Shown here: positions 1 to 49,740 of the stretch, one piece after another | Numbering within the stretch: the stretch's first letter is position 1 | Layout of the letters: each line of letters starts with the position of its first letter | Source: Bacillota bacterium | GTDB taxonomy: Bacteria > Bacillota > Clostridia > Saccharofermentanales > Fastidiosipilaceae | Length of the DNA stretch: 49,740 nt | Direction of reading: 5' to 3' | Assembly: GCA_030057555.1 (NCBI GenBank) | Contig: JASGUU010000051.1 | Location: forward strand, 1 to 49,740 | Program-made: the position numbers and the translations under genes | The notes under the pieces: model-generated | Told to the model about the DNA's origin: nothing | Databases searched by the model: none | The model's input: only the letters and a program-made list of their open reading frames with translations

Positions 1-46
1 ACTGGACCGCATCCTCCTTGAAGTCCTTCGGGTAATGTTTCGCCAT
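1..46 (-). CDS. IS3-type transposase OrfA, N-terminal fragment
   Basis: The first 15 codons are visible on the minus strand, starting at the ATG at 46-44, with the rest outside the window. The peptide begins MAKHYPKDFKEDAVQ, which matches the start of IS3-family OrfA (HTH_Tnp_1) DNA-binding subunits. A strong AGGAGG lies at about 53-59 on the minus strand. OrfA supplies the helix-turn-helix part of an OrfAB transposase. The element's terminal inverted repeat should lie between about 61 and 126, but only one end is visible, so its exact border cannot be fixed. Confidence 0.75.
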   Translation of the reverse strand, partial: MAKHYPKDFKEDAVQ

Positions 47-126
47 GTCTTATCCTCCTGCTGGCTGCTATTCTAACTGGGATCAAGGTGGCGAATTCCA
101 CTTGTACACTTTTGATGCTAGCACGG

Positions 127-342
127 CCAGAAACGACCTCTTTGTGGTCAAGATGGCGAGTAATCCAAATCTCTTTTTGGATTACTCCTCGTTTTGACCA
201 GAAACCGCCTCTTTGTGGTCAAGATAGCGAGTAATCCAAATCTTTTTTTGGATTGCTCTTCGTTTTGACCAGAAACGACCTCTTTGTGGTCAGGATAGCG
301 AGTAATCCAAATCTTTTTTTGGATTACTCCTCGTTTTGACCA
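127..342. repeat. 71-bp tandem hairpin repeat, three copies
   Basis: Units start at 127, 198 and 269 (period exactly 71), with the next half-site at 340. Each unit holds two hairpins. One has TTGACCA and TGGTCAA arms around a 15-nt loop starting GAAAC (for example 194-222). The other has GAGTAATCCAAA paired with TTTGGATTACTC (158-169 with 176-187). Copy 2 has TTGCTC in place of TTACTC, which keeps a U-G pair. The array lies between the IS3 end and the promoter of the DUF4358 gene. The same family recurs at 37441-37660. There are no variable spacers, so it is not a CRISPR array. Function unknown. Confidence 0.9.
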
Positions 343-367
343 CCAGAAGTCAGCAAGCTGCTTTTTC

Positions 368-416
368 CCTTGCCAGCCGTGCTCCAGACATACTCACCTG
401 CTTCCCGACATTCTTG
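368..416 (+). repeat. Bipartite dispersed motif, copy A
   Basis: CCTTGCCAGCC at 368-378 is followed after exactly 17 variable bases by a second block containing GCTTCCCGACATTC (core from 400). The same two blocks with the same 17-base gap occur on the opposite strand at 19460-19508. Both copies sit next to a hairpin repeat array. Function unknown; it could be an end of a small non-autonomous element or a protein-binding site. Confidence 0.65.
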
Positions 417-463
417 ACGTGTACCACAGCATGGGAATCACCTCGTTTCCTGTCACCTTCGCG

Positions 464-472
464 TGCTATGAT
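464..472 (+). promoter_or_regulatory. Putative extended -10 promoter for the DUF4358 operon
   Basis: TGC-TATGAT (464-472) matches an extended -10 element 53 bases before the start codon at 526. No good -35 is seen at the expected distance (CGTTTC at 444-449). Similar TATGAT or TATCAT boxes stand 50-100 bases before several other genes in the window. Confidence 0.4.
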
Positions 473-525
473 GAACGATACGGCAATGGCTGGCCGAGTT
501 TTTGCATGTCAGGGAGGAGCAGAGT

Positions 526-1035
526 ATGGAATCTGGGTCGGGAGCACGGCGGCGGTCATTTCTACGCTTCCTGTTACTTATGGTGCTGCTGCTGACACTG
601 CCCCTGCCGCTTGGCGCCTGTGGCAACGGCGGCACGCCGGCTGCCGACGTCGATCTCGCCGCCCTCGAGCAGCGTCTGCTTGCGGAGCTCGAGTTCACGG
701 ATGAGATGATGAATCTCGATGACAGCCTCTTCGCCCGCTTCTTCGAATTCGATCTCGCCCTCGCAGCGGAGCACCGCATCACGGTCAGCAGTGGCTGGAC
801 CCCCGAAGAGATCGCCCTCTTCGAAGCCCGCGACGACGAAGCCGCCGCCAGCATCGAAAAGGGTCTCGAGGCCCGCCGCGAGCGTCAGATCGAGCGCTTC
901 ACCGACTATGTGCCCGAGGAGCGCCCGAAAGCCGAAGGCGCCGTCATCATCCGCAGCGGTCGCCATGTTGCCTATGTTGCCTGTGCGAACCCCGAAGATG
1001 CCCGCCGCATCATCAGGGCTGTCTTCGGCGGCTGA
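526..1035 (+). CDS. DUF4358 domain lipoprotein
   Basis: This is a 169-residue exported lipoprotein. The ATG at 526 is preferred over an upstream TTG because GGGAGGAG (512-519) is ideally spaced. Residues 11-31 are a hydrophobic signal peptide ending in the lipobox LGAC with Cys32. The rest matches DUF4358: an acidic helix with MMNLDD, the segment TPEEIALFEARD, then RRERQIERFTDYVPEE and a C-terminal strand VIIRSGRHVAYV. DUF4358 proteins are typically encoded with MBOAT acyltransferases and DHHW proteins in Clostridia, and here it stands 12 bases before the MBOAT gene. A role as an extracytoplasmic accessory factor of acyl transfer is inferred; its biochemistry is not known. Confidence 0.85.
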   Translation: MESGSGARRRSFLRFLLLMVLLLTLPLPLGACGNGGTPAADVDLAALEQRLLAELEFTDEMMNLDDSLFARFFEFDLALAAEHRITVSSGWTPEEIALFEARDDEAAASIEKGLEARRERQIERFTDYVPEERPKAEGAVIIRSGRHVAYVACANPEDARRIIRAVFGG

Positions 1036-1047
1036 CGAGTCCGCGCG

Positions 1048-2595
1048 ATGGTATTCAGCAGCCTGACCTTCATCTACCTCTTTCTGCCCCTGACAGGTCT
1101 GGCTGTCGTCGCCGTCGACCTCATCGGTCATGCCGGCCGGCGCCGGATCCGCATCAAAAACGCCATCCTCCTCATCGCGAGCCTGTTTTTCTACGCCTGG
1201 GGCGAGCCCGTCTACATCCTCCTGATGCTGCTGAGCATCGTTGTGAACTACTTCGCCGGCCTCGCCATCGGCCATTTCCGCAGCCACGCCCGGCCCGGCC
1301 GCGCCCGCGCTGTCTACATCGCCAGCCTCGTCTTCAACCTCGGCCTCCTCGGCGTCTTCAAGTACGCGGGCTTCTTCGTCGAGCAGCTGCGCCGCCTCTG
1401 GCCCGGCTTCTGGCCGGGCTTCACCGGGGTCAGCCTCCCCATCGGCATCAGCTTCTACACCTTCCAGATCCTCTCCTACATTATCGATCTTCACCGTGGC
1501 GAGCTCCCCGTTGAGCGCTCCCTCGTCGCCCTCGGCACCTACATCGCCTTCTTCCCCCAGCTCATCGCCGGCCCCATCGTCCGCTTTACCGACATCATGC
1601 GTCAGCTCCAGGAGCGCGACGAAAGCTGGCGCCTGCGCGCCACGGGAGCGCGCCGCTTCATCCTCGGCCTGGCCAAGAAAGTCCTCATCGCCAACCGCTG
1701 CGGCGCCGTCTGGGCGAGCCTGGAGCAGCTGCCCCCGCAGGAACTTCCCGTCGCCGCCGCCTGGCTCGGCGGCCTCGCCTTCGGCCTGCAGATCTACTTC
1801 GACTTTTCCGGCTACTCCGACATGGCCCTCGGCCTCGCCCGCCTCTTCGGCTTCGAGCTCGTCGAAAACTTCGACCACCCCTACATCGCCCGCTCGGTCA
1901 CCGACTTCTGGCGCCGCTGGCATCTCACCCTCTCCGGCTGGTTCCGCCGCTATGTCTACCTCCCCCTGGGCGGCAACCGCCGCGGCCTCCCCCGCCAGCT
2001 GGTCAACATCCTCGTCGTCTGGCTCCTGACCGGCTTCTGGCACGGTGCGAGCTGGAACTTCGTCGTCTGGGGCCTCTGGTTTGCCCTCCTCCTCATCATT
2101 GAAAAACTCGGCCTGCTGAGCCTCCTCGAACGCCTGCCGCGCCCGATCGGTCACCTCTGGACCCTCCTCGCCGTGCTCCTCTCCTGGATGCTCTTCGCCC
2201 ACCTCGATGTCGGCACCGGCCTCGCCTGGGCCGGCCGCCTCTTCGGCCTCGGCCCCGCGGCCCCCAGCCCGGCCACCGTCCGCTATGTCAACTATGCCTG
2301 GCGCAGCGCCTGGCCCCTCCTCGCCACCGCTGCCCTGGCCGCCACCCACCTGCCCCGCCGCCTCGCCCTCCGCCTCGGCCTCGCCGGCCGCCCCGCCGCC
2401 ATGACCGACCTCCCCGGCGAGCCCCGCCGCGACCGCCGCGCCTCCGACGGCATGGTGCCCGACCAGACCGCCGAGCTGCCCGCGGCCCCGGCCGCCGCCG
2501 CCCTCTCCCTGGTGGCCTCCCTCATCCTCCTCCTGCTCTCCACGGCCGCCCTGGTCAACGACGCCTTTAATCCTTTCCTCTACTTCCGTTTCTAG
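1048..2595 (+). CDS. MBOAT family O-acyltransferase (AlgI/DltB-like)
   Basis: A 515-residue polytopic membrane protein of the MBOAT family, which moves acyl groups (usually acetyl) across the membrane onto exported polymers. Family landmarks are FYTFQILSYIIDLHRG in the first half, the DFWRRWHLTLSGWFR segment, YLPLGGNRRG, and WHGASWNFVVWG with the conserved His at residue 332. Length fits AlgI-type proteins (about 460-520), with an extra low-complexity loop near residues 450-490 before the last TM. Start is ATG 1048, 12 bases after the DUF4358 stop; its ribosome site is weak, suggesting translational coupling. The following DHHW gene is the usual partner. The acylated polymer is not evident from the sequence. 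Confidence 0.92.
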   Translation: MVFSSLTFIYLFLPLTGLAVVAVDLIGHAGRRRIRIKNAILLIASLFFYAWGEPVYILLMLLSIVVNYFAGLAIGHFRSHARPGRARAVYIASLVFNLGLLGVFKYAGFFVEQLRRLWPGFWPGFTGVSLPIGISFYTFQILSYIIDLHRGELPVERSLVALGTYIAFFPQLIAGPIVRFTDIMRQLQERDESWRLRATGARRFILGLAKKVLIANRCGAVWASLEQLPPQELPVAAAWLGGLAFGLQIYFDFSGYSDMALGLARLFGFELVENFDHPYIARSVTDFWRRWHLTLSGWFRRYVYLPLGGNRRGLPRQLVNILVVWLLTGFWHGASWNFVVWGLWFALLLIIEKLGLLSLLERLPRPIGHLWTLLAVLLSWMLFAHLDVGTGLAWAGRLFGLGPAAPSPATVRYVNYAWRSAWPLLATAALAATHLPRRLALRLGLAGRPAAMTDLPGEPRRDRRASDGMVPDQTAELPAAPAAAALSLVASLILLLLSTAALVNDAFNPFLYFRF

Positions 2596-2601
2596 GGACG
2601 C

Positions 2602-3867
2602 ATGATCATGTTACGCAAAGCCCCCACCCCCTCTCCCGAACGCCGCGCCCGCTGCGCCGCCCTGCTGCCCGCCCTGCTGGCTGTCTTCGTCCTCGCCTGG
2701 ATGCTGCTCCGCTCACCCTCCCTTGACTACTCCGACAGTGAAAAACGCCCCCTCGCCGCCTTCCCGCGCATCACCGCCGCCGGTCTCGTCGACGGCTCCG
2801 TGATGGCGGACATCGACACCTGGATGCAGGATCGCTTTCCCTTCCGCAGCTTCCTCGTCGGCCTCAATACCGCCTCGCGTCTGGCGCTCGGCGAACACGA
2901 CAACGGCCGCGTCTACTTCGGCTCCGACAGCCACCTCTTTCTCTACGAAAATGAGCCCCTGCAAAACCCGGCAGACACCCGCCGTACCCGTCTGGCCGAG
3001 GCCAATATGATGGAGCTCGAGCACTTTCTCCTCGAGACCCTGCCGGCCGCCCTCCCAACCGCCCGCCGCTCGCTCATCATCGTGCCGCCGGCCGCCGCCG
3101 TCCTGCCCGAATGCGTCCCCGCCGCCGCCCCGCTCCTCGACAGCGCGGCCTGGACGCGCCGCTTCACCGCCCCTCTGGAAAACACCGACATCCACATCCT
3201 GCCCACGCTCGATGTGCTCACAGCCACCCCCGACGGCGGCCCCGCTGACCTCGAGACCCGCAGCCGCCGCTACTTCGCGAGCGACCACCACTGGACTTCT
3301 CTGGGGGCCTTCGTCACCGCCCGCGCCTGGCTGGGCTCCCTCGGCCTCGACGGGCCGGAGGCCGCGAACTTTGCCGAGATCGACATCAGCAGCAGCTTCC
3401 GCGGCTCCCTCGAGGCCCGCGCCCAGCGCCTCGGCTATCCCGGCGAGACGCTGACTCTCCTGAAACCCACAGCCGCGGCCATCGCCGCCGGCCTCGAGCC
3501 CGACCCCGACCGCCTCGAGCTCCGCGATTTCGACGGTGCGCTTCTCGGCCGCGGCCTCTACGACTATGAACAGCTCGGCGGCAGCGACGAATACCTGGTC
3601 TACCTCGGCGGCAATCCGCCCGTTACAGTTATTGAAACCGGCTGCCCGACGGGCCGCAGCCTCCTCCTGATCAAGGACAGCTTCGCGAATTCCATCGTCC
3701 CCTTCCTGCTCTCGAACTTCGAGCGCATTACCCTGGTCGATGCCCGTCACGGCAGCGCAGTCGTCCGCGACGCTCTCGAACGCAGCCGCCCCGACGATGT
3801 CCTCGTCCTCTACAGCCTCAGCCAGCTGCTCACGGACGAAACGCTGCACCATCTCAACCCGCGCTGA
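2602..3867 (+). CDS. DHHW family protein (AlgX/AlgJ-like SGNH acyl-transfer partner)
   Basis: A 421-residue protein with one N-terminal membrane anchor (about residues 20-37) and an extracytoplasmic SGNH-like domain. Family marks are SEKRPLAAFP after the anchor, YFGSDSHLFLYENE, the DHHW tetrad at residues 228-231 within SDHHWTSLGAF, and LLLIKDSFANSIVPFL near the C-terminus, which carries the nucleophile-type Ser. In alginate and related systems AlgJ/AlgX relatives pass acetyl groups delivered by the MBOAT partner to the polysaccharide. The gene starts 6 bases after the MBOAT stop (ATG 2602, alternative ATG 2608). With the DUF4358 lipoprotein it forms a three-gene O-acylation operon. Confidence 0.88.
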   Translation: MIMLRKAPTPSPERRARCAALLPALLAVFVLAWMLLRSPSLDYSDSEKRPLAAFPRITAAGLVDGSVMADIDTWMQDRFPFRSFLVGLNTASRLALGEHDNGRVYFGSDSHLFLYENEPLQNPADTRRTRLAEANMMELEHFLLETLPAALPTARRSLIIVPPAAAVLPECVPAAAPLLDSAAWTRRFTAPLENTDIHILPTLDVLTATPDGGPADLETRSRRYFASDHHWTSLGAFVTARAWLGSLGLDGPEAANFAEIDISSSFRGSLEARAQRLGYPGETLTLLKPTAAAIAAGLEPDPDRLELRDFDGALLGRGLYDYEQLGGSDEYLVYLGGNPPVTVIETGCPTGRSLLLIKDSFANSIVPFLLSNFERITLVDARHGSAVVRDALERSRPDDVLVLYSLSQLLTDETLHHLNPR

Positions 3868-3897
3868 TCCACCCTCCGCAGAAAGGAGCCCCAGGTC

Positions 3898-4908
3898 ATG
3901 AACATCCTGCTCATCGGCGGTACCGGCACGATCTCCGCCGCCGTCCTCCGCCGCGCCACGTCTCTCGGCCACCGCGTCAGCATCCTGAACCGCGGTCAGC
4001 GCCGGCCCACCGTCCCCATCCCCGCCGCCACCGAGATCCTCCACGGCGACATCAACGACGAGGCCGCCACCCGCACTCTGCTCGGCGATCGCCGCTGGGA
4101 CGTGGTCTGCCAGTTCGTCGCCTACACGCCCGACCAGGTCGAGCGCGATGTCCGCCTCTTCGCCGGGCGCTGCGGCCAGTATGTCTTCATCAGCTCCGCC
4201 TCCTCCTACAGGAAGCCCCTGCTCGATCCCGTCATCACAGAGTCAACGCCCCTCGGCAATCCCTACTGGCAGTACTCGCGGGATAAACAGGCCTGTGAAG
4301 AATCGCTGCAAAAGGCCCACCGCGACCGCGCCTTCCCCATCACCATTGTCCGCCCTTCGCACACCTATTCGGAGCGCTCCATTCCGACCCCGCTTCACGG
4401 CCGCATCGGCAGCTGGCAGGTGATGGCCAGGATGCAGGCGGGGAAGCCCGTGATCGTTCACGGCGACGGCGAGAGCCTCTGGACCTTCACCTGGGCCGAT
4501 GACTTTGCCGTCGGCTTCGTTGGTCTCCTCGGCCATCCCCGCGCCATCGGCGAGGCCTACCACATTACCTCGGACGAGCGCCTCAGCTGGAACCAGGCCC
4601 TCAGCGCCATTGGCGTGGCTCTCGGCGTGAAGCCCACCTTCTGCCACGTCTCAAGCGACATGCTGATCCGGCTGAGGCCCGATCTCGAGGGGCCGCTGCT
4701 TGGCGACAAAGCCGTCTCCGTCCACTTCGACAACACGAAAATCAAGCGTGCCGTCCCTGCTTTCCGCGCCGACATGCGCTTCGACCAGGGCGTGCGCCTC
4801 TGCTGGCAGCATATTGCGGCCCATCCCGAGCTGCAGCCCGCGGACCCCGACTTCGACGCCTGGTGCGACCGTGTCGTGGCCGCGGTCGAGCGTTTTGGGT
4901 TTGACTGA
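3898..4908 (+). CDS. NAD-dependent epimerase/dehydratase (extended SDR)
   Basis: A 336-residue extended short-chain dehydrogenase/reductase. The N-terminal Rossmann motif is IGGTGTIS (residues 6-13). The catalytic SSASSY segment and a Y-SRDK (YxxxK) motif in QYSRDKQAC follow. The C-terminal half has the typical substrate-side sequence FTWADDFAVGFVGLL and the late helix WNQALSAIG. Such proteins epimerise or oxidise nucleotide-linked sugars; the closest types are annotated NAD-dependent epimerase or UDP-glucose 4-epimerase-like. AAGGAG lies 12 bases before ATG 3898, and the gene follows the DHHW gene by 30 bases on the same strand, so it may share its transcript. The substrate cannot be told from sequence. 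Confidence 0.85.
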   Translation: MNILLIGGTGTISAAVLRRATSLGHRVSILNRGQRRPTVPIPAATEILHGDINDEAATRTLLGDRRWDVVCQFVAYTPDQVERDVRLFAGRCGQYVFISSASSYRKPLLDPVITESTPLGNPYWQYSRDKQACEESLQKAHRDRAFPITIVRPSHTYSERSIPTPLHGRIGSWQVMARMQAGKPVIVHGDGESLWTFTWADDFAVGFVGLLGHPRAIGEAYHITSDERLSWNQALSAIGVALGVKPTFCHVSSDMLIRLRPDLEGPLLGDKAVSVHFDNTKIKRAVPAFRADMRFDQGVRLCWQHIAAHPELQPADPDFDAWCDRVVAAVERFGFD

Positions 4909-4977
4909 GGGGCGGCCGACGGCTCCCGGCGGGACCGGCTGCGCGGGCGCCGGGTAGGCCCTGCCGCCCGGGCCCGC

Positions 4978-5104
4978 TGGTCAAAACAGGAAGAAATCCA
5001 AATGGTTTTGCATAATTATGAGGCCAGATTGCATATTCAGGGCGGACTATTCAAAATCACGCATATTTATGCACGCGGATTTGGATAAGTTCCGATTTTG
5101 ACCA
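4978..5104. repeat. 127-bp imperfect inverted repeat between convergent genes
   Basis: The outer arms are TGGTCAAAAC (from 4978) and TTTTGACCA (to 5104). Both arms also carry ATCCAAAT/ATTTGGAT blocks, giving about 26-base arms in total. The interior is AT-rich with GCATATTTATGC near 5061-5072 and TGCATAATTATG near 4999-5011. The arms reuse the TGGTCAA and ATCCAAA words of the 71-bp repeat family, so it looks like a single-copy relative. Lying between the ends of the epimerase (plus) and the MATE gene (minus), it could act as a two-way terminator. No other gene is seen in 4909-5129. Confidence 0.7.
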
Positions 5105-5129
5105 CCCGACACGGACGCCTTCCGCCCGT

Positions 5130-6542
5130 CTAGCCGGCGGCCACCGGCTTCCGTTCGCGCGTCAGCTGCTTCACCCAGCGGTAGCTGTTGGTCTCGATGA
5201 CGGCGACAATGCACTTGAGCAGCTGATCGCTCTTCAGGAGGAAGAAGACCAGCACCGGCGACGCCTCGAAGACAAAGGCCGCGAGCGCCGCCGACGGCAG
5301 CACCCAGAGCCAGACCCAGAGCAGATCGTTGATGAGGACGAAGTGCGTCTTCCCGCCTGCCCGCACGATGCCGGTCAGGCAGCTCATCTGATACGCGGTG
5401 CCAAAGGTCACCACTGCCAGCACCTGCAGGAATTTGTCCGCCAGCTCCAGCGTCGGCTGATCCAGCGCGGCGTAGAAACCGAGCAGCAGCGGCCGTCCGA
5501 ACCAGATCAATGCCGCCGTCACTGCGCCGAAGACCAGGAACACGAGCTGGAAGGAGCGTGTGAAACACTTGATCTCGTCCATGTTGCCGCGCCCGACCGC
5601 CTGCCCGATCATGATGGCGGTGCCGTCGCGGATGCCATAAATCATGACCGTCATCACCGAGACCAGCGTGCCCGTCACGCTGACCGCCGCAATCGCCGCG
5701 GTTCCGAGCCGCCCGATGATCATGCCCTGGACCATCAGATTGATGCCCCAGGTCATGTCGCCGATGACCACTGGAAGTCCATAGCGGAAGAAGTCCCGCA
5801 GCAGGGCCCGGTCGATGCCGCGCAGATGCCGCAGCCGCAGCCCCAGCTTTTCGTCCTTTACGAAGACAATCAGCACCAGTACGACAGCCTCGATGATCCA
5901 GGCGATCAGGGTGGCCAGCGCCGCGCCGCGCAGGCCGAGGCGCGGGCAGCCCAGATTGCCGAAAATCAGCAGCCAGTTCAGCGGCAGATTGGCGGCAAAG
6001 GCGATCACCGAACAGAGCAGCCCGATACGCACCCGCATGACCACCCGCATGGAGGCGATCATGACATTCGAGGCCACGAAGAAGACATAGATCCATGACT
6101 GCACCGAGAGATAGGGCAGGGCGGCCTCGATGACCTCGGGCTCGTTGGTAAAGATCGCGAGCAGCTGGCGTGGCCAGAGCTGCACCAGCACCGTCATCAC
6201 GGCCGCAATAAGAACGGAACCGCGCAGGCTCAGCGACACGATTTCGCGCACGCTCTCGCGATCTCCGCGTCCCTGATACTGCGAGGCCAGGATGATCAGC
6301 GCGGCACTGATGCCGGCCGTGATCATCTGCAGGAAGCTGGTCAGCTGGTTCGAGACATAGACGGCGGAGACGGCGACGGAGCCGAGTTCCTTGATCATCA
6401 GGCTGTCGGTCAGCGAGACCGAAAAGGCCACAATGTTCTGCAGCGCGATCGGCCACGCGAGGCCCAGCAGCTGCAGATAGAACCTGCGATCCTTCATGAA
6501 GCGGCCGCTTCCTACAAATGCTACCGGCTGTGATCCTGTCAT
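5130..6542 (-). CDS. MATE family efflux transporter
   Basis: A 470-residue, twelve-helix transporter of the multidrug and toxin extrusion family, which exports cationic compounds using Na+ or H+ gradients. MATE marks are LAWPIALQNIVAFSVSLTDSL in the first helix, GISAALIILASQYQGRGD (the conserved Q-GRGD of TM2), NLPLNWLLIFG, GLRGAALAT, and the mirrored second half with ISVTG-type repeats and MIGQAVGRGNMDE. Length is normal (about 450). ATG 6542 has AAGGAG and CGGAGG just upstream; Met16 is a possible shorter start. It is divergent from ftsH and convergent with the epimerase, so probably a single-gene unit. Confidence 0.92.
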   Translation of the reverse strand: MTGSQPVAFVGSGRFMKDRRFYLQLLGLAWPIALQNIVAFSVSLTDSLMIKELGSVAVSAVYVSNQLTSFLQMITAGISAALIILASQYQGRGDRESVREIVSLSLRGSVLIAAVMTVLVQLWPRQLLAIFTNEPEVIEAALPYLSVQSWIYVFFVASNVMIASMRVVMRVRIGLLCSVIAFAANLPLNWLLIFGNLGCPRLGLRGAALATLIAWIIEAVVLVLIVFVKDEKLGLRLRHLRGIDRALLRDFFRYGLPVVIGDMTWGINLMVQGMIIGRLGTAAIAAVSVTGTLVSVMTVMIYGIRDGTAIMIGQAVGRGNMDEIKCFTRSFQLVFLVFGAVTAALIWFGRPLLLGFYAALDQPTLELADKFLQVLAVVTFGTAYQMSCLTGIVRAGGKTHFVLINDLLWVWLWVLPSAALAAFVFEASPVLVFFLLKSDQLLKCIVAVIETNSYRWVKQLTRERKPVAAG

Positions 6543-6798
6543 GTCTCCTTGTGCCTCCGATTCATAACGCTGGCTCGCAGGTCAATGTATCACATACATC
6601 CGTCCCCGGCGCGACTTCTTTGCCATCCATCACATAATCAGGCAGTCATGCAAAATTTGCGGCTGCTTTCTGCTAATGAGAAGCAGTATCCCATGAAGTT
6701 TTATGCTTTATGCAGATTGCTACAATTTGCTGTTGGATTGTTTACGATAATGACATATCTGGGGTGAGAGATCACTATAAAATAGATAATTAGAGAAC

Positions 6799-6824
6799 AA
6801 CTTCTGCGCCCAGGCGCAGAAGTT
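6799..6824. promoter_or_regulatory. Perfect 26-base palindrome in the ftsH leader
   Basis: AACTTCTGCGCC and GGCGCAGAAGTT pair perfectly around a two-base centre, ending 21 bases before the ftsH start and just before its GAGAGG ribosome site. It could be a dimeric repressor operator or a stem in the mRNA leader that affects translation or stability. A possible -10 (TATAAA at 6776-6781) lies just upstream, without a well-placed -35. The remaining 6543-6798 interval, between divergent MATE and ftsH, is AT-rich and shows no convincing gene. Confidence 0.6.
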
Positions 6825-6844
6825 TGGATTTGAGAGGACCCCAT

Positions 6845-8839
6845 ATGAACGGAGACATGAACCGACGACGCAACTGGACCATCTACATAATTGTCGTCAT
6901 CGGCATGATGTTGATTGTCAACATGTTCATCATGCCAAAGCTGCTCGAGCCGCAAATCGTGACGGTGGACTACGGCAGCTTTCTGAAGCTCGTGGAGCGG
7001 AAGGATGTCGCGATTGTTGAGATCGAGCAGCAGCAGATCAACTTCATTCTGAAGCGCGATCTGCCGGAAGTGCTGCAGCGGCAGCTGGAGGCGCGCGAAC
7101 AGAACGGAGGGGTGGTGGAACCGGCTCCGGAGGATGAACAGCGCACCTCGCCGACGACCGAGGAAGTACTGAATCCGCTGGCGGGCTTCCAGGCGCGGCG
7201 GAGCACACCGATCTATCAGACGAGCCGGGTGGAGGACAGCGAGCTGGTGAACCGTCTCTTTGTAGCGGGCGTGGTGTTCCAGCAGGTCTTCCCGCAGCAG
7301 ATGAATCCGCTGATGAGCTTCTTCGTGACCTTCCTGCTGCCGATCCTGCTGTTTATTGGTCTGGGCCAGCTGCTCAACCGGCAGCTCGCGAAGCGCATGG
7401 GCGGCATGGGCGGCGGCGCCGGTGCCCTGCAGTTTGGCAAGGCCAATGCCCGTGTCTACGTGCCGGACGAGGCGAACAAGAAAACCTTTGCCGACGTCGC
7501 AGGTGAGGAGGAGGCGAAGGAGGCGCTCAGCGAGATCGTCGACTTCCTCCACGACCCGAAGCGCTACAATGACATCGGTGCAAAATGCCCGAAGGGCGTA
7601 CTCCTCGTCGGGCCGCCCGGAACGGGCAAGACTCTGCTCGCCAAGGCCGTGGCCGGCGAGGCGCAGGTTCCCTTCTTCTCCATTTCCGGTTCCGAGTTCG
7701 TGCAGATGTTCGTGGGCATGGGTGCCTCGAAAGTGCGCGACCTCTTCGAGCAGGCGAACGCGAAGGCGCCCTGTATTGTGTTTATCGATGAGATCGACAC
7801 AATCGGCAAGCGCCGTGACAGCGGCGGCCCGGTGTCGAACGATGAGCGCGAACAGACGCTGAACCAGCTGCTGACCGAGATGGACGGCTTCGAGGACAAC
7901 AAGGGCGTCGTGATCCTCGCGGCGACCAACCGCCCGGATTCGCTCGACCCGGCGCTGCTGCGACCGGGACGCTTCGACCGGCGGGTGCCTGTGGAGCTGC
8001 CGGATCTGGCGGGACGCGAGGCGATCCTGCGTGTGCATGCAAAGAACATCAAGCTCGCCGGCGACATCGATTTCGCCAGTCTGGCACGGCAGACGGCCGG
8101 CACCAGCGGTGCGGAGCTCGCGAACCTCGTCAACGAGGCGGCGATGCACGCGGTGCGCCATGGCCGCCAGGCGGTGACGCAGCGGGATCTCGAAGAATCG
8201 GTGGACGTGGTGGTCGCCGGTACGGCGAAGACGAGCGCGGTCATCGATCCCGAGGAGAAGCGCATTGTCTCTGCCCACGAGATCGGGCACGCGCTGGTGG
8301 CGGCCGAGCTGAGTGGCCATGCACCGGTGCAGAAGATCACGATCGTGCCGCGTACCTCCGGAGCGCTCGGTTTCACGATGCAGGCCGAGACCGCCGACAA
8401 GTACCTCTACTCGCGTGAGGAGCTGCTGGCGCGGGTGAAGACGCTGCTGGGCGGCCGTGCGGCGGAGGAGCTGGTCTTCGGCAGCATCACGACCGGCGCC
8501 TCAAATGACATCGAGAAGGCCACGCAGCTCGTCCGCGACATGATCATGCGCTACGGCATGAGCGAGAAGTTCGGCATGATGGGCATGGCGACCCGGTCGA
8601 ACGTCTACCTCGGCGGCGATCAGCAGCTGACGATCTCGGCCGAGACCGAGGCGGCCGTCGACCGCGAGGTCGTCCGTGTTCTCGCGGAGTGCTACGAGGA
8701 GGCGAAAGAAATCATCGCGGCCAACCGCGGCAAGCTCGAAGAGCTGTCAGCCTTCCTGCTTGAGCGCGAGACGATCAGCGGGGACGAGTTCATGGCCATC
8801 TACGGACGCGACCAGGTGGCGGCGGCCGTAACGAAATGA
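6845..8839 (+). CDS. ftsH: ATP-dependent zinc metalloprotease FtsH
   Basis: A 664-residue membrane AAA+ protease that degrades misfolded membrane proteins and short-lived regulators. Order of domains: TM1 about residues 10-30, an extracytoplasmic segment, TM2 about 155-178 ([16 protein letters not shown]), an AAA+ module with Walker A GPPGTGKT (256-263), Walker B IVFIDEID, the second region of homology [21 protein letters not shown]-type, then the M41 protease with HEIGH (His478-Glu479-His482). The canonical third residue is Ala (HEAGH); Ile here is a tolerated change. ATG 6845 has GAGAGG eight bases upstream. Its loop between the TMs includes a longer acidic stretch ([15 protein letters not shown]). 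A hairpin terminator follows. Confidence 0.98.
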
Positions 8840-8890
8840 GGATCTTTCAGCTTCCGCTCTGGCGGGGCGCTGAGTAGAAAGCAGTAAAGG

Positions 8891-8924
8891 AGGAGAGGGC
8901 TCGGGAACAGCCCTCTCCTTGTTC
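8891..8924 (+). terminator. ftsH terminator hairpin
   Basis: GGAGAGGGCT (8892-8901) pairs perfectly with AGCCCTCTCC (8909-8918) around a seven-base loop, followed by TTGTT. It begins 52 bases after the ftsH stop. A near-copy lies at 9199-9229. The rest of 8840-9257 shows no gene. Confidence 0.65.
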
Positions 8925-9198
8925 CAGCGGAGAAATGGGTTTCGGGTGAGCAAAATTTCCGTTCTGGACGGATTCCGGTGCTCCTGGAAGGGCTGCAGCT
9001 GTTCAGAGAACAGGATCTGGCAGTGTATAGAGCGGTAAATGCCCTGTGAAGGGTTTCAGTCTCATTTCTGCCGTTAGAGCCATTGCCTGCCTGATGGAGC
9101 ATCCATGTGTAATGTATTTTTCTCTGACAGACGGAGGCTGTGACTATTTCATGACGATCTACGGGCAAGCGGTCCGGTGCAGGATCACAGATTAATAC

Positions 9199-9229
9199 GA
9201 GGAGAGGGCCTGGCAACAGCCCTCTCCTC
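9199..9229 (-). terminator. Terminator-like hairpin downstream of the anti-sigma gene
   Basis: GAGGAGAGGGC (9199-9209) pairs with GCCCTCTCCTC (9219-9229), an 11-bp perfect stem. It lies 28 bases beyond the stop of the minus-strand gene ending at 9258. Stem and loop sequence resemble the hairpin at 8892-8918. No long T-run follows on the minus strand, so termination strength is uncertain. Confidence 0.5.
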
Positions 9230-9257
9230 TGGCGTTTACAGGGGAGTACAGTTATTG

Positions 9258-11093
9258 TCAGGGCTCCAGGTATTCGACAGGTTCCCAGGGCATCGTGTCA
9301 CCGAGCGGGACGAACTCCTCCGGCGAACCCTCCTGGGCCGGATACCAGAGCTGCGGCAGCTGCCCCTGATCGTGGGGGATCAGGCGCAGTTCGCGTGACT
9401 GACCGAGCTGGAGCAGGTTGAGCGTGGCATCCGCCCGGTAGATCTGCTGCTCGCCGGTGACCTGACGCGGCTGGAAGATAACGCTGCCGGGCAGGGCAGA
9501 GTCCTCCTGGGCAGCTGCCGGATCCGCTGTGTCGGAAGCTGTCCGGGGCCAGGCGCTCAGGTAGCCGACACTGTAGAACCGGCGCCGCTCCGGGTCGCTG
9601 TTTTCTGCGTCCGCGGAGAGGCTCGCATCCAGGACGAGGAAGGCATCGTAGGAGAGGCCGCTGCCTGTGTTGGTGTGAATGAGCAGCTCCGGTTCGCCGT
9701 CCTGGTCGAGGTCCGTTTCGAGGACCGTCTGCGGATGTCCCCAGAGTGGGAAGGATTCATCGGGGCGCCCGAGGAGGAAATAGCAGGCCGGCTGATCTTC
9801 TGTGTAGATAAACCAGACGGCGAGCTCATGCTGACGCAGCAGCCCGGCCTCCGTGGCGCCGATGTCGTCACCGACAAGCTCGACGGTGGCGCCCGCACTG
9901 ACATCGCTGTCGAGCAGGCCGGCGGCTGTCAGGCGCTCGATGACTTCGCTGCTGTCAAGCAGCCAGGGTTCAGCGCCGCCGCTGTCAGGTCCGGGTGTTG
10001 GGGTGACAGTGACTTCGGGCTCGGGCACAGCTTCGGTTTCGGTTACGGGCGAAGGCGTCGGCGTGACTGCCGCTTCGGGCGGCCAGGTAGCCGGCATGCC
10101 CGCCTGCGGCGCAAGCCCGGGCTTCGGCTCCGCGGTTGGGTCGGCCGGGATGAGGCGCAGCTCGCGGTGGGTGCCAACCCGGGCCAGACGCAGAAAGCCT
10201 GTGGCGAGCGGTGGCTCGGGCCGGGCGGCTGTGGGGCGGGGTTCGAAGCTGGCTTTGCCCAGATCCTCATCCTCATCGGCCGGATGGGCGAGGCGGTCGG
10301 GATCCCGGATCGCGGCCAGCTGCTCCTCACTCGCCGTGTCGGCAAAGATGGGGTTCTGCAGCCAGGCGTGGTCGTAGCCACAGCTGTAGAACCGCTCCTC
10401 GCCGGCCTCGCGGTCGAGGGCGAGAAAGAGCGAGGTCTCCCCCTCGATCGCCAGCAGCAGCTCATCCTGGCCGTCGGCGTCGAGGTCGGTGGCGATGACA
10501 TGGCGCGGTTCGCCGTGCAGGGCGAGAGCGGTTTCCCCGCTGCCGAGGAGGAAATGCTGCGCCGTGTCTTCATCGGGTTTCAGACCCTGCCAGATGGCGA
10601 GGCGATAGTCCTCGAGGCAGTTGTTCCAGTAGCGCTCGCTGTCCCACTCGGCTGTCCCGAGAGGAGAGTCGAGCCGAAAATCCATTGCCCGGGCTTCGTC
10701 GGCTTCGAGCAGGCCGGCAGTGACGAGGCGCTCACGCACGGCATCGGCCGTCAGCTCCCAGGGCAGGTCGGCGGCAGGCGCGGCGGTGCTGCTGTTTGCC
10801 GGTGCGGTGAGCGGCGAACGACTGGAGGGATTTGTGGTCGCCGGTAACTCATGGCCCGGACGGACGAGGAGGTAGAGGGCACCGGCGATGAAGAGGAGCA
10901 GGGCGGCGATAGCCGGGAGATGATAGCGCGCTTTCGGCGCCTGCGGCGTCAGCAGCGGCACATCGCGGAACATGTTCCGGCGGTCTGCCGTCCGGATCGG
11001 CTGCTGCCGGGCTGCCATCTGGATCTGCTGCCGGCGGGCGGGCGAGAGCTCGAGGCTCTGCAGGGCTTCGCGGATGTCACGGATTTCATTCAT
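9258..11093 (-). CDS. Membrane anti-sigma-like protein with duplicated ectodomain
   Basis: A 611-residue single-pass protein encoded directly after an ECF sigma factor. The start ATG 11093 overlaps the sigma stop by 8 bases and has GAGGT eight bases upstream. Residues 1-56 are cytoplasmic and would hold sigma; about 58-77 is the TM (LPAIAALLLFIAGALYLLV). The outside part contains two homologous halves of roughly 220-240 residues, joined by a Pro/Thr-rich linker (TPTPGPDSG). Matching blocks are PWELTADAVRERLVTAGLL / PWLLDSSEVIERLTAAGLL, ATDLDADGQDELL / ETDLDQDGEPELL and RELRLIPAD / RELRLIPHD. The DxDxDGxxEL blocks look like FG-GAP/EF-hand-type calcium loops. The anti-sigma role is inferred from context and topology; no ZAS zinc motif is seen. 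Confidence 0.72.
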   Translation of the reverse strand: MNEIRDIREALQSLELSPARRQQIQMAARQQPIRTADRRNMFRDVPLLTPQAPKARYHLPAIAALLLFIAGALYLLVRPGHELPATTNPSSRSPLTAPANSSTAAPAADLPWELTADAVRERLVTAGLLEADEARAMDFRLDSPLGTAEWDSERYWNNCLEDYRLAIWQGLKPDEDTAQHFLLGSGETALALHGEPRHVIATDLDADGQDELLLAIEGETSLFLALDREAGEERFYSCGYDHAWLQNPIFADTASEEQLAAIRDPDRLAHPADEDEDLGKASFEPRPTAARPEPPLATGFLRLARVGTHRELRLIPADPTAEPKPGLAPQAGMPATWPPEAAVTPTPSPVTETEAVPEPEVTVTPTPGPDSGGAEPWLLDSSEVIERLTAAGLLDSDVSAGATVELVGDDIGATEAGLLRQHELAVWFIYTEDQPACYFLLGRPDESFPLWGHPQTVLETDLDQDGEPELLIHTNTGSGLSYDAFLVLDASLSADAENSDPERRRFYSVGYLSAWPRTASDTADPAAAQEDSALPGSVIFQPRQVTGEQQIYRADATLNLLQLGQSRELRLIPHDQGQLPQLWYPAQEGSPEEFVPLGDTMPWEPVEYLEP

Positions 11094-11652
11094 GTCGGGT
11101 ACCTCGTGTGGACCTGTCGCGTTCCAGTTCGCGGCGCAGGCGTTTGCGGGCGCGTTCGAGGCGCTTCCGCAGGGTGGCGGGGCGGAGGCCAAGCAGGCGG
11201 GCACAGTCCGCCGGGCTGTGGTCGAGGGCTATGAGGGTGAGCAGCTCGCGATCGTCAAGAGGAAGGAGCTGCAGGGCGGCGAGCAGGCGGCGGGCTTCAG
11301 GATCCCGAATTTCAACCGGAGTGGCGGGGGCGGCGAAGCGCTCGGCATCCAGCTCGCCGGTTCTGTGGCGGCTGCGGCTGCGCAGAGCGTTGCGGCAGCG
11401 GTTGCGCAGCACATGGACGAACCAGGCGCGGGCGTGTTCTTCGGACGCGAAATCCGGTCCCCGCTCGAGCCAGGCCAGGCAGCTGTCCTGTACGGCGTCC
11501 TCGGCGTCTTCGCGCTGGCCAAGAAGCACCCAGGCGATGCGATAGAGCAGGTCACCGAAGCGGTTTACATAGCCGTCGAGCGCCGCGACCCGCTCTGCTG
11601 CGGGCCGGCAGTCTGCCTGCAGGCTGTCCGATAAGGCTTGGATCACTGTCAT
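11086..11652 (-). CDS. RNA polymerase ECF sigma factor
   Basis: An approximately 188-residue sigma-70 family extracytoplasmic-function factor. Region 2 shows RFGDLLYRIAWVLLGQREDAEDAVQDSCLAW with the typical DAEDAVQ-type core, and HARAWFVHVLRNRCRN follows. Region 4 is LLPLDDRELLTLIALDHSPADCARLLGLRPATLRKRLERARKRL-like, a clear helix-turn-helix. The ATG at 11652 has AGAGGAG almost abutting it, so the in-frame GTG at 11646, seven bases from AGGAG, may be the true start. It is the first gene of a sigma/anti-sigma operon and is divergent from the AGE-family epimerase. Its target promoters cannot be read from this window. Confidence 0.9.
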   Translation of the reverse strand: MTVIQALSDSLQADCRPAAERVAALDGYVNRFGDLLYRIAWVLLGQREDAEDAVQDSCLAWLERGPDFASEEHARAWFVHVLRNRCRNALRSRSRHRTGELDAERFAAPATPVEIRDPEARRLLAALQLLPLDDRELLTLIALDHSPADCARLLGLRPATLRKRLERARKRLRRELERDRSTRGTRHE

Positions 11653-11798
11653 TCTCCTCTCTGATGGCACATGTGCTTCTACCCAAAGATACACCGCCTG
11701 CGCCCCAGCGTGACCGGGCGCGCGCGGCACGGCGTGACCGCCTGTTTTCTGGCAGAATGAGAGACAGGGCGCAAGTGTCGACCCACAGGAGGTGTCAG

Positions 11799-13079
11799 AT
11801 GTCCCATGTCAGCTTGTCTCCAACCGCCCCTCAGCATCCGGCCAGCCTTAGAATGGCCAACGAAATGCACAGTGACCTCGTCGAGCGCATCCTGCCGTTC
11901 TGGACCAGCATGCGTGATGACGAAAAGGGCGGCTTCCACGGTGCCGCCGATGCCGCAGGCGTGATCGTCGAGGGGGCTCCGCGCTCCCTCGTGCTCATGT
12001 CCCGCATACTCTGGACCTATGCCGAGGCCGCCCGCTACCTCGGCGATCCGGGTCTCCTCGACCACGCCGACCATGCGGCCGCGTTTCTCGACCGCCACTT
12101 CGTTACGCCCGACGGCGGCGCCTGCTGGAGTGTCAGTCCGGACGGCGAGGTGCTCGATCAGCGCCGGCTGACCTATGGCCTGAGTTTCCTGCTCTACGGC
12201 TACGCCACCCATGCCATCGCCCTGCGTGAGTGTGCGCCCGAGCGCCGTGAAGCCATCCGGCATGCCGAGGCGCAGGCCGACCGGGTCTTCCGCTTCATCC
12301 ATACGCGCTGCTGGAACGGCGACTTCATGGCGGAGTCGGCCGCGCCTGCCGTCGGGGAGGAGGCGGAGTTTGAGACGCCCTTCAGGGATCAGGACAGCGC
12401 CGGCTTCTCGATGAACACCCACCTGCACGTCCTCGAATCCGTGACGCGCTACCTGCTGATGCGGGCCGACCCCGCGGTCGAGGCCCTGCTGCTGCAGATC
12501 ACGGCCAACTGCCGCCATCGCATCTACAACGCCGGGACGCGCCATCTCGATCTCTACATGGATCCTGCGGGCCGCCGCCTCACCGACATCGCCTCCTTCG
12601 GCCATGACATTGAGTACAGCTGGCTGCTGGTCGAGACGATCGAGATCCTGGCCGCGCAGAGCGAGCGCCCGGACGGCTATGCCTGGCTGCTCGCATCCGC
12701 GAAGAAGGATGCGCTCGTCATCGCCGACTTCGTGCTGCGCCATGGCCGTCACCCCTCGGGCGCGGTGGCGAACGAGGGCTATGAGGACCGTATCGTCCAT
12801 CCGGAGACCATCTGGTGGACCCAGGCCGAGGCCATCGTCGGTTTCGTGAATGCCTGGCAGCTGAGTGGCGATGAGGCCTTCCTCGATGCTGCGGTGGCAG
12901 TCTGGGACTATGTCAAGGCCGAGATGCTCGACCCCAGCGGCGAGTGGCTCAGCCGTGGCCGCGACTTCATCACTCCGACTGCCGGAACGTTTGACGGCAG
13001 CCTGGTCAATCCCTGGAAGTGCCCCTATCATAATGGCCGTGCGGTGATCGAAGTGGGTCGCCGGCTTCTGCGAAAGTAG
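11799..13079 (+). CDS. AGE-family sugar 2-epimerase (cellobiose 2-epimerase-like)
   Basis: A 426-residue (alpha/alpha)6-barrel enzyme of the N-acylglucosamine 2-epimerase superfamily. Marks are WTSMRDDEKGGFHG near the N-terminus, RSLVLMSRILWTYA, SFGHDIEYSWLLVE, HPETIWWTQAEAIVGF and KCPYHNGRA at the end, the pattern of cellobiose 2-epimerases, which turn the reducing-end glucose of beta-1,4 disaccharides into mannose. ATG 11799 is chosen because AGGAGGTG lies 5-12 bases upstream; the frame is open further upstream without such a site. It starts an operon with a TIM-barrel isomerase and a small membrane protein. Assignment as cellobiose rather than N-acylglucosamine epimerase is likely but not certain. 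Confidence 0.85.
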   Translation: MSHVSLSPTAPQHPASLRMANEMHSDLVERILPFWTSMRDDEKGGFHGAADAAGVIVEGAPRSLVLMSRILWTYAEAARYLGDPGLLDHADHAAAFLDRHFVTPDGGACWSVSPDGEVLDQRRLTYGLSFLLYGYATHAIALRECAPERREAIRHAEAQADRVFRFIHTRCWNGDFMAESAAPAVGEEAEFETPFRDQDSAGFSMNTHLHVLESVTRYLLMRADPAVEALLLQITANCRHRIYNAGTRHLDLYMDPAGRRLTDIASFGHDIEYSWLLVETIEILAAQSERPDGYAWLLASAKKDALVIADFVLRHGRHPSGAVANEGYEDRIVHPETIWWTQAEAIVGFVNAWQLSGDEAFLDAAVAVWDYVKAEMLDPSGEWLSRGRDFITPTAGTFDGSLVNPWKCPYHNGRAVIEVGRRLLRK

Positions 13080-13085
13080 GTCTGT

Positions 13086-13898
13086 ATGTACGCAAAGCTC
13101 GCCTTTTCCACCCTCGGCTGTCCCGAACTCAGCTTCCCGGAGATCACGGCCCTGGCCCGCGCGAACGGGATCCGCGGCCTCGAAATCCGCGGCCTCGGCG
13201 GCCGCATGAAGCCCGATGAGATTGCCGAGCTCTCGGCCGACGGCTGGCCCGCCACCCGGGAGCTGCTGCAGGAGAGCGGCCTGGAGCTGGTGGGCTTCGG
13301 CTCCTCTGTGCGCTTTGACGACGCAGCCGGCCTCGACGCAGCCTTTGCCGAGGGGCGCGCTGCGATCGCCCTCGCCCGGCGCTGCCAGATCCCCTATATC
13401 CGTGTCTTTGGCGACCGGCTGCCGGACGAGCCGCAGGACTGGCCCGCCGTCCAGCGGCGCGTCGCCGACGGCCTGGTGACGCTCGCCGCCGAGGCGGCCG
13501 CCGCCGGCGTCACGATCATCCTCGAGGTCCATGGCAGCTTCAACCGCATGGAGACGCTGGGGCCGGTGCTGGAGGCGGTCGGGGAGCGGCCGGGCTTCGG
13601 CATTCTCTGGGATCTCGCCCATTCGGACCGCGCCTATGGCGACGACTGGGAGCCCTTCTACGGGCTCATCCGTCCCTGGATCCGTCATGTTCACACAAAA
13701 GACCACGTGCGTGCCGACGACTATCGACTCGTACAGCCCGGTGCCGGCGATATCCCGGTCGCCCGGATTGCGAGCCGCCTCGTCGCCGACGGCTACGACG
13801 GCTGGTTCTCGCTCGAGTGGGAGCGCGCCTGGCATCCCGAGCTGCCGTCTCTGGCCGAGGCCCTGCCGCTCTTCGTCGCGGACTTTGCCGGCGTATGA
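13086..13898 (+). CDS. Sugar phosphate isomerase/epimerase (TIM barrel)
   Basis: A 270-residue xylose-isomerase-like TIM barrel (AP_endonuc_2 family). It begins with KLAFSTLGCPELSFPEI, continues with GLEIRGLGG, IPYIRVFGDRLP, ITIILEVHGSFN (metal-binding Glu), FGILWDLAHSDRAYG, IRHVHTKDHVR and ends with GWFSLEWERAWHPELP, giving the usual Glu/Asp/His/Glu metal ligands. It begins 6 bases after the epimerase stop with AAGTAGG as a weak ribosome site, so coupling is likely. Such proteins isomerise or epimerise sugars or polyols such as inositols; the substrate is unknown. The final codons overlap the next gene. Confidence 0.85.
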   Translation: MYAKLAFSTLGCPELSFPEITALARANGIRGLEIRGLGGRMKPDEIAELSADGWPATRELLQESGLELVGFGSSVRFDDAAGLDAAFAEGRAAIALARRCQIPYIRVFGDRLPDEPQDWPAVQRRVADGLVTLAAEAAAAGVTIILEVHGSFNRMETLGPVLEAVGERPGFGILWDLAHSDRAYGDDWEPFYGLIRPWIRHVHTKDHVRADDYRLVQPGAGDIPVARIASRLVADGYDGWFSLEWERAWHPELPSLAEALPLFVADFAGV

Positions 13899-14371
13899 AA
13901 CGGGAAGCTGGCGGACAGCAGCTGCCTGTCTGGGTGCGGGTCCCTTACTACAGCGGTCTGTTTCTGGCTTTTGGGGTAGGGGTCTGGCATTTCTTCGTCC
14001 CCTGGCTCTACGAATGGTTTGTCTACATCCCGCCCTATGAGAACCTCATCGTCGGCATCGAGTGGACCAACTACTTTTTCTCACTGCTGCTGACCGGCCT
14101 GAGCCTTTTGCTCATGCTATATGGGCGGCAGATCTTCGGCTGCGATGAGAGCGAGCGGCCGGCGCGCCGTGTTCTGCGTATCTTCTATGGTTTCAGCGTC
14201 TTTGTCTGGCTCAACCGCTTCCTGATCTGCTTCATCCGCCCCTGGCCGCTGGAGCCGATCGCCTGGGCGGCCTACGGCCAGCTGCTGGCAGCGGCTCTGA
14301 TCTTCCTGCTGCAGCTGGTGCCCCTGCTGGCTCTGCTGCGTCAGGCCCGGAGGGACGGCGTGAACCGCTGA
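13895..14371 (+). CDS. Small four-helix membrane protein
   Basis: A 158-residue protein of unrecognised family. The ATG at 13895 overlaps the stop of the preceding isomerase gene (ATGA), which fixes the start. It has four predicted membrane segments, around residues 18-38 (YSGLFLAFGVGVWHFFVPWL), 52-73, 92-112 (FYGFSVFVWLNRFLICFI) and 122-146. Aromatic residues are abundant (WHFF, WFVYIPPYEN). Being third in an operon with an AGE-family epimerase and a TIM-barrel isomerase suggests a link to sugar uptake or sensing, but nothing in the sequence shows this directly. A strong terminator follows. Confidence 0.75.
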   Translation: MKREAGGQQLPVWVRVPYYSGLFLAFGVGVWHFFVPWLYEWFVYIPPYENLIVGIEWTNYFFSLLLTGLSLLLMLYGRQIFGCDESERPARRVLRIFYGFSVFVWLNRFLICFIRPWPLEPIAWAAYGQLLAAALIFLLQLVPLLALLRQARRDGVNR

Positions 14372-14435
14372 GCGGCGCAGGGCGGCAGCCGGTGGGAGGC
14401 TGCCATCGGAGCCGTTTCAGAACCACTGTCAGATG

Positions 14436-14463
14436 AAAAGCCCCCTGGCTCAGGGGGCTTTTT
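14436..14463 (+). terminator. Intrinsic terminator of the epimerase operon
   Basis: AAAAGCCCCCTG (14436-14447) pairs perfectly with CAGGGGGCTTTT around GCT and ends in TTTTT. It is an ideal rho-independent terminator, 65 bases after the stop of the four-helix protein gene, and its A-run lets it work in both directions. Confidence 0.9.
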
Positions 14464-14520
14464 GGCGCTGTGCGGCCGACGATCTGGCTGTGACGGCCGA
14501 CGATCTGGCGCTGTGACGGC
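14464..14520. repeat. Short tandem repeat of 21-22 bp
   Basis: Two units sharing GGCCGACGATCTGGC begin at 14464 and 14486, followed by a partial third (14507-14520). It follows the terminator directly. No coding meaning; probably a local duplication. Confidence 0.7.
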
Positions 14521-14567
14521 AGATGCAGAAGGGCGCGGTCCGGGCTCCGGGGCAATTGTTAACTAAT

Positions 14568-14596
14568 TTGCGTTAAAGCTTTGCCTTGATTAAACA
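14568..14596 (+). promoter_or_regulatory. Putative promoter of the sugar ABC operon
   Basis: TTGCGT (14568-14573) and TAAACA (14591-14596) are 17 bases apart, in an AT-rich patch that stands out from the GC-rich surroundings. The patch also contains a TTGTTAACTAATT-like palindromic stretch (from about 14556) that may be a regulator site. The operon's first start codon is at 14689. Confidence 0.35.
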
Positions 14597-14688
14597 GGAC
14601 ATCGCGGGATCCTAACCTGGAGCCGGTAAGCTGCAGGTTGTAGCCACAGGCCGATTTCACGATTCGCAGGCGAACGGAGGAATATCAA

Positions 14689-16368
14689 GTGAAAAGACAT
14701 CTGACAGTGAAGATCCTGGCTCTTCTCATGGCCCTGCTCTTCTCGGTCGTACTGGATCCGGCGGGAATTCGGGTCCGGGCGGAAGAGACGAAGGCCGACG
14801 AGACGGAAGCAGTCACGGACGGGACGGAGGATCCGACACACATTGCCGAGTTTATCGGCTTTGAAGCCATCACGGTAGACTTTCCCGAAGAACCGCTGCT
14901 GGAGTATCCGGTGGCCGACGGAGGCAGCTTCAGCCTCTTTATCCCCCTGGCGGGCGTAGCGTCGAAGTACTACACGAGCCTCTCCGAAAGCCCCACGGTG
15001 ATCGAATGGATTGAGGACACCGGCATCACGGTCGAATTCGTGCACCCGCCGGCAGGCCAGACAACCGAGAACTTTACGCTGCTGGCGACAACGGGCGATC
15101 TGCCCGACGCGATTGTCAACGGCAACAGCTACTATCCCGGCGGTGACGTCGCGGCGGTCAACGACGGCGTTTTCATGGACCTTACCGATCTGGTCGAGGA
15201 CTACATGCCGGACTACTACTATTTCATGGAGAACAATGACCTGTTCCGCAAAATGGCCACGACGGCTGACGGCATGGTCTACAGCATCTACAACTACAAG
15301 GATGTGCAGGCGCCCTACTACATGCGTCCACAGTTCCGCTCCGACTGGCTCGAAGAGGCCGACCTGGAAGTTCCGAGAACCTATGACGACTGGGAAGACT
15401 ACTTCGACTGGGTACTTGAGAATCAGGAAGACGTCGCCCCCTTCATGCTGCATCCGAGCGGCATCGAAAACCTGTTCCTGGGTTCTTTTGAAGCCGGCGG
15501 CGGCGGTGTCGGGCGTTTCTTCCAGACCAATGGCGTGATCCGCTACATGTTTAACGAGCCCGGCTTTGAGGACTACCTCAGCATGATGAATGACTGGTGG
15601 AACAAGGGCTATATTCATCCCGACTTTGCGACCACGGACCTCTCGCGTGAAGAAGCCCTGACGAATGGCGTGGCCGCGGCGGCCTGCTCCAATACCGACG
15701 GCGTCTTTACCCTCGCGAAGGAACTGGATGTGGAAACGGGCACGGCACCCTACCCCCGCGTGGACGAAGATGACGAGTACCACATGGACATCTTCTACTT
15801 CCCGCAGAACGGCACCCCCACGAGCTTCAAGGCCGATTCGGACAATATCGAAGCGGCGATGAAGTTCATCAACTACGGCTACACGCGTCACGGTTCGGGC
15901 GTCGCCAACTTCGGCGTCTTCGATGAAACCTGGACGATGAGCGACGAAGGCATCCCGGAGTTTACCGAGGAAGTGCTTACGCAGACAGAGATCCCGATGT
16001 CCGACGTAGAATACGTCTTCCGCCTGCATACCATGTGGTCGAAGTACCGCTATGGCGACGACATTTCGATGATCCGCAACGTGGCTGAGACGGAAACCTG
16101 GGACTATCGCGCCAGGTGGGGCGACGATCCGACCTCCGACAACGCCTATGCCATCCCGACGCTTTCGTTTACTCCGGAAGCCGCGGAGGAGATCGGCGAA
16201 CTGACGGCTGACATTAACACCTATGCGGAAGAGATGGTCCTGCGCTTCATCACCGGCGATGCGCCGATGAGTGATTACGACGGCTTCGTCGACCGCCTGA
16301 ACGAGCTCGGCATGCAGCGCCTGATCGAACTCTATCAGGAAGCCTTCGACGCCTTCCTCGTCAAGTAG
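14689..16368 (+). CDS. Extracellular solute-binding protein of a sugar ABC importer
   Basis: A 559-residue exported binding protein of the large (about 500-560 residue) CUT1-associated type found with LplB/YtcP-like permeases. It starts at GTG 14689, eight bases after ACGGAGGA. Residues 1-31 form a Sec signal peptide ending VRA before Glu32, cut by signal peptidase I; there is no lipobox cysteine, unlike most Bacillota binding proteins. The mature part shows TTGDLPDAIVNGNSYYPGGD, GMVYSIYNYKDV, RSDWLEEADLEVPRTYDDW and NDWWNKGYIHPDFAT, typical of this family. Substrate is probably an oligosaccharide or polyol. A terminator-like hairpin separates it from the permeases, which would keep binding protein more abundant. 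Confidence 0.88.
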   Translation: MKRHLTVKILALLMALLFSVVLDPAGIRVRAEETKADETEAVTDGTEDPTHIAEFIGFEAITVDFPEEPLLEYPVADGGSFSLFIPLAGVASKYYTSLSESPTVIEWIEDTGITVEFVHPPAGQTTENFTLLATTGDLPDAIVNGNSYYPGGDVAAVNDGVFMDLTDLVEDYMPDYYYFMENNDLFRKMATTADGMVYSIYNYKDVQAPYYMRPQFRSDWLEEADLEVPRTYDDWEDYFDWVLENQEDVAPFMLHPSGIENLFLGSFEAGGGGVGRFFQTNGVIRYMFNEPGFEDYLSMMNDWWNKGYIHPDFATTDLSREEALTNGVAAAACSNTDGVFTLAKELDVETGTAPYPRVDEDDEYHMDIFYFPQNGTPTSFKADSDNIEAAMKFINYGYTRHGSGVANFGVFDETWTMSDEGIPEFTEEVLTQTEIPMSDVEYVFRLHTMWSKYRYGDDISMIRNVAETETWDYRARWGDDPTSDNAYAIPTLSFTPEAAEEIGELTADINTYAEEMVLRFITGDAPMSDYDGFVDRLNELGMQRLIELYQEAFDAFLVK

Positions 16369-16386
16369 TACCGGTTTATTCAGACG

Positions 16387-16421
16387 AAGGCTGATACCAC
16401 TCATCTGGTATCAGCCTTTTT
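16387..16421 (+). terminator. Intercistronic terminator/attenuator
   Basis: AAGGCTGATACCA (16387-16399) pairs perfectly with TGGTATCAGCCTT (16406-16418) around CTCATC and ends in TTTTT. It sits between the binding-protein stop and the first permease start (16439). It likely stops part of the transcription or protects the 3' end of the binding-protein message, as in many sugar ABC operons. Confidence 0.88.
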
Positions 16422-16438
16422 CCTGTAGGGATAACGCC

Positions 16439-17371
16439 ATGTTAAAGCAAGTGAGTTCAAAGAGTTTCGCGACACGACTGAAAGAGAATTTCCTGCGCCA
16501 CAAATCGCTGTACCTGATCTCCATCCCGGTTATCGTGTTCTATCTGGTCTTCCGCTATCTGCCCATCGCCGGGAATGTGATCGCGTTTCAGAAATACCGA
16601 CCGGGTCTGGGTGTTCTGGGCAGCAAGTTTGTCGGCTGGGACAACTTCAAGAGTTTCATTCATGATCCCTTCGCGGCGCGAACGATCAAAAACACCATTA
16701 TCATCAACCTGCTGCAGATTGTCTTCGGCTTCCCCGCGCCCATCATTCTCGCGCTGCTGCTCAACGAGCTGCGCCGGCCGCTCTACAAGCGTGTCCTGCA
16801 GACGGCCAGCTATCTGCCGCACTTTATCTCGATGGTGGTTGTCGCCGGTATGATCAAGGACTTCACTGCGAGTGACGGTATCATCACCGATCTCTGTGTC
16901 ATGTTCGGCATGGAACGCCAGTCCATGCTCGGCAATGTCAATCTCTACCGGACGATCTATATCGCGAGCGGTGTCTGGCAGGGGGTGGGCTGGGGCAGCA
17001 TCCTCTATCTGGCCACAATCTCCACGGCCGATCCCGCCCTCTACGAAGCTGCCATGATAGACGGAGCCAACCGCTGGCAGCAGATGGTCCATGTGACGCT
17101 GCCGGTGATCCTGCCAATCATGGTGGTGCAGCTGATCCTGCGCCTGGGCTCAATCATGAGCGAGGGCTCGGAGAAGACCCTCCTTCTCTACTCGCCTCTG
17201 GTCTATGAAAAGGCCGACATCATCAGTACCTATGAATATCGCCGCGGCCTGATCGAGATGGATTTCAGCTATGGTGCGGCGGTAGGTCTCTTCAATTCCT
17301 TCGTCAACATCATCCTTCTGGTGACCGTCAACCGGATCGCCAGGAAGCTGTCCAACGAGAGTCTGTGGTGA
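16439..17371 (+). CDS. Sugar ABC transporter permease (LplB-like)
   Basis: A 310-residue CUT1 membrane subunit with six membrane spans. The N-terminus KSLYLISIPVIVFYLVFRYLPIAGNVIAFQKY is typical for LplB/PotB-type permeases. The EAA loop, which docks the ATPase, reads EAAMIDGANRWQQMVHVTLP (around residues 205-224). The start at ATG 16439 has TAGGG about 10 bases upstream, overlapping the tail of the attenuator. It precedes the second permease by 4 bases. No ATP-binding gene is in the operon; CUT1 systems of this type normally share a MsmK/UgpC-like ATPase encoded elsewhere. Confidence 0.93.
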   Translation: MLKQVSSKSFATRLKENFLRHKSLYLISIPVIVFYLVFRYLPIAGNVIAFQKYRPGLGVLGSKFVGWDNFKSFIHDPFAARTIKNTIIINLLQIVFGFPAPIILALLLNELRRPLYKRVLQTASYLPHFISMVVVAGMIKDFTASDGIITDLCVMFGMERQSMLGNVNLYRTIYIASGVWQGVGWGSILYLATISTADPALYEAAMIDGANRWQQMVHVTLPVILPIMVVQLILRLGSIMSEGSEKTLLLYSPLVYEKADIISTYEYRRGLIEMDFSYGAAVGLFNSFVNIILLVTVNRIARKLSNESLW

Positions 17372-17375
17372 AGCC

Positions 17376-18284
17376 ATGTCTAAAATCGTGCAAAGACAGA
17401 AACTGGGCGGCAGGCTCTTTGACCTCGTCAACTTCGTGATTCTGACTCTGGTCGGTCTCGCCTGCCTCTACCCCATGATCCATGTGATCGCCGGTTCCCT
17501 GAGCCATCCGGAAGATCTGATGCGCCATCGCGGTCTGCTGCTCTGGCCGAAGCGTCTGTTTACAGTCGGCTATGATATCGTCTTCTCCAATCCCAATATC
17601 TGGCTGGGCTATAAAAACACGCTGATCTATGTGGGCGTCGGCACGCTGTCACGGACCTTCATGACCATGCTCTGTGCCTATATTCTGTCCCGGGATGACT
17701 TCATGCCGAAGCGGATCCTGACGCTCTTCATTGTGCTGACGATGTACATCGGCGGCGGCATGATTCCGAACTACCTGCTGATCTACAACCTGAAACTGCT
17801 GAACACGCGCGGAGCCATCATCGTCCCTACCCTGATCAACACCTGGAATGTGATCATCCTGCGCACGGCGTTCCAGCAGAGCCCGAAGTCGCTCGAGGAA
17901 TCTGCCAAACTCGACGGCGGCGGGGATCTGACCATACTGTTTGCCATTCTGGCGCCCACCAACATTGCCGCCCTCGTCGTCGTGATGCTCAGCTCTGCGG
18001 TGGCGGAGTGGAACTCCTGGTTCCCGGCGTCCATCTATCTGCCCCTGCGCAAGGACCTCCATCCGCTGCAGCTCTATCTGCGTGAAGTGCTGATCGAGTA
18101 CAGCTCAAATTCGACGGCAGGTGGTCAGGTACTGGCGGCCGACCTCGGCAGCCTCGGTGCCCTGATTGACGACGTGATCCGCTATGCGACCATTGTGCTG
18201 GCCACCATGCCAATTCTGGTGGTATATCCTTTTGCACAGAAGTATTTTGTTAAAGGCTTTATGCTGGGAGCCGTGAAAGGATAG
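17376..18284 (+). CDS. Carbohydrate ABC transporter permease (YtcP/MalG-like)
   Basis: A 302-residue second membrane subunit of the importer. It has the family start FDLVNFVILTLVGLACLYPMIHVI, the segment MYIGGGMIPNYLLIYNLKLLNT characteristic of YtcP-type permeases, the EAA-like loop EESAKLDGGGDLTILFAILAP, and a C-terminus ending YFVKGFMLGAVKG. The loop has Glu-Glu-Ser in place of Glu-Ala-Ala and GGG in place of GAx, a usual variation in this subfamily. Start ATG 17376 lies 4 bases after the first permease's stop, so the two are co-translated and should form a heterodimer. Confidence 0.93.
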   Translation: MSKIVQRQKLGGRLFDLVNFVILTLVGLACLYPMIHVIAGSLSHPEDLMRHRGLLLWPKRLFTVGYDIVFSNPNIWLGYKNTLIYVGVGTLSRTFMTMLCAYILSRDDFMPKRILTLFIVLTMYIGGGMIPNYLLIYNLKLLNTRGAIIVPTLINTWNVIILRTAFQQSPKSLEESAKLDGGGDLTILFAILAPTNIAALVVVMLSSAVAEWNSWFPASIYLPLRKDLHPLQLYLREVLIEYSSNSTAGGQVLAADLGSLGALIDDVIRYATIVLATMPILVVYPFAQKYFVKGFMLGAVKG

Positions 18285-18290
18285 ACAAAC

Positions 18291-19100
18291 ATGAGAAACA
18301 AACTGGGTTTGAGTTCGGGCTTCTTCCGGGAGCCGAGTCTCGAGAACTGGCGGAGCGCGCTCGATGCGGGCTTCACCGAGGTGGAGCTGGGGATGTCCGC
18401 GGAGGAGGATGTCAGCTCCATGCTGCAGAAATCTGCCGCACGGCTCGCGTTCTTCCGCGACGTGGGTCTCAATGTCAGCTCCGTCCATCTGCCCTTCAGC
18501 GAGGTCTATGACCCCTCGCTGCTGGATGGCGAGGCGAGACGGCAAACGCTGGACCGTTTTCGTGATCTCATCGCCTGGACCGGCGACGCGGGTATCGGCA
18601 TCGCCGTCATCCACGCGAGCTACGAGCCCATTCCCGAAGCGGACCGGGCGGCGCGTCTCGAGGCGGCTGTCGACTCCATCGCGGAGCTCGGCGAGTGGGC
18701 GCGCCGGCAGCGGGTGCGGCTGGCGGTCGAGAACCTGCCGCGCACCTGCCTGGGCAATACGGCAGCAGATATGCTGGCGCTCAGCGGGCGCGGCGAGTAC
18801 GCCTCTATCTGTTTCGACGTCAACCACCTGCTGATCGAGACGCATGCCGAGTTTTATGAACAGATTGCCCCCCATACGATCACGACGCATCTGTCCGACT
18901 ACGACCGCATCAACGAGCGGCACTGGATGCCGGGCGAGGGGACGATCGACTGGGCGGAGCTCTGGCAGCTCTTGCAGGTACATGACTATCAGGGCCGCCT
19001 GATCTTCGAACTGAACGAAACAGCAGCGCCGAGTCTCGATCGGCCCTACACACCGAAGGAGCTGCTCGAGGCTTTCCGGCGCGAGGCGGGCATAGCCTGA
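18291..19100 (+). CDS. Sugar phosphate isomerase/epimerase (TIM barrel)
   Basis: A 269-residue xylose-isomerase-like TIM barrel. Motifs include KLGLSSGFFREPSLENW at the start, GFTEVELGM, NVSSVHLPFSEVYDPS, GIGIAVIHASYEPIPE, VRLAVENLPRTCLGNTA (catalytic Glu), ICFDVNHLLIE, TTHLSDYDRINERHWMPGEGTIDW (metal His and Asp) and LIFELNET. The metal ligand set is intact. It begins 6 bases after the permease stop, with GAAAGGATAG overlapping that stop, so it is the last gene of the importer operon. It probably processes the imported compound. It differs clearly from the isomerase at 13086, so the two likely act on different substrates. Confidence 0.88.
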   Translation: MRNKLGLSSGFFREPSLENWRSALDAGFTEVELGMSAEEDVSSMLQKSAARLAFFRDVGLNVSSVHLPFSEVYDPSLLDGEARRQTLDRFRDLIAWTGDAGIGIAVIHASYEPIPEADRAARLEAAVDSIAELGEWARRQRVRLAVENLPRTCLGNTAADMLALSGRGEYASICFDVNHLLIETHAEFYEQIAPHTITTHLSDYDRINERHWMPGEGTIDWAELWQLLQVHDYQGRLIFELNETAAPSLDRPYTPKELLEAFRREAGIA

Positions 19101-19330
19101 CTCCTGACTCCTGCCTGATGAACTGGGCAGCCCGGTGCATACAGGGGCCATGAGCAGAAAAGCTCCACTCGCACCGGATTTTGTGCAAAAACTCGAGTCA
19201 CACACCGCCGGATGAAGCAGATGGATCATTACATCGAATAACAGGCGAAACACAAGTATGTCTGGCGCTGCGACTGTTACTCGAAAGGGTCAGTCCCGCC
19301 GCGGCCGGAGGGCGACAGTTTATCAGGTGA

Positions 19331-19376
19331 AATCAGAACTGCCGGTTTAGCCGGCGGTTCTGATTTGCCTTTTTTG
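19331..19376 (+). terminator. Intrinsic terminator of the sugar ABC operon
   Basis: AATCAGAACTGCCGG (19331-19345) pairs with CCGGCGGTTCTGATT with one U-G pair around TTTAG, followed by GCCTTTTTT. It is 230 bases downstream of the last gene. The interval 19101-19330 shows no gene with normal codon usage; a frame around 19240-19320 (HKYVWRCDCYSKG) might be a remnant but is too short to call. Confidence 0.82.
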
Positions 19377-19459
19377 TTTGCATATAACGATCGAAGATTA
19401 CGAGACTGCTTTCCCTTTTGATCCGATTATCGTCCGATGTCCTCTTTTAAGGTGCGTAC

Positions 19460-19508
19460 CAGGAATGTCGGGAAGCGGGTAAACCTGCCAGGAAGATGGC
19501 TGGCAAGG
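19460..19508 (-). repeat. Bipartite dispersed motif, copy B
   Basis: Read on the minus strand, CCTTGCCAGCC (19508-19498) is followed after 17 bases by the block with GCTTCCCGACATTC (within 19480-19460). The order and spacing match copy A at 368-416 exactly. It abuts the hairpin at 19508-19537 and the 70-bp repeat pair. Confidence 0.65.
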
Positions 19509-19537
19509 ACACTGACGCCGTGCAACGGCGCAGTGTC
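19508..19537. repeat. GC-rich hairpin next to the 70-bp repeats
   Basis: GACACTG-A-CGCCG pairs with CGGCG-CAGTGTC around TGCAA: a 12-bp stem with one bulged A. It joins the bipartite motif to the 70-bp repeat pair. Function unknown. Confidence 0.7.
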
Positions 19538-19540
19538 AAA

Positions 19541-19655
19541 ATAGTGTGTCAGGAAAAGGCGACACAACTCGGAAAGTTGGCCATGACAGCCCGGAAAAGG
19601 ACAAAAAACCGAGTTATGTCAGGAAAAGGTGACATAACTCGAAAAGTTGGCACGC
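19541..19655. repeat. 70-bp hairpin repeat, two copies (first locus)
   Basis: Two units are offset by 70 bases (GTCAGGAAAAGG at 19548 and 19618). The second has a perfect 12-bp stem, CGAGTTATGTCA (19610-19621) with TGACATAACTCG (19630-19641), and an eight-base loop GGAAAAGG. The first has a GTGTC/GACAC stem with the same loop. Both stems are followed by AAGTTGGC or AAGTTGGCC. The same family with the same spacing occurs at 27541-27650. It lies in the gap between the sugar operon and metQ. Confidence 0.85.
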
Positions 19656-19740
19656 CGAATAGATTAGAGGTGCTGGAATCTCACATCTATTCCCTCAGAA
19701 CAACATCCTGCGCAGCAGGCTCAAGCCATCAAGTGCAAAC

Positions 19741-19765
19741 GGGCCCGGCTTTGGCTGCCGGGCCC
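19741..19765 (-). terminator. Terminator-like hairpin after metQ
   Basis: GGGCCCGGC (19741-19749) pairs perfectly with GCCGGGCCC (19757-19765). On the minus strand it comes about 45 bases after the metQ stop and is followed by GTTTGC. Suggested end of the metNIQ transcript. Confidence 0.65.
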
Positions 19766-19808
19766 GCCGTATTGGGATTTCAGGCTGCTTTGTTCGCGGC
19801 CGCCCGCC

Positions 19809-20693
19809 TCAGAAGACCGGCACCACGGCGCCCGGGAAGGTCTCGTTGATGAAGTCGCGGATGGCGTCGGAGGTCAGGACCTCGATCAGGGCGGCGATCT
19901 CCGGGCGGCTGTCGTCACCTTTGCGGATGGCGAGCACATTGCCGTAGGTTTCGGCAGCCTCGGACTTGGCGTCCTCCGACACCAGGCCCAGATCCGCCGA
20001 CAGGCCGGCCGTCAGGGCGTAGTTGCCGTTGATGACCGCGATGTCGAGGTCCGGCAGCATCTGCGTGATCTGCTCCGCCGCCAGTTCGATGACCTCGAGC
20101 TCCAGCGGGTTCTCGGTGATGTCGAGCTTCGTCGCCTCGAGCCCCGAGCCCTCGCGCAGCGTCAGCAGGCCGTTCGCCTGCAGCAGCTGCAGCGCCCGGG
20201 CCTCGTTGGTCGTATCGTTCGGCACGCCGACCTTGGCTCCAGGGGCGAGCTTGTCGAGCGCCTTTGTGTTGCCGGCATAGACCGTCAGCGGCTCGAAGTG
20301 AATCTTTACGATGCCGACGAGGTCTGAGCCGTTCTTCTGGTTGTAGTCATCGAGGTAGGGCTGATGCTGGAAGAAGTTGGCGTCGAGATCCTTCGAGACC
20401 AGCGCCGCATTCGGCTGAATGTAGTCGGTGAACTCGATGATCTCGAGCTCGTAGCCCTTGTCGGCCAGCAGCGGTTCGGCGGCTTCCAGGATCCGGGCGT
20501 GCGGGACGGGCGTCGCGCCGACGCGGATGACGGTTTTGTCGCCGTCCGTTCTGGGTGCGGCCGTGGTCTCGGCCGGGGCCTCCGTAGTGGTCGGCGGGGC
20601 GGTCGTGGTCGCCGCGGTGCCCTGGCAGCCCGCGAGCAGGAGCGCGAGGGAGCAGGTGAGGGCGAGCAGGGTGCGGTGGAATTTTGCGTTCAT
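19809..20693 (-). CDS. metQ: Methionine-type ABC transporter substrate-binding lipoprotein MetQ
   Basis: A 294-residue NlpA/MetQ lipoprotein that binds methionine outside the membrane. ATG 20693 is chosen over an upstream ATG because TGGAGGATT is correctly placed. The signal peptide ends in LLLAGC with Cys23, followed by a Thr/Pro/Ala-rich linker. Family marks are VIRVGATPVPHARILE, YIQPNAALVSKDLDANFFQHQPYLDDYN (the classic FQHxPYLD segment), VGVPNDTTNEARALQLLQ and DIAVINGNYAL. It is the last gene of the metN-metI-metQ order, 17 bases after metI. D/L-methionine is the expected ligand; short peptides are possible in some homologues. Confidence 0.93.
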   Translation of the reverse strand: MNAKFHRTLLALTCSLALLLAGCQGTAATTTAPPTTTEAPAETTAAPRTDGDKTVIRVGATPVPHARILEAAEPLLADKGYELEIIEFTDYIQPNAALVSKDLDANFFQHQPYLDDYNQKNGSDLVGIVKIHFEPLTVYAGNTKALDKLAPGAKVGVPNDTTNEARALQLLQANGLLTLREGSGLEATKLDITENPLELEVIELAAEQITQMLPDLDIAVINGNYALTAGLSADLGLVSEDAKSEAAETYGNVLAIRKGDDSRPEIAALIEVLTSDAIRDFINETFPGAVVPVF

Positions 20694-20710
20694 ATGAATC
20701 CTCCAGGTAT

Positions 20711-21423
20711 TCATAGCCGGCGCTTGTCGACACGCCTGGCCAGTTGTGAGCCGAGAGACTGAATGACCTGTACCAGAATCACCAGGATGGCGATGGTCCA
20801 GAGCATCACATCCGCCTGGTAGCGATGGTAGCCGTAGCGGATGGCGATATCGCCTAAACCCCCGCCGCCGACCGCCCCGGCCATCGCCGAGTAGCCGATC
20901 AGGGTGATGAGGGTCAGGGCGACGCCCATGATCAGCGAGGGGACGGACTCGGGCAGGATGACGCGTGTCACCAGCTGCCAGCGGGTCGATCCCATCGCTG
21001 TGGCGGCCTCCATGATACCTGCGGGAATTTCGCGGATGGACTGTTCGACGAGCCTCGCGACAAAGGGAATCGCGCCGACCGTCAGGGGAACGATCGTCGC
21101 CCGCACCCCGAGTCTGGTGCCCACGACGAACTGCGTGAAGGGGAGGAGGGCAATGAGCAGAATGATGAAGGGAATCGAGCGGCCCACATTGACGATGAAG
21201 CCCAGAAACGCACGCAAAGCCCGCACCGTCGCCCGCCCCGCCCCGGGCACGGACGCGTCCGCATCCGTGTGCAGGTACTGTTCGGTCAGGACGAGGCCGA
21301 CGCCGACGGGCAGCCCCAGAACATAGGCGAAGGCGGTGCTGATAAAGACCATGCGCAGCGTGTCCAGCGTCCCGTCAAAGAGCAGGCGGCCGTAGGCCGT
21401 GAAGAAGCGTGTCAGGTAATCGA

Positions 21424-21427
<4 letters not shown>
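20711..21427 (-). CDS. metI: Methionine ABC transporter permease MetI
   Basis: A 238-residue membrane subunit with five predicted spans. MetI marks are [22 protein letters not shown] at the first span, [16 protein letters not shown], the docking loop [22 protein letters not shown] and [25 protein letters not shown] near the end. Between TM1 and TM2 it has a slightly long loop ([16 protein letters not shown]). Its ATG (21427) overlaps the metN stop in an ATGA, so the two are translationally coupled. Expected to form a dimer with two MetN subunits. Confidence 0.93.
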
Positions 21428-22179
<752 letters not shown>

Positions 22180-22185
22180 GATAAG

Positions 22186-22279
22186 GACTCCCGAAGACTG
22201 CTGTGGTAGTGGTGCAGTCCGGCCCCTGCCGCTCGCGCTGCCTACAGCTCGGACAGGGCGTAGCCGGCGCGGGGACTGC
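22186..22279 (-). promoter_or_regulatory. Possible switching leader of metNIQ
   Basis: On the minus strand, GCAGTCC (22279-22273), GGACTGC (22220-22214) and GCAGTC (22201-22196) occur in order. The middle copy can pair with either of the other two, so two mutually exclusive hairpins are possible. The last one lies just before the metN ribosome site (GGGAG, about 22193-22189). It does not match the SAM-I or other methionine riboswitch patterns I know. Role inferred only. Confidence 0.35.
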
Positions 22280-22294
22280 GAATGCTGCCAGGCA

Positions 22295-22426
22295 TCACAT
22301 TCGCCCGTCGTAGAGGGAGTGCACGAGACAGCGGCGGCGATGTGACGGACACAGGTACGGCGCAGCCTGCAGCCGCTGGCGGATGGTTCTGCGGAATGTC
22401 AGATCACCTTCTGTTCTGTGCGTCAT
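22295..22426 (-). CDS. 43-residue Arg-rich small ORF upstream of metN
   Basis: ATG 22426 is preceded by AAAGGAGG with six-base spacing, among the best ribosome sites in the window, and by a well-formed promoter at 22486-22458. The frame encodes 43 residues rich in Arg (RRTIRQRLQ, SHRRRCL) with two Cys and ends 115 bases before metN. It could be a leader peptide that couples translation to metNIQ expression, or a small protein in its own right. It contains Met only at its first and last positions, so a simple methionine-codon attenuator is unlikely. No family recognised. Confidence 0.5.
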   Translation of the reverse strand: MTHRTEGDLTFRRTIRQRLQAAPYLCPSHRRRCLVHSLYDGRM

Positions 22427-22457
22427 GGCCAGCCTCCTTTCGCGCAATTTAGCTGAC

Positions 22458-22486
22458 AGAATAGGCGATAATGCAAAGATCTGCAA
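22458..22486 (-). promoter_or_regulatory. Putative promoter for the metNIQ leader
   Basis: On the minus strand TTGCAG (22486-22481) and TATTCT (22463-22458) are separated by exactly 17 bases. It points toward the small ORF and metN. The region 22487-22824 upstream is AT-rich, with no gene seen; it also holds the promoter region of the opposite zinc-ribbon gene (possible -10 TACACT at 22782-22787). Confidence 0.6.
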
Positions 22487-22824
22487 GTACAGCCGCGTTT
22501 GGGCGATCTGCAAGCGCAGGGCGGTATTGCGCCGGCTGCGCGGGATCCATGGGTCTGCCGGCGGGAGTCAGAGTGTGCATAATTTACGCTTAACTCGGAT
22601 TGTTGAGCAGTTTCAGCAACTGAGATGCGTATAAATTCACTTTTGCGAATAAAATCGCCGAAATATGCATGCTGGCGCATTTTTATGCAGCGGTATTGCG
22701 CCCGGCGTAACTTTTGCACATGCGGAATGACGTATCGACTTTCGTGTCATATCTACCTCTTCGTTTTTGGCCGGCTTGCGCTACACTAGTGCCAGTCAAA
22801 AATGTGAAGGGAGGATCTCGGGAT

Positions 22825-23490
22825 ATGGGACGACGTGATATCAGCCGCCAGTGCTGTTACTGCGCGAGCCCCATGCAGGAGCATGACAGCTTCTGTCCGG
22901 AATGCGGACGGCTGCAGACTGTTATTCCGCTTTCGCAGACTGTTGATGCGGCCGGGCCGGAGCCGGAAGCCGATAGTCCGATCCGCCCTGCCCCGCCGCT
23001 ACAGACACCGGTAGAGCCCGATCCGCAGTGGTTTGTGGATCTCTCGAACGCTCCTCTCGCGCCGCTGGACTATAAATTTCCGGAGCCTCCGGATGAGGAT
23101 CCGACGCTCGCGGATCCGCTGGCCGAAACGAAACGTTTTGAGGTGCCGAAGCCGGAGCAGGCCGCCGCGCCGGCTCCGCCGGAAGAACTGCCGCATCTGG
23201 CCTATCCCGGCCGTCTCTATGCGAACGCTGCGCCGGAGGGCGGCGCCGCGGCCCGCGCTGTGCCGGCGGCGGAGAGGGAGCTGCCCGGGGATGTCCCGGA
23301 ACCCTGGCGGCAGACGAAGCTCATCGTCGGCCTCGCGCTCGCCCTGCTCAGTCTGGTCCTGCTCGTGCTGGCAGGCATCATGATCTACCGTGCCATGGTG
23401 AAGTTTCCGGCGCCGGCGGCAGCGGCGCCCGGCCGACAGCAGCTGCTGCGGGTAACGGAGAGCATGCCGCAGCGGGGTATTTCATCATGA
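22825..23490 (+). CDS. Zinc-ribbon single-TM protein (cassette 1, first gene)
   Basis: A 221-residue protein. ATG 22825 is set by AGGGAGG ten bases upstream. Residues 10-27 form a zinc ribbon (Cys10-x2-Cys13 and Cys24-x2-Cys27, CPECGR). A long Pro/Glu-rich linker follows (about 35-150), then one TM at about 173-196 (LIVGLALALLSLVLLVLAGIM) and a short tail. The ribbon should face the cytoplasm. The next gene overlaps by ATGA and encodes a four-TM protein. The same two-gene arrangement recurs at 41830-43228. Function unknown; ribbon-tethered membrane proteins of this kind are common and uncharacterised in Clostridia. Confidence 0.82.
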   Translation: MGRRDISRQCCYCASPMQEHDSFCPECGRLQTVIPLSQTVDAAGPEPEADSPIRPAPPLQTPVEPDPQWFVDLSNAPLAPLDYKFPEPPDEDPTLADPLAETKRFEVPKPEQAAAPAPPEELPHLAYPGRLYANAAPEGGAAARAVPAAERELPGDVPEPWRQTKLIVGLALALLSLVLLVLAGIMIYRAMVKFPAPAAAAPGRQQLLRVTESMPQRGISS

Positions 23491-24431
23491 GGGCGCAGAC
23501 GGAGATGTCGCCGGTGTTTCGCGAGGTCCGTCGCCGGCCGCAGGAGGAAACGAATGCCGGCCTCACGGCACTCAGCGTTCTGCTCGCCATCGTTCTCACC
23601 GGCCTGCTGGTGCTGGTCGGCCAGGTCGCTGCGATCCGCAGTGGCCTCGCCACGGAGAGGATCGCTGAGACGGTGCTGGGGACGGATCCGGGCCGCCTGA
23701 CCTTTACCGACCGCAGCGGCGTGAGCGGGACGGTCTACCAGCTGGGCTTTGCCTATCTGCCGCCCATCGTCCGGGAAGAAACCGGCCTGACGGAGGCCCA
23801 TATGCCTGCGGTGTTCGAGCAGGCGGGAACCCTGCGCAGCATCGCGGTGCTGGCGGGCCGCTCGGCGGACTGGCTGCTCGACGGCGAGGGAGAGCGCCAC
23901 GTTTACGAGAGCGAAGTGCGCAGTCTCTTCGACAATCTTACGGCTGCGATCGAGACGGTTTCGGGCACCCGGCTCTCGGAGGAGGCCCGGCAGCAGATGG
24001 ATGCCTGGTACCGCGCCCAGAAGACGGGCGATCTCGATCTGCAGGACGTGCTGCACGCCGTCCCGCTCCTGCAGACGCTGCGGCCCTGGTTGTCGCCCGA
24101 GTTCCTGCTGGCCGCGGTGCTGCTCGTTCTCGTCGTTGCGATCTGGCTTGTTCTGCTGGCGGGCGGCCGCTTCTCGCGCTGGCCGCTGTATGCGGGGCTC
24201 GGGGCGGTCTTTGCAGGCGTGATATCACTCAGCCTGGCCTTTATTGTTCCCGCTCTGATCGGGCGCCTGCTGCGTTTTGAGAGCGAGATGGCCGCGTTGC
24301 GAACGGTAAGTGAAAAGATTCTGGGCGGACTGCGTTCGGCCCAGCTGCGCTATGCCCTGCTGATCGGGGGGCTCGGGGTGCTGCTGATTCTGGTGCAGGC
24401 CGTGGCCGCCCGGCTGCGCCGCCCGCGCTAG
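23487..24431 (+). CDS. Four-TM protein with large extracytoplasmic domain (cassette 1, second gene)
   Basis: A 314-residue membrane protein. TM1 lies at about 27-48, then an outside domain of roughly 150 residues, then TM2-TM4 in the C-terminal 110 residues. The ATG at 23487 overlaps the zinc-ribbon gene's stop. It is homologous to the protein at 42257-43228. Shared residues include YQL, PP-V--ETGL-EAHMP-VF-QA-T in the outside domain, F-NLT-AIET, L-EEAR-QM and LSPE before TM2. Family not recognised. The paired conservation implies the two proteins of each cassette form a complex. The C-terminus overlaps the opposite-strand isomerase gene by 4 bases. Confidence 0.82.
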   Translation: MRAQTEMSPVFREVRRRPQEETNAGLTALSVLLAIVLTGLLVLVGQVAAIRSGLATERIAETVLGTDPGRLTFTDRSGVSGTVYQLGFAYLPPIVREETGLTEAHMPAVFEQAGTLRSIAVLAGRSADWLLDGEGERHVYESEVRSLFDNLTAAIETVSGTRLSEEARQQMDAWYRAQKTGDLDLQDVLHAVPLLQTLRPWLSPEFLLAAVLLVLVVAIWLVLLAGGRFSRWPLYAGLGAVFAGVISLSLAFIVPALIGRLLRFESEMAALRTVSEKILGGLRSAQLRYALLIGGLGVLLILVQAVAARLRRPR

Positions 24432-25198
24432 ACGGCGGTCAGTCCGCGCAGGAGGCTCAGGGCCGCAACGCCGCGTTCGGCGATCGGACGCTCGTCGGAG
24501 GCCTCGATGCTGATGCTGTCGTCATAGCCGCTGCGTTTGAGAGCCGTGATGAAGGCGGCGTAGTCGTCAGGATCTTCGGCTTTCGGAAAGTGGCGTTCGC
24601 CGGAGGCGATGTGGGCGTGGACGATGGGCGCCTCGAGTTCGGGCAGTACACTGAAGGGTTCCGACATCTGTCCCATGTGAAAGGCGTCCACGGTCAGGCC
24701 GAAGGCGGGGCTGTCGACGGCCCGCACGAAGGCGGCGGCTTCAGCCTGGGAAGTGAGAATGTTGGATTCGGCGGCGCGCAGGGCTTCGAGTCCTATCAGG
24801 AGACCGTGGCGCGCGGCGAGGGGGGCGAGCTCGCGGGCAAAGGCCGTGAGCTGGGCGAGGCCGGTCGCGAGGTCCGTCCCCTCGGGGCGGTTGCGGGCAC
24901 CGCCGGAGCCGAAGACGATTTTCCGGGTGCCGGCGCGGGCGGCGCGGGCGAAGGCGGCGTCGAGCCAGTCGAGTGCGGCCCCGTGGTCGGCCGCGGGGCC
25001 TGTCAGGCGGAAGTGGCCGGGCAGCATGATGTTCATGACGAGAGCGGGAAGGCCCGCCTGGCGGGCGGCGTCGAGCCAGTCGGCCCAGTCGGACGCGCTC
25101 AGGGCGCCGACATGGGCGAGGGCAGGCTCGAAGTAGTCGAAGCCGAGCCGGGCATACTCGGCAGCCTCGGTGACGGGACAGCACACGCCGATGATCAT
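24428..25198 (-). CDS. Sugar phosphate isomerase/epimerase (TIM barrel)
   Basis: A 256-residue xylose-isomerase-like TIM barrel with an excellent ribosome site (GAGGAGG). Visible motifs: GVCCPVTEAAEYARLGFDYFEPALAHV, KIVFGSGGARNRPEG (a common GSGxxRxxPEG motif of this family), GLLIGLEALRAAESN (metal Glu), FGLTVDAFHMGQM, PIVHAHIASGERHFP and SISIEASDER. The RNRPEG motif groups it with myo-inositol or ketose-type epimerases, but the substrate is not determined. It stands alone, convergent with cassette 1 and overlapping it by 4 bases, and upstream of the ABC-2 exporter genes on the same strand. Confidence 0.85.
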   Translation of the reverse strand: MIIGVCCPVTEAAEYARLGFDYFEPALAHVGALSASDWADWLDAARQAGLPALVMNIMLPGHFRLTGPAADHGAALDWLDAAFARAARAGTRKIVFGSGGARNRPEGTDLATGLAQLTAFARELAPLAARHGLLIGLEALRAAESNILTSQAEAAAFVRAVDSPAFGLTVDAFHMGQMSEPFSVLPELEAPIVHAHIASGERHFPKAEDPDDYAAFITALKRSGYDDSISIEASDERPIAERGVAALSLLRGLTAV

Positions 25199-25330
25199 GG
25201 GTTGACCTCCTCAGTGGTAAGCGGTTGTGTCTGTTTGACCCCATTCTAGCAGGCGGCGGCGGTAGTGGCGTACCGCCGTGAGCAGCAACCCGGCTGTCGG
25301 GCCCTGGCTGCGGTGGAAACGGGCCGGCCT

Positions 25331-25346
25331 GCCGGGCTTGCCCGGC
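25331..25346 (-). terminator. Hairpin after the ABC-2 permease gene
   Basis: GCCGGGC-TT-GCCCGGC, a perfect 7-bp stem, lies 4 bases beyond the permease stop on the minus strand. It has no T-run, so its strength as a terminator is doubtful. Confidence 0.4.
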
Positions 25347-25349
25347 TCA

Positions 25350-26150
25350 TCAGATCGAGCGATGACGACGGTAGATGAAGCTCGAGACCATGACCAGGGC
25401 GGAGACGGCTGTCAGCAGCAGCATTGCCTGGATAAAGGGCGCATAGTTGTAGCTCTCGCCCCGCCAGACGCCGAGAAAGTCCTCGGTGATGTAGTGGTAG
25501 GGAAGCAGTTCGGCGATAAAGCGCACCGGGCCCGGCAGCCTGCTGCTGCTCATGCCCATCATGCCCCCGAGAAACATGAAGGCAAAGTAGAGCAGCATCA
25601 CGACGGCGTAGGTCGGGCCGAACTTCCGGATCCAGTTGGCGATGCCGTGGGCGAGCATGAAGAGGATCACCGCCAGCAGGTACATGGAGAGCAGCACGAT
25701 CCCAAAGCCTGCCGGGGTCGGAAGCAGCACATCCAGCGTCGGGATCAGAATGCCGAGGTTGACGGCGAGGGCGAAGGTCATGAAGATAATCGTAGCCGTC
25801 ATCTTCGCCAGCATCTGCTGTGTCGGTGTCAGTCCGAAGAGTTCGAGGCGCAGCGGTACCTGCTTCTCCAGTTCCTGTGAGTAAATTGCGCCGTGACCGA
25901 GGAAGACCGCCGCGAGCGGCACCATCTGCAGCATGCTGAGGACGAGGCGTGAGACCGCTTCCTGGCGGAAGGCGGCGGGGACTTCGAGGAGTGCGGTGTT
26001 GGCGAGCAGGTAACTCATCAGGAGCGGAAAGACGAGTCCGAAAAAGGGCACGAAGATCACGCCCACGAGATTGACGAGCTCGTAGCGGACGAGCCAGCGG
26101 AAGCGGCCGTTGCGGAGCGCGGCGCGGGCTTTGGCTGCAGTGGTGTTCAT
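25350..26150 (-). CDS. ABC-2 type exporter permease
   Basis: A 266-residue protein with six membrane spans typical of ABC-2 permeases: an N-terminal amphipathic part (RFRWLVRYELVNLVGVIFVPFFGLVFP), a central region VPLAAVFLGHGAIYSQELEKQVPLRLELFGLTP, and a C-terminal half with FAFMFLGGMMGMSSSRLPG and ELLPYHYITEDFLGVWRG before the last span. The E-LP-Y segment is typical of ABC-2 permeases. Its ATG (26150) overlaps the ATPase gene's stop by 4 bases. With that ATPase it should form an exporter for a lipid, peptide or drug; the cargo is not indicated. Confidence 0.88.
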   Translation of the reverse strand: MNTTAAKARAALRNGRFRWLVRYELVNLVGVIFVPFFGLVFPLLMSYLLANTALLEVPAAFRQEAVSRLVLSMLQMVPLAAVFLGHGAIYSQELEKQVPLRLELFGLTPTQQMLAKMTATIIFMTFALAVNLGILIPTLDVLLPTPAGFGIVLLSMYLLAVILFMLAHGIANWIRKFGPTYAVVMLLYFAFMFLGGMMGMSSSRLPGPVRFIAELLPYHYITEDFLGVWRGESYNYAPFIQAMLLLTAVSALVMVSSFIYRRHRSI

Positions 26151-27028
26151 GCGGACTCCTTTACATTCTGGCGGCGCCAGGTGGCCAGTGCGTTGATGGA
26201 CATGATTTCGATATCGCTGCTGGAGCGTCGATAGTCGATGTTGTGTTCGCGCAGACGTGCGGTCAGGCGTGCCTCGGCCTCGGTATCGCCACAGGAGACG
26301 GCGAGCAGGTGCTCCGGCGAAACCAGCCGCTCGAAGCCTGCGATCAGGGGCAGGTGTTCCGGGCTGTTGGCGAGGGTGATGATGGTGCGGCCGCAGTAGC
26401 GCCGGAAAAGCTCGTGCTTCCTGCCAAAGGCCACCAGCTGCCCCTCCTCCAGATAGAGGATGCGATCCACCAGGTTCTCGAGCTCCTCGTAGTAGTGCGA
26501 GATCATGACGAGGGTGGTTTCGCGGGCGTCGTACCAGCTGATGAGCTTGTCGATCAGGCGCTGGCGGGTTTCGTAGTCGAGACCGCTCGTGACCTCGTCG
26601 AAAAAGACCAGCGGCTGCTCCATGGCCAGCACCATGATGAGGGTAAGGCGCTGCTTCTGGCCGCCGGAGAGCTTGCGGTAGCTTTTGCCCAGCGAGCCCT
26701 CGAAGTTGAAGAAGTCAATGAGTTCCTGTACCAGCGGCAGCCGGCGGAGTGGGGCGCCGAGTACCGTCTCTATGATCACGCGCACCGGCATCGTCTCTGC
26801 ATAGGAATTGATCTGCATGTGTACGCCGATCTCGCTGCGGGGAACGCCGACATGGAAGCGCCCCTCAGCCGGAATGAGCCCGAGCAGGGCGTTGACCAGG
26901 CTGGTCTTGCCCGCTCCGTTCGAGCCGATGATCCCGATACGCTCGCCGCGTTCGATGTGTATCGCTTCCCGGAGATCGACGGCAATCGTCTCACCGTAGC
27001 GAACCCGGAGATTTGTGATGTCAATCAT
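26147..27028 (-). CDS. ABC exporter ATP-binding protein
   Basis: A 293-residue ATPase. Walker A GSNGAGKT (35-42), signature LSGGQKQR, Walker B LVFFDE in FFDEVTSGLD (Val replaces the usual Pro after Asp-Glu), H-loop ISHYYEELENLVD. The C-terminal 80 residues form an extra domain (LRARLREHNIDYRRSSSDIEIM) often found in exporters of the CcmA/DrrA type. ATG 27028 is preceded by AAGGAGG. It is the first gene of a two-gene ABC operon. The interval 27029-27540 upstream shows no convincing gene or clear promoter. Confidence 0.9.
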   Translation of the reverse strand: MIDITNLRVRYGETIAVDLREAIHIERGERIGIIGSNGAGKTSLVNALLGLIPAEGRFHVGVPRSEIGVHMQINSYAETMPVRVIIETVLGAPLRRLPLVQELIDFFNFEGSLGKSYRKLSGGQKQRLTLIMVLAMEQPLVFFDEVTSGLDYETRQRLIDKLISWYDARETTLVMISHYYEELENLVDRILYLEEGQLVAFGRKHELFRRYCGRTIITLANSPEHLPLIAGFERLVSPEHLLAVSCGDTEAEARLTARLREHNIDYRRSSSDIEIMSINALATWRRQNVKESA

Positions 27029-27540
27029 GGAAGCCTCCTTGCTCCGTGTCTGTCTGCAGCCGCGGTCAGGTCTTCGTGGCTGTCTGGATCAAGCATAGAA
27101 GTCCGGTGTGTAGATCGGATGAAGAAACTGTGCGGGGAGCTTGAGGATCCGGTGCAGCCTGCACCGACGGGCATTTTGGGGTAGCTGCCTGAGATGATGG
27201 CAGAAACGGCTTATGAGTTTCGGCAGATCCGGACGAAGCCATGATGAGTCAAGTCCCAGATCACATGTCCATATACGGTTCTCTTCACCGGTGCATATTG
27301 ACCTGTATTCTGGTGGGCCCTTTCGTGTGCAGCAGACTGATCCAGAGATGCACTCCTGTGCAGACGAAGCGGAAGTTCAAGAATGTCAGGCTGATTTGCA
27401 GCCTCCGTGCGGATGGCCAGAGAAAGCTGTACGCATATGTAGAGTGTAGTGTCGCTGGCACAAACAGGCAGACAGCAAAATGGGCCCCTTTTGCATGGGT
27501 CAACCTCAGTATTCGAAACACGGTTTCTCCAAATGACAAA

Positions 27541-27650
27541 AAAGCGAGTTGTGTCAGGAAACGGCGACAAAACTCGAAATGTTGGCATTTGTGACTCCGA
27601 AAATGTCAATAACACGAGTTGTGTCAGGAAAAAGTGACACAACTCAAAAT
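27541..27650. repeat. 70-bp hairpin repeat, two copies (second locus)
   Basis: GTGTCAGG occurs at 27551 and 27621, again a 70-base offset. The second hairpin is perfect, GAGTTGTGTCA (27616-27626) with TGACACAACTC (27635-27645) around GGAAAAAG. The first is CGAGTT-G-TGTC with one mismatch. Both are followed by AATGTTGGCA. Compared with 19610-19641 the stem differs (GTGTCA/TGACAC against ATGTCA/TGACAT) with the pairing kept. Confidence 0.85.
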
Positions 27651-27874
27651 GTTGGCAGCTGTGACACAGGTCGATCTTCTGTCACTCGAAGTGATAGAAG
27701 TTTGAGGCCAGGAAGCATCGCCACCCTCCACACAGCTCGATAAGGGTGCTTTCTGCCTGTTTCTGTGTGTGCAAAGTTTTCGCCGGCCGCTGGGTTTTCC
27801 GCCGGACAGTCCATTTACACAGCACCTGCGGCTCAAGTATTTGGAAAAGCAGGCATGCAGGTTTCGTTTAGGCA

Positions 27875-27910
27875 CTAAGTCAGAAAGTCCCGCTAAGTCA
27901 GAAACTCCCG
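27875..27910. repeat. 18-bp tandem duplication at the histidine kinase stop
   Basis: Two adjacent 18-base units (27875-27892 and 27893-27910) differ at one base. The second contains the last codons and TAG stop of the kinase; the first repeats them, so a second in-frame stop follows the first. Confidence 0.8.
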
Positions 27911-29506
27911 CTCCGGCTGGAAGCGCAGCTCCGCCGTGACACCGTCGCCTTCGTTGCGCAGGTTCACCCTGATGTCAAGCCGGCGGGCGATCCAGCGCAC
28001 GAGATAGAGGCCCAGGCCATGACCCCGGGGACTGTCGCCCCCGGTGACGAAGGCGTCGAAGATGTTCGCGGCGAGAGCGTCAGGGATCGCAGCGGGGCGA
28101 TTGTGCATCCGGATGCTGTCGGGTGCCTCGAGTTCGATCGAAACCTCTCCACCCGCTGCCGTGTGCTGCAGGACGTTTGAGAGCAGATTGTCGATCAGGA
28201 TCGTGATGAGTCCGGCATCCGTTTCGACCGTCAGGGAGCCGGAGGTCGAGAGTGTCAGCCCGTGGGCGGTGAAGAGCTCCCCCATGTTTGCCGTCCGGGC
28301 GGCAAAGAGAGCGCCGAGGTCGACCGGCGCCTTCTCCGGTTCGCCACGGCTCGCGCTCAGGCTGAGCAGCTGGTCGACAATGCGCTGCAGGCCTGTCAGC
28401 TGCTGGCGCAGTTCGGGCAGGTAGCGCTCGTGGTCGGCATAGCGACCGACGCGGTCGATCATGCTCTCGGTGAGGAGAAGTGCGGCAGCGATAGGGGTCT
28501 TCAGCTGATGCGAACTCGCACGCAGCAGAATCTCCTGACGGACGACCTCGTCCTCAAGCTGGCGATAGCTGGTTTCGAGGCGATTGTAGAGGTGTTCGAG
28601 CTCCCGGCCCAGCTCGGTGATTTCGTCGTTGCCGCGCAGGGCGAAGCTGGGAGACGGGTGGGAAGGGAATCCCGGCGGGTTCTGCGCGGTACTGAGCTGC
28701 ATCGCATCGGTCTGGCGGGCGAGATGGCGGATGGGATCGATGATGTGGCGCGAAAAGAACCAGGAGCCGAGCAGGATGATGAGGGCGATAACGGCAATAA
28801 GCATGGGGAGGCCGCGGAGGACGACGGAGCGGATCTCCTCGATGCGGGGCAGGGTGGTCGGCACAAAAGTGCAGTAATAACTGCCGTCCCGTCTGCTGAG
28901 GGCGATGATGTTGGCGTAGCGGACAGACCCCATCTCGACGCGCGAGAAGAGAACGAAACCGTCATCGAGGCGGCGCAGGGAGGCCAGTGCATCGCGGAAG
29001 GTGACATTGCCGGTTTCGAGGCGCCGTATCGCGAGATGAAGAGGACTGCCGGGATCACTGAAACCAAGCTGACGCAGCAGTTTCGGGATGTCGAGGCCGA
29101 AGGGAGCCTCGGCCAGCTCCTCATGGCTGATTTCCGGATCGTCATCCTGATCCGCCATGTTCCTCAGCTCCAGCAGCTGTGCCCGGATCGCATCGAGGCT
29201 CTGCCGCAGCTCGGGCTCCTCGAGGTAGAGGTCGGCACTCAGGAAGCTGCTTTCGATGGCGAGCCGGTAGCCCGAATCCGGCAGACGAATGCCGAAGGGC
29301 AGCTGCGACACCGTCTCGTTCTGTTCACTGTAGGAGCCCGTCTTCAGCCAGTGCTGGTGCAGGCTGGTCGCGCCGGCGATGGCGTTTTCCTGCAGCTGCT
29401 GCAGATAGACACCCGGCAGCAGCCAGATCATCCAGCCGAGCAGCAGGAGAACAACGCCGAGAGCGACGAGGACGGAGTACAGGAGTGTCTTCTGTGCGAG
29501 TTTCAT
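27893..29506 (-). CDS. Sensor histidine kinase
   Basis: A 537-residue membrane kinase. TM1 is about residues 9-30, a roughly 210-residue extracytoplasmic sensor follows, then TM2 at about 240-262 (LPMLIAVIALIILLGSWFF) and a HAMP-like linker (RHIIDPIRHLARQTDAM). The HisKA H-box is SSHQLKTPIAA with His333. ATPase boxes: N-box LIDNLLSNVLQHT and G-box GGDSPRGHGLGLYLVRWIA. The SHQLKTP box is typical for Bacillota kinases paired with OmpR-type regulators. It overlaps the regulator gene by 4 bases. The signal is unknown; the sensor domain belongs to no family I recognise. Confidence 0.93.
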   Translation of the reverse strand: MKLAQKTLLYSVLVALGVVLLLLGWMIWLLPGVYLQQLQENAIAGATSLHQHWLKTGSYSEQNETVSQLPFGIRLPDSGYRLAIESSFLSADLYLEEPELRQSLDAIRAQLLELRNMADQDDDPEISHEELAEAPFGLDIPKLLRQLGFSDPGSPLHLAIRRLETGNVTFRDALASLRRLDDGFVLFSRVEMGSVRYANIIALSRRDGSYYCTFVPTTLPRIEEIRSVVLRGLPMLIAVIALIILLGSWFFSRHIIDPIRHLARQTDAMQLSTAQNPPGFPSHPSPSFALRGNDEITELGRELEHLYNRLETSYRQLEDEVVRQEILLRASSHQLKTPIAAALLLTESMIDRVGRYADHERYLPELRQQLTGLQRIVDQLLSLSASRGEPEKAPVDLGALFAARTANMGELFTAHGLTLSTSGSLTVETDAGLITILIDNLLSNVLQHTAAGGEVSIELEAPDSIRMHNRPAAIPDALAANIFDAFVTGGDSPRGHGLGLYLVRWIARRLDIRVNLRNEGDGVTAELRFQPEREFLT

Positions 29507-30255
29507 GGCCTGTCCGCCGCCATGGCACTGCCGTCAAACTGGTAGCCGACACCGATTACCGTGCGGATGCAGGGAACAGGCAGCTTTTTCCTCAGGTTCT
29601 TCACGTGGGAATCGATGATGCGGTCGTTGCCGGCATAGCTGTCGTCGTAGATGGCGAGGATCAGCTGCTCACGGGTGAAGACCCGCTGCGGCTGGCCCAT
29701 CAGCGTTTCGAGGAGCAGGAATTCGCTTAGCGTGAGCGGCAGTACGGTGCCGTCGTAGCGTACCTGCCAGCCCTCTGAGTCGAGCTCGAGGCGGGGGGCG
29801 GAGGCGCTGGCGCTGGTTGCGCCGCGGCTGGGGACGGAGTCGGCGAGCGGCTCGCGGGCCCAGCGCAGACGGCGCAGGATGGTCTCTATGCGCTTGAGCA
29901 GGAGCAGGGGCGAGACCGGTTTGACGACATAGTCGTCAGCCTGACGGTTGAAGGCATCGAGCTGTGTCGGTTCGTCGCCGAGCGCCGTCAGCATGATGGT
30001 GCCCAGGGGCAGGCCGCGGCGCCGGATCTCGCTCAGCACGTCGAGGCCGGAACCGCCCGGGACCATGATGTCAAGAAGGGCGAGATCGAAGCCGTCCGCC
30101 CCGTCCAGCAGAGCGATGGCCTCATCCGCGCGGCTCACCGCCGTCACCTCGTAGCCGGCCACGAGCATGTACTCGCTCAGCACTGCGCGGATCGTTGGAT
30201 CGTCCTCGAGGAAGAGGATGCGGGCGGCTTTCGCCTCAGGATCATGTGTCTTCAT
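29503..30255 (-). CDS. OmpR/PhoB-family response regulator
   Basis: A 250-residue regulator starting at ATG 30255 (MKTHDPEAKAARILFLEDD). The reading frame is open upstream, but the receiver domain begins here. The receiver has the acidic pair Asp18-Asp19, phosphoacceptor Asp62 in ALLDIMVP, Thr91 and Lys113 in VVKP. The C-terminal winged helix shows LTLSEFLLLETLMGQPQRVFTREQL and DSHVKNLRKKL, the PhoB/OmpR DNA-binding domain. Between them a Ser/Ala linker (RGATSASASAP). First gene of a two-component operon with the kinase, divergent from the oxidoreductase at 30441. Confidence 0.92.
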   Translation of the reverse strand: MKTHDPEAKAARILFLEDDPTIRAVLSEYMLVAGYEVTAVSRADEAIALLDGADGFDLALLDIMVPGGSGLDVLSEIRRRGLPLGTIMLTALGDEPTQLDAFNRQADDYVVKPVSPLLLLKRIETILRRLRWAREPLADSVPSRGATSASASAPRLELDSEGWQVRYDGTVLPLTLSEFLLLETLMGQPQRVFTREQLILAIYDDSYAGNDRIIDSHVKNLRKKLPVPCIRTVIGVGYQFDGSAMAADRP

Positions 30256-30372
30256 ATTTCCGATTGTAAACAATGCCTGTGAAGAAGAGATGGAGATCCG
30301 GTGCATTTTCCTGCAGCTTCCGGCCATGGAGGCAAAGTTTTCCGCTGCCGCCCGGGCTGCCCGGTTCCCGCG

Positions 30373-30381
30373 TGATACCAT
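30373..30381 (+). promoter_or_regulatory. Possible extended -10 for the 30441 gene
   Basis: TGA-TACCAT gives an extended -10 about 60 bases before the start codon. No matching -35. The 185-base gap between this gene and the response regulator holds both promoters. Confidence 0.3.
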
Positions 30382-30440
30382 CATAGCGACGAAAGGAAGG
30401 CCTGCCGCCGGCCGAGGTGGCTGCCAGGGAAGGAGACGCC

Positions 30441-31283
30441 ATGAAACGTATCGGCTACATTGATTACTATCTGGATGAATGGCATGCACTGAACTACCCG
30501 CAGTGGATCCGGGAGGAAAGTGACGGTGCCTGGGCTGTCACGGCCGCCTGGGCTGACATCGAGGGCACCACCTTCGGACGGCGCACGAACCGGGAAACGG
30601 CCGACGCGCTCGGCATCGAGCTCGTCTCCGACCTCGACCGGCTGATCGCCGCGAGCGACGCCCTCATCGTCCTCTCACCCGATGATCCGGCCGAGCACGA
30701 GCGCCTCGCCACCGCCGCCCTCCGCTCCGGCAAGCCCGTCTATGTCGATAAAACCTTCGCTCCCGACCGTGCGACTGCCATCCGCATGTTCGAACTCGCG
30801 GCGGAGCACGGGACACCTATGTATTCGACATCAGCGCTGCGCTATTCGAGCGCCTGGGAAAGCATAGAAGCCGCCGAAATCGCAGGTCTCACGAGCCGCG
30901 GTGGCGGTCTGCTCGAGAACTACATCATCCACCAGCTGGAGCCCATCTCGCTCTTTGTGGGTCATGATGCAAAGCGTGTCCTCGCCTCCGGCTCTCCGGG
31001 CTGTGAATTCTTCCTCGTTGAGTATTCCGGTGGCCGCAGCGTCAGCATCACCCAGCAGCCCGCCCTCGGCTTTGCTATCACCGCCCTGCTCCGCGATGGC
31101 CAGGCGGTCGAGATGCAGGCGAATGACGCTTACTTCCCGCCCATGATCGCGGCCATGATCCGCTTCTTTGACAGCGGGGAGCCGCCCGTCCCCGCCACTG
31201 ATACGATCGCCCTGATGAGTCTGCGCGAGGCCGTGCTCCGCGCTGCCCGCGACCGCGGCAGCTGGGTCAATGTCGAAAGTTGA
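30441..31283 (+). CDS. Gfo/Idh/MocA-like oxidoreductase
   Basis: A 280-residue protein with an N-terminal Rossmann-type domain and a C-terminal beta domain. ATG 30441 is set by AAGGAGA. The stretch SDALIVLSPDDPAEHERLATAALRSGKPVYVDKTFAPDRATA matches the Gfo/Idh/MocA pattern, with VDKTFA in the place of the usual EKP motif. Two departures: the N-terminus lacks the canonical GxGxxG (MKRIGYIDYYLDEWHALNYP), and at 280 residues it is shorter than the usual 330-390. Dinucleotide binding is therefore less certain. It is divergent from the two-component operon, which may control it. Substrate unknown. Confidence 0.78.
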   Translation: MKRIGYIDYYLDEWHALNYPQWIREESDGAWAVTAAWADIEGTTFGRRTNRETADALGIELVSDLDRLIAASDALIVLSPDDPAEHERLATAALRSGKPVYVDKTFAPDRATAIRMFELAAEHGTPMYSTSALRYSSAWESIEAAEIAGLTSRGGGLLENYIIHQLEPISLFVGHDAKRVLASGSPGCEFFLVEYSGGRSVSITQQPALGFAITALLRDGQAVEMQANDAYFPPMIAAMIRFFDSGEPPVPATDTIALMSLREAVLRAARDRGSWVNVES

Positions 31284-31310
31284 CGCACCGGTCCGTCCGG
31301 TGTATACCAC

Positions 31311-31374
31311 GCGTCGGCCAGCCCCCTGATGTATGCCGCCGCGCGTCGGCCAGCCCCCTGATGTATGCCGCCGC
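31311..31374. repeat. Perfect 32-bp tandem direct repeat, two copies
   Basis: Units 31311-31342 and 31343-31374 are identical, each beginning GCGTCGGCCAGCCCCC. They follow the oxidoreductase stop by 28 bases. Non-coding; probably a recent duplication. Confidence 0.88.
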
Positions 31375-31395
31375 GGACTTTACGGCGGCAGAAGC

Positions 31396-31454
31396 AGGTC
31401 CTGAAATGGCTGGAAAAGTCGCTTCAGGGCTTTGGCCGTCCACTTTCAGGACCT
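31396..31454. repeat. 59-base inverted repeat
   Basis: AGGTCCTGAAA (31396-31406) is perfectly repeated as TTTCAGGACCT (31444-31454), around a 37-base interior. It may act as a terminator-like stem for the 30441 gene. The rest of 31284-31668 shows no gene, only the promoter at 31589-31616. Confidence 0.65.
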
Positions 31455-31588
31455 TTCTGCGGCCGCTCCGGCAGGCGTCCGGCGAGCCGCCTGGCGAAGT
31501 CTCTCACCCCTCCGTTGCTGTGCCCCGAAGCGAATATTACAAACATATTACACACAGATTACATCTTTTGGCGGGCCTGTTTTTGCCG

Positions 31589-31616
31589 TTGGAATCACTC
31601 TCCTGTCCGCTATCAT
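31589..31616 (+). promoter_or_regulatory. Putative promoter of the deacetylase gene
   Basis: TTGGAA (31589-31594) and TATCAT (31611-31616) are 16 bases apart, 53 bases before the start codon at 31669. Confidence 0.5.
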
Positions 31617-31668
31617 GAACTGAGTGATTCTGCTTTCTTTTCCATGACTGTACTGACCGGGGGGATAT

Positions 31669-32742
31669 ATGAAAATGAGATTGTGCCGCCTTTGTCTGGC
31701 TCTGCTGGGGACCGCCATGTTGCTGGTCTCCTGTCAGCCTGCGCGCGATCCGGCACCTCTTACCATGCCCCGGAATGAACAGGGTCTCGTGAGCAGCAGT
31801 ACACATCGCAAGGTTTCACAGGAGCAGGCAGCCATTAATGCAGGGCTTCTGGACGAGGATAGCAGCACGACCAGACAACAGGATGTCAGCACTGGACTGG
31901 GTGAGGAAGTCAGGCCGCCCGGGGTCGGCGAAAGCGGTGCCGACGCAGGTTCCGAGCTGATTGCCAAAGACAGCGATATCGGCGGAGACAGTGAAATCAG
32001 CGAAATCACCGAAGCGCCGGAGGTCGACGGGCTGCAGAATCACAAGTCCGAGTTTGCCCACTATGCCTACGACACGCTTCGCGTTCGTGAAGCCATTCAG
32101 AATCAGGTGGCGCTCGAAGATGGGAAGCGGATCGCCTTCCTCACCTTTGACGACGGCATTGATTCCTACAGTACCCCGCTGGTCCTCGATGTGCTCAGGG
32201 ACATGGGAGCGCCCGCCACGTTCTTCATGCTCGGCCATTCCTTCAACGAGGACAACCGTCCGATACTGGAGCGCATGCTCGACGAGGGGCATGCCCTCGC
32301 CCTGCATTCCTATACCCACAGCTATAAGACGCTCTATCCCGAGGGTGTCGGCGATGCGGATGCAGTGCTCGACGATTGTCTGAGCTGCCAGGAGGCGCTC
32401 GAAGAAGCGCTCGACGGCCGCTACAGTTCTAATGTCTGGCGCTATCCCGGCGGCCATATGACCTGGCAGAATCTCGAAGCGGCAGATGCAGCACTCGCCG
32501 AAATCGGTGTGCACTGGATTGACTGGAATGCCCTGAACGAGGACGCCAACATGAACAAGCCAACCACGGTCGAGGGGCAGGTCGAGATGGTCATTGAAGG
32601 CTGGAAGCGCTACCACGGCGAGGCTGACACCATGGTCGTCCTGATGCACGACGGTGGCGCCTATCAGCTGACACGGGATTCACTCCCGGCCATCATCCGC
32701 AAACTGCGGGAACTCGACTTCAGCTTCGGCATTCTGAAGTAG
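31669..32742 (+). CDS. Polysaccharide deacetylase lipoprotein (NodB domain)
   Basis: A 357-residue surface lipoprotein. The signal peptide ends LLVSC with Cys22, then an acidic Ser/Gly-rich linker to about residue 150. The NodB deacetylase domain shows motif 1 TFDDG (159-163, Asp161/Asp162), motif 2 HSYTH (His213 and His217, zinc ligands), motif 3 RYPGGH, motif 4 DWNALNED and motif 5 VLMHDG. It removes acetyl groups from N-acetylglucosamine residues of peptidoglycan or another surface glycan. The set of catalytic motifs is complete. Start ATG 31669 follows GGGGGGAT. Single-gene unit ending against the opposite-strand gene. Confidence 0.92.
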   Translation: MKMRLCRLCLALLGTAMLLVSCQPARDPAPLTMPRNEQGLVSSSTHRKVSQEQAAINAGLLDEDSSTTRQQDVSTGLGEEVRPPGVGESGADAGSELIAKDSDIGGDSEISEITEAPEVDGLQNHKSEFAHYAYDTLRVREAIQNQVALEDGKRIAFLTFDDGIDSYSTPLVLDVLRDMGAPATFFMLGHSFNEDNRPILERMLDEGHALALHSYTHSYKTLYPEGVGDADAVLDDCLSCQEALEEALDGRYSSNVWRYPGGHMTWQNLEAADAALAEIGVHWIDWNALNEDANMNKPTTVEGQVEMVIEGWKRYHGEADTMVVLMHDGGAYQLTRDSLPAIIRKLRELDFSFGILK

Positions 32743-32747
32743 TCCGG

Positions 32748-32766
32748 AGCCCGCGGCAGGCGGGCT
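32748..32766. terminator. Hairpin between convergent genes
   Basis: AGCCCGC and GCGGGCT pair perfectly around GGCAG in the 28-base gap between the deacetylase stop and the opposite frameshifted gene's stop. Its stem can serve both directions, but the T-run is poor (GTGTT). Confidence 0.5.
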
Positions 32767-32770
32767 GTGT

Positions 32771-34307
32771 TCAGCCGGCCGGCGGCCGGAAGGTCAGTAT
32801 CTGCAGCATAAGCAGACGCTCGAGTTCCGAAACGGCCGGATGCTCCGAGAGACGCAGCATCTGGCGGCGGCAGGTGCTGAGCCGCGCCCGGTCGAGAGTT
32901 CGTCCCTCCTTTATCAGCCGGTGCTGCCAGCAAAACAGCAGTTCGGCTGCTTCAATACGGACATGGGCGTGCGGGCTCTGCAGGCAGGCCTCAATCAGGG
33001 GCAGCCCCGAATGGGGCTCGCTGCGGAAGGCTTCGAGCAGGTGATGCACCTCCCAGGCGTCCAGGGCCTCCGCCGAGGGCATGAGATCTACCGTTTCCAG
33101 GGGCGGGCCCATGATCTCAGCGAGATCGATGAACTGCACGATACAGTCGAGGGTGTAGTCGGTGCCACAGTCCTGCGCGAGATGGCCGGCGGGATCCATG
33201 TGTCTGCCAAAGTCCTTTTCCCAGAGTCGCAGGATACATTCCGAAACAGGAATCTCGAGGTCCAGAGCGAGAAGAATGTATGCCGGATTGTCCCGCTCGA
33301 GCTCGCGGCAGATGGTCTCCCCGCAGCGTTCACAGGTGAGATATTCCTCAGTCAGGTCCAAAGTATCGCTTTCGTCCATCCCTTTGCTGAGCGTCTGCAG
33401 CAGATCATAGCGCGTGAAGCTGTCGGGATGCTCTGTAATCCGCTGGGCGAGGGCGGCGATGAAAGCCTCCAGATCCTCGTCGTCGACATAGTCCTCATCG
33501 TCGCCCTGCTGCAGTTCCAGATTGACGGCAAGGAGGGCGAAGCTGTCGAGCAGATCCACGTCGAGGCCCCTTCGGCAGCGCCTCTCGATCTGACAGAGGC
33601 GGTAGAAGGTGGGGGCGAAGAGCACGAGGAGGCCGTCCCCGCTGAGACGTGTCTCCAGAAGCAGTCTCTGCTCGGAGGCATTCAGACGATTGAAGAAGGC
33701 GGTAGAGTAGGCAAAGGCCTTCGTCCTCGCCGTGGCAATCAGGCGGGTGAGCTTCCGCTCGTCAGGCGGCCAGTCCGAGATGATGGGCAGGCAGAAGGGG
33801 GCGAAGGCCTCGTGGTTCGCCAGTGCCAGCAGGACGGGTGCCAGCTTCGCCCGCAGCGCCTGATCCGCCGTGAGGCCGAGTGCATCGAGGAGGATCAGGG
33901 CGGCCTGCAGAAGCTTCAGGGATCGGGTATTCAGGATGGTCTCGACCGCCCACTCGCTCATGCGCGCGAGCTTCGGCTGCTCGCGCCAGAGTGCCAGCTG
34001 TATGAAGGCACGGGCGCTGCGACTGATCATCTCCGGAGGACTGGCCTGCAGTGTGAGCTCCAGCAGGTGGAAATTCTGCGTGCTGCGCTGTCCCGGCCTG
34101 CTGTGTTTCCAGCATTTCAAAGATCCGGTCCAGCAGCATGACAGAGAGAAATTCGCTGAAGCTGTCCAGTGTCGGCCGGTCGGGCATGTCCCGGAGCAGC
34201 AGCGTTCCGCCGGCGGCATCTGTGATGGAGAGCTCGAAGTCGTCCGGCAGACGTTCACATTGGGAAAGCGCTTTGCGAATCTGTGCCTGGATGCTGCTGG
34301 AATTCAT
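32771..34307 (-). pseudogene. Unrecognised cytoplasmic protein, interrupted by a frameshift
   Basis: The frame starting at ATG 34307 (after CGAGGT) encodes a credible N-terminus with DDFELSITDAAGGTLLLRD and LDSFSEFLSVMLLDRIFEMLE. It becomes implausible after about 34110. Another frame then takes over (FHLLELTLQASPPEMISRSARAF onward) and runs to the stop at 32771. The switch requires one extra base, near the CCC/GG runs at about 34060-34115. Joined, it would be roughly 511 residues, largely helical, with an acidic stretch (QQGDDEDYVDDEDLE) and a CxxC pair in YLTCERCGETIC. No family recognised. Either a true disruption, a sequencing error or, less likely, programmed shifting. Confidence 0.65.
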
Positions 34308-34460
34308 TCAGGATACCTCGCTCCCGTGGATGCCGCGGCGTCCGGTTTCATCCCACAGCAGGTGTATTGTGCCCTTCAGTCTACCTTGTCGGGTCAGCAG
34401 GGAAAGCCTGCCTCTTCTTCCGTGATCTGCCCCCGGGCACCTGCAGGTCTCGCTGCTTTG

Positions 34461-36440
34461 TCAATCGGAATCTGCCTGGCCCTGTACCATGTCGTCTTGC
34501 GTCTGGTAGAGCGCGGGTTCTTCGGCGACCAGCGGTCCGTAGTCCAGAACATCGGCGTCCAAGCGTGCGAGGCGGGTCTCGCGGATGCGGGTCTTCAGGT
34601 AGCGGGCCAGCGGGAGATCGGTGCAGAAGACGCGGCAGCCTTTCATGCCACGGGTCATGAGCGTGCGGTAGGTGTTGCGAATGATGCGATCGGCCAGCCG
34701 CCGGGCTTCATCGGGATCGCTGCGGGCGAGTTTCCTGATGCCGCGGAGAGACGCGTCGGTGCTGGCGCGCTGCAGGAAGTCGGTCTGGATGGCGCCCTCT
34801 GCGTAGAACATGTCCGGTCCGATGATAACGCCGATGTACTCAAACTCGAGGCCCTGTGAAGTGTGGATGCAGCCGGCCTGACCGACGGAATCCGGTTCGA
34901 TCGCCCAGACACTCTGGTTCAGGTTCCAGCTCATGGTGAAATTGTGTTCCTCGATGACGATATCGTGGAATCCTTTGTTGCCGCGCTCGGCGGTCGGCCA
35001 TTCCCAGCAGTAGCCGGCGAGGATGCGGGCCTTGTTGTTGGCATTTCGTGCGCGCACCCAGGCTTCGAGCTCCTGTGGTGTGTCGACGACATCGATATCA
35101 TACTGGGTGTCGAGAACGGAGTATTCGCTGGCGCGGATCTGGAGCACATCGTCGAGCCAGGTGAGGTAGCCGTCCGAGCCGTTGCAGCGGAACTGCGAGC
35201 TGAGCGTTTCCGTGTCAAGCAGAGCGCCGGCCCGGGCGGCCTGACGCCGGATCTCGGCGACGGAGCCGATGTCCTGCAGGGAGATCATCTGATCCTCGTC
35301 GACAAAGAAGATGCTGCAGCGGCTGCTCATGATGATCTCGTAGATCTGATTCTCGCCCTGATTGCCGTAGAAGCCGGATTTTGCGGTGAGGCGGTGGGCC
35401 TCGTCGACGATGGCGACATCGAGGATGTCGTGCTTGAGTTCGTAATAATTGCCGGAGCCCTTGAAGAGGTTGTCCACACTGGACATTTTGCGATGGCCCT
35501 TGAGGCGGGAGCGGTAGACAAGACGCGGGGCGGAGTTACGGCTGATGTACTGGACCAGACGGCCGCGGGCGGTCAGTTCGACGAGCAGGTTGATGGCGAC
35601 GACGCTCTTTCCCGTGCCGGGACCGCCCTCGACGAGGAGGACGCGCTTGCGGCCGTCACGATGGGTGCGTTCAGCCATCGCGAGGGTGCGCTCGAAGACG
35701 ACTTTCTGGTCGTCGATCATGATGAATTCCTGATTGCCGTCGAGCATGGAAACGAGGCGGTCCTGCAGCGATTTGGAGGGGCGGATGCGGCCGCTTTCGA
35801 TCTCGTAGAGGATGTGCTTCCGGTCGCCGCGGCGTACGAAGCGCTTGACGAAGGCGCGCAGCGCATGTGTACCGGTCTGGTCAAAGAGAGGGACCTGACT
35901 GACGAGGTCATGAAAGCGCGGGTCGAGAAGAGGGTCGCTTCCGGGGCGGAGGGGGTAGTTGTGCAGGAAGGCGCAGGGATGGAGGCTGATGTGGCCCTGG
36001 TGGACGGCTTCGTTGAAGTCGCTCAGCAGGTCGGCGTAGGATTTCGCCTGATAGCAGGGGTGGGGCACCGCGCGGTAGGCACCGCCGACCCAGGTGGTAA
36101 TGAGGTCAACATCGTCCGTCGGCGTCCTGGTTTCCTCCCATTGCTTGAGCTCGATGATGACGGCGGCCTTCTGCGTCTCGTCGTCATAACCGCTGATAAT
36201 GAAGTCCACGCGCTTGGCCGTTCCGGGAATCATGTATTCGATCGCGACGCCGGCATCGCGCGGAATTTCGCGATCGCTCAGGACCATGTACATGTACTGC
36301 AGCGAGTTCTTCCAGGAGCGAACTTCCGACTGTGCCGGGCGGCGGAAACGCTGGCGCACCAGATCGTCGAGGTGATGGGCGAGCGTACCCGCCTCAGTGC
36401 CGGCGAGGAAGCCGGCTACGGTGTTGTGGTAGATGATCAT
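34461..36440 (-). CDS. DUF2075-type protein: PD-(D/E)XK nuclease fused to SF1-like helicase
   Basis: A 659-residue protein. The N-terminal part has the PD-(D/E)XK pattern: Glu68, Asp79 in RVDF, and Glu97-Leu-Lys99 in VIIELKQW. The second part is the DUF2075 (Schlafen-like) helicase core: Walker A GGPGTGKS (272-279), Walker B as DEAH at 346-349 in VAIVDEAHRL, VDEDQMIS, SQFRCNGSDGYL and the late motif CIHTSQGLEFEYIGVIIG. Its ATG overlaps the MazG-like gene's stop by 4 bases, so translation is coupled. Nuclease-helicase fusions of this kind are often suspected defence or DNA-repair proteins; activity here is inferred from intact motifs. Confidence 0.88.
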   Translation of the reverse strand: MIIYHNTVAGFLAGTEAGTLAHHLDDLVRQRFRRPAQSEVRSWKNSLQYMYMVLSDREIPRDAGVAIEYMIPGTAKRVDFIISGYDDETQKAAVIIELKQWEETRTPTDDVDLITTWVGGAYRAVPHPCYQAKSYADLLSDFNEAVHQGHISLHPCAFLHNYPLRPGSDPLLDPRFHDLVSQVPLFDQTGTHALRAFVKRFVRRGDRKHILYEIESGRIRPSKSLQDRLVSMLDGNQEFIMIDDQKVVFERTLAMAERTHRDGRKRVLLVEGGPGTGKSVVAINLLVELTARGRLVQYISRNSAPRLVYRSRLKGHRKMSSVDNLFKGSGNYYELKHDILDVAIVDEAHRLTAKSGFYGNQGENQIYEIIMSSRCSIFFVDEDQMISLQDIGSVAEIRRQAARAGALLDTETLSSQFRCNGSDGYLTWLDDVLQIRASEYSVLDTQYDIDVVDTPQELEAWVRARNANNKARILAGYCWEWPTAERGNKGFHDIVIEEHNFTMSWNLNQSVWAIEPDSVGQAGCIHTSQGLEFEYIGVIIGPDMFYAEGAIQTDFLQRASTDASLRGIRKLARSDPDEARRLADRIIRNTYRTLMTRGMKGCRVFCTDLPLARYLKTRIRETRLARLDADVLDYGPLVAEEPALYQTQDDMVQGQADSD

Positions 36441-36763
36441 TCACTGTCGAGCCTGTCGTAGCGCGTGCTTTTGCCGCGAGCCTTCGCGACCGGGTACTTC
36501 CGTTCGTTGAGGGCGAGCTTCTCGCGCATGATGGTGTCAGGGTCGAGGCCCAGATTCCAGGCCAGCATGTGCGTGTAGATTAAAACATCCGCGATCTCCT
36601 CCTGTACTTCGGAGAGCTCCGCGTCATCCGACCACTGGTAGTGCTCGAGCAGTTCGGCTGCCTCGATCGCGATGGACTTCGCCAGATTAGCCGGAGTGTG
36701 AAACTGCTCCCAGTCGCGTTCGGCGACAAAGCGTTGAATCCAGCTCTTCGTATCTTCTCTCAT
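36437..36763 (-). CDS. MazG-like nucleotide pyrophosphohydrolase
   Basis: A 108-residue all-alpha NTP pyrophosphohydrolase. The metal-binding signature is intact: AIEAAELLEHYQW (Glu-x2-Glu) and EEIADVLIYTHML (EExxD). It also has the typical start RFVAERDWEQFHTPANLAKS. Enzymes of this family split non-canonical or normal (d)NTPs to NMPs and pyrophosphate. The length equals the short MazG/RS21-C6-like form. ATG 36763 follows GGGGAGAG. It lies 34 bases after the upstream helical-protein gene and overlaps the nuclease-helicase gene, so all three form an operon. Confidence 0.9.
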   Translation of the reverse strand: MREDTKSWIQRFVAERDWEQFHTPANLAKSIAIEAAELLEHYQWSDDAELSEVQEEIADVLIYTHMLAWNLGLDPDTIMREKLALNERKYPVAKARGKSTRYDRLDSE

Positions 36764-36797
36764 GCTTCTCTCCCCAGGGCACTGCCCTTACGGTGCT

Positions 36798-37241
36798 TCA
36801 GCCGTTCAGACTGCGCAGCTCGGCATCCAGCTGGAATTCAATCCTGGTTATCTGGCGGGCCAGATGCTCCAGCTCGCCGAGGGTGGCTTTGATCTCATTC
36901 TGGACCCGGATATCCGTGAAGATGTTGTCAAAGACGAGATCGACGACCATGTCATAGCCTGTTTGCGAAGGGGCGCAGGGCGCAGCCAGCTGCACATCCT
37001 GCAGTTCGCGGCGCAGGTCCTCAAGAGCGCCGTCGAGGCGATACAGGCATGCCTGTGCGTCGCTGATCCGGCCGCGCTTCATGCCGCCCGACAGGAGGCC
37101 GCCTCCCAACATGTCGACAACACCCCAGCTGCGGGCACTTGACAGCTGCTGCTGGGCATCACGGATCAGGTTCAGTGCCCGGCCGGCCGCACGTTTGGCT
37201 TCCAGCAGTTCAGTTCTACGATCCTTCATGGTGACACACAT
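36798..37241 (-). CDS. Small helical protein with Gly-rich WGVVDMLGGG segment
   Basis: About 147 residues. The start is uncertain among ATGs at 37253, 37241 and 37229; 37241 has AAAGGA just upstream, although close. It is largely helical with a central glycine-rich segment (SWGVVDMLGGGLLSGGMKRGRISDA) flanked by possible coiled coils (LDGALEDLRRELQDV, EIKATLGELEHLARQITRIEFQ). I do not recognise its family, though similar proteins with a W-G-DM-GGG signature occur in Bacillota. It is the first gene of an operon with the MazG-like enzyme and the nuclease-helicase, which suggests a shared role. Confidence 0.75.
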   Translation of the reverse strand: MCVTMKDRRTELLEAKRAAGRALNLIRDAQQQLSSARSWGVVDMLGGGLLSGGMKRGRISDAQACLYRLDGALEDLRRELQDVQLAAPCAPSQTGYDMVVDLVFDNIFTDIRVQNEIKATLGELEHLARQITRIEFQLDAELRSLNG

Positions 37242-37440
37242 GATTCCTTTCATTGTGCAGGCTATCGATTACGCTTTCGATGATAGCACGCAGTTCTTCA
37301 GGTGCATGCGGGTGCTGGTGCCTGCGCTCAGGGCGAGGAACGATGCAGCGTGTTTTCGCGTACTTTGGCGAAACAGAAATGGGGATGCTGCTGTCTTCCT
37401 GTTTTGATGTGAATGATTCTGCCGTGCCTCTCTGACTTTT

Positions 37441-37660
37441 GTGGTCAGGATCGCTGGTTTCAAAATTGTTTTTTGGATAACCTCAAAGTTGACCAGAAAC
37501 GCGCCTTTCGTGGTCAGGATCGCGAGTTTTCCAAATTGTTTTTTGGATAACTCCCAAAGTTGACCAGAAACGGGCCTTTCGTGGTCAGGATCGCGAGTTT
37601 TCCAAATTGTTTTTTGGATAACTCCCAAAGTTGACCAGAAACAGACACGCCGTGGTCTGA
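37441..37660. repeat. 71-bp hairpin repeat, second locus
   Basis: GTGGTCAGG recurs at 37441, 37510 and 37581, and a degenerate GTGGTCTG at 37652 (offsets 69, 71, 71). Each unit has TTGACCA...TGGTCAG and GAGTT-TCCAAA paired with TTTGGA-AACTC. Compared with the first locus (GAGTAATCC/GGATTACTC) the stem letters changed on both sides with pairing kept. It lies between the MazG operon and the FAD oxidoreductase. The short open frames here are produced by the repeats. The rest of 37242-37804 shows no gene. Confidence 0.88.
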
Positions 37661-37710
37661 CACGTCTTTTCTTCTCGCCGTTTTCGCCACCGCACCTGCT
37701 GCTTTGCTGT

Positions 37711-37738
37711 TTGCACCAGTGTTGCCATCTCGTATGAT
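37711..37738 (+). promoter_or_regulatory. Promoter of the FAD oxidoreductase gene
   Basis: TTGCAC (37711-37716) and TATGAT (37733-37738) are 16 bases apart, 66 bases before the start codon. The best-formed sigma-A promoter on the plus strand in the window. Confidence 0.6.
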
Positions 37739-37804
37739 GAATACCAGAACCCCGGAGAGCGCCCGCGCTCGTCTCATCAGATCGACAACAGGAGGCCCCT
37801 CGAC

Positions 37805-39397
37805 ATGACCAGACTGACCTGCGACGTCGCCGTCATTGGCGGTTCCCTCGGCGGCATTGCCGCCACGCTCGCCCTGCTGCGCCAGGGCCGCCGCGTCATC
37901 CTCACCGAAGAGACCGACTGGCTCGGCGGCCAGGCCACCAGCCAGGGTGTCCCTCCCGACGAGAACCGCCGCATTGAGGACGTCTCCGGCACCCGCTCCT
38001 ATCTCGCCTGGCGCGAGGCCGTCCGCGACTACTACCGCCGCCACTACCCGCTTTCCGACACCGCCCGCCGCGATCCCCGCCTCAACCCCGGCGGCGGTAC
38101 CGTCTCCCGTCTCTGCCACGAGCCCCAGGTCTCCGCCCGCATCTTCGACGATCTTCTGGCTGCTGCGGTCAGCCTCGGCCGCCTCACCATCCTGCGCGAA
38201 ACCGTTCCCGTCTCCGCCGTCGTCCATGACCATCACATCACATCGGTCACCGTCCGCTCCCGGCACCAGGACTACGAGCTCCACGCGGACTACTACCTCG
38301 ATGCCACGGAACTCGGCGACCTCCTGCCCCTCACCGGTACGGCCCATGTCACCGGCTCCGAGGCCCGCTCCGACACCGGCGAGCTCCACGCCGTCGACGT
38401 CGCCGATCCGCTCGACATGCAGTCGATTACCTGGTGCTTTGCGATGTCCCGCGGCGGCACGGAAGCCGACCGCATCGCGAAGCCCGCCGCCTACGAGCAC
38501 TGGAAGCGCCACCTGAGTCCCTTCTGGCCCGGCTCCCAGCTCTCCTGGCAATACTCCCACCCCATCACGCTGGAGACCATCGAGGGCGCCATCGAGCCCC
38601 GCGCCGGCACCAACGACCTCTGGCGCTACCGCAAGATTCTGAGCCAGGAGCACTACGACTTTCCTGTCGACGAGATCACGCTCGTCAACTGGCCGCAGAA
38701 CGACTACTGGTTCGGCAACATCCTCGGCGAAACACCCGCCGTTCACGAGCGCAGCCGCCGCGAAGCCCGCGAACTCTCCCTCTGCTGGTTCTACTGGCTC
38801 CAGAACGAAGCCCCGCGCCCCGACGGCGGGCGCGGATATCCCGACCTGCGCCTGCGCGGCGATGTCCTCGGCACGGAGGATGGCCTGGCCAAATACCCCT
38901 ACATCCGCGAATCCCGCCGCCTCCTCGCCCTTGAGCGCGTCACCGAGGCCGACATCGGCTACGAGATGCGCCGTGCCGCCACGGGTCCCGACAGCTCTAT
39001 CCACGCGGTCCAGTTTTCCAACAGCGTCGGCATCGGCTACTACCGCATCGACCTGCACCCCAGCACCGGCGGCCGCAACTACATCGACATCGAGAGCCTG
39101 CCCTTCCAGATTCCGCTCGGCATTCTTATCCCCCGCGAGACCAGAAATCTCCTCGCCGCGGCGAAGAATGTCGGCACCACCCACATCAGCAACGGTTGCT
39201 ACCGCCTGCATCCGGTCGAGTGGAACATCGGGGAGGCAGCGGGCTATGTGAGCGATTTTTGCCTGCAAAGACAAAGCTCCCCCCAGCAGCTCTGGTCCGA
39301 CTCTGCGGCCGTGCGTGAACTGCAGCAGACGCTTCGTGCCGCCGGCATCCCGCTGGAGTGGCCGGAGGAGCTGCGCGCGGGCCTCCAGCAGGCTTAG
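37805..39397 (+). CDS. FAD-dependent oxidoreductase (FAD_oxidored family)
   Basis: A 530-residue flavoprotein. The N-terminal dinucleotide-binding motif is DVAVIGGSLGGIAATLALLRQG (residues 7-28), followed by DWLGGQATSQGVPPDE, a hallmark of the FAD_oxidored (PF12831) family. The C-terminal FAD contact shows LPFQIPLGILIPRETRNLLAAAKNVG and HPVEWNIGEAAG. Such enzymes oxidise sugars, polyols or sugar acids, often in Bacillota and Planctomycetes polysaccharide clusters. AGGAGG precedes ATG 37805 by about 10 bases. Its codons are very C-ending (GCC, CTC), in contrast to the next gene. A single-gene unit with its own promoter. Confidence 0.9.
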   Translation: MTRLTCDVAVIGGSLGGIAATLALLRQGRRVILTEETDWLGGQATSQGVPPDENRRIEDVSGTRSYLAWREAVRDYYRRHYPLSDTARRDPRLNPGGGTVSRLCHEPQVSARIFDDLLAAAVSLGRLTILRETVPVSAVVHDHHITSVTVRSRHQDYELHADYYLDATELGDLLPLTGTAHVTGSEARSDTGELHAVDVADPLDMQSITWCFAMSRGGTEADRIAKPAAYEHWKRHLSPFWPGSQLSWQYSHPITLETIEGAIEPRAGTNDLWRYRKILSQEHYDFPVDEITLVNWPQNDYWFGNILGETPAVHERSRREARELSLCWFYWLQNEAPRPDGGRGYPDLRLRGDVLGTEDGLAKYPYIRESRRLLALERVTEADIGYEMRRAATGPDSSIHAVQFSNSVGIGYYRIDLHPSTGGRNYIDIESLPFQIPLGILIPRETRNLLAAAKNVGTTHISNGCYRLHPVEWNIGEAAGYVSDFCLQRQSSPQQLWSDSAAVRELQQTLRAAGIPLEWPEELRAGLQQA

Positions 39398-39403
39398 GCG
39401 GGG

Positions 39404-39448
39404 TATACTGTAGCCCAGAGCCACAGATGAGGACGGAAGCTTATCTGT
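39404..39448 (+). promoter_or_regulatory. -10 box and leader hairpin of the nucleoside-hydrolase-like gene
   Basis: TATACT (39404-39409) is a good -10 without a clear -35. Soon after, ACAGATGAG (39423-39431) pairs with CTTATCTGT (39440-39448; one U-G) around GACGGAAG, so the stem would be near the 5' end of the message. CCGGGATTTTT follows before the ribosome site, so an attenuator is possible. Confidence 0.45.
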
Positions 39449-39479
39449 CCGGGATTTTTAACAGAGGAGGACGCCTTTC

Positions 39480-40442
39480 ATGTTGGGAGTGACGAAGCCA
39501 GTGCCGGTGGTGGTGGATACAGACTGCTGGAATGAAATCGATGATCAGTATGCGCTGGGCTGGCTGCTGCGGCGACCGGATGCGATAGAGCTGCTGGGCC
39601 TGTATGCCGCGCCCTTTCACAATAAGCGCTCGACAGGGCCGGCCGACGGCATGGAGAAGTCGTATCAGGAGATCATTCATCTGATTCGCCTGGCCGGGCG
39701 TCCGGAGCTGGAGGGGCGGACCAAACGTGGTGCGACGGCGTTCCTGCCGAATGAGACGACGCCGGTGGACTCGGAGGCGGCACAGGATCTCGTGCGCCTC
39801 GCACGGCAGGCGAGTCCGGAGAACCCGCTCACGGTCATCGCGATCGGGGCGATCACGAATGTGGCCTCGGCGATTCTGCTGGCGCCGGAGATCGCAGACC
39901 GGCTGCGCGTGATCTGGCTCGGAGGCCATGCCCTGCACTGGGTGGACAGCCGTGAGTTCAACATGTTCCAGGACATCGCGGCGGCACGGGTTATTTTCCG
40001 GAAGGTCCGGAATCTCGTCCAGCTGCCCTGCATGGGCGTAATCTCGGATCTGCGCACGACGCGCTGGGAGCTCGAACACTGGCTCAAAAACCGCGGGCCA
40101 CTCGCCCACTATCTGCAGGAGATGTCGGCGGAGGACGAAGAGACGAGCAGCTATGGCATGGTACGGCCGAGCCGACCGGAACTGGACGAGCTTCCTGACG
40201 AGGAGCGTGACGCCCTGCCGCGGGAGCTGGCCTGGTCGCGGGTGATCTGGGACATCGCGGCGGTGGCCTGGCTGCTCTGCCCGGAGGCGTTTCGCTCGGA
40301 GCGCCGGCCGCGGCGCCTGCCGGGCTATGGCGGCCGCTACGAGCCTGTGCTCTACAACGGGCTGAAGGACTTCACCTATGTGACCTTCGTTGATCGCGAC
40401 CTGGTGTTTACCGCGATCTTCCATGACCTCACGGATGACTAG
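39480..40442 (+). CDS. Nucleoside hydrolase-like protein
   Basis: A 320-residue protein of the inosine-uridine nucleoside hydrolase fold. The N-terminal calcium-binding motif is DTDCWNEIDDQYAL (residues 13-26). It differs from the canonical DTDxGxDDxxA by two extra residues, a variant seen in a sub-group of Bacillota proteins. AIGAITNVASAI matches the second family motif. GHALHWVDSREFNMFQDIAAARVIF replaces the GN-xPxAEFNxxxDPEAA motif, with the N-x-x-x-D core kept. It probably cleaves N-ribosyl or other glycosyl bonds, but the true substrate is uncertain. GAGGAGG precedes ATG 39480. It is immediately followed by the CpXC gene. Confidence 0.82.
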   Translation: MLGVTKPVPVVVDTDCWNEIDDQYALGWLLRRPDAIELLGLYAAPFHNKRSTGPADGMEKSYQEIIHLIRLAGRPELEGRTKRGATAFLPNETTPVDSEAAQDLVRLARQASPENPLTVIAIGAITNVASAILLAPEIADRLRVIWLGGHALHWVDSREFNMFQDIAAARVIFRKVRNLVQLPCMGVISDLRTTRWELEHWLKNRGPLAHYLQEMSAEDEETSSYGMVRPSRPELDELPDEERDALPRELAWSRVIWDIAAVAWLLCPEAFRSERRPRRLPGYGGRYEPVLYNGLKDFTYVTFVDRDLVFTAIFHDLTDD

Positions 40443-41159
40443 ATGACGCGTTTTCATAAGGAGATCGTGACCTGTCCCTTCTGCGCCTCGGATGAGGAGG
40501 TTGTGATCTGGGATGTGCTGGATGTCTCAGCGGATCCGGATCTCAAGGAACGCCTGCTGACCAAGCGCTGCCAGGTGCTCGAATGCCAGAACTGCGGCGA
40601 GGAGAGCATTCTGGCCCGGCCGCTGGTCTATGTGGACCCGGAAGCCCGGCTGCTGCTGGTGTGGCGGCCGGAGCTCGCGGAGTTTGAGGAGACCGAGCCG
40701 GATACGCCGCTTGACGGGCGGCCCGAGAGTCTCCTGAACCTGCCTGCGGGACTCGACGCGGCGCTGCTGCCACAGCTGGATGGGCTGGCGCCGGCGGAGG
40801 GTGACGCGGCGTGCTGGCGGCTGCGTCTGCTGTCGGGCTACAATGCCCTGCTTGAGAAGATCCACGCGTTTGGGGCCGGGCTCGACGACCGGATTCTGGA
40901 GATTGTGAAGCTGGCGCTGACGGCCCGCTATGCGGATGAGGAGGACCTCTTTTTCGAGGCCATGCATCTGCTCGCGGCCCGTGGCGGCCTGATGCTGCTG
41001 CAGGTTCTGGAGCGCGAGCGCGGCTGGCAGACACTCGAGATCAGCATGGAACTCTATGACAACGCCTATGATCTGCTGATCGAGCGCATGCCGGCGGAGG
41101 GGCAGTGGCAGCGGATTGACGGGCGCTTCGCACGGCGTTTTGTGACGGCCGCCGGCTGA
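40443..41159 (+). CDS. CpXC domain protein
   Basis: A 238-residue protein starting directly on the base after the preceding stop, so coupled to it. The N-terminus has CPFC (Cys11, Cys14) and ECQNCG (Cys48, Cys51), a zinc ribbon with the spacing of CpXC (PF14353) proteins. The C-terminal half is helical (LLEKIHAFGAGLDDRILEIVKLALTARYA) and contains ALLPQLDG. CpXC proteins are common in Bacillota and have no known function. It lies upstream of other zinc-ribbon genes on the same strand. Confidence 0.8.
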   Translation: MTRFHKEIVTCPFCASDEEVVIWDVLDVSADPDLKERLLTKRCQVLECQNCGEESILARPLVYVDPEARLLLVWRPELAEFEETEPDTPLDGRPESLLNLPAGLDAALLPQLDGLAPAEGDAACWRLRLLSGYNALLEKIHAFGAGLDDRILEIVKLALTARYADEEDLFFEAMHLLAARGGLMLLQVLERERGWQTLEISMELYDNAYDLLIERMPAEGQWQRIDGRFARRFVTAAG

Positions 41160-41251
41160 GGTGCAGCCGAGCTGAGCCGGGTGCCCTGTGCTGTGGCAAA
41201 CAGGAGACAGATGCTGCCTGACGCATTTCACGCACACCGGGAGGAGAGAAC

Positions 41252-41752
41252 ATGAGCGAACAGAGATGGACGCTGCGCTATGAGCGCCTGCCGGAGACGG
41301 TGGAGGACTTCAAGCGGCTGCTGGCCGGGCGCCGGAGAGCGCCCGAGGAGATTGCCGGCCTCTTCATCGTGGCGATGTGCCGCTACCCCGCGGATCCGGA
41401 GGCAGCGCTGGAGATGGTGAACCTCCTGCGTGGGCCGCGGCCGCTGTCGCATTACGAGCGGCAGTTCTATCGTGACCGCATGGGGCACGATTATGTGCCG
41501 CGCTCGTTTTTTGTCGGTGCCACACCGGCCAACAACTACACGCCGGACGAGCCTCCGACGCTGATCGTTGAGGCCAACCGGGTCAGCTACGATCAGGAGG
41601 GGATGGCGCGGCTGCTCATGAAGAGCGGCGGCGCCGACAGCGCCCGCCCGATCGTACTGCGGCTGAAACCCTCGACCGGTGAATGGTTCCTCTGGGAGGA
41701 GGTCCTGCTCGGCGGTATCCGTCCGCCCGTGGCCGCCGATCCCTGGGCCTGA
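41252..41752 (+). CDS. Conserved hypothetical protein (DUF6935-like)
   Basis: A 166-residue soluble protein with an excellent GGGAGGAG ribosome site. Conserved-looking blocks are YERLPETVEDFKRL, LFIVAMCRYPADPEAALEMVNLLRGPRPLSHYERQFYRDRM, YVPRSFFVGATPANNYTP, and RPIVLRLKPSTGEWFLWEEVLLGGIRPP-ADPWA. This pattern matches the uncharacterised family I know as DUF6935 (name from memory). No signal peptide and no catalytic motif are visible. It sits between CpXC and the zinc-ribbon cassette, and such proteins often occur together in Bacillota. Confidence 0.72.
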   Translation: MSEQRWTLRYERLPETVEDFKRLLAGRRRAPEEIAGLFIVAMCRYPADPEAALEMVNLLRGPRPLSHYERQFYRDRMGHDYVPRSFFVGATPANNYTPDEPPTLIVEANRVSYDQEGMARLLMKSGGADSARPIVLRLKPSTGEWFLWEEVLLGGIRPPVAADPWA

Positions 41753-41829
41753 TTTTTGCGGGCCGCGGCCTGCCGACGGCTGCCAAACGTGGTACTCTTT
41801 TGGCAAAAGAACTGGCGGGAGGAGCAGCG

Positions 41830-42237
41830 ATGGAGCAAACAAACAGAACCTGCCGTGTCTGCGGCGCCCAGGCACTCCCCAACTCGGATTTCTGTCCGGT
41901 CTGCGGGCGGGAGCTCGCCCGGCCCCGGCCCGCACCGCCTGTCCAACAGCCGCCGCCGCACAAGGCGGCTCTGCCCACGGGTTCTTATACCGATTTTACG
42001 GCGGCCGAAGAGCGGCTGTCCGCCTCCGCCCGCCATGACCGCATTCGTTTCTATGTCAACCTCGGTCTCGGCCTCCTGAGCATCGTGCTCGTCATCACGA
42101 TTGCCCTGCTGTTCGCCCGCGCCGCCACCAAATTTGACGCTGAGCGCATCACCCGCCTGCCGCCCGAAGCCCAGGGTACGGCCGTCGTCGACCCCGTGAT
42201 CGAGACACTGCCGCCCGCCGCCGAACCGGCCGCGTAA
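41830..42237 (+). CDS. Zinc-ribbon single-TM protein (cassette 2, first gene)
   Basis: A 135-residue protein; ATG 41830 follows GGGAGGAG. The zinc ribbon is Cys8-x2-Cys11 and Cys22-x2-Cys25 (CPVCGREL), then a Pro-rich linker, then a TM at about 77-99 (LGLGLLSIVLVITIALLFARA) and a short external tail. It is the counterpart of the protein at 22825 with a much shorter linker. The four-TM partner gene begins 19 bases downstream. The upstream open frame before Met50 lacks a ribosome site and is not used. Function unknown. Confidence 0.82.
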   Translation: MEQTNRTCRVCGAQALPNSDFCPVCGRELARPRPAPPVQQPPPHKAALPTGSYTDFTAAEERLSASARHDRIRFYVNLGLGLLSIVLVITIALLFARAATKFDAERITRLPPEAQGTAVVDPVIETLPPAAEPAA

Positions 42238-42256
42238 GCACGCGAGGAGCCCAGCC

Positions 42257-43228
42257 ATGCGAGACAGCGCACCCTCATCCTCCGCGATCTACCGCGATGT
42301 GGCCCGCCGCGAGCACTGGCGTCACGGCCCAGGGCACAGCAGCGTTCCGGCCATTGTCCTGAGCCTTATACTCACTGCTGCCTTTGTCCTGTGTCTGGTA
42401 GCGGCCGGCCAGGCCGGCGTTCTCCGCCGTGCCCTCAACCCCGACCGCATCGAAGCGCTTGTCGCCGATCTCAAACCTGAACATTTCACCCTGGTCACGG
42501 CCGAAGGCGAGGAGCTCAACCTCTACCAGCTTGTCTACCGCAACATGCCGCCGCTGGTCCACACCGAGACGGGCCTCGCCGAAGCCCACATGCCGCTCGT
42601 CTTTACCCAGGCCCGCACCGTCGAGACGGCTGCCGCGATCGCGGGAGATGTCGTCCGCTTCCTGCGGGATGGAGACGGGCAAAGCGTGGTACCGGCCTCC
42701 GCCTTCCAGCGCATCTTCGACGATCTCACGATTGCCATTGAGACACTTACCGCGACACCTCTCTCCAGCGAGGCCCGCGGCCAGATGCAGGAGTGGTTCC
42801 AAGAGCAGGAGCTGCAGGATATTGATCTCGTCTATGTCGTCCGTGACATTCCCGGCCTCGGCACGCTGCGCAGTCTGCTCAGTCCGGAAGCCCTCACGGC
42901 GCTGATCCTCTCCGCCCTCGTCTGCCTGATCTGGATCAGCCTCCTGCACCGCGGCTATCTGGCACGCTGGGTCATCTATCCCGGCGTGGGGGCCATTCTC
43001 GCCGGCCTGCTCTCGCTGTTTTTCTCCCTGCTGCTGCGTCCCCTTCTGAATCGCGCCGTCGCGGGCGATGCCGGCGACCCGGCTGTCCAGATTCTCCTCG
43101 CCGCCTTTGAGAGCGGTGTCCAGCGCTGGCAGGCCATCTACGCCTTCTTCCTCGCCGCCTGCGGTTTCGCCCTGCTGCTCACCGGAGTGCTGCTGCGGGC
43201 CCGCCTCGAACGCAGCCGCCCGCGCTGA
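42257..43228 (+). CDS. Four-TM protein with large extracytoplasmic domain (cassette 2, second gene)
   Basis: A 323-residue paralogue of the protein at 23487-24431. TM1 is about 30-50 (VPAIVLSLILTAAFVLCLVAAG), followed by about 155 outside residues and three TMs. Matching blocks include LYQLVYRNMPPLVHTETGL and EAHMPLVFTQARTV, FDDLTIAIETL and LSSEARGQMQEW, and LSPEALTAL. CAGCC-ATG 42257 is preceded by GAGGAG. The copies differ in most other residues, so the duplication is old. It likely forms a complex with the zinc-ribbon protein before it. Family not recognised. Confidence 0.82.
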   Translation: MRDSAPSSSAIYRDVARREHWRHGPGHSSVPAIVLSLILTAAFVLCLVAAGQAGVLRRALNPDRIEALVADLKPEHFTLVTAEGEELNLYQLVYRNMPPLVHTETGLAEAHMPLVFTQARTVETAAAIAGDVVRFLRDGDGQSVVPASAFQRIFDDLTIAIETLTATPLSSEARGQMQEWFQEQELQDIDLVYVVRDIPGLGTLRSLLSPEALTALILSALVCLIWISLLHRGYLARWVIYPGVGAILAGLLSLFFSLLLRPLLNRAVAGDAGDPAVQILLAAFESGVQRWQAIYAFFLAACGFALLLTGVLLRARLERSRPR

Positions 43229-43271
43229 GCGCAGCCCGCGCCCGGACGCAGCAGAAAGTCGAGATCGCTAC

Positions 43272-44393
43272 ATGTCCATACGCGTTGGTATCGTTGGCGT
43301 ACGGGGACTCTCCGTCATCCAGGCCCTGCGTGACACCCCCGGTGTCGAGGTAACAGCCCTCTGCGATCTCGATGCCGCCGTGCTGGAACAGGCCGCCGCG
43401 CGCTGGGAGATCCCGCGGAGCTACCGCATCTATGGCGACATGCTCGCAGGCCCCGTCGACGCCGTCATCGTCGCCACACCGATGCAGCTGCATGTGCAGC
43501 AGACGATCGAGGCCCTCCACGCCGGCAAGCATGTCCTCAGCGAGGTCACCGCCGGCTGCTCGATGGACGAGCTGTTCTGGCTCGTCGAAGAGGTCGAGCG
43601 CTCCGGTCTCGTGTACATGATGGCCGAGAACTACATCTATACTCCCGAGATGCAGCAGGTCATCGCCATGGCCGCGGCCGGCTGCTTTGGCAGCCTCTAT
43701 TACGGCGAGGGCGAGTATCTTCACAACCTCGACAACATCCTGACCTATCCCGACGGCAGACCGTCCTGGCGCCGCTGGTGGCAGCTCGGCACGCGCGGCC
43801 TCTTCTATCCCACCCATTCACTCGGCCCGCTGATGAAGTGCTTTGCCGGCGATCGCATCGAATCCCTCGTCGCCATGGGCTCCGGCTGGCATACGCGGCA
43901 GGATCTGCGCCAGGAGGATACCTCGGTCGCCCTGCTGCGTCTCTCGTCCGGCGGCATGATCCGCCTGCGCGTCGACTGCATCTCGCGCCGCCCCCATGCC
44001 ATGAACAATCACACCCTGCAGGGAACCCGGGGTGTCTATGAGTCGCCGCGCACCGGTGGCACACATGTCGTCAGCCTGATCCCTCCCGGAGAGGATGTCG
44101 ACGCCGCCACCTGGCAGCCGCTCTCGGATTACACCCGCTACCTGCCCGAGCGCTACCGCAAGGCTCCCGAGCACGCCCTGCGGGCCGGACACGGGGGTGG
44201 TGACTATTTCATCGTGCAGGATTTCATCGATGCCGTCCGCGGCCTGAAGCCTCCCGCCATCGATGTCTATGAAGCCTGCGAGTGGACTGCCGTTGGCCTG
44301 CTGAGCTCGCTCAGTGTCAGCAACGAAAGCCGCCTGATGCGGATGCCGGATTTCCGCTCCCGCGACCGCCGCGACCAGATCACGATTCTCTGA
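43272..44393 (+). CDS. Gfo/Idh/MocA family oxidoreductase (GH109-like)
   Basis: A 373-residue protein with an N-terminal Rossmann fold (VGIVGVRGLSVIQALRD; the usual GxGxxG is degenerate as GVRGLS) and the C-terminal Gfo/Idh/MocA domain. GKHVLSEVTAG replaces the EKP motif, a change seen in glycoside hydrolase 109-like relatives. HGGGDYFIVQDFIDAVRG near residue 315-335 and IDVYEACEWTAVGLLSSLS also match GH109-like proteins, which use tightly bound NAD to open glycosidic bonds. Start ATG 43272 has only a weak ribosome site (GAAAG, 17 bases). It follows cassette 2 by 43 bases and precedes a GNAT gene, so a shared transcript is possible. Confidence 0.82.
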   Translation: MSIRVGIVGVRGLSVIQALRDTPGVEVTALCDLDAAVLEQAAARWEIPRSYRIYGDMLAGPVDAVIVATPMQLHVQQTIEALHAGKHVLSEVTAGCSMDELFWLVEEVERSGLVYMMAENYIYTPEMQQVIAMAAAGCFGSLYYGEGEYLHNLDNILTYPDGRPSWRRWWQLGTRGLFYPTHSLGPLMKCFAGDRIESLVAMGSGWHTRQDLRQEDTSVALLRLSSGGMIRLRVDCISRRPHAMNNHTLQGTRGVYESPRTGGTHVVSLIPPGEDVDAATWQPLSDYTRYLPERYRKAPEHALRAGHGGGDYFIVQDFIDAVRGLKPPAIDVYEACEWTAVGLLSSLSVSNESRLMRMPDFRSRDRRDQITIL

Positions 44394-44407
44394 ACGCCGG
44401 AGCCCCC

Positions 44408-45013
44408 ATGGAACAGCTGAGCATGGAACTGGATCTGAAGCCCGGGCGGCAGTGGCCCAGGCCACAGCTTCCCGCCGGCTACTCGATCCGCAGCTGGCTC
44501 CCCGGCCGCGGCGACGGGGTCGCCTGGTGCCGCTGCTGCCTCGAGGGCAGCCTCGGTGTCGGTGAGCCCAGCGAGGCGGAATTCGAGCGCATCATGCTGG
44601 GTGACCCGAGCGTGGTGCCGGACAATGTGCTCCTGCTGTTCGACCCGGACGGCGAGGCTGCCGGTACGGTGACCATCCAGACACCGCCGGATCAGCCTGA
44701 CAGGCTGCTTTTGCATATGGTCGCCATCGCACCCCGCTGGCGTGGTCGCGGCCTCTCGCTGCCGCTGAATGCTACCGCCCTCGAGCGTATGCTGAACGGG
44801 AGCTACGTTGAGCCGCGTCCCAAAGCTGCACCGCGGTATGTGCGCCTCCTCACAGACGACTGGCGACTGCCGGCGATTCGCAGCTACCTCCGCCTCGGCT
44901 TCGAGCCGCTCGTCCCAAACGGTGAAAGCGACCTGCAGGCACGCTGGGATGCTGTCTACGCACGCATTTCCGCTGACCGCGCGGCCGGGGAGACAGGAGG
45001 TGGGCGCGCCTGA
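44408..45013 (+). CDS. GNAT family N-acetyltransferase
   Basis: A 201-residue acetyltransferase. The core shows LLLHMVAIAPRWRGRGLSLPLNATALERML, with the acetyl-CoA loop R-W-R-G-R-G-L, and the C-terminal AIRSYLRLGFEPLVPN, the usual Y-x3-GF end of the fold. A domain before it (WCRCCLEGSLGVGEPSEAEFERIML) resembles other sugar-metabolism linked GNATs. ATG 44408 follows CGGAG and is 14 bases after the oxidoreductase stop, so both are likely co-expressed. The substrate is unknown. Confidence 0.85.
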   Translation: MEQLSMELDLKPGRQWPRPQLPAGYSIRSWLPGRGDGVAWCRCCLEGSLGVGEPSEAEFERIMLGDPSVVPDNVLLLFDPDGEAAGTVTIQTPPDQPDRLLLHMVAIAPRWRGRGLSLPLNATALERMLNGSYVEPRPKAAPRYVRLLTDDWRLPAIRSYLRLGFEPLVPNGESDLQARWDAVYARISADRAAGETGGGRA

Positions 45014-45264
45014 GCAAATATTCCGGCTGACGCAGCGAAAATCCGTGTTAACCGTCATATCTGCACAGAATATCTTTGCCGTGAGTCAGTCAGGAGAATG
45101 GCACAGGGCGGTATCTCTTGTTGATCCCGCCACCACAGGGAACAGCCAGGCGGCGGCGAGGCAATTGCGGGTAATGAGGCTTCCATTGTTTTCTTCTACA
45201 AAACAACAAAATCCGAAACTGCCCTTGACTTGAGGCACAGACCCAAAACGAAGGAGGAATCCAA

Positions 45265-46074
45265 ATGAAAATCAGCTGCATCTTCGGACATAAATGGAGC
45301 GGCTGCATCTGCGAACGCTGCGGCACGGTACGCGATGGCGAACAGTTGCATAGCTTTGTACATTTCGATCATAGCTGCGCGACAAAATGTGAGCGTTGTG
45401 GCAGAGAGGGACCTGTCCAGCACACATGGAACAGGAATGGAAAGGGCTGTACATGTGAAATATGTGGAGCAAAACGAGAGGTAAGCAATCTGAACGCACA
45501 CTCCATTCCCTATATTTATGATCCGCATTATCTTGGTGGCAGCGAGAGAATAAGCTGCACATGTACCGATTGCGGTTATGTAAGACCGGGGGATTTCGAG
45601 GGTCATATATACGAGTACACGTATGTGGAGGGGTCGGCAGAGCATAAGGGTGTTTGCATCGTTTGTGGCAGAGAGATCATGTCCGAGCATTTTTACGAAG
45701 ATGGCGTCTGCAAATACTGCGGCTATAAGCCCGGTGTCGATCTGCAAAAACTGGTACGCGACTTCGCCACCTACACCTCACTGAGCCTGGACGAATCTGC
45801 CCTGGACGAGATGGAGCGACAGCTTCTGGATGTAGGCGACCCTGCGGAGGCGGTCATCTTCAATTTTCTCTGGAACTGCTCCATGGGCAGTATGGACGGC
45901 ATTCGCTGGTGGAGTCAGGCCAGACGCTTGACGCGCATGCTGCCGAAGTTCCGTTCGCCAGAGCTCAAACAGCAGCTGACTCTGCTTGTGGACAACGCGA
46001 CGCGAAATAATAGTTGGGAGTACCATACGGAAATTGCCAATGTAGCGAAAGAAGAGTTAAGCAAAATCCTTTGA
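45265..46074 (+). CDS. Multi-zinc-ribbon protein
   Basis: A 269-residue protein with an AAGGAGG ribosome site. The N-terminal half has at least four CxxC-bearing units: HKWSGCICERCG, NGKGCTCEICGAK, ISCTCTDCGYV with CIVCGRE, and GVCKYCGYK, several preceded by H-x-W or H-x-Y (each start resembles HxWxxGCxCxxCG). The C-terminal 110 residues are helical (LDESALDEMERQLLDVGDPAEAV, ELKQQLTLLVDNATRNNSWEYH), without Cys-rich units. Its codon use is more AT-rich than that of its neighbours, suggesting recent acquisition. I do not recognise the C-terminal domain. Role unknown, possibly nucleic-acid or protein binding. Confidence 0.78.
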   Translation: MKISCIFGHKWSGCICERCGTVRDGEQLHSFVHFDHSCATKCERCGREGPVQHTWNRNGKGCTCEICGAKREVSNLNAHSIPYIYDPHYLGGSERISCTCTDCGYVRPGDFEGHIYEYTYVEGSAEHKGVCIVCGREIMSEHFYEDGVCKYCGYKPGVDLQKLVRDFATYTSLSLDESALDEMERQLLDVGDPAEAVIFNFLWNCSMGSMDGIRWWSQARRLTRMLPKFRSPELKQQLTLLVDNATRNNSWEYHTEIANVAKEELSKIL

Positions 46075-46572
46075 TGAGTGGGAGATGGTACGGCAGAGTT
46101 CGCTGCCACGAAGTGAAGGGATATTACATGGGCTGACATACGAAGCCGTGGGAGCCGCCGAATATCGGACCAGATATAAGCAAAGGCTGGTATGGCCGCT
46201 GCTGAGCATTGTCACTCGAGAAAACGAAGTTTCTGTCAGCGAGAAGAAATCCGGCTGTTTCACACCCCCGACCACGGCTATTAAAATGCACTCGAGGCCA
46301 GAGACCGACGTCAGGTTTTCTAGATGGGAGGAAAACCAGGACAGCGGTTGTCCGCAGGCGTATGTGTTGACCAGGGCACTTTGAGCTGTTCCTGTGTACT
46401 GGATCCGAGAACAACGGGTCTTTCTCCGGCTACCCGAGGAACAGCGAAAACGCGATCTGGATGATCTGGGTCTGGATGAGAATACCAAACGGCGGCCAGG
46501 GGACAAAGACCATGTTGTTATTCCTTTCATACACGGGTCTCGAGAGAGTGGAATAAGAGCCGCTTCGTCATC
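46075..46572. other. Non-coding stretch after the multi-zinc-ribbon gene
   Basis: About 500 bases of mixed composition without a credible ribosome site plus coding frame. Open frames on both strands overlap each other and show no family motif. A decayed gene cannot be excluded. Confidence 0.5.
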
Positions 46573-46812
46573 TCCTGCCCCGAAACACGGGCACCAGCGG
46601 CTTTTTTGTCCACGCTTGGACAATTTTTCCGTTCCTGCCCCGAAACGCGGGCACCAGCGGCTTTTTTGTCCACGCCTGGACAAATTTTCCGTTCCTGCCC
46701 TGAAAACGGGGCACCAGCGGCTTTTTTGTCCACGCCTGGACAAATTTTCCGTTCCTGCCCCGAAACGCGGGCACCAGCGGCTTTTTTGTCCACGCCTGGA
46801 AAAAACAGGGAG
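46573..46812. repeat. 60-bp tandem hairpin repeat, about 3.8 copies
   Basis: Units start at 46573, 46633, 46693 and 46753 with an exact 60-base period; the last breaks off after the second hairpin's first arm at about 46800. Each has two hairpins: TGCCC with GGGCA around CGAAACGC, and TTGTCCA with TGGACAA around CGCC or CGCT (for example 46606-46623), the latter followed by T-runs. Copy 3 changes the first loop (TGAAAACG) but keeps the stem. As 60 is divisible by three the array is open in several frames and gives false repeat proteins. Function unknown. Confidence 0.9.
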
Positions 46813-46996
46813 TACTGACAGAGGATGAAGAGTCGGATACGGCCCACAACCTTTTCCCAGGTCACCAGATCAAGTCACACCAGATTCCGATGTGCTTACC
46901 TTGCTCCGACAGCCCTGCTGCTCACTTCGTTTCGCCCGCCATGGCCTCTCACCGGCGTCCGTCCTGCCGCACTGGTACATCCGGCCGGTAACGGCG

Positions 46997-47002
46997 TATG
47001 AT
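46997..47002 (+). promoter_or_regulatory. Possible -10 box before the 47092 gene
   Basis: TATGAT lies 90 bases before the start codon; the -35 position (TGGTAC, 46973-46978) is weak. The interval 46813-47091 otherwise shows no gene. Confidence 0.3.
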
Positions 47003-47091
47003 GGAGGCGACGTTTTTAAATATCGCTTCCAAACCCCGGCCGGCCATTCGCTCAGCCGTCCGGAGCGGCATCACCAGAAGGAGGGCTCCCC

Positions 47092-47904
47092 ATGCACCGT
47101 TTCCTGACCGAAGAGATCTCAATTGCATCGTATTCCTTCCACCAGCTGCTCGCCGATGGCCGGATCGACACCTACGGCTATCTCGAGAGCCTGCGCTACC
47201 GCTATCACCTGACAACGGCGGACATCTGGAACGGTTTCATCCGCGATGCCGACGAAGCGGAGCTCAGGCACATCCGCCGCGCCATGGACGAGCGTGGCAT
47301 CACGCTCGCGAACCTCTGCTGTGACTGGGCCCATCCCTGGGACACAGACTCCGAACAGCTCGCCGCCAACAACCGCATGGCCGAGCGCATGCTGCGCGCC
47401 GCCGAGATTCTCGGAGCTGCCTCGGTGCGCTTCGATGTCGGTGTCCGCGAAGACGAGATCAGCGATGAGCAGTTTGACTACGTCGCCACGAAGTTCAGCC
47501 AGTACGCCGCTTTCGGCCACAACGCCGGTTTTGTGGTCGGCCCCGAAAATCACTGGGGCGCCTCGCGCCGCCTCTCGCTGCAGCGCCGCCTCCATGCGGC
47601 TGTCAACAGCCCCGCCTATGGCATGCTCCTGCACCTCGGCAACTGGCTGCTCGAGGACGGCCGCACGACCGACGAAACAGACCGCCTCGCCGCCCCTCTC
47701 GCCGTTCACACCCATGTCTCCTACGAAATGGCCCTGCGCGCCGACGAGGTCCTGCCCCCGCTGCGGGCAGCCGGCTACCGAGGCGTGTTCAGCTGCGAGT
47801 TCCATCGCGGTGCCCACGAATATGAGGGCGTTGCCGCCCATGTCGCTGCCATGTGCTATGCCCTTGCCAGAATGCGTGACAGCGCCGCCACTCCCGACGC
47901 CTGA
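47092..47904 (+). CDS. Sugar phosphate isomerase/epimerase (TIM barrel)
   Basis: A 270-residue xylose-isomerase-like TIM barrel with AAGGAGGG before ATG 47092. It begins ISIASYSFHQLLADGRIDTYGYLE, a start shared by a known sub-group, then TTADIWNGF, GITLANLCCDWAHPW, GAASVRFDVGVRED, GFVVGPENHWGAS (metal Glu), GMLLHLGNWLL, LAVHTHVSYEM and GVFSCEFHRGAHEYE. LGNW stands where D-x-x-H/N is more usual, so metal binding at that strand may differ. It lies 163 bases before a Gfo/Idh/MocA gene; the pair is a common arrangement in inositol or sugar-acid breakdown. Confidence 0.85.
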   Translation: MHRFLTEEISIASYSFHQLLADGRIDTYGYLESLRYRYHLTTADIWNGFIRDADEAELRHIRRAMDERGITLANLCCDWAHPWDTDSEQLAANNRMAERMLRAAEILGAASVRFDVGVREDEISDEQFDYVATKFSQYAAFGHNAGFVVGPENHWGASRRLSLQRRLHAAVNSPAYGMLLHLGNWLLEDGRTTDETDRLAAPLAVHTHVSYEMALRADEVLPPLRAAGYRGVFSCEFHRGAHEYEGVAAHVAAMCYALARMRDSAATPDA

Positions 47905-48067
47905 GCCGCCATGTCCAGACAGCCGGACACCAGGTTCCACACACCCGGTCACCCAGACACCAGCACCCTGGACCCAGCGGTCGCCTGCACAGCCACCTGC
48001 TCTGCCTCCTGCACCGCCGCCACCGCCGAACCAGCCGGACACCACCACGAGAACGAAGGAGCGCCCC

Positions 48068-49255
48068 ATGAATCCCACGCCCCCTGCAGCACCACGCGAA
48101 ATCCGCGTCGCCCTCATCGGCACCGGTGTCATCGCCCACACCCACGCCCGGGACTACGCCCGGATTCCCGGTGTCACGATTGTCGCCGCCTGCGACCTCA
48201 ACGAGGCGAAGCTCGACGCCTTCTGCCGCCAGTATGACATCCCTCACCAGTATCTCGACTACCGCCGCCTCCTCGAGCGCGACGACATCGAAGTCGTAGA
48301 CGTCTGCCTCCACAACAATCTCCACGCCCCGATCTCCGTCGCCGTCATGGCAGCCGGCAAGCACTGCTACTGTGAAAAACCCATGGCCGGCGCCTATACC
48401 GACGCCCTCGCCATGCACGATGCCGCCCGCCACTACAACCGCCGCCTGCACATCCAGCTCGGCATGATCTACGGCGGCCAGACCCACGCCGCCCGCACGC
48501 TCATCGCGAACGGCCGCCTCGGCCGCATCTACCACGCCCGTTCCTACGGCTACCGACGCCGCGGCCGCCCCTACGTCGACGGCTATGCCGAAAAGGAATT
48601 CGACTCCACCCACTGGGCCGGCCACGGTGCCCTCTACGACATGGGCGTCTACCACATATCGCGCCTGCTCTATCTCCTCGGCCGGCCGCGCCTCGAGTCC
48701 GTCAGCGGCGCTGTCTATCAGGAGCTCGCGATGGATCCCGAGCGACGCGCCGAGAGCGGCTTCGACGTCGAAGAACTCGGTGTCGGCTTCGCCAAATACG
48801 AAAACGGCCTGACCCTCGACATCCTCGAGAGCTGGGCGGTCCACGCCTCTGCCTTCCCGCCTTCGGTCGTCTACGGCTCGGAGGGCGGCATCGAAATCAG
48901 CGCGGATGGCCGCCTCGGCTACTACTCTGAACTTGACGGCTATATGACGGAAACAACCCTTGATGTCGCAGGCAAAGACTACCGCGATCTCCGCTTCGAC
49001 CCCCTGCGCCGCTGCTACGAGAACAGCCAGGCCCACTTCATCGCCGCCCTCCGCGGCGAATGCGAGGCGATCGACACAGCCGGCCTCGCTCTCGACACCA
49101 TGCTGGTCTCCGAAGGCATCTTCCTCTCAAGCCAGCTCGGGCGCGAGGTCACAGCTGACGAAATCCCCGGACTCAGCCGCTCCCTCGCCATCCGCGAGCA
49201 GGAGACGCCCTTCGGCAACCTCGTCTATCCGCCCTGGCCCTTTATCTCGGAATGA
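48068..49255 (+). CDS. Gfo/Idh/MocA family dehydrogenase
   Basis: A 395-residue NAD(P)-dependent dehydrogenase. ATG 48068 follows AAGGAG; the frame is open much further upstream but lacks start signals. Rossmann motif ALIGTGVIAHTHARDY (residues 14-29), IVAACDLNEAKL, the cofactor/substrate motif YCEKPMAG (Lys conserved), and the active-site helix GALYDMGVYHISRLLYLLG with D-x-G-x-Y-H. The C-terminal domain ends FGNLVYPPWPFISE. All catalytic features are intact, unlike the two other members in the window. Probably oxidises a sugar or inositol with the isomerase gene before it. Confidence 0.9.
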   Translation: MNPTPPAAPREIRVALIGTGVIAHTHARDYARIPGVTIVAACDLNEAKLDAFCRQYDIPHQYLDYRRLLERDDIEVVDVCLHNNLHAPISVAVMAAGKHCYCEKPMAGAYTDALAMHDAARHYNRRLHIQLGMIYGGQTHAARTLIANGRLGRIYHARSYGYRRRGRPYVDGYAEKEFDSTHWAGHGALYDMGVYHISRLLYLLGRPRLESVSGAVYQELAMDPERRAESGFDVEELGVGFAKYENGLTLDILESWAVHASAFPPSVVYGSEGGIEISADGRLGYYSELDGYMTETTLDVAGKDYRDLRFDPLRRCYENSQAHFIAALRGECEAIDTAGLALDTMLVSEGIFLSSQLGREVTADEIPGLSRSLAIREQETPFGNLVYPPWPFISE

Positions 49256-49264
49256 GGAGAATCC

Positions 49265-49294
49265 ATGCACCACAACGCCCCCGAAACCTCCTGA
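49265..49294 (+). pseudogene. Nine-codon remnant with intact ribosome site
   Basis: GAGGAGA precedes ATG 49265, nine bases after the dehydrogenase stop, but the frame ends after MHHNAPETS. The good start signals suggest that a third operon gene once began here and was lost, perhaps with the nearby IS66 insertion. Confidence 0.4.
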
Positions 49295-49615
49295 ATCCGG
49301 GCTAGAGAGGCCACTGAGGAGTGCACGGCTACACGCTGCTGTTGTTTTCCACAAAGCCTGGCACCAGGACCGCAATGGCAGCTGCCAGACTCTGCAGCGA
49401 TCTAGCGGCTGCCCCCAGCAAAACATGCGCGTGCTTCTGTTGCGCTGGACTGGGTACGTTATGCAGTGAACAATAATTCAACTTATGCGCGCTTTCTCGT
49501 GTATAAGTTAAATTTCTGTGCATGAATGGCGGTTTTGACGCTCAATGTTTTGATTTATACACATTTCGCGTGTATAATTCGATTTTTTGCTCCCTGCCCT
49601 AATATGCAACCAAAC
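49295..49615. other. Non-coding stretch with AT-rich palindromes before the IS66 end
   Basis: No credible gene. After 49450 the sequence turns AT-rich with two inverted repeats: ACTTAT/ATAAGT (about 49479-49508) and the perfect TTATACAC/GTGTATAA pair at 49555-49577. These may be terminators or a regulator site; IS66 insertion lies close by. Confidence 0.5.
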
Positions 49616-49740
49616 GTAAGCGCTCAAAAAACGGCATCTCGAAATAGGTTTCCGGTAACCGTAGTCTGACGCAAACAGCGTCAGGAGGTTACCCATGAAA
49701 CAAGAACGCACGCGCGCCGAGTGGCGCGAGCTCATCACGC
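49616..49740 (+). mobile_element. IS66-type insertion sequence, left end
   Basis: GTAAGCGCTCAAAAAACGGC at 49616-49635 fits the terminal inverted repeat of IS66 elements, which start GTAA. The TnpA-like gene begins 79 bases inside. The eight bases before it (AACCAAAC, 49608-49615) would be one copy of the 8-bp target duplication. The rest of the element lies outside the window. Confidence 0.65.
49695..49740 (+). CDS. IS66-type accessory protein TnpA, N-terminal fragment
   Basis: ATG 49695 follows AGGAGG (49683-49688). The 15 visible residues MKQERTRAEWRELIT resemble the start of IS66-family TnpA accessory proteins (a basic stretch then EWR). Only the start is visible, so the assignment rests on this and on the adjacent GTAAGCG end. 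Confidence 0.6.
   Translation, partial: MKQERTRAEWRELIT

Follow-up and report, generated by a model that had tools for sequence, protein, structure and literature searches.

The window analysed here, a stretch of 49,740 nucleotides on contig JASGUU010000051.1 of a Bacillota bacterium, carries two paralogous two-gene membrane cassettes, at 22825-24431 and 41830-43228, in each of which a gene for a zinc-ribbon protein with a single transmembrane helix (ZR1, ZR2) is followed by a gene for a protein with four transmembrane helices (4TM1, 4TM2). Comparison with other Clostridia indicates that this pair is the split form of an architecture that is fused into one polypeptide in other families of the class, which supports the idea that ribbon and four-TM protein are functionally linked, and suggests as much for the two proteins of the window. 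That the paired cassette occurs twice had been proposed in an earlier note made from the letters alone, and the ORF list places both copies exactly where that note had put them. 4TM1 and 4TM2 are the sole copies of the four-TM gene in the genome (2.9 Mb draft).

The first cassette consists of ZR1 (22825-23490, + strand, 221 aa), supported as an ORF and by the alignment with a sister species, and 4TM1 (23487-24431, + strand, 314 aa), the stop of the former and the start of the latter sharing 4 bp (ATGA). It stands alone, with oppositely oriented genes on both sides. The second consists of ZR2 (41830-42237, + strand, 135 aa) and 4TM2 (42257-43228, + strand, 323 aa), a paralogue of 4TM1, separated by a gap of 19 bp, and it is preceded by CpXC and DUF6935 genes. 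A Shine-Dalgarno-like stretch is present for each cassette, that of ZR1 being GGAGG at 22810-22814. Judged by their ORFs, the genes around the cassettes encode ABC transporters, an isomerase, CpXC, DUF6935 and an oxidoreductase; identities were assigned by profile for CpXC and DUF6935 only, the rest coming from ORF reading. These two genes, at 40443-41752, immediately precede cassette 2 and share its strand, with matches of 91 bits (CpXC, PF14353) and 160 bits (DUF6935, PF22043). No signalling-type operon partner was found beside either cassette. Elsewhere in the window, 45265-46074 encodes a protein of 269 aa in which Cys pairs recur and the N-terminal half is CxxC-rich, and which has no Pfam match at E 0.1.

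The two ribbon proteins share a layout of zinc ribbon, linker, one TM helix and tail. In ZR1, the ribbon (22852-22908, + strand) has the form CxxC-x10-CxxC at residues 10-27, with Cys10-x2-Cys13 and Cys24-x2-Cys27, and is followed by a linker of ~130 residues of Pro/Ala/acidic composition; the TM helix, located by hydrophobicity and by the model, spans 23320-23388 (+ strand, limits approximate) and resembles that of ZR2. The ribbon of ZR2 (41851-41907, + strand; Cys8-x2-Cys11 and Cys22-x2-Cys25) passes the Pfam Zn_Ribbon_1 profile (PF13240) with 25.7 bits against a cut-off of 25, whereas that of ZR1 falls below the Pfam cut-offs. Its linker is short, and its TM helix, located from the sequence, lies at 42049-42117 (+ strand, limits approximate). 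After the TM, about 30-40 residues only remain in ZR1 and ZR2. The single-chain model of ZR1 has a pLDDT of 59, its sole confident helix, at residues 159-193, being the TM. For the orientation of this single TM, the positive-inside rule applied to the sequence is indecisive.

The four-TM protein begins with a basic N-terminus and TM1, continues with ~150 residues outside and ends with TM2-TM4, the TM2-TM3 loop and the C-terminus both being basic. This distribution is consistent with a topology in which both termini lie inside and a helical domain is displayed outside; the basic N-terminus and the inside position of the TM2-TM3 loop agree with the earlier placement of the ~150-residue domain outside. 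The AlphaFold2 model of 4TM1, computed from four sequences, has a mean pLDDT of 76 and a pTM of 0.59. In this model, the outside domain between TM1 and TM2 (23646-24092, + strand, approximately residues 54-202) is nearly all helical, with a core pLDDT around 90, and the same region is matched in register by the class-wide family described below; the corresponding domain of 4TM2 was located by alignment with 4TM1 at 42434-42880 (+ strand). No His or Cys is conserved in the four-TM protein and no Asp or Glu is kept throughout the wider family. The DGEGE/DDGG turn was also considered as an EF-hand, but this idea was dropped because its acidic positions are not kept in the alignment.

Over their entire length, 4TM1 and 4TM2 share 38% identity, and both contain the ETGL-EAHMP-VF-QA block that had already been pointed out. 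The earlier view that the ribbon parts differ mainly in linker length needs correction, since ZR1 and ZR2 show an overall identity of only about 30% and thus differ in sequence as well. Their TM segments are nevertheless related: none of 3000 segment-wise shuffles reaches the score of the pair, whereas an unpaired zinc-ribbon TM protein of the same genome, used as a control, gave 4% and 29% in the shuffle test. This control is the single-TM zinc-ribbon protein at L100:1498-1902 (G000:C10), after which no four-TM gene was seen. On account of the identity of the four-TM pair and the relatedness of the ribbon TM segments, the sequences indicate that the cassette was duplicated as one unit and not by chance.

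Both cassettes are present with unchanged gene order in a sister species (Bacillota bacterium MAG87_KBP, JASGUW01, our G009), in which cassette 1 likewise has the 4-bp overlap. The flanks visible there also match, with a divergent ABC gene at cassette 1, a DUF6935-like gene before cassette 2 and an oxidoreductase after it. The cysteines of the ribbon are invariant in the four ribbon proteins of the two species, and both sister-species paralogues have Q in place of the H of EAHMP. In the codon comparison between the species, dS was 0.61-0.69 and dN 0.13-0.25 across the four genes, with dN/dS values of about 0.21 and 0.23 in the four-TM genes; the ribbon genes had 0.33-0.36 (ZR1 about 0.36). Given these values, all four cassette genes are real and under purifying selection. 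The sister species also encodes a double zinc-ribbon protein between two dynamin-like GTPase genes (G009:C116, L126).

The absence of a characterised family for the pair, anticipated in the earlier note, was borne out by searches of Pfam, NCBIfam and PADLOC: the four-TM protein has no family in Pfam or NCBIfam, and none of the four window proteins matches the anti-phage defence profiles of PADLOC. Sequence search of BFVD and PDB gave nothing convincing. Window-type queries against 12 genomes of the family, 188 of the order, 391 of the class and 398 of the phylum yielded only weak matches beyond the sister species; those examined were unrelated (NusB, chemotaxis receptors, FliH and long RND-sized frames), and a match on a viral contig (L007) lay outside any matching ORF. 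The other ribbon proteins of the genomes of the window's family-level group (f1) have unrelated architectures.

More distant relatives were reached by searching the class with a probe, a 90-residue consensus of a clostridial four-TM domain, which served for retrieval only, the evidence of homology resting on the retrieved sequences and not on the probe. It gave three strong matches and one weaker match, all of them four-TM proteins with the layout of the window family. When the window family was compared by hhalign with the class-wide family, window members excluded (8 sequences), the two aligned with a P of 5.2e-10 and 214 columns in register; a smaller class-wide set (4 sequences) gave a P of 1.9e-11. 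As controls, eight unrelated or Lit multi-TM profiles gave a best P of 1.2e-3 and 48 unrelated single TM ORFs a best P of 2.7e-4, one more ORF on the latter list (L144) being itself a borderline relative. BLAST of single pairs between the window family and the class homologues was not significant, so the homology between the window's four-TM family and the class-wide one, as indicated by the profile alignments, is a remote one. In a survey with an enlarged profile across 391 class genomes, several of them drafts, relatives were counted in at least six family-level groups including the window's own; two borderline relatives (G289 and G236) were left out of the counts.

In three of these groups, ribbon and four-TM domain are encoded in a single ORF, namely in G368 (f67, L133:1096-2157), G243 (f27, L130:57-1676, - strand) and G537 (f21, L167:1174-2334), the protein of G243 carrying two ribbons. 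The order of the fused proteins, ribbon, linker, TM1, outside domain and TM2-4, is from N- to C-terminus that of the genes in the window, where the ribbon resides on a separate one-TM protein, as it does in the genus of the window (f1). The pairing, held to be meaningful from the start, gains weight from these single polypeptides. The split would not be a simple fission, because ZR has a TM of its own that cannot be recognised as a copy of TM1; a derivation of the ZR TM from TM1 was tested and not supported. In G537 and G454 (L167, L147), a gene for a one-TM protein lies before the four-TM gene and a von Willebrand A-like gene after it, with a second Cys-rich gene intervening in G537. This conserved arrangement may be a clue to function.

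The explanation that competes best with a functional link, although we consider it unlikely, is that the pairing is fortuitous: the ribbon gene came to lie upstream by chance, the cassette then underwent a single duplication and was inherited, and the two proteins do not interact. All four window-type pairs do indeed go back to one duplication and one speciation. Furthermore, the f53 group (nine species) keeps the four-TM protein with a long charged N-terminal tail in place of a fused ribbon, and G454 (f21) is without a ribbon although its congener G537 has one. Among the 14 homologues counted outside the genus, three are fused, one has an adjacent ribbon gene, nine are without a ribbon and one, from G282 (f44), has a broken N-terminus, the gene being cut at its start beside a transposase-like gene. 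The single adjacent case is G396, itself of f53, with a separate zinc ribbon-TM gene 18 bp upstream that has a weak NTF2-type (DUF3828) match. It had been foreseen that homologues mostly devoid of a ribbon would speak against the pair; by raw count this is what was found (9/14), but eight of the nine ribbon-less homologues come from the one family f53, and by family most have the ribbon, the link being seen in f1, f27, f67 and f21. Against coincidence stand the fusions in the same order in three other family-level groups, together with the small number of ribbon matches that pass the PF13240 cut-off, only about seven in the 2.9 Mb genome, which makes chance adjacency rare.

A further question is raised by the fold of the four-TM protein. 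In a Foldseek search of its model against the PDB, the first and second matches were the two chains of Lit of B. cereus (7b0p; chain A with prob 0.92 and E 0.21, chain B with prob 0.90 and E 0.35), and no other listed match exceeded a prob of 0.10. VIA-align superposed 184-196 of about 220 Lit residues with a Z of 8.8-9.2, and the topology of Lit is identical, with the N-terminus in and an outside domain after TM1 (PMC8275575). Both proteins have four TMs, N- and C-termini inside and an outside domain between TM1 and TM2, but that of the window family is larger than Lit's. However, the E-values of the Foldseek matches (0.21-0.35) are not significant, helical bundles often reach a Z of 8-13 and ABC exporters score an equal Z here. 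Nor did hhalign find a relationship in sequence, with a P of 0.029 over 33 columns against eight true Lit proteins, the family of the genome's own Lit (0.035 in a second alignment), and of 0.13 between the class-wide family and Lit, and the four members searched had no match to PF07314 at E up to 10. The four-TM protein may share a distant common fold with Lit. Membership of the Lit family was rejected, there being neither a profile match nor a catalytic His. As for a match to a known enzyme or transporter, which would also have told against the earlier reading, none was obtained by sequence, and what emerged was this weak likeness in fold, with the catalytic residues absent.

Two readings involve such a likeness. 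The four-TM protein could belong to an unnamed family of envelope receptors with a Lit-like fold and lost catalysis, acting as the outside sensor of a signalling arm formed by the zinc ribbon, in fused and split forms, which appears rather improbable. Marginally less probable still, it could be a divergent Lit-type transacylase or acyl-chain enzyme, with an extracytoplasmic cap over four helices, of which the ribbon protein would be only a regulator. The similarities of fold and topology would suit such an enzyme, but the catalytic His85 and His153 of Lit and its conserved Phe157/Trp162 (B. cereus numbering; PMC8275575) have no counterpart: no His is conserved in either the window family or the wider one, and none at all occurs in the fused protein of G368. 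The genome, moreover, already has a standard Lit (G000:C44). This ordinary Lit (PF07314) is encoded at L065:1384-2106, and most order genomes searched had none above cut-off. That the four-TM protein conserves neither His nor Cys tells against a Lit-like enzyme and favours a function as a receptor or structural component. The same lack of metal-coordinating residues, with no Asp or Glu kept in the wider family, only four helices and no transporter family match, makes it very unlikely that the four-TM protein acts as a subunit of a channel or transporter gated by a metal-responsive ribbon protein, for instance in zinc homeostasis, even if a cytoplasmic zinc site does adjoin a polytopic membrane protein and two distant members have weak Pfam matches, below cut-off, to transport families.

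We tentatively propose, at a likelihood that we put just short of even, that the cassette is a two-chain membrane sensor or anchor in the manner of YdjG, with a ribbon arm and an outside domain. The proposal is made because the closest working style is that of ZnR-TM proteins, above all YdjG. In known zinc-ribbon TM proteins, a ribbon in the cytoplasm is connected with a domain outside (PMC3924330). In B. subtilis, YdjG and YdjH interact and together keep a PSP complex at the membrane, the recruitment of YdjI and PspA depending on both (PMC8581546; PMC11237479; PMC9239133). By analogy, the zinc-ribbon protein would be a membrane-tethered cytoplasmic docking arm and the four-TM protein would display the all-helical domain on the outer face, so that two chains would do what one fused chain does in other families of the class. 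On the outer side of the membrane, the outside domain or the bundle may sense or hold a candidate ligand such as a lipid, a lipoprotein or a precursor of the wall, while the cytoplasmic ribbon may bind a protein or, less likely, nucleic acid; the whole module would be an envelope sensor or anchor comparable to YdjG. The genes with their pairing, the duplication, the selection, the homology and the fused relatives are what the sequences show; the orientation of the ribbon, the physical complex, the ligand, the partner and the sensing or anchoring role are here what we infer.

The analogy with YdjG has its limits. Like ZR1 and ZR2, YdjG combines zinc ribbons and a TM in one protein; it also acts with a second membrane protein, as ZR1 and ZR2 may do, and anchors a cytoplasmic complex (PMC8581546, PMC11237479). 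YdjG has an NTF2-like domain, whereas ZR1 and ZR2 have short tails only and no such Pfam match; the partner is different too, having here four TMs and a helical domain outside, and the neighbours read from the ORFs at both cassettes do not form the YdjG-type operon (pspA, ydjH, ydjI). The fused class proteins are comparable in their homologous four-TM part and outside helical domain and in their ribbon on the N-terminal, cytoplasmic side, but they are one polypeptide with four TMs where the window has two with five. PspC with an N-terminal ZnR similarly links a ribbon to a membrane protein, with an unrelated membrane domain, and the ribbon-TM-NTF2-like sensors (DUF3828/DUF3887/DUF4878) connect ribbon, TM and outside part in the same way, with unrelated outside domains (PMC11237479, PMC3924330).

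A membrane family that had not been covered thereby gains a hypothesis, as the fused and split forms predict a contact between the ribbon and the four-TM protein. If the two-chain sensor or anchor proves true, the few zinc-ribbon membrane proteins of Gram-positive-type bacteria that couple the state of the envelope to the cytoplasm would be joined by one with a new outside domain, and the family might be related to the lipoprotein enzyme Lit while lacking its catalysis.

Follow-up and report, generated by a model that had tools for sequence, protein, structure and literature searches.

A MazG-like pyrophosphohydrolase and a Schlafen-type nuclease-helicase form a widespread gene pair with a candidate role in defence

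Gene content of the locus

The window analysed here, a 49,740-nucleotide stretch of a contig from a Bacillota bacterium (Fastidiosipilaceae), contains three consecutive genes on the minus strand. An earlier note, made from the sequence alone, had described them as an operon, and all three open reading frames (ORFs) were confirmed where it placed them. The gene at 34461..36440 encodes a nuclease-helicase of 659 aa (DUF2075/SLFN-g3), identified by PF09848, invariant motifs and fold matches. The gene at 36437..36763 encodes a MazG-like NTP pyrophosphohydrolase of the DCTPP1/RS21-C6 type (108 aa), identified by PF12643 and by dCTP pyrophosphatase structures. The third gene, at 36798..37253, encodes a small helical/coiled-coil protein of 151 aa, for which no Pfam family was found. 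The overlap of the pyrophosphohydrolase gene with the nuclease-helicase gene, described in the earlier note, was found to be 4 nt (ATGA); the third gene is separated from mazG by a 34-nt gap and is possibly co-transcribed with the pair.

The helicase gene is present as a single copy in the genome. Comparison with the sister species gave dN/dS values of 0.15 for the helicase, 0.04 for mazG and 0.29 for the third gene, indicating that the three genes are real and under selection. Window and sister species are collinear over the segment 31533-41160, so the pair is settled and inherited at a fixed site within the genus. The flanking genes in the window encode a HEAT-like protein, a deacetylase and an FAD oxidoreductase, and no recognisable defence island was found at this locus.

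Downstream of the helicase, at 32771-34307, the gene for the HEAT-like protein is split into two overlapping frames in the window, and the sister species has it as a single ORF of 509 aa; this frameshift-like state appears to reflect a pseudogene or an assembly error. It was rejected as a component of the system, since among the other loci it adjoins the pair in the sister species alone.

Two short repeat families were also observed. Three tandem copies of a repeat of about 71 bp lie at 37436-37670, in the interval that separates the operon from the FAD oxidoreductase gene, and the family has 109 matches genome-wide, which rules out an element specific to the operon. Arrays with 71-bp periodicity were found in the sister species, and these also match window positions 127-342. 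The second family, at 46573-46799, consists of several offset copies in steps of about 60 bp and is common to the window and the sister-species contig.

The nuclease-helicase

The large protein matched PF09848 (SLFN-g3) with E=2.5e-96 and 323.5 bits against a curated cut-off of 24, covering the whole profile (1-354/354), with Walker A and Walker B conserved, which places it in the SLFN-g3/DUF2075 family. Its PD-(D/E)XK nuclease domain occupies residues 1-225, with D79, E97, K99, Q131 and Y135, and its SF1 helicase domain residues ~236-620, with Walker A GGPGTGK at 272-278 and DEAH at 346-349. The earlier note had described the nuclease and ATPase motifs as intact, and they are conserved across 33 diverse homologues (44-61% identity): D79, E97 and K99 were invariant in all 33, giving the D...ExK signature of the PD-(D/E)XK superfamily, while Q131, Y135, GGPGTGK and the D, E and H of DEAH were invariant or nearly so and A348 of the DEAH box was merely near-invariant.

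Modelled at full length (pLDDT 84), the protein matched SF1 helicases. The top Foldseek match was human SLFN11 (E=8e-11), the best Z was obtained with UvrD (21.9, rmsd 3.7 over 310 residues), and Dna2 and RecD2 were matched as well. When the N-terminal 225 residues were modelled alone (pLDDT 93), almost all of the matches were PD-(D/E)XK enzymes, including Can2, Cdn1, Card1, restriction enzymes, NucC and Shedu; the scores were modest yet consistent and support the PD-(D/E)XK core fold (best Z 8.4; 1xmx superposed with an rmsd of 3.1 over 129 residues). A search of the PDB with the full-length sequence gave no match, and no domain that would read modified bases was detected. The conserved motifs and the predicted folds together show that the large protein joins a PD-(D/E)XK nuclease to an SF1 Schlafen/UvrD-type helicase. 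A longer form, of about 795 aa, whose C-terminal extension is uncharacterised, was observed at L042-L044, L047, L052-L055, L059-L062 and L065, mainly in Marinobacter and Omnitrophota.

The MazG-like enzyme

The small enzyme matched PF12643 with E=1.5e-16 and 60.8 bits (Pfam cut-off 27) and aligned end to end with structures of dCTP pyrophosphatase 1/RS21-C6 (E=1.8e-16). Its metal motif ExxE...ExxD corresponds to E34xxE37...E56xxD59, and E34, E37, E56, D59 and K82 were 100% conserved in 68 linked homologues. Family score, metal motif and alignment thus show it to be a predicted dNTP pyrophosphohydrolase of the DCTPP1 type. The 108-aa enzyme probably destroys DNA building blocks, with dCTP or a modified dCTP as the putative substrate. 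The gene differs from DCTPP1/RS21-C6 in its operon link to a nuclease-helicase.

In the sister species the MazG-like protein (L002:9441-10004) carries an extra C-terminal tail rich in Asp/Pro/Ser repeats, ahead of the ATGA overlap with the helicase. On a Nocardiopsis plasmid (L161:13549-14909) an HNH endonuclease gene directly follows a MazG-like gene with a 4 nt overlap, which suggests that MazG-like enzymes may partner other nucleases too.

Linkage of the two genes

Homologous loci were collected with one genome per species, giving 80 loci from hosts that include Bacillota, Bacteroidota, Marinobacter, candidate-phylum bacteria and haloarchaea. In 60 of these 80, the helicase had a MazG-like match next to it or nearby. 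Based on called genes, 62 of 92 loci had MazG immediately next to the helicase, mostly on the same strand and at spacings of -14 to +36 nt, and among 20 further loci from the order of the window it was adjacent in 14, either upstream or downstream. The two genes occur either way round across loci. Divergence of the helicase correlated with that of MazG over 62 pairs (Spearman 0.59, permutation maximum 0.20), a value that partly reflects the common descent of the host genomes. We conclude that MazG and the nuclease-helicase are a real and widespread functional pair, each gene being ordinary when taken singly.

About a quarter of the helicase homologues are without MazG, and seven genomes with a solo helicase contained no PF12643 gene at all; MazG is therefore a dispensable or accessory partner. 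No other pyrophosphatase was seen to stand in systematically for the missing MazG, and only scattered NUDIX neighbours were present. In the literature searched, we found no paper that pairs DUF2075 with MazG or with phage defence, and differently named systems are possible.

The third gene behaved differently. Its start in the sister species corresponds to 37229, giving 143 aa, and this is likely the start in the window too. Of the 80 homologous loci, that of the sister species (L002/G001) was the only one with this gene next to the pair. Its homologues in the order are unlinked to the pair, and either are small standalone proteins or form the C-terminal portion of larger coiled-coil proteins (two such). 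The earlier note had made this gene part of the operon system; as it accompanies the pair in the sister species alone and its distant homologues are unlinked, it was rejected as a component and is an unrelated local neighbour. This lack of conservation, which the earlier note had named as grounds for refutation, bears on the third gene only.

Distribution and mobility

The helicase was found in 12 of 58 relatives, and full-strength matches were scattered through the order of the window. Plasmids carried it in archaea, Bacteroidota, Bacillota (Priestia) and Gammaproteobacteria (Halomonas), and helicase and MazG occurred together in one Microcystis phage record. The helicase is rare in viral and phage collections; this absence of a direct arms-race sign counts against a reading as defence. 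In the tree, haloarchaeal copies are nested among Bacillota copies, and presence of MazG changes at least 11 times. An E. coli copy was sought with the DNA of the Marinobacter pair, and no match was found within the range of blastn similarity.

The family as a whole is thus patchy, horizontally moved and clustered with defence genes, though the window's own locus lies outside defence islands. A core, vertically inherited pair never found near defence genes, which would have spoken against the earlier note, is not what we observed, despite the inheritance at a fixed site within the genus.

Defence genes in the neighbourhood

The earlier note had proposed that the neighbourhoods of DUF2075 and MazG pairs be searched for known defence genes. 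We sampled 17 loci with 119 neighbour genes (helicase and MazG excluded). The controls, which were not island-matched, were 114 genes located elsewhere in the same genomes, at a distance from the pair. With a threshold of E<=1e-20, matches to 165 PADLOC families were obtained for the neighbours, a count inflated by generic helicase/ATPase cross-matches, and to three for the control genes, all of regulator type. At 1e-100 the neighbours still matched SspC, SspF, HerA, type IV REase, type II MTase and REase, Hhe and PDC candidates. A known defence gene was present at 11 of the 17 loci and in none of 16 control regions (Fisher p=9e-5), in a sample that is modest and not fully phylogenetically independent (two Marinobacter loci).

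The defence genes counted at these 11 loci were PDC-S37/Hhe at L006, a type IV REase at L007, L047, L052 and L058, MTase II at L010 and L012, SspC at L013, a type II helicase at L014, OLD/GajA at L025 and SduA at L032. For a subset the PADLOC matches were assigned to loci by hand, and those of L047 and L052 came from Pfam architecture and the family count. The most recurrent neighbour cluster is a PLD/ResIII/DUF3427 protein, which PADLOC names type IV methyl-directed REase. In Priestia a DUF3578 gene directly precedes mazG, and C5-cytosine methylases lie near the pair at some loci. DISARM DrmD and Wadjet JetC were found near two loci outside the 17-locus set. Annotated plasmids carried BREX-4, R-M genes, an ABC-three-component system with type I R-M, or Druantia. 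The pair is thus linked over large evolutionary distances and tends to sit among defence genes.

Comparison with known systems

PADLOC profiles for PDC-S41, AbiO and Nhi matched 33, 32 and 31 of the 33 homologues, respectively, and the window protein matched all three weakly (E 1e-8 to 1e-11). Nhi and AbiO (PDLC02372 and PDLC02350) are likewise single-chain nuclease-helicases with an SF1 helicase core, but their match in the window protein is limited to that core (residues 237-420; 198-306/470 of the Nhi profile and 175-329/468 of AbiO) and leaves the nuclease domain unmatched, so we did not file the protein as Nhi or AbiO; the pair described here also differs from them by its MazG partner. 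In the case of Nhi, a single gene encodes the anti-phage nuclease-helicase, which is described as depending for its activity on variants of the phage SSB (PMC12904381). PDC-S41 (PDLC05014, 657 positions) has a similar length, its match includes the N-terminal nuclease region, and its best E is 4.4e-20; however, it matches the window protein weakly (1.9e-11), and its entry is that of a single-gene candidate that lacks MazG. The literature searched contained no paper on PDC-S41.

Human Schlafen group 3 proteins (SLFN11, SLFN14) have a similar helicase domain, but their N-terminus is the Schlafen tRNase core, whereas that of the window protein has a PD-(D/E)XK DNase-type fold. This fold is common to the CRISPR ancillary nucleases Can2, Card1 and Cdn1, to Shedu SduA and to restriction enzymes; the window protein differs in having no CARF domain and in the fusion of the nuclease to a helicase.

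Possible function of the pair

We consider it probable, on good indirect evidence from the predicted domains, the neighbourhoods and the likeness to known systems, that the pair is a mobile two-gene defence module in which an AbiO/Nhi-like nuclease-helicase acts with an optional partner working on the nucleotide pool. The helicase would load on DNA ends or on single-stranded DNA bared by replicating phage or plasmid DNA, and the attached nuclease would then degrade that invader DNA, as proposed for the related Nhi. More tentatively, MazG would be an accessory enzyme removing dCTP or 5-modified dCTP, so that either the replication of the invader is starved, or modified cytosines are kept out of the host DNA, which is thereby spared. 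Starvation of the invader, protection of the host from its own nuclease, and cleanup after damage may all fit the sequence. The earlier proposal of a candidate conflict system is thus supported for the mazG/helicase pair, which has the linkage, the patchy cross-phylum spread and the defence neighbours, and is not supported for the third gene.

A housekeeping pair for DNA repair is unlikely. The nuclease-helicase would handle stalled or broken DNA in the manner of Dna2, RecD2 and UvrD, all of which are among its fold matches, and MazG would clear damaged dCTP, as mycobacterial MazG degrades 5-OH-dCTP (PMC3855555). The fixed site and purifying selection within the genus agree with such a role, but presence of the pair is patchy even inside the family and the order, plasmids carry it, and its strong co-location is with defence genes and not with repair genes. 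A narrower form of the defence module would be modification-dependent restriction, in which the nuclease-helicase attacks DNA with modified cytosines and MazG keeps modified dCTP from the host DNA. A high affinity for dCTP and modified dCTP has been reported for DCTPP1, whose type MazG shares (PMC7162842), and the methyl-directed type IV REase of the commonest neighbour cluster, the DUF3578 gene of Priestia and the C5-cytosine methylases point the same way. Nevertheless, we regard this form as quite unlikely, since the protein has no detected modified-base reader domain, several carriers (seven of them genome-wide) are without MazG, and the neighbours include many systems unrelated to cytosine modification.

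That the two genes only share mobile islands, by chance or by hitch-hiking and with no joint action, would account for the helicases without MazG and for the repeated changes of MazG presence on the tree; the tight same-strand linkage across phyla despite swaps of gene order, the 4-nt overlaps and the correlated divergence make it very improbable. A three-gene operon with the small helical protein as regulator or sensor of the pair seems hardly credible: the same strand, the 34-nt gap, the synteny and the purifying selection hold in both species of the genus, but the small protein is absent beside the pair in all other loci examined and its homologues elsewhere are unlinked.

With the defence module as the favoured reading, a bolder form of it would be a widespread, unnamed two-component defence system of bacteria and archaea, in which a dCTP-pool enzyme is coupled to a Schlafen-type helicase-nuclease and sets self against non-self through modified cytosine nucleotides; we give this form a low probability.

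Significance

Human relatives of the Schlafen group-3 helicase domain are involved in virus restriction, and DCTPP1-type enzymes are usually regarded as housekeeping. If confirmed, the pair would be a common cross-domain system uniting control of the nucleotide pool with nuclease-helicase attack, two strategies usually treated separately, and it would provide a bacterial setting both for the Schlafen group-3 helicase domain and for DCTPP1-type enzymes.
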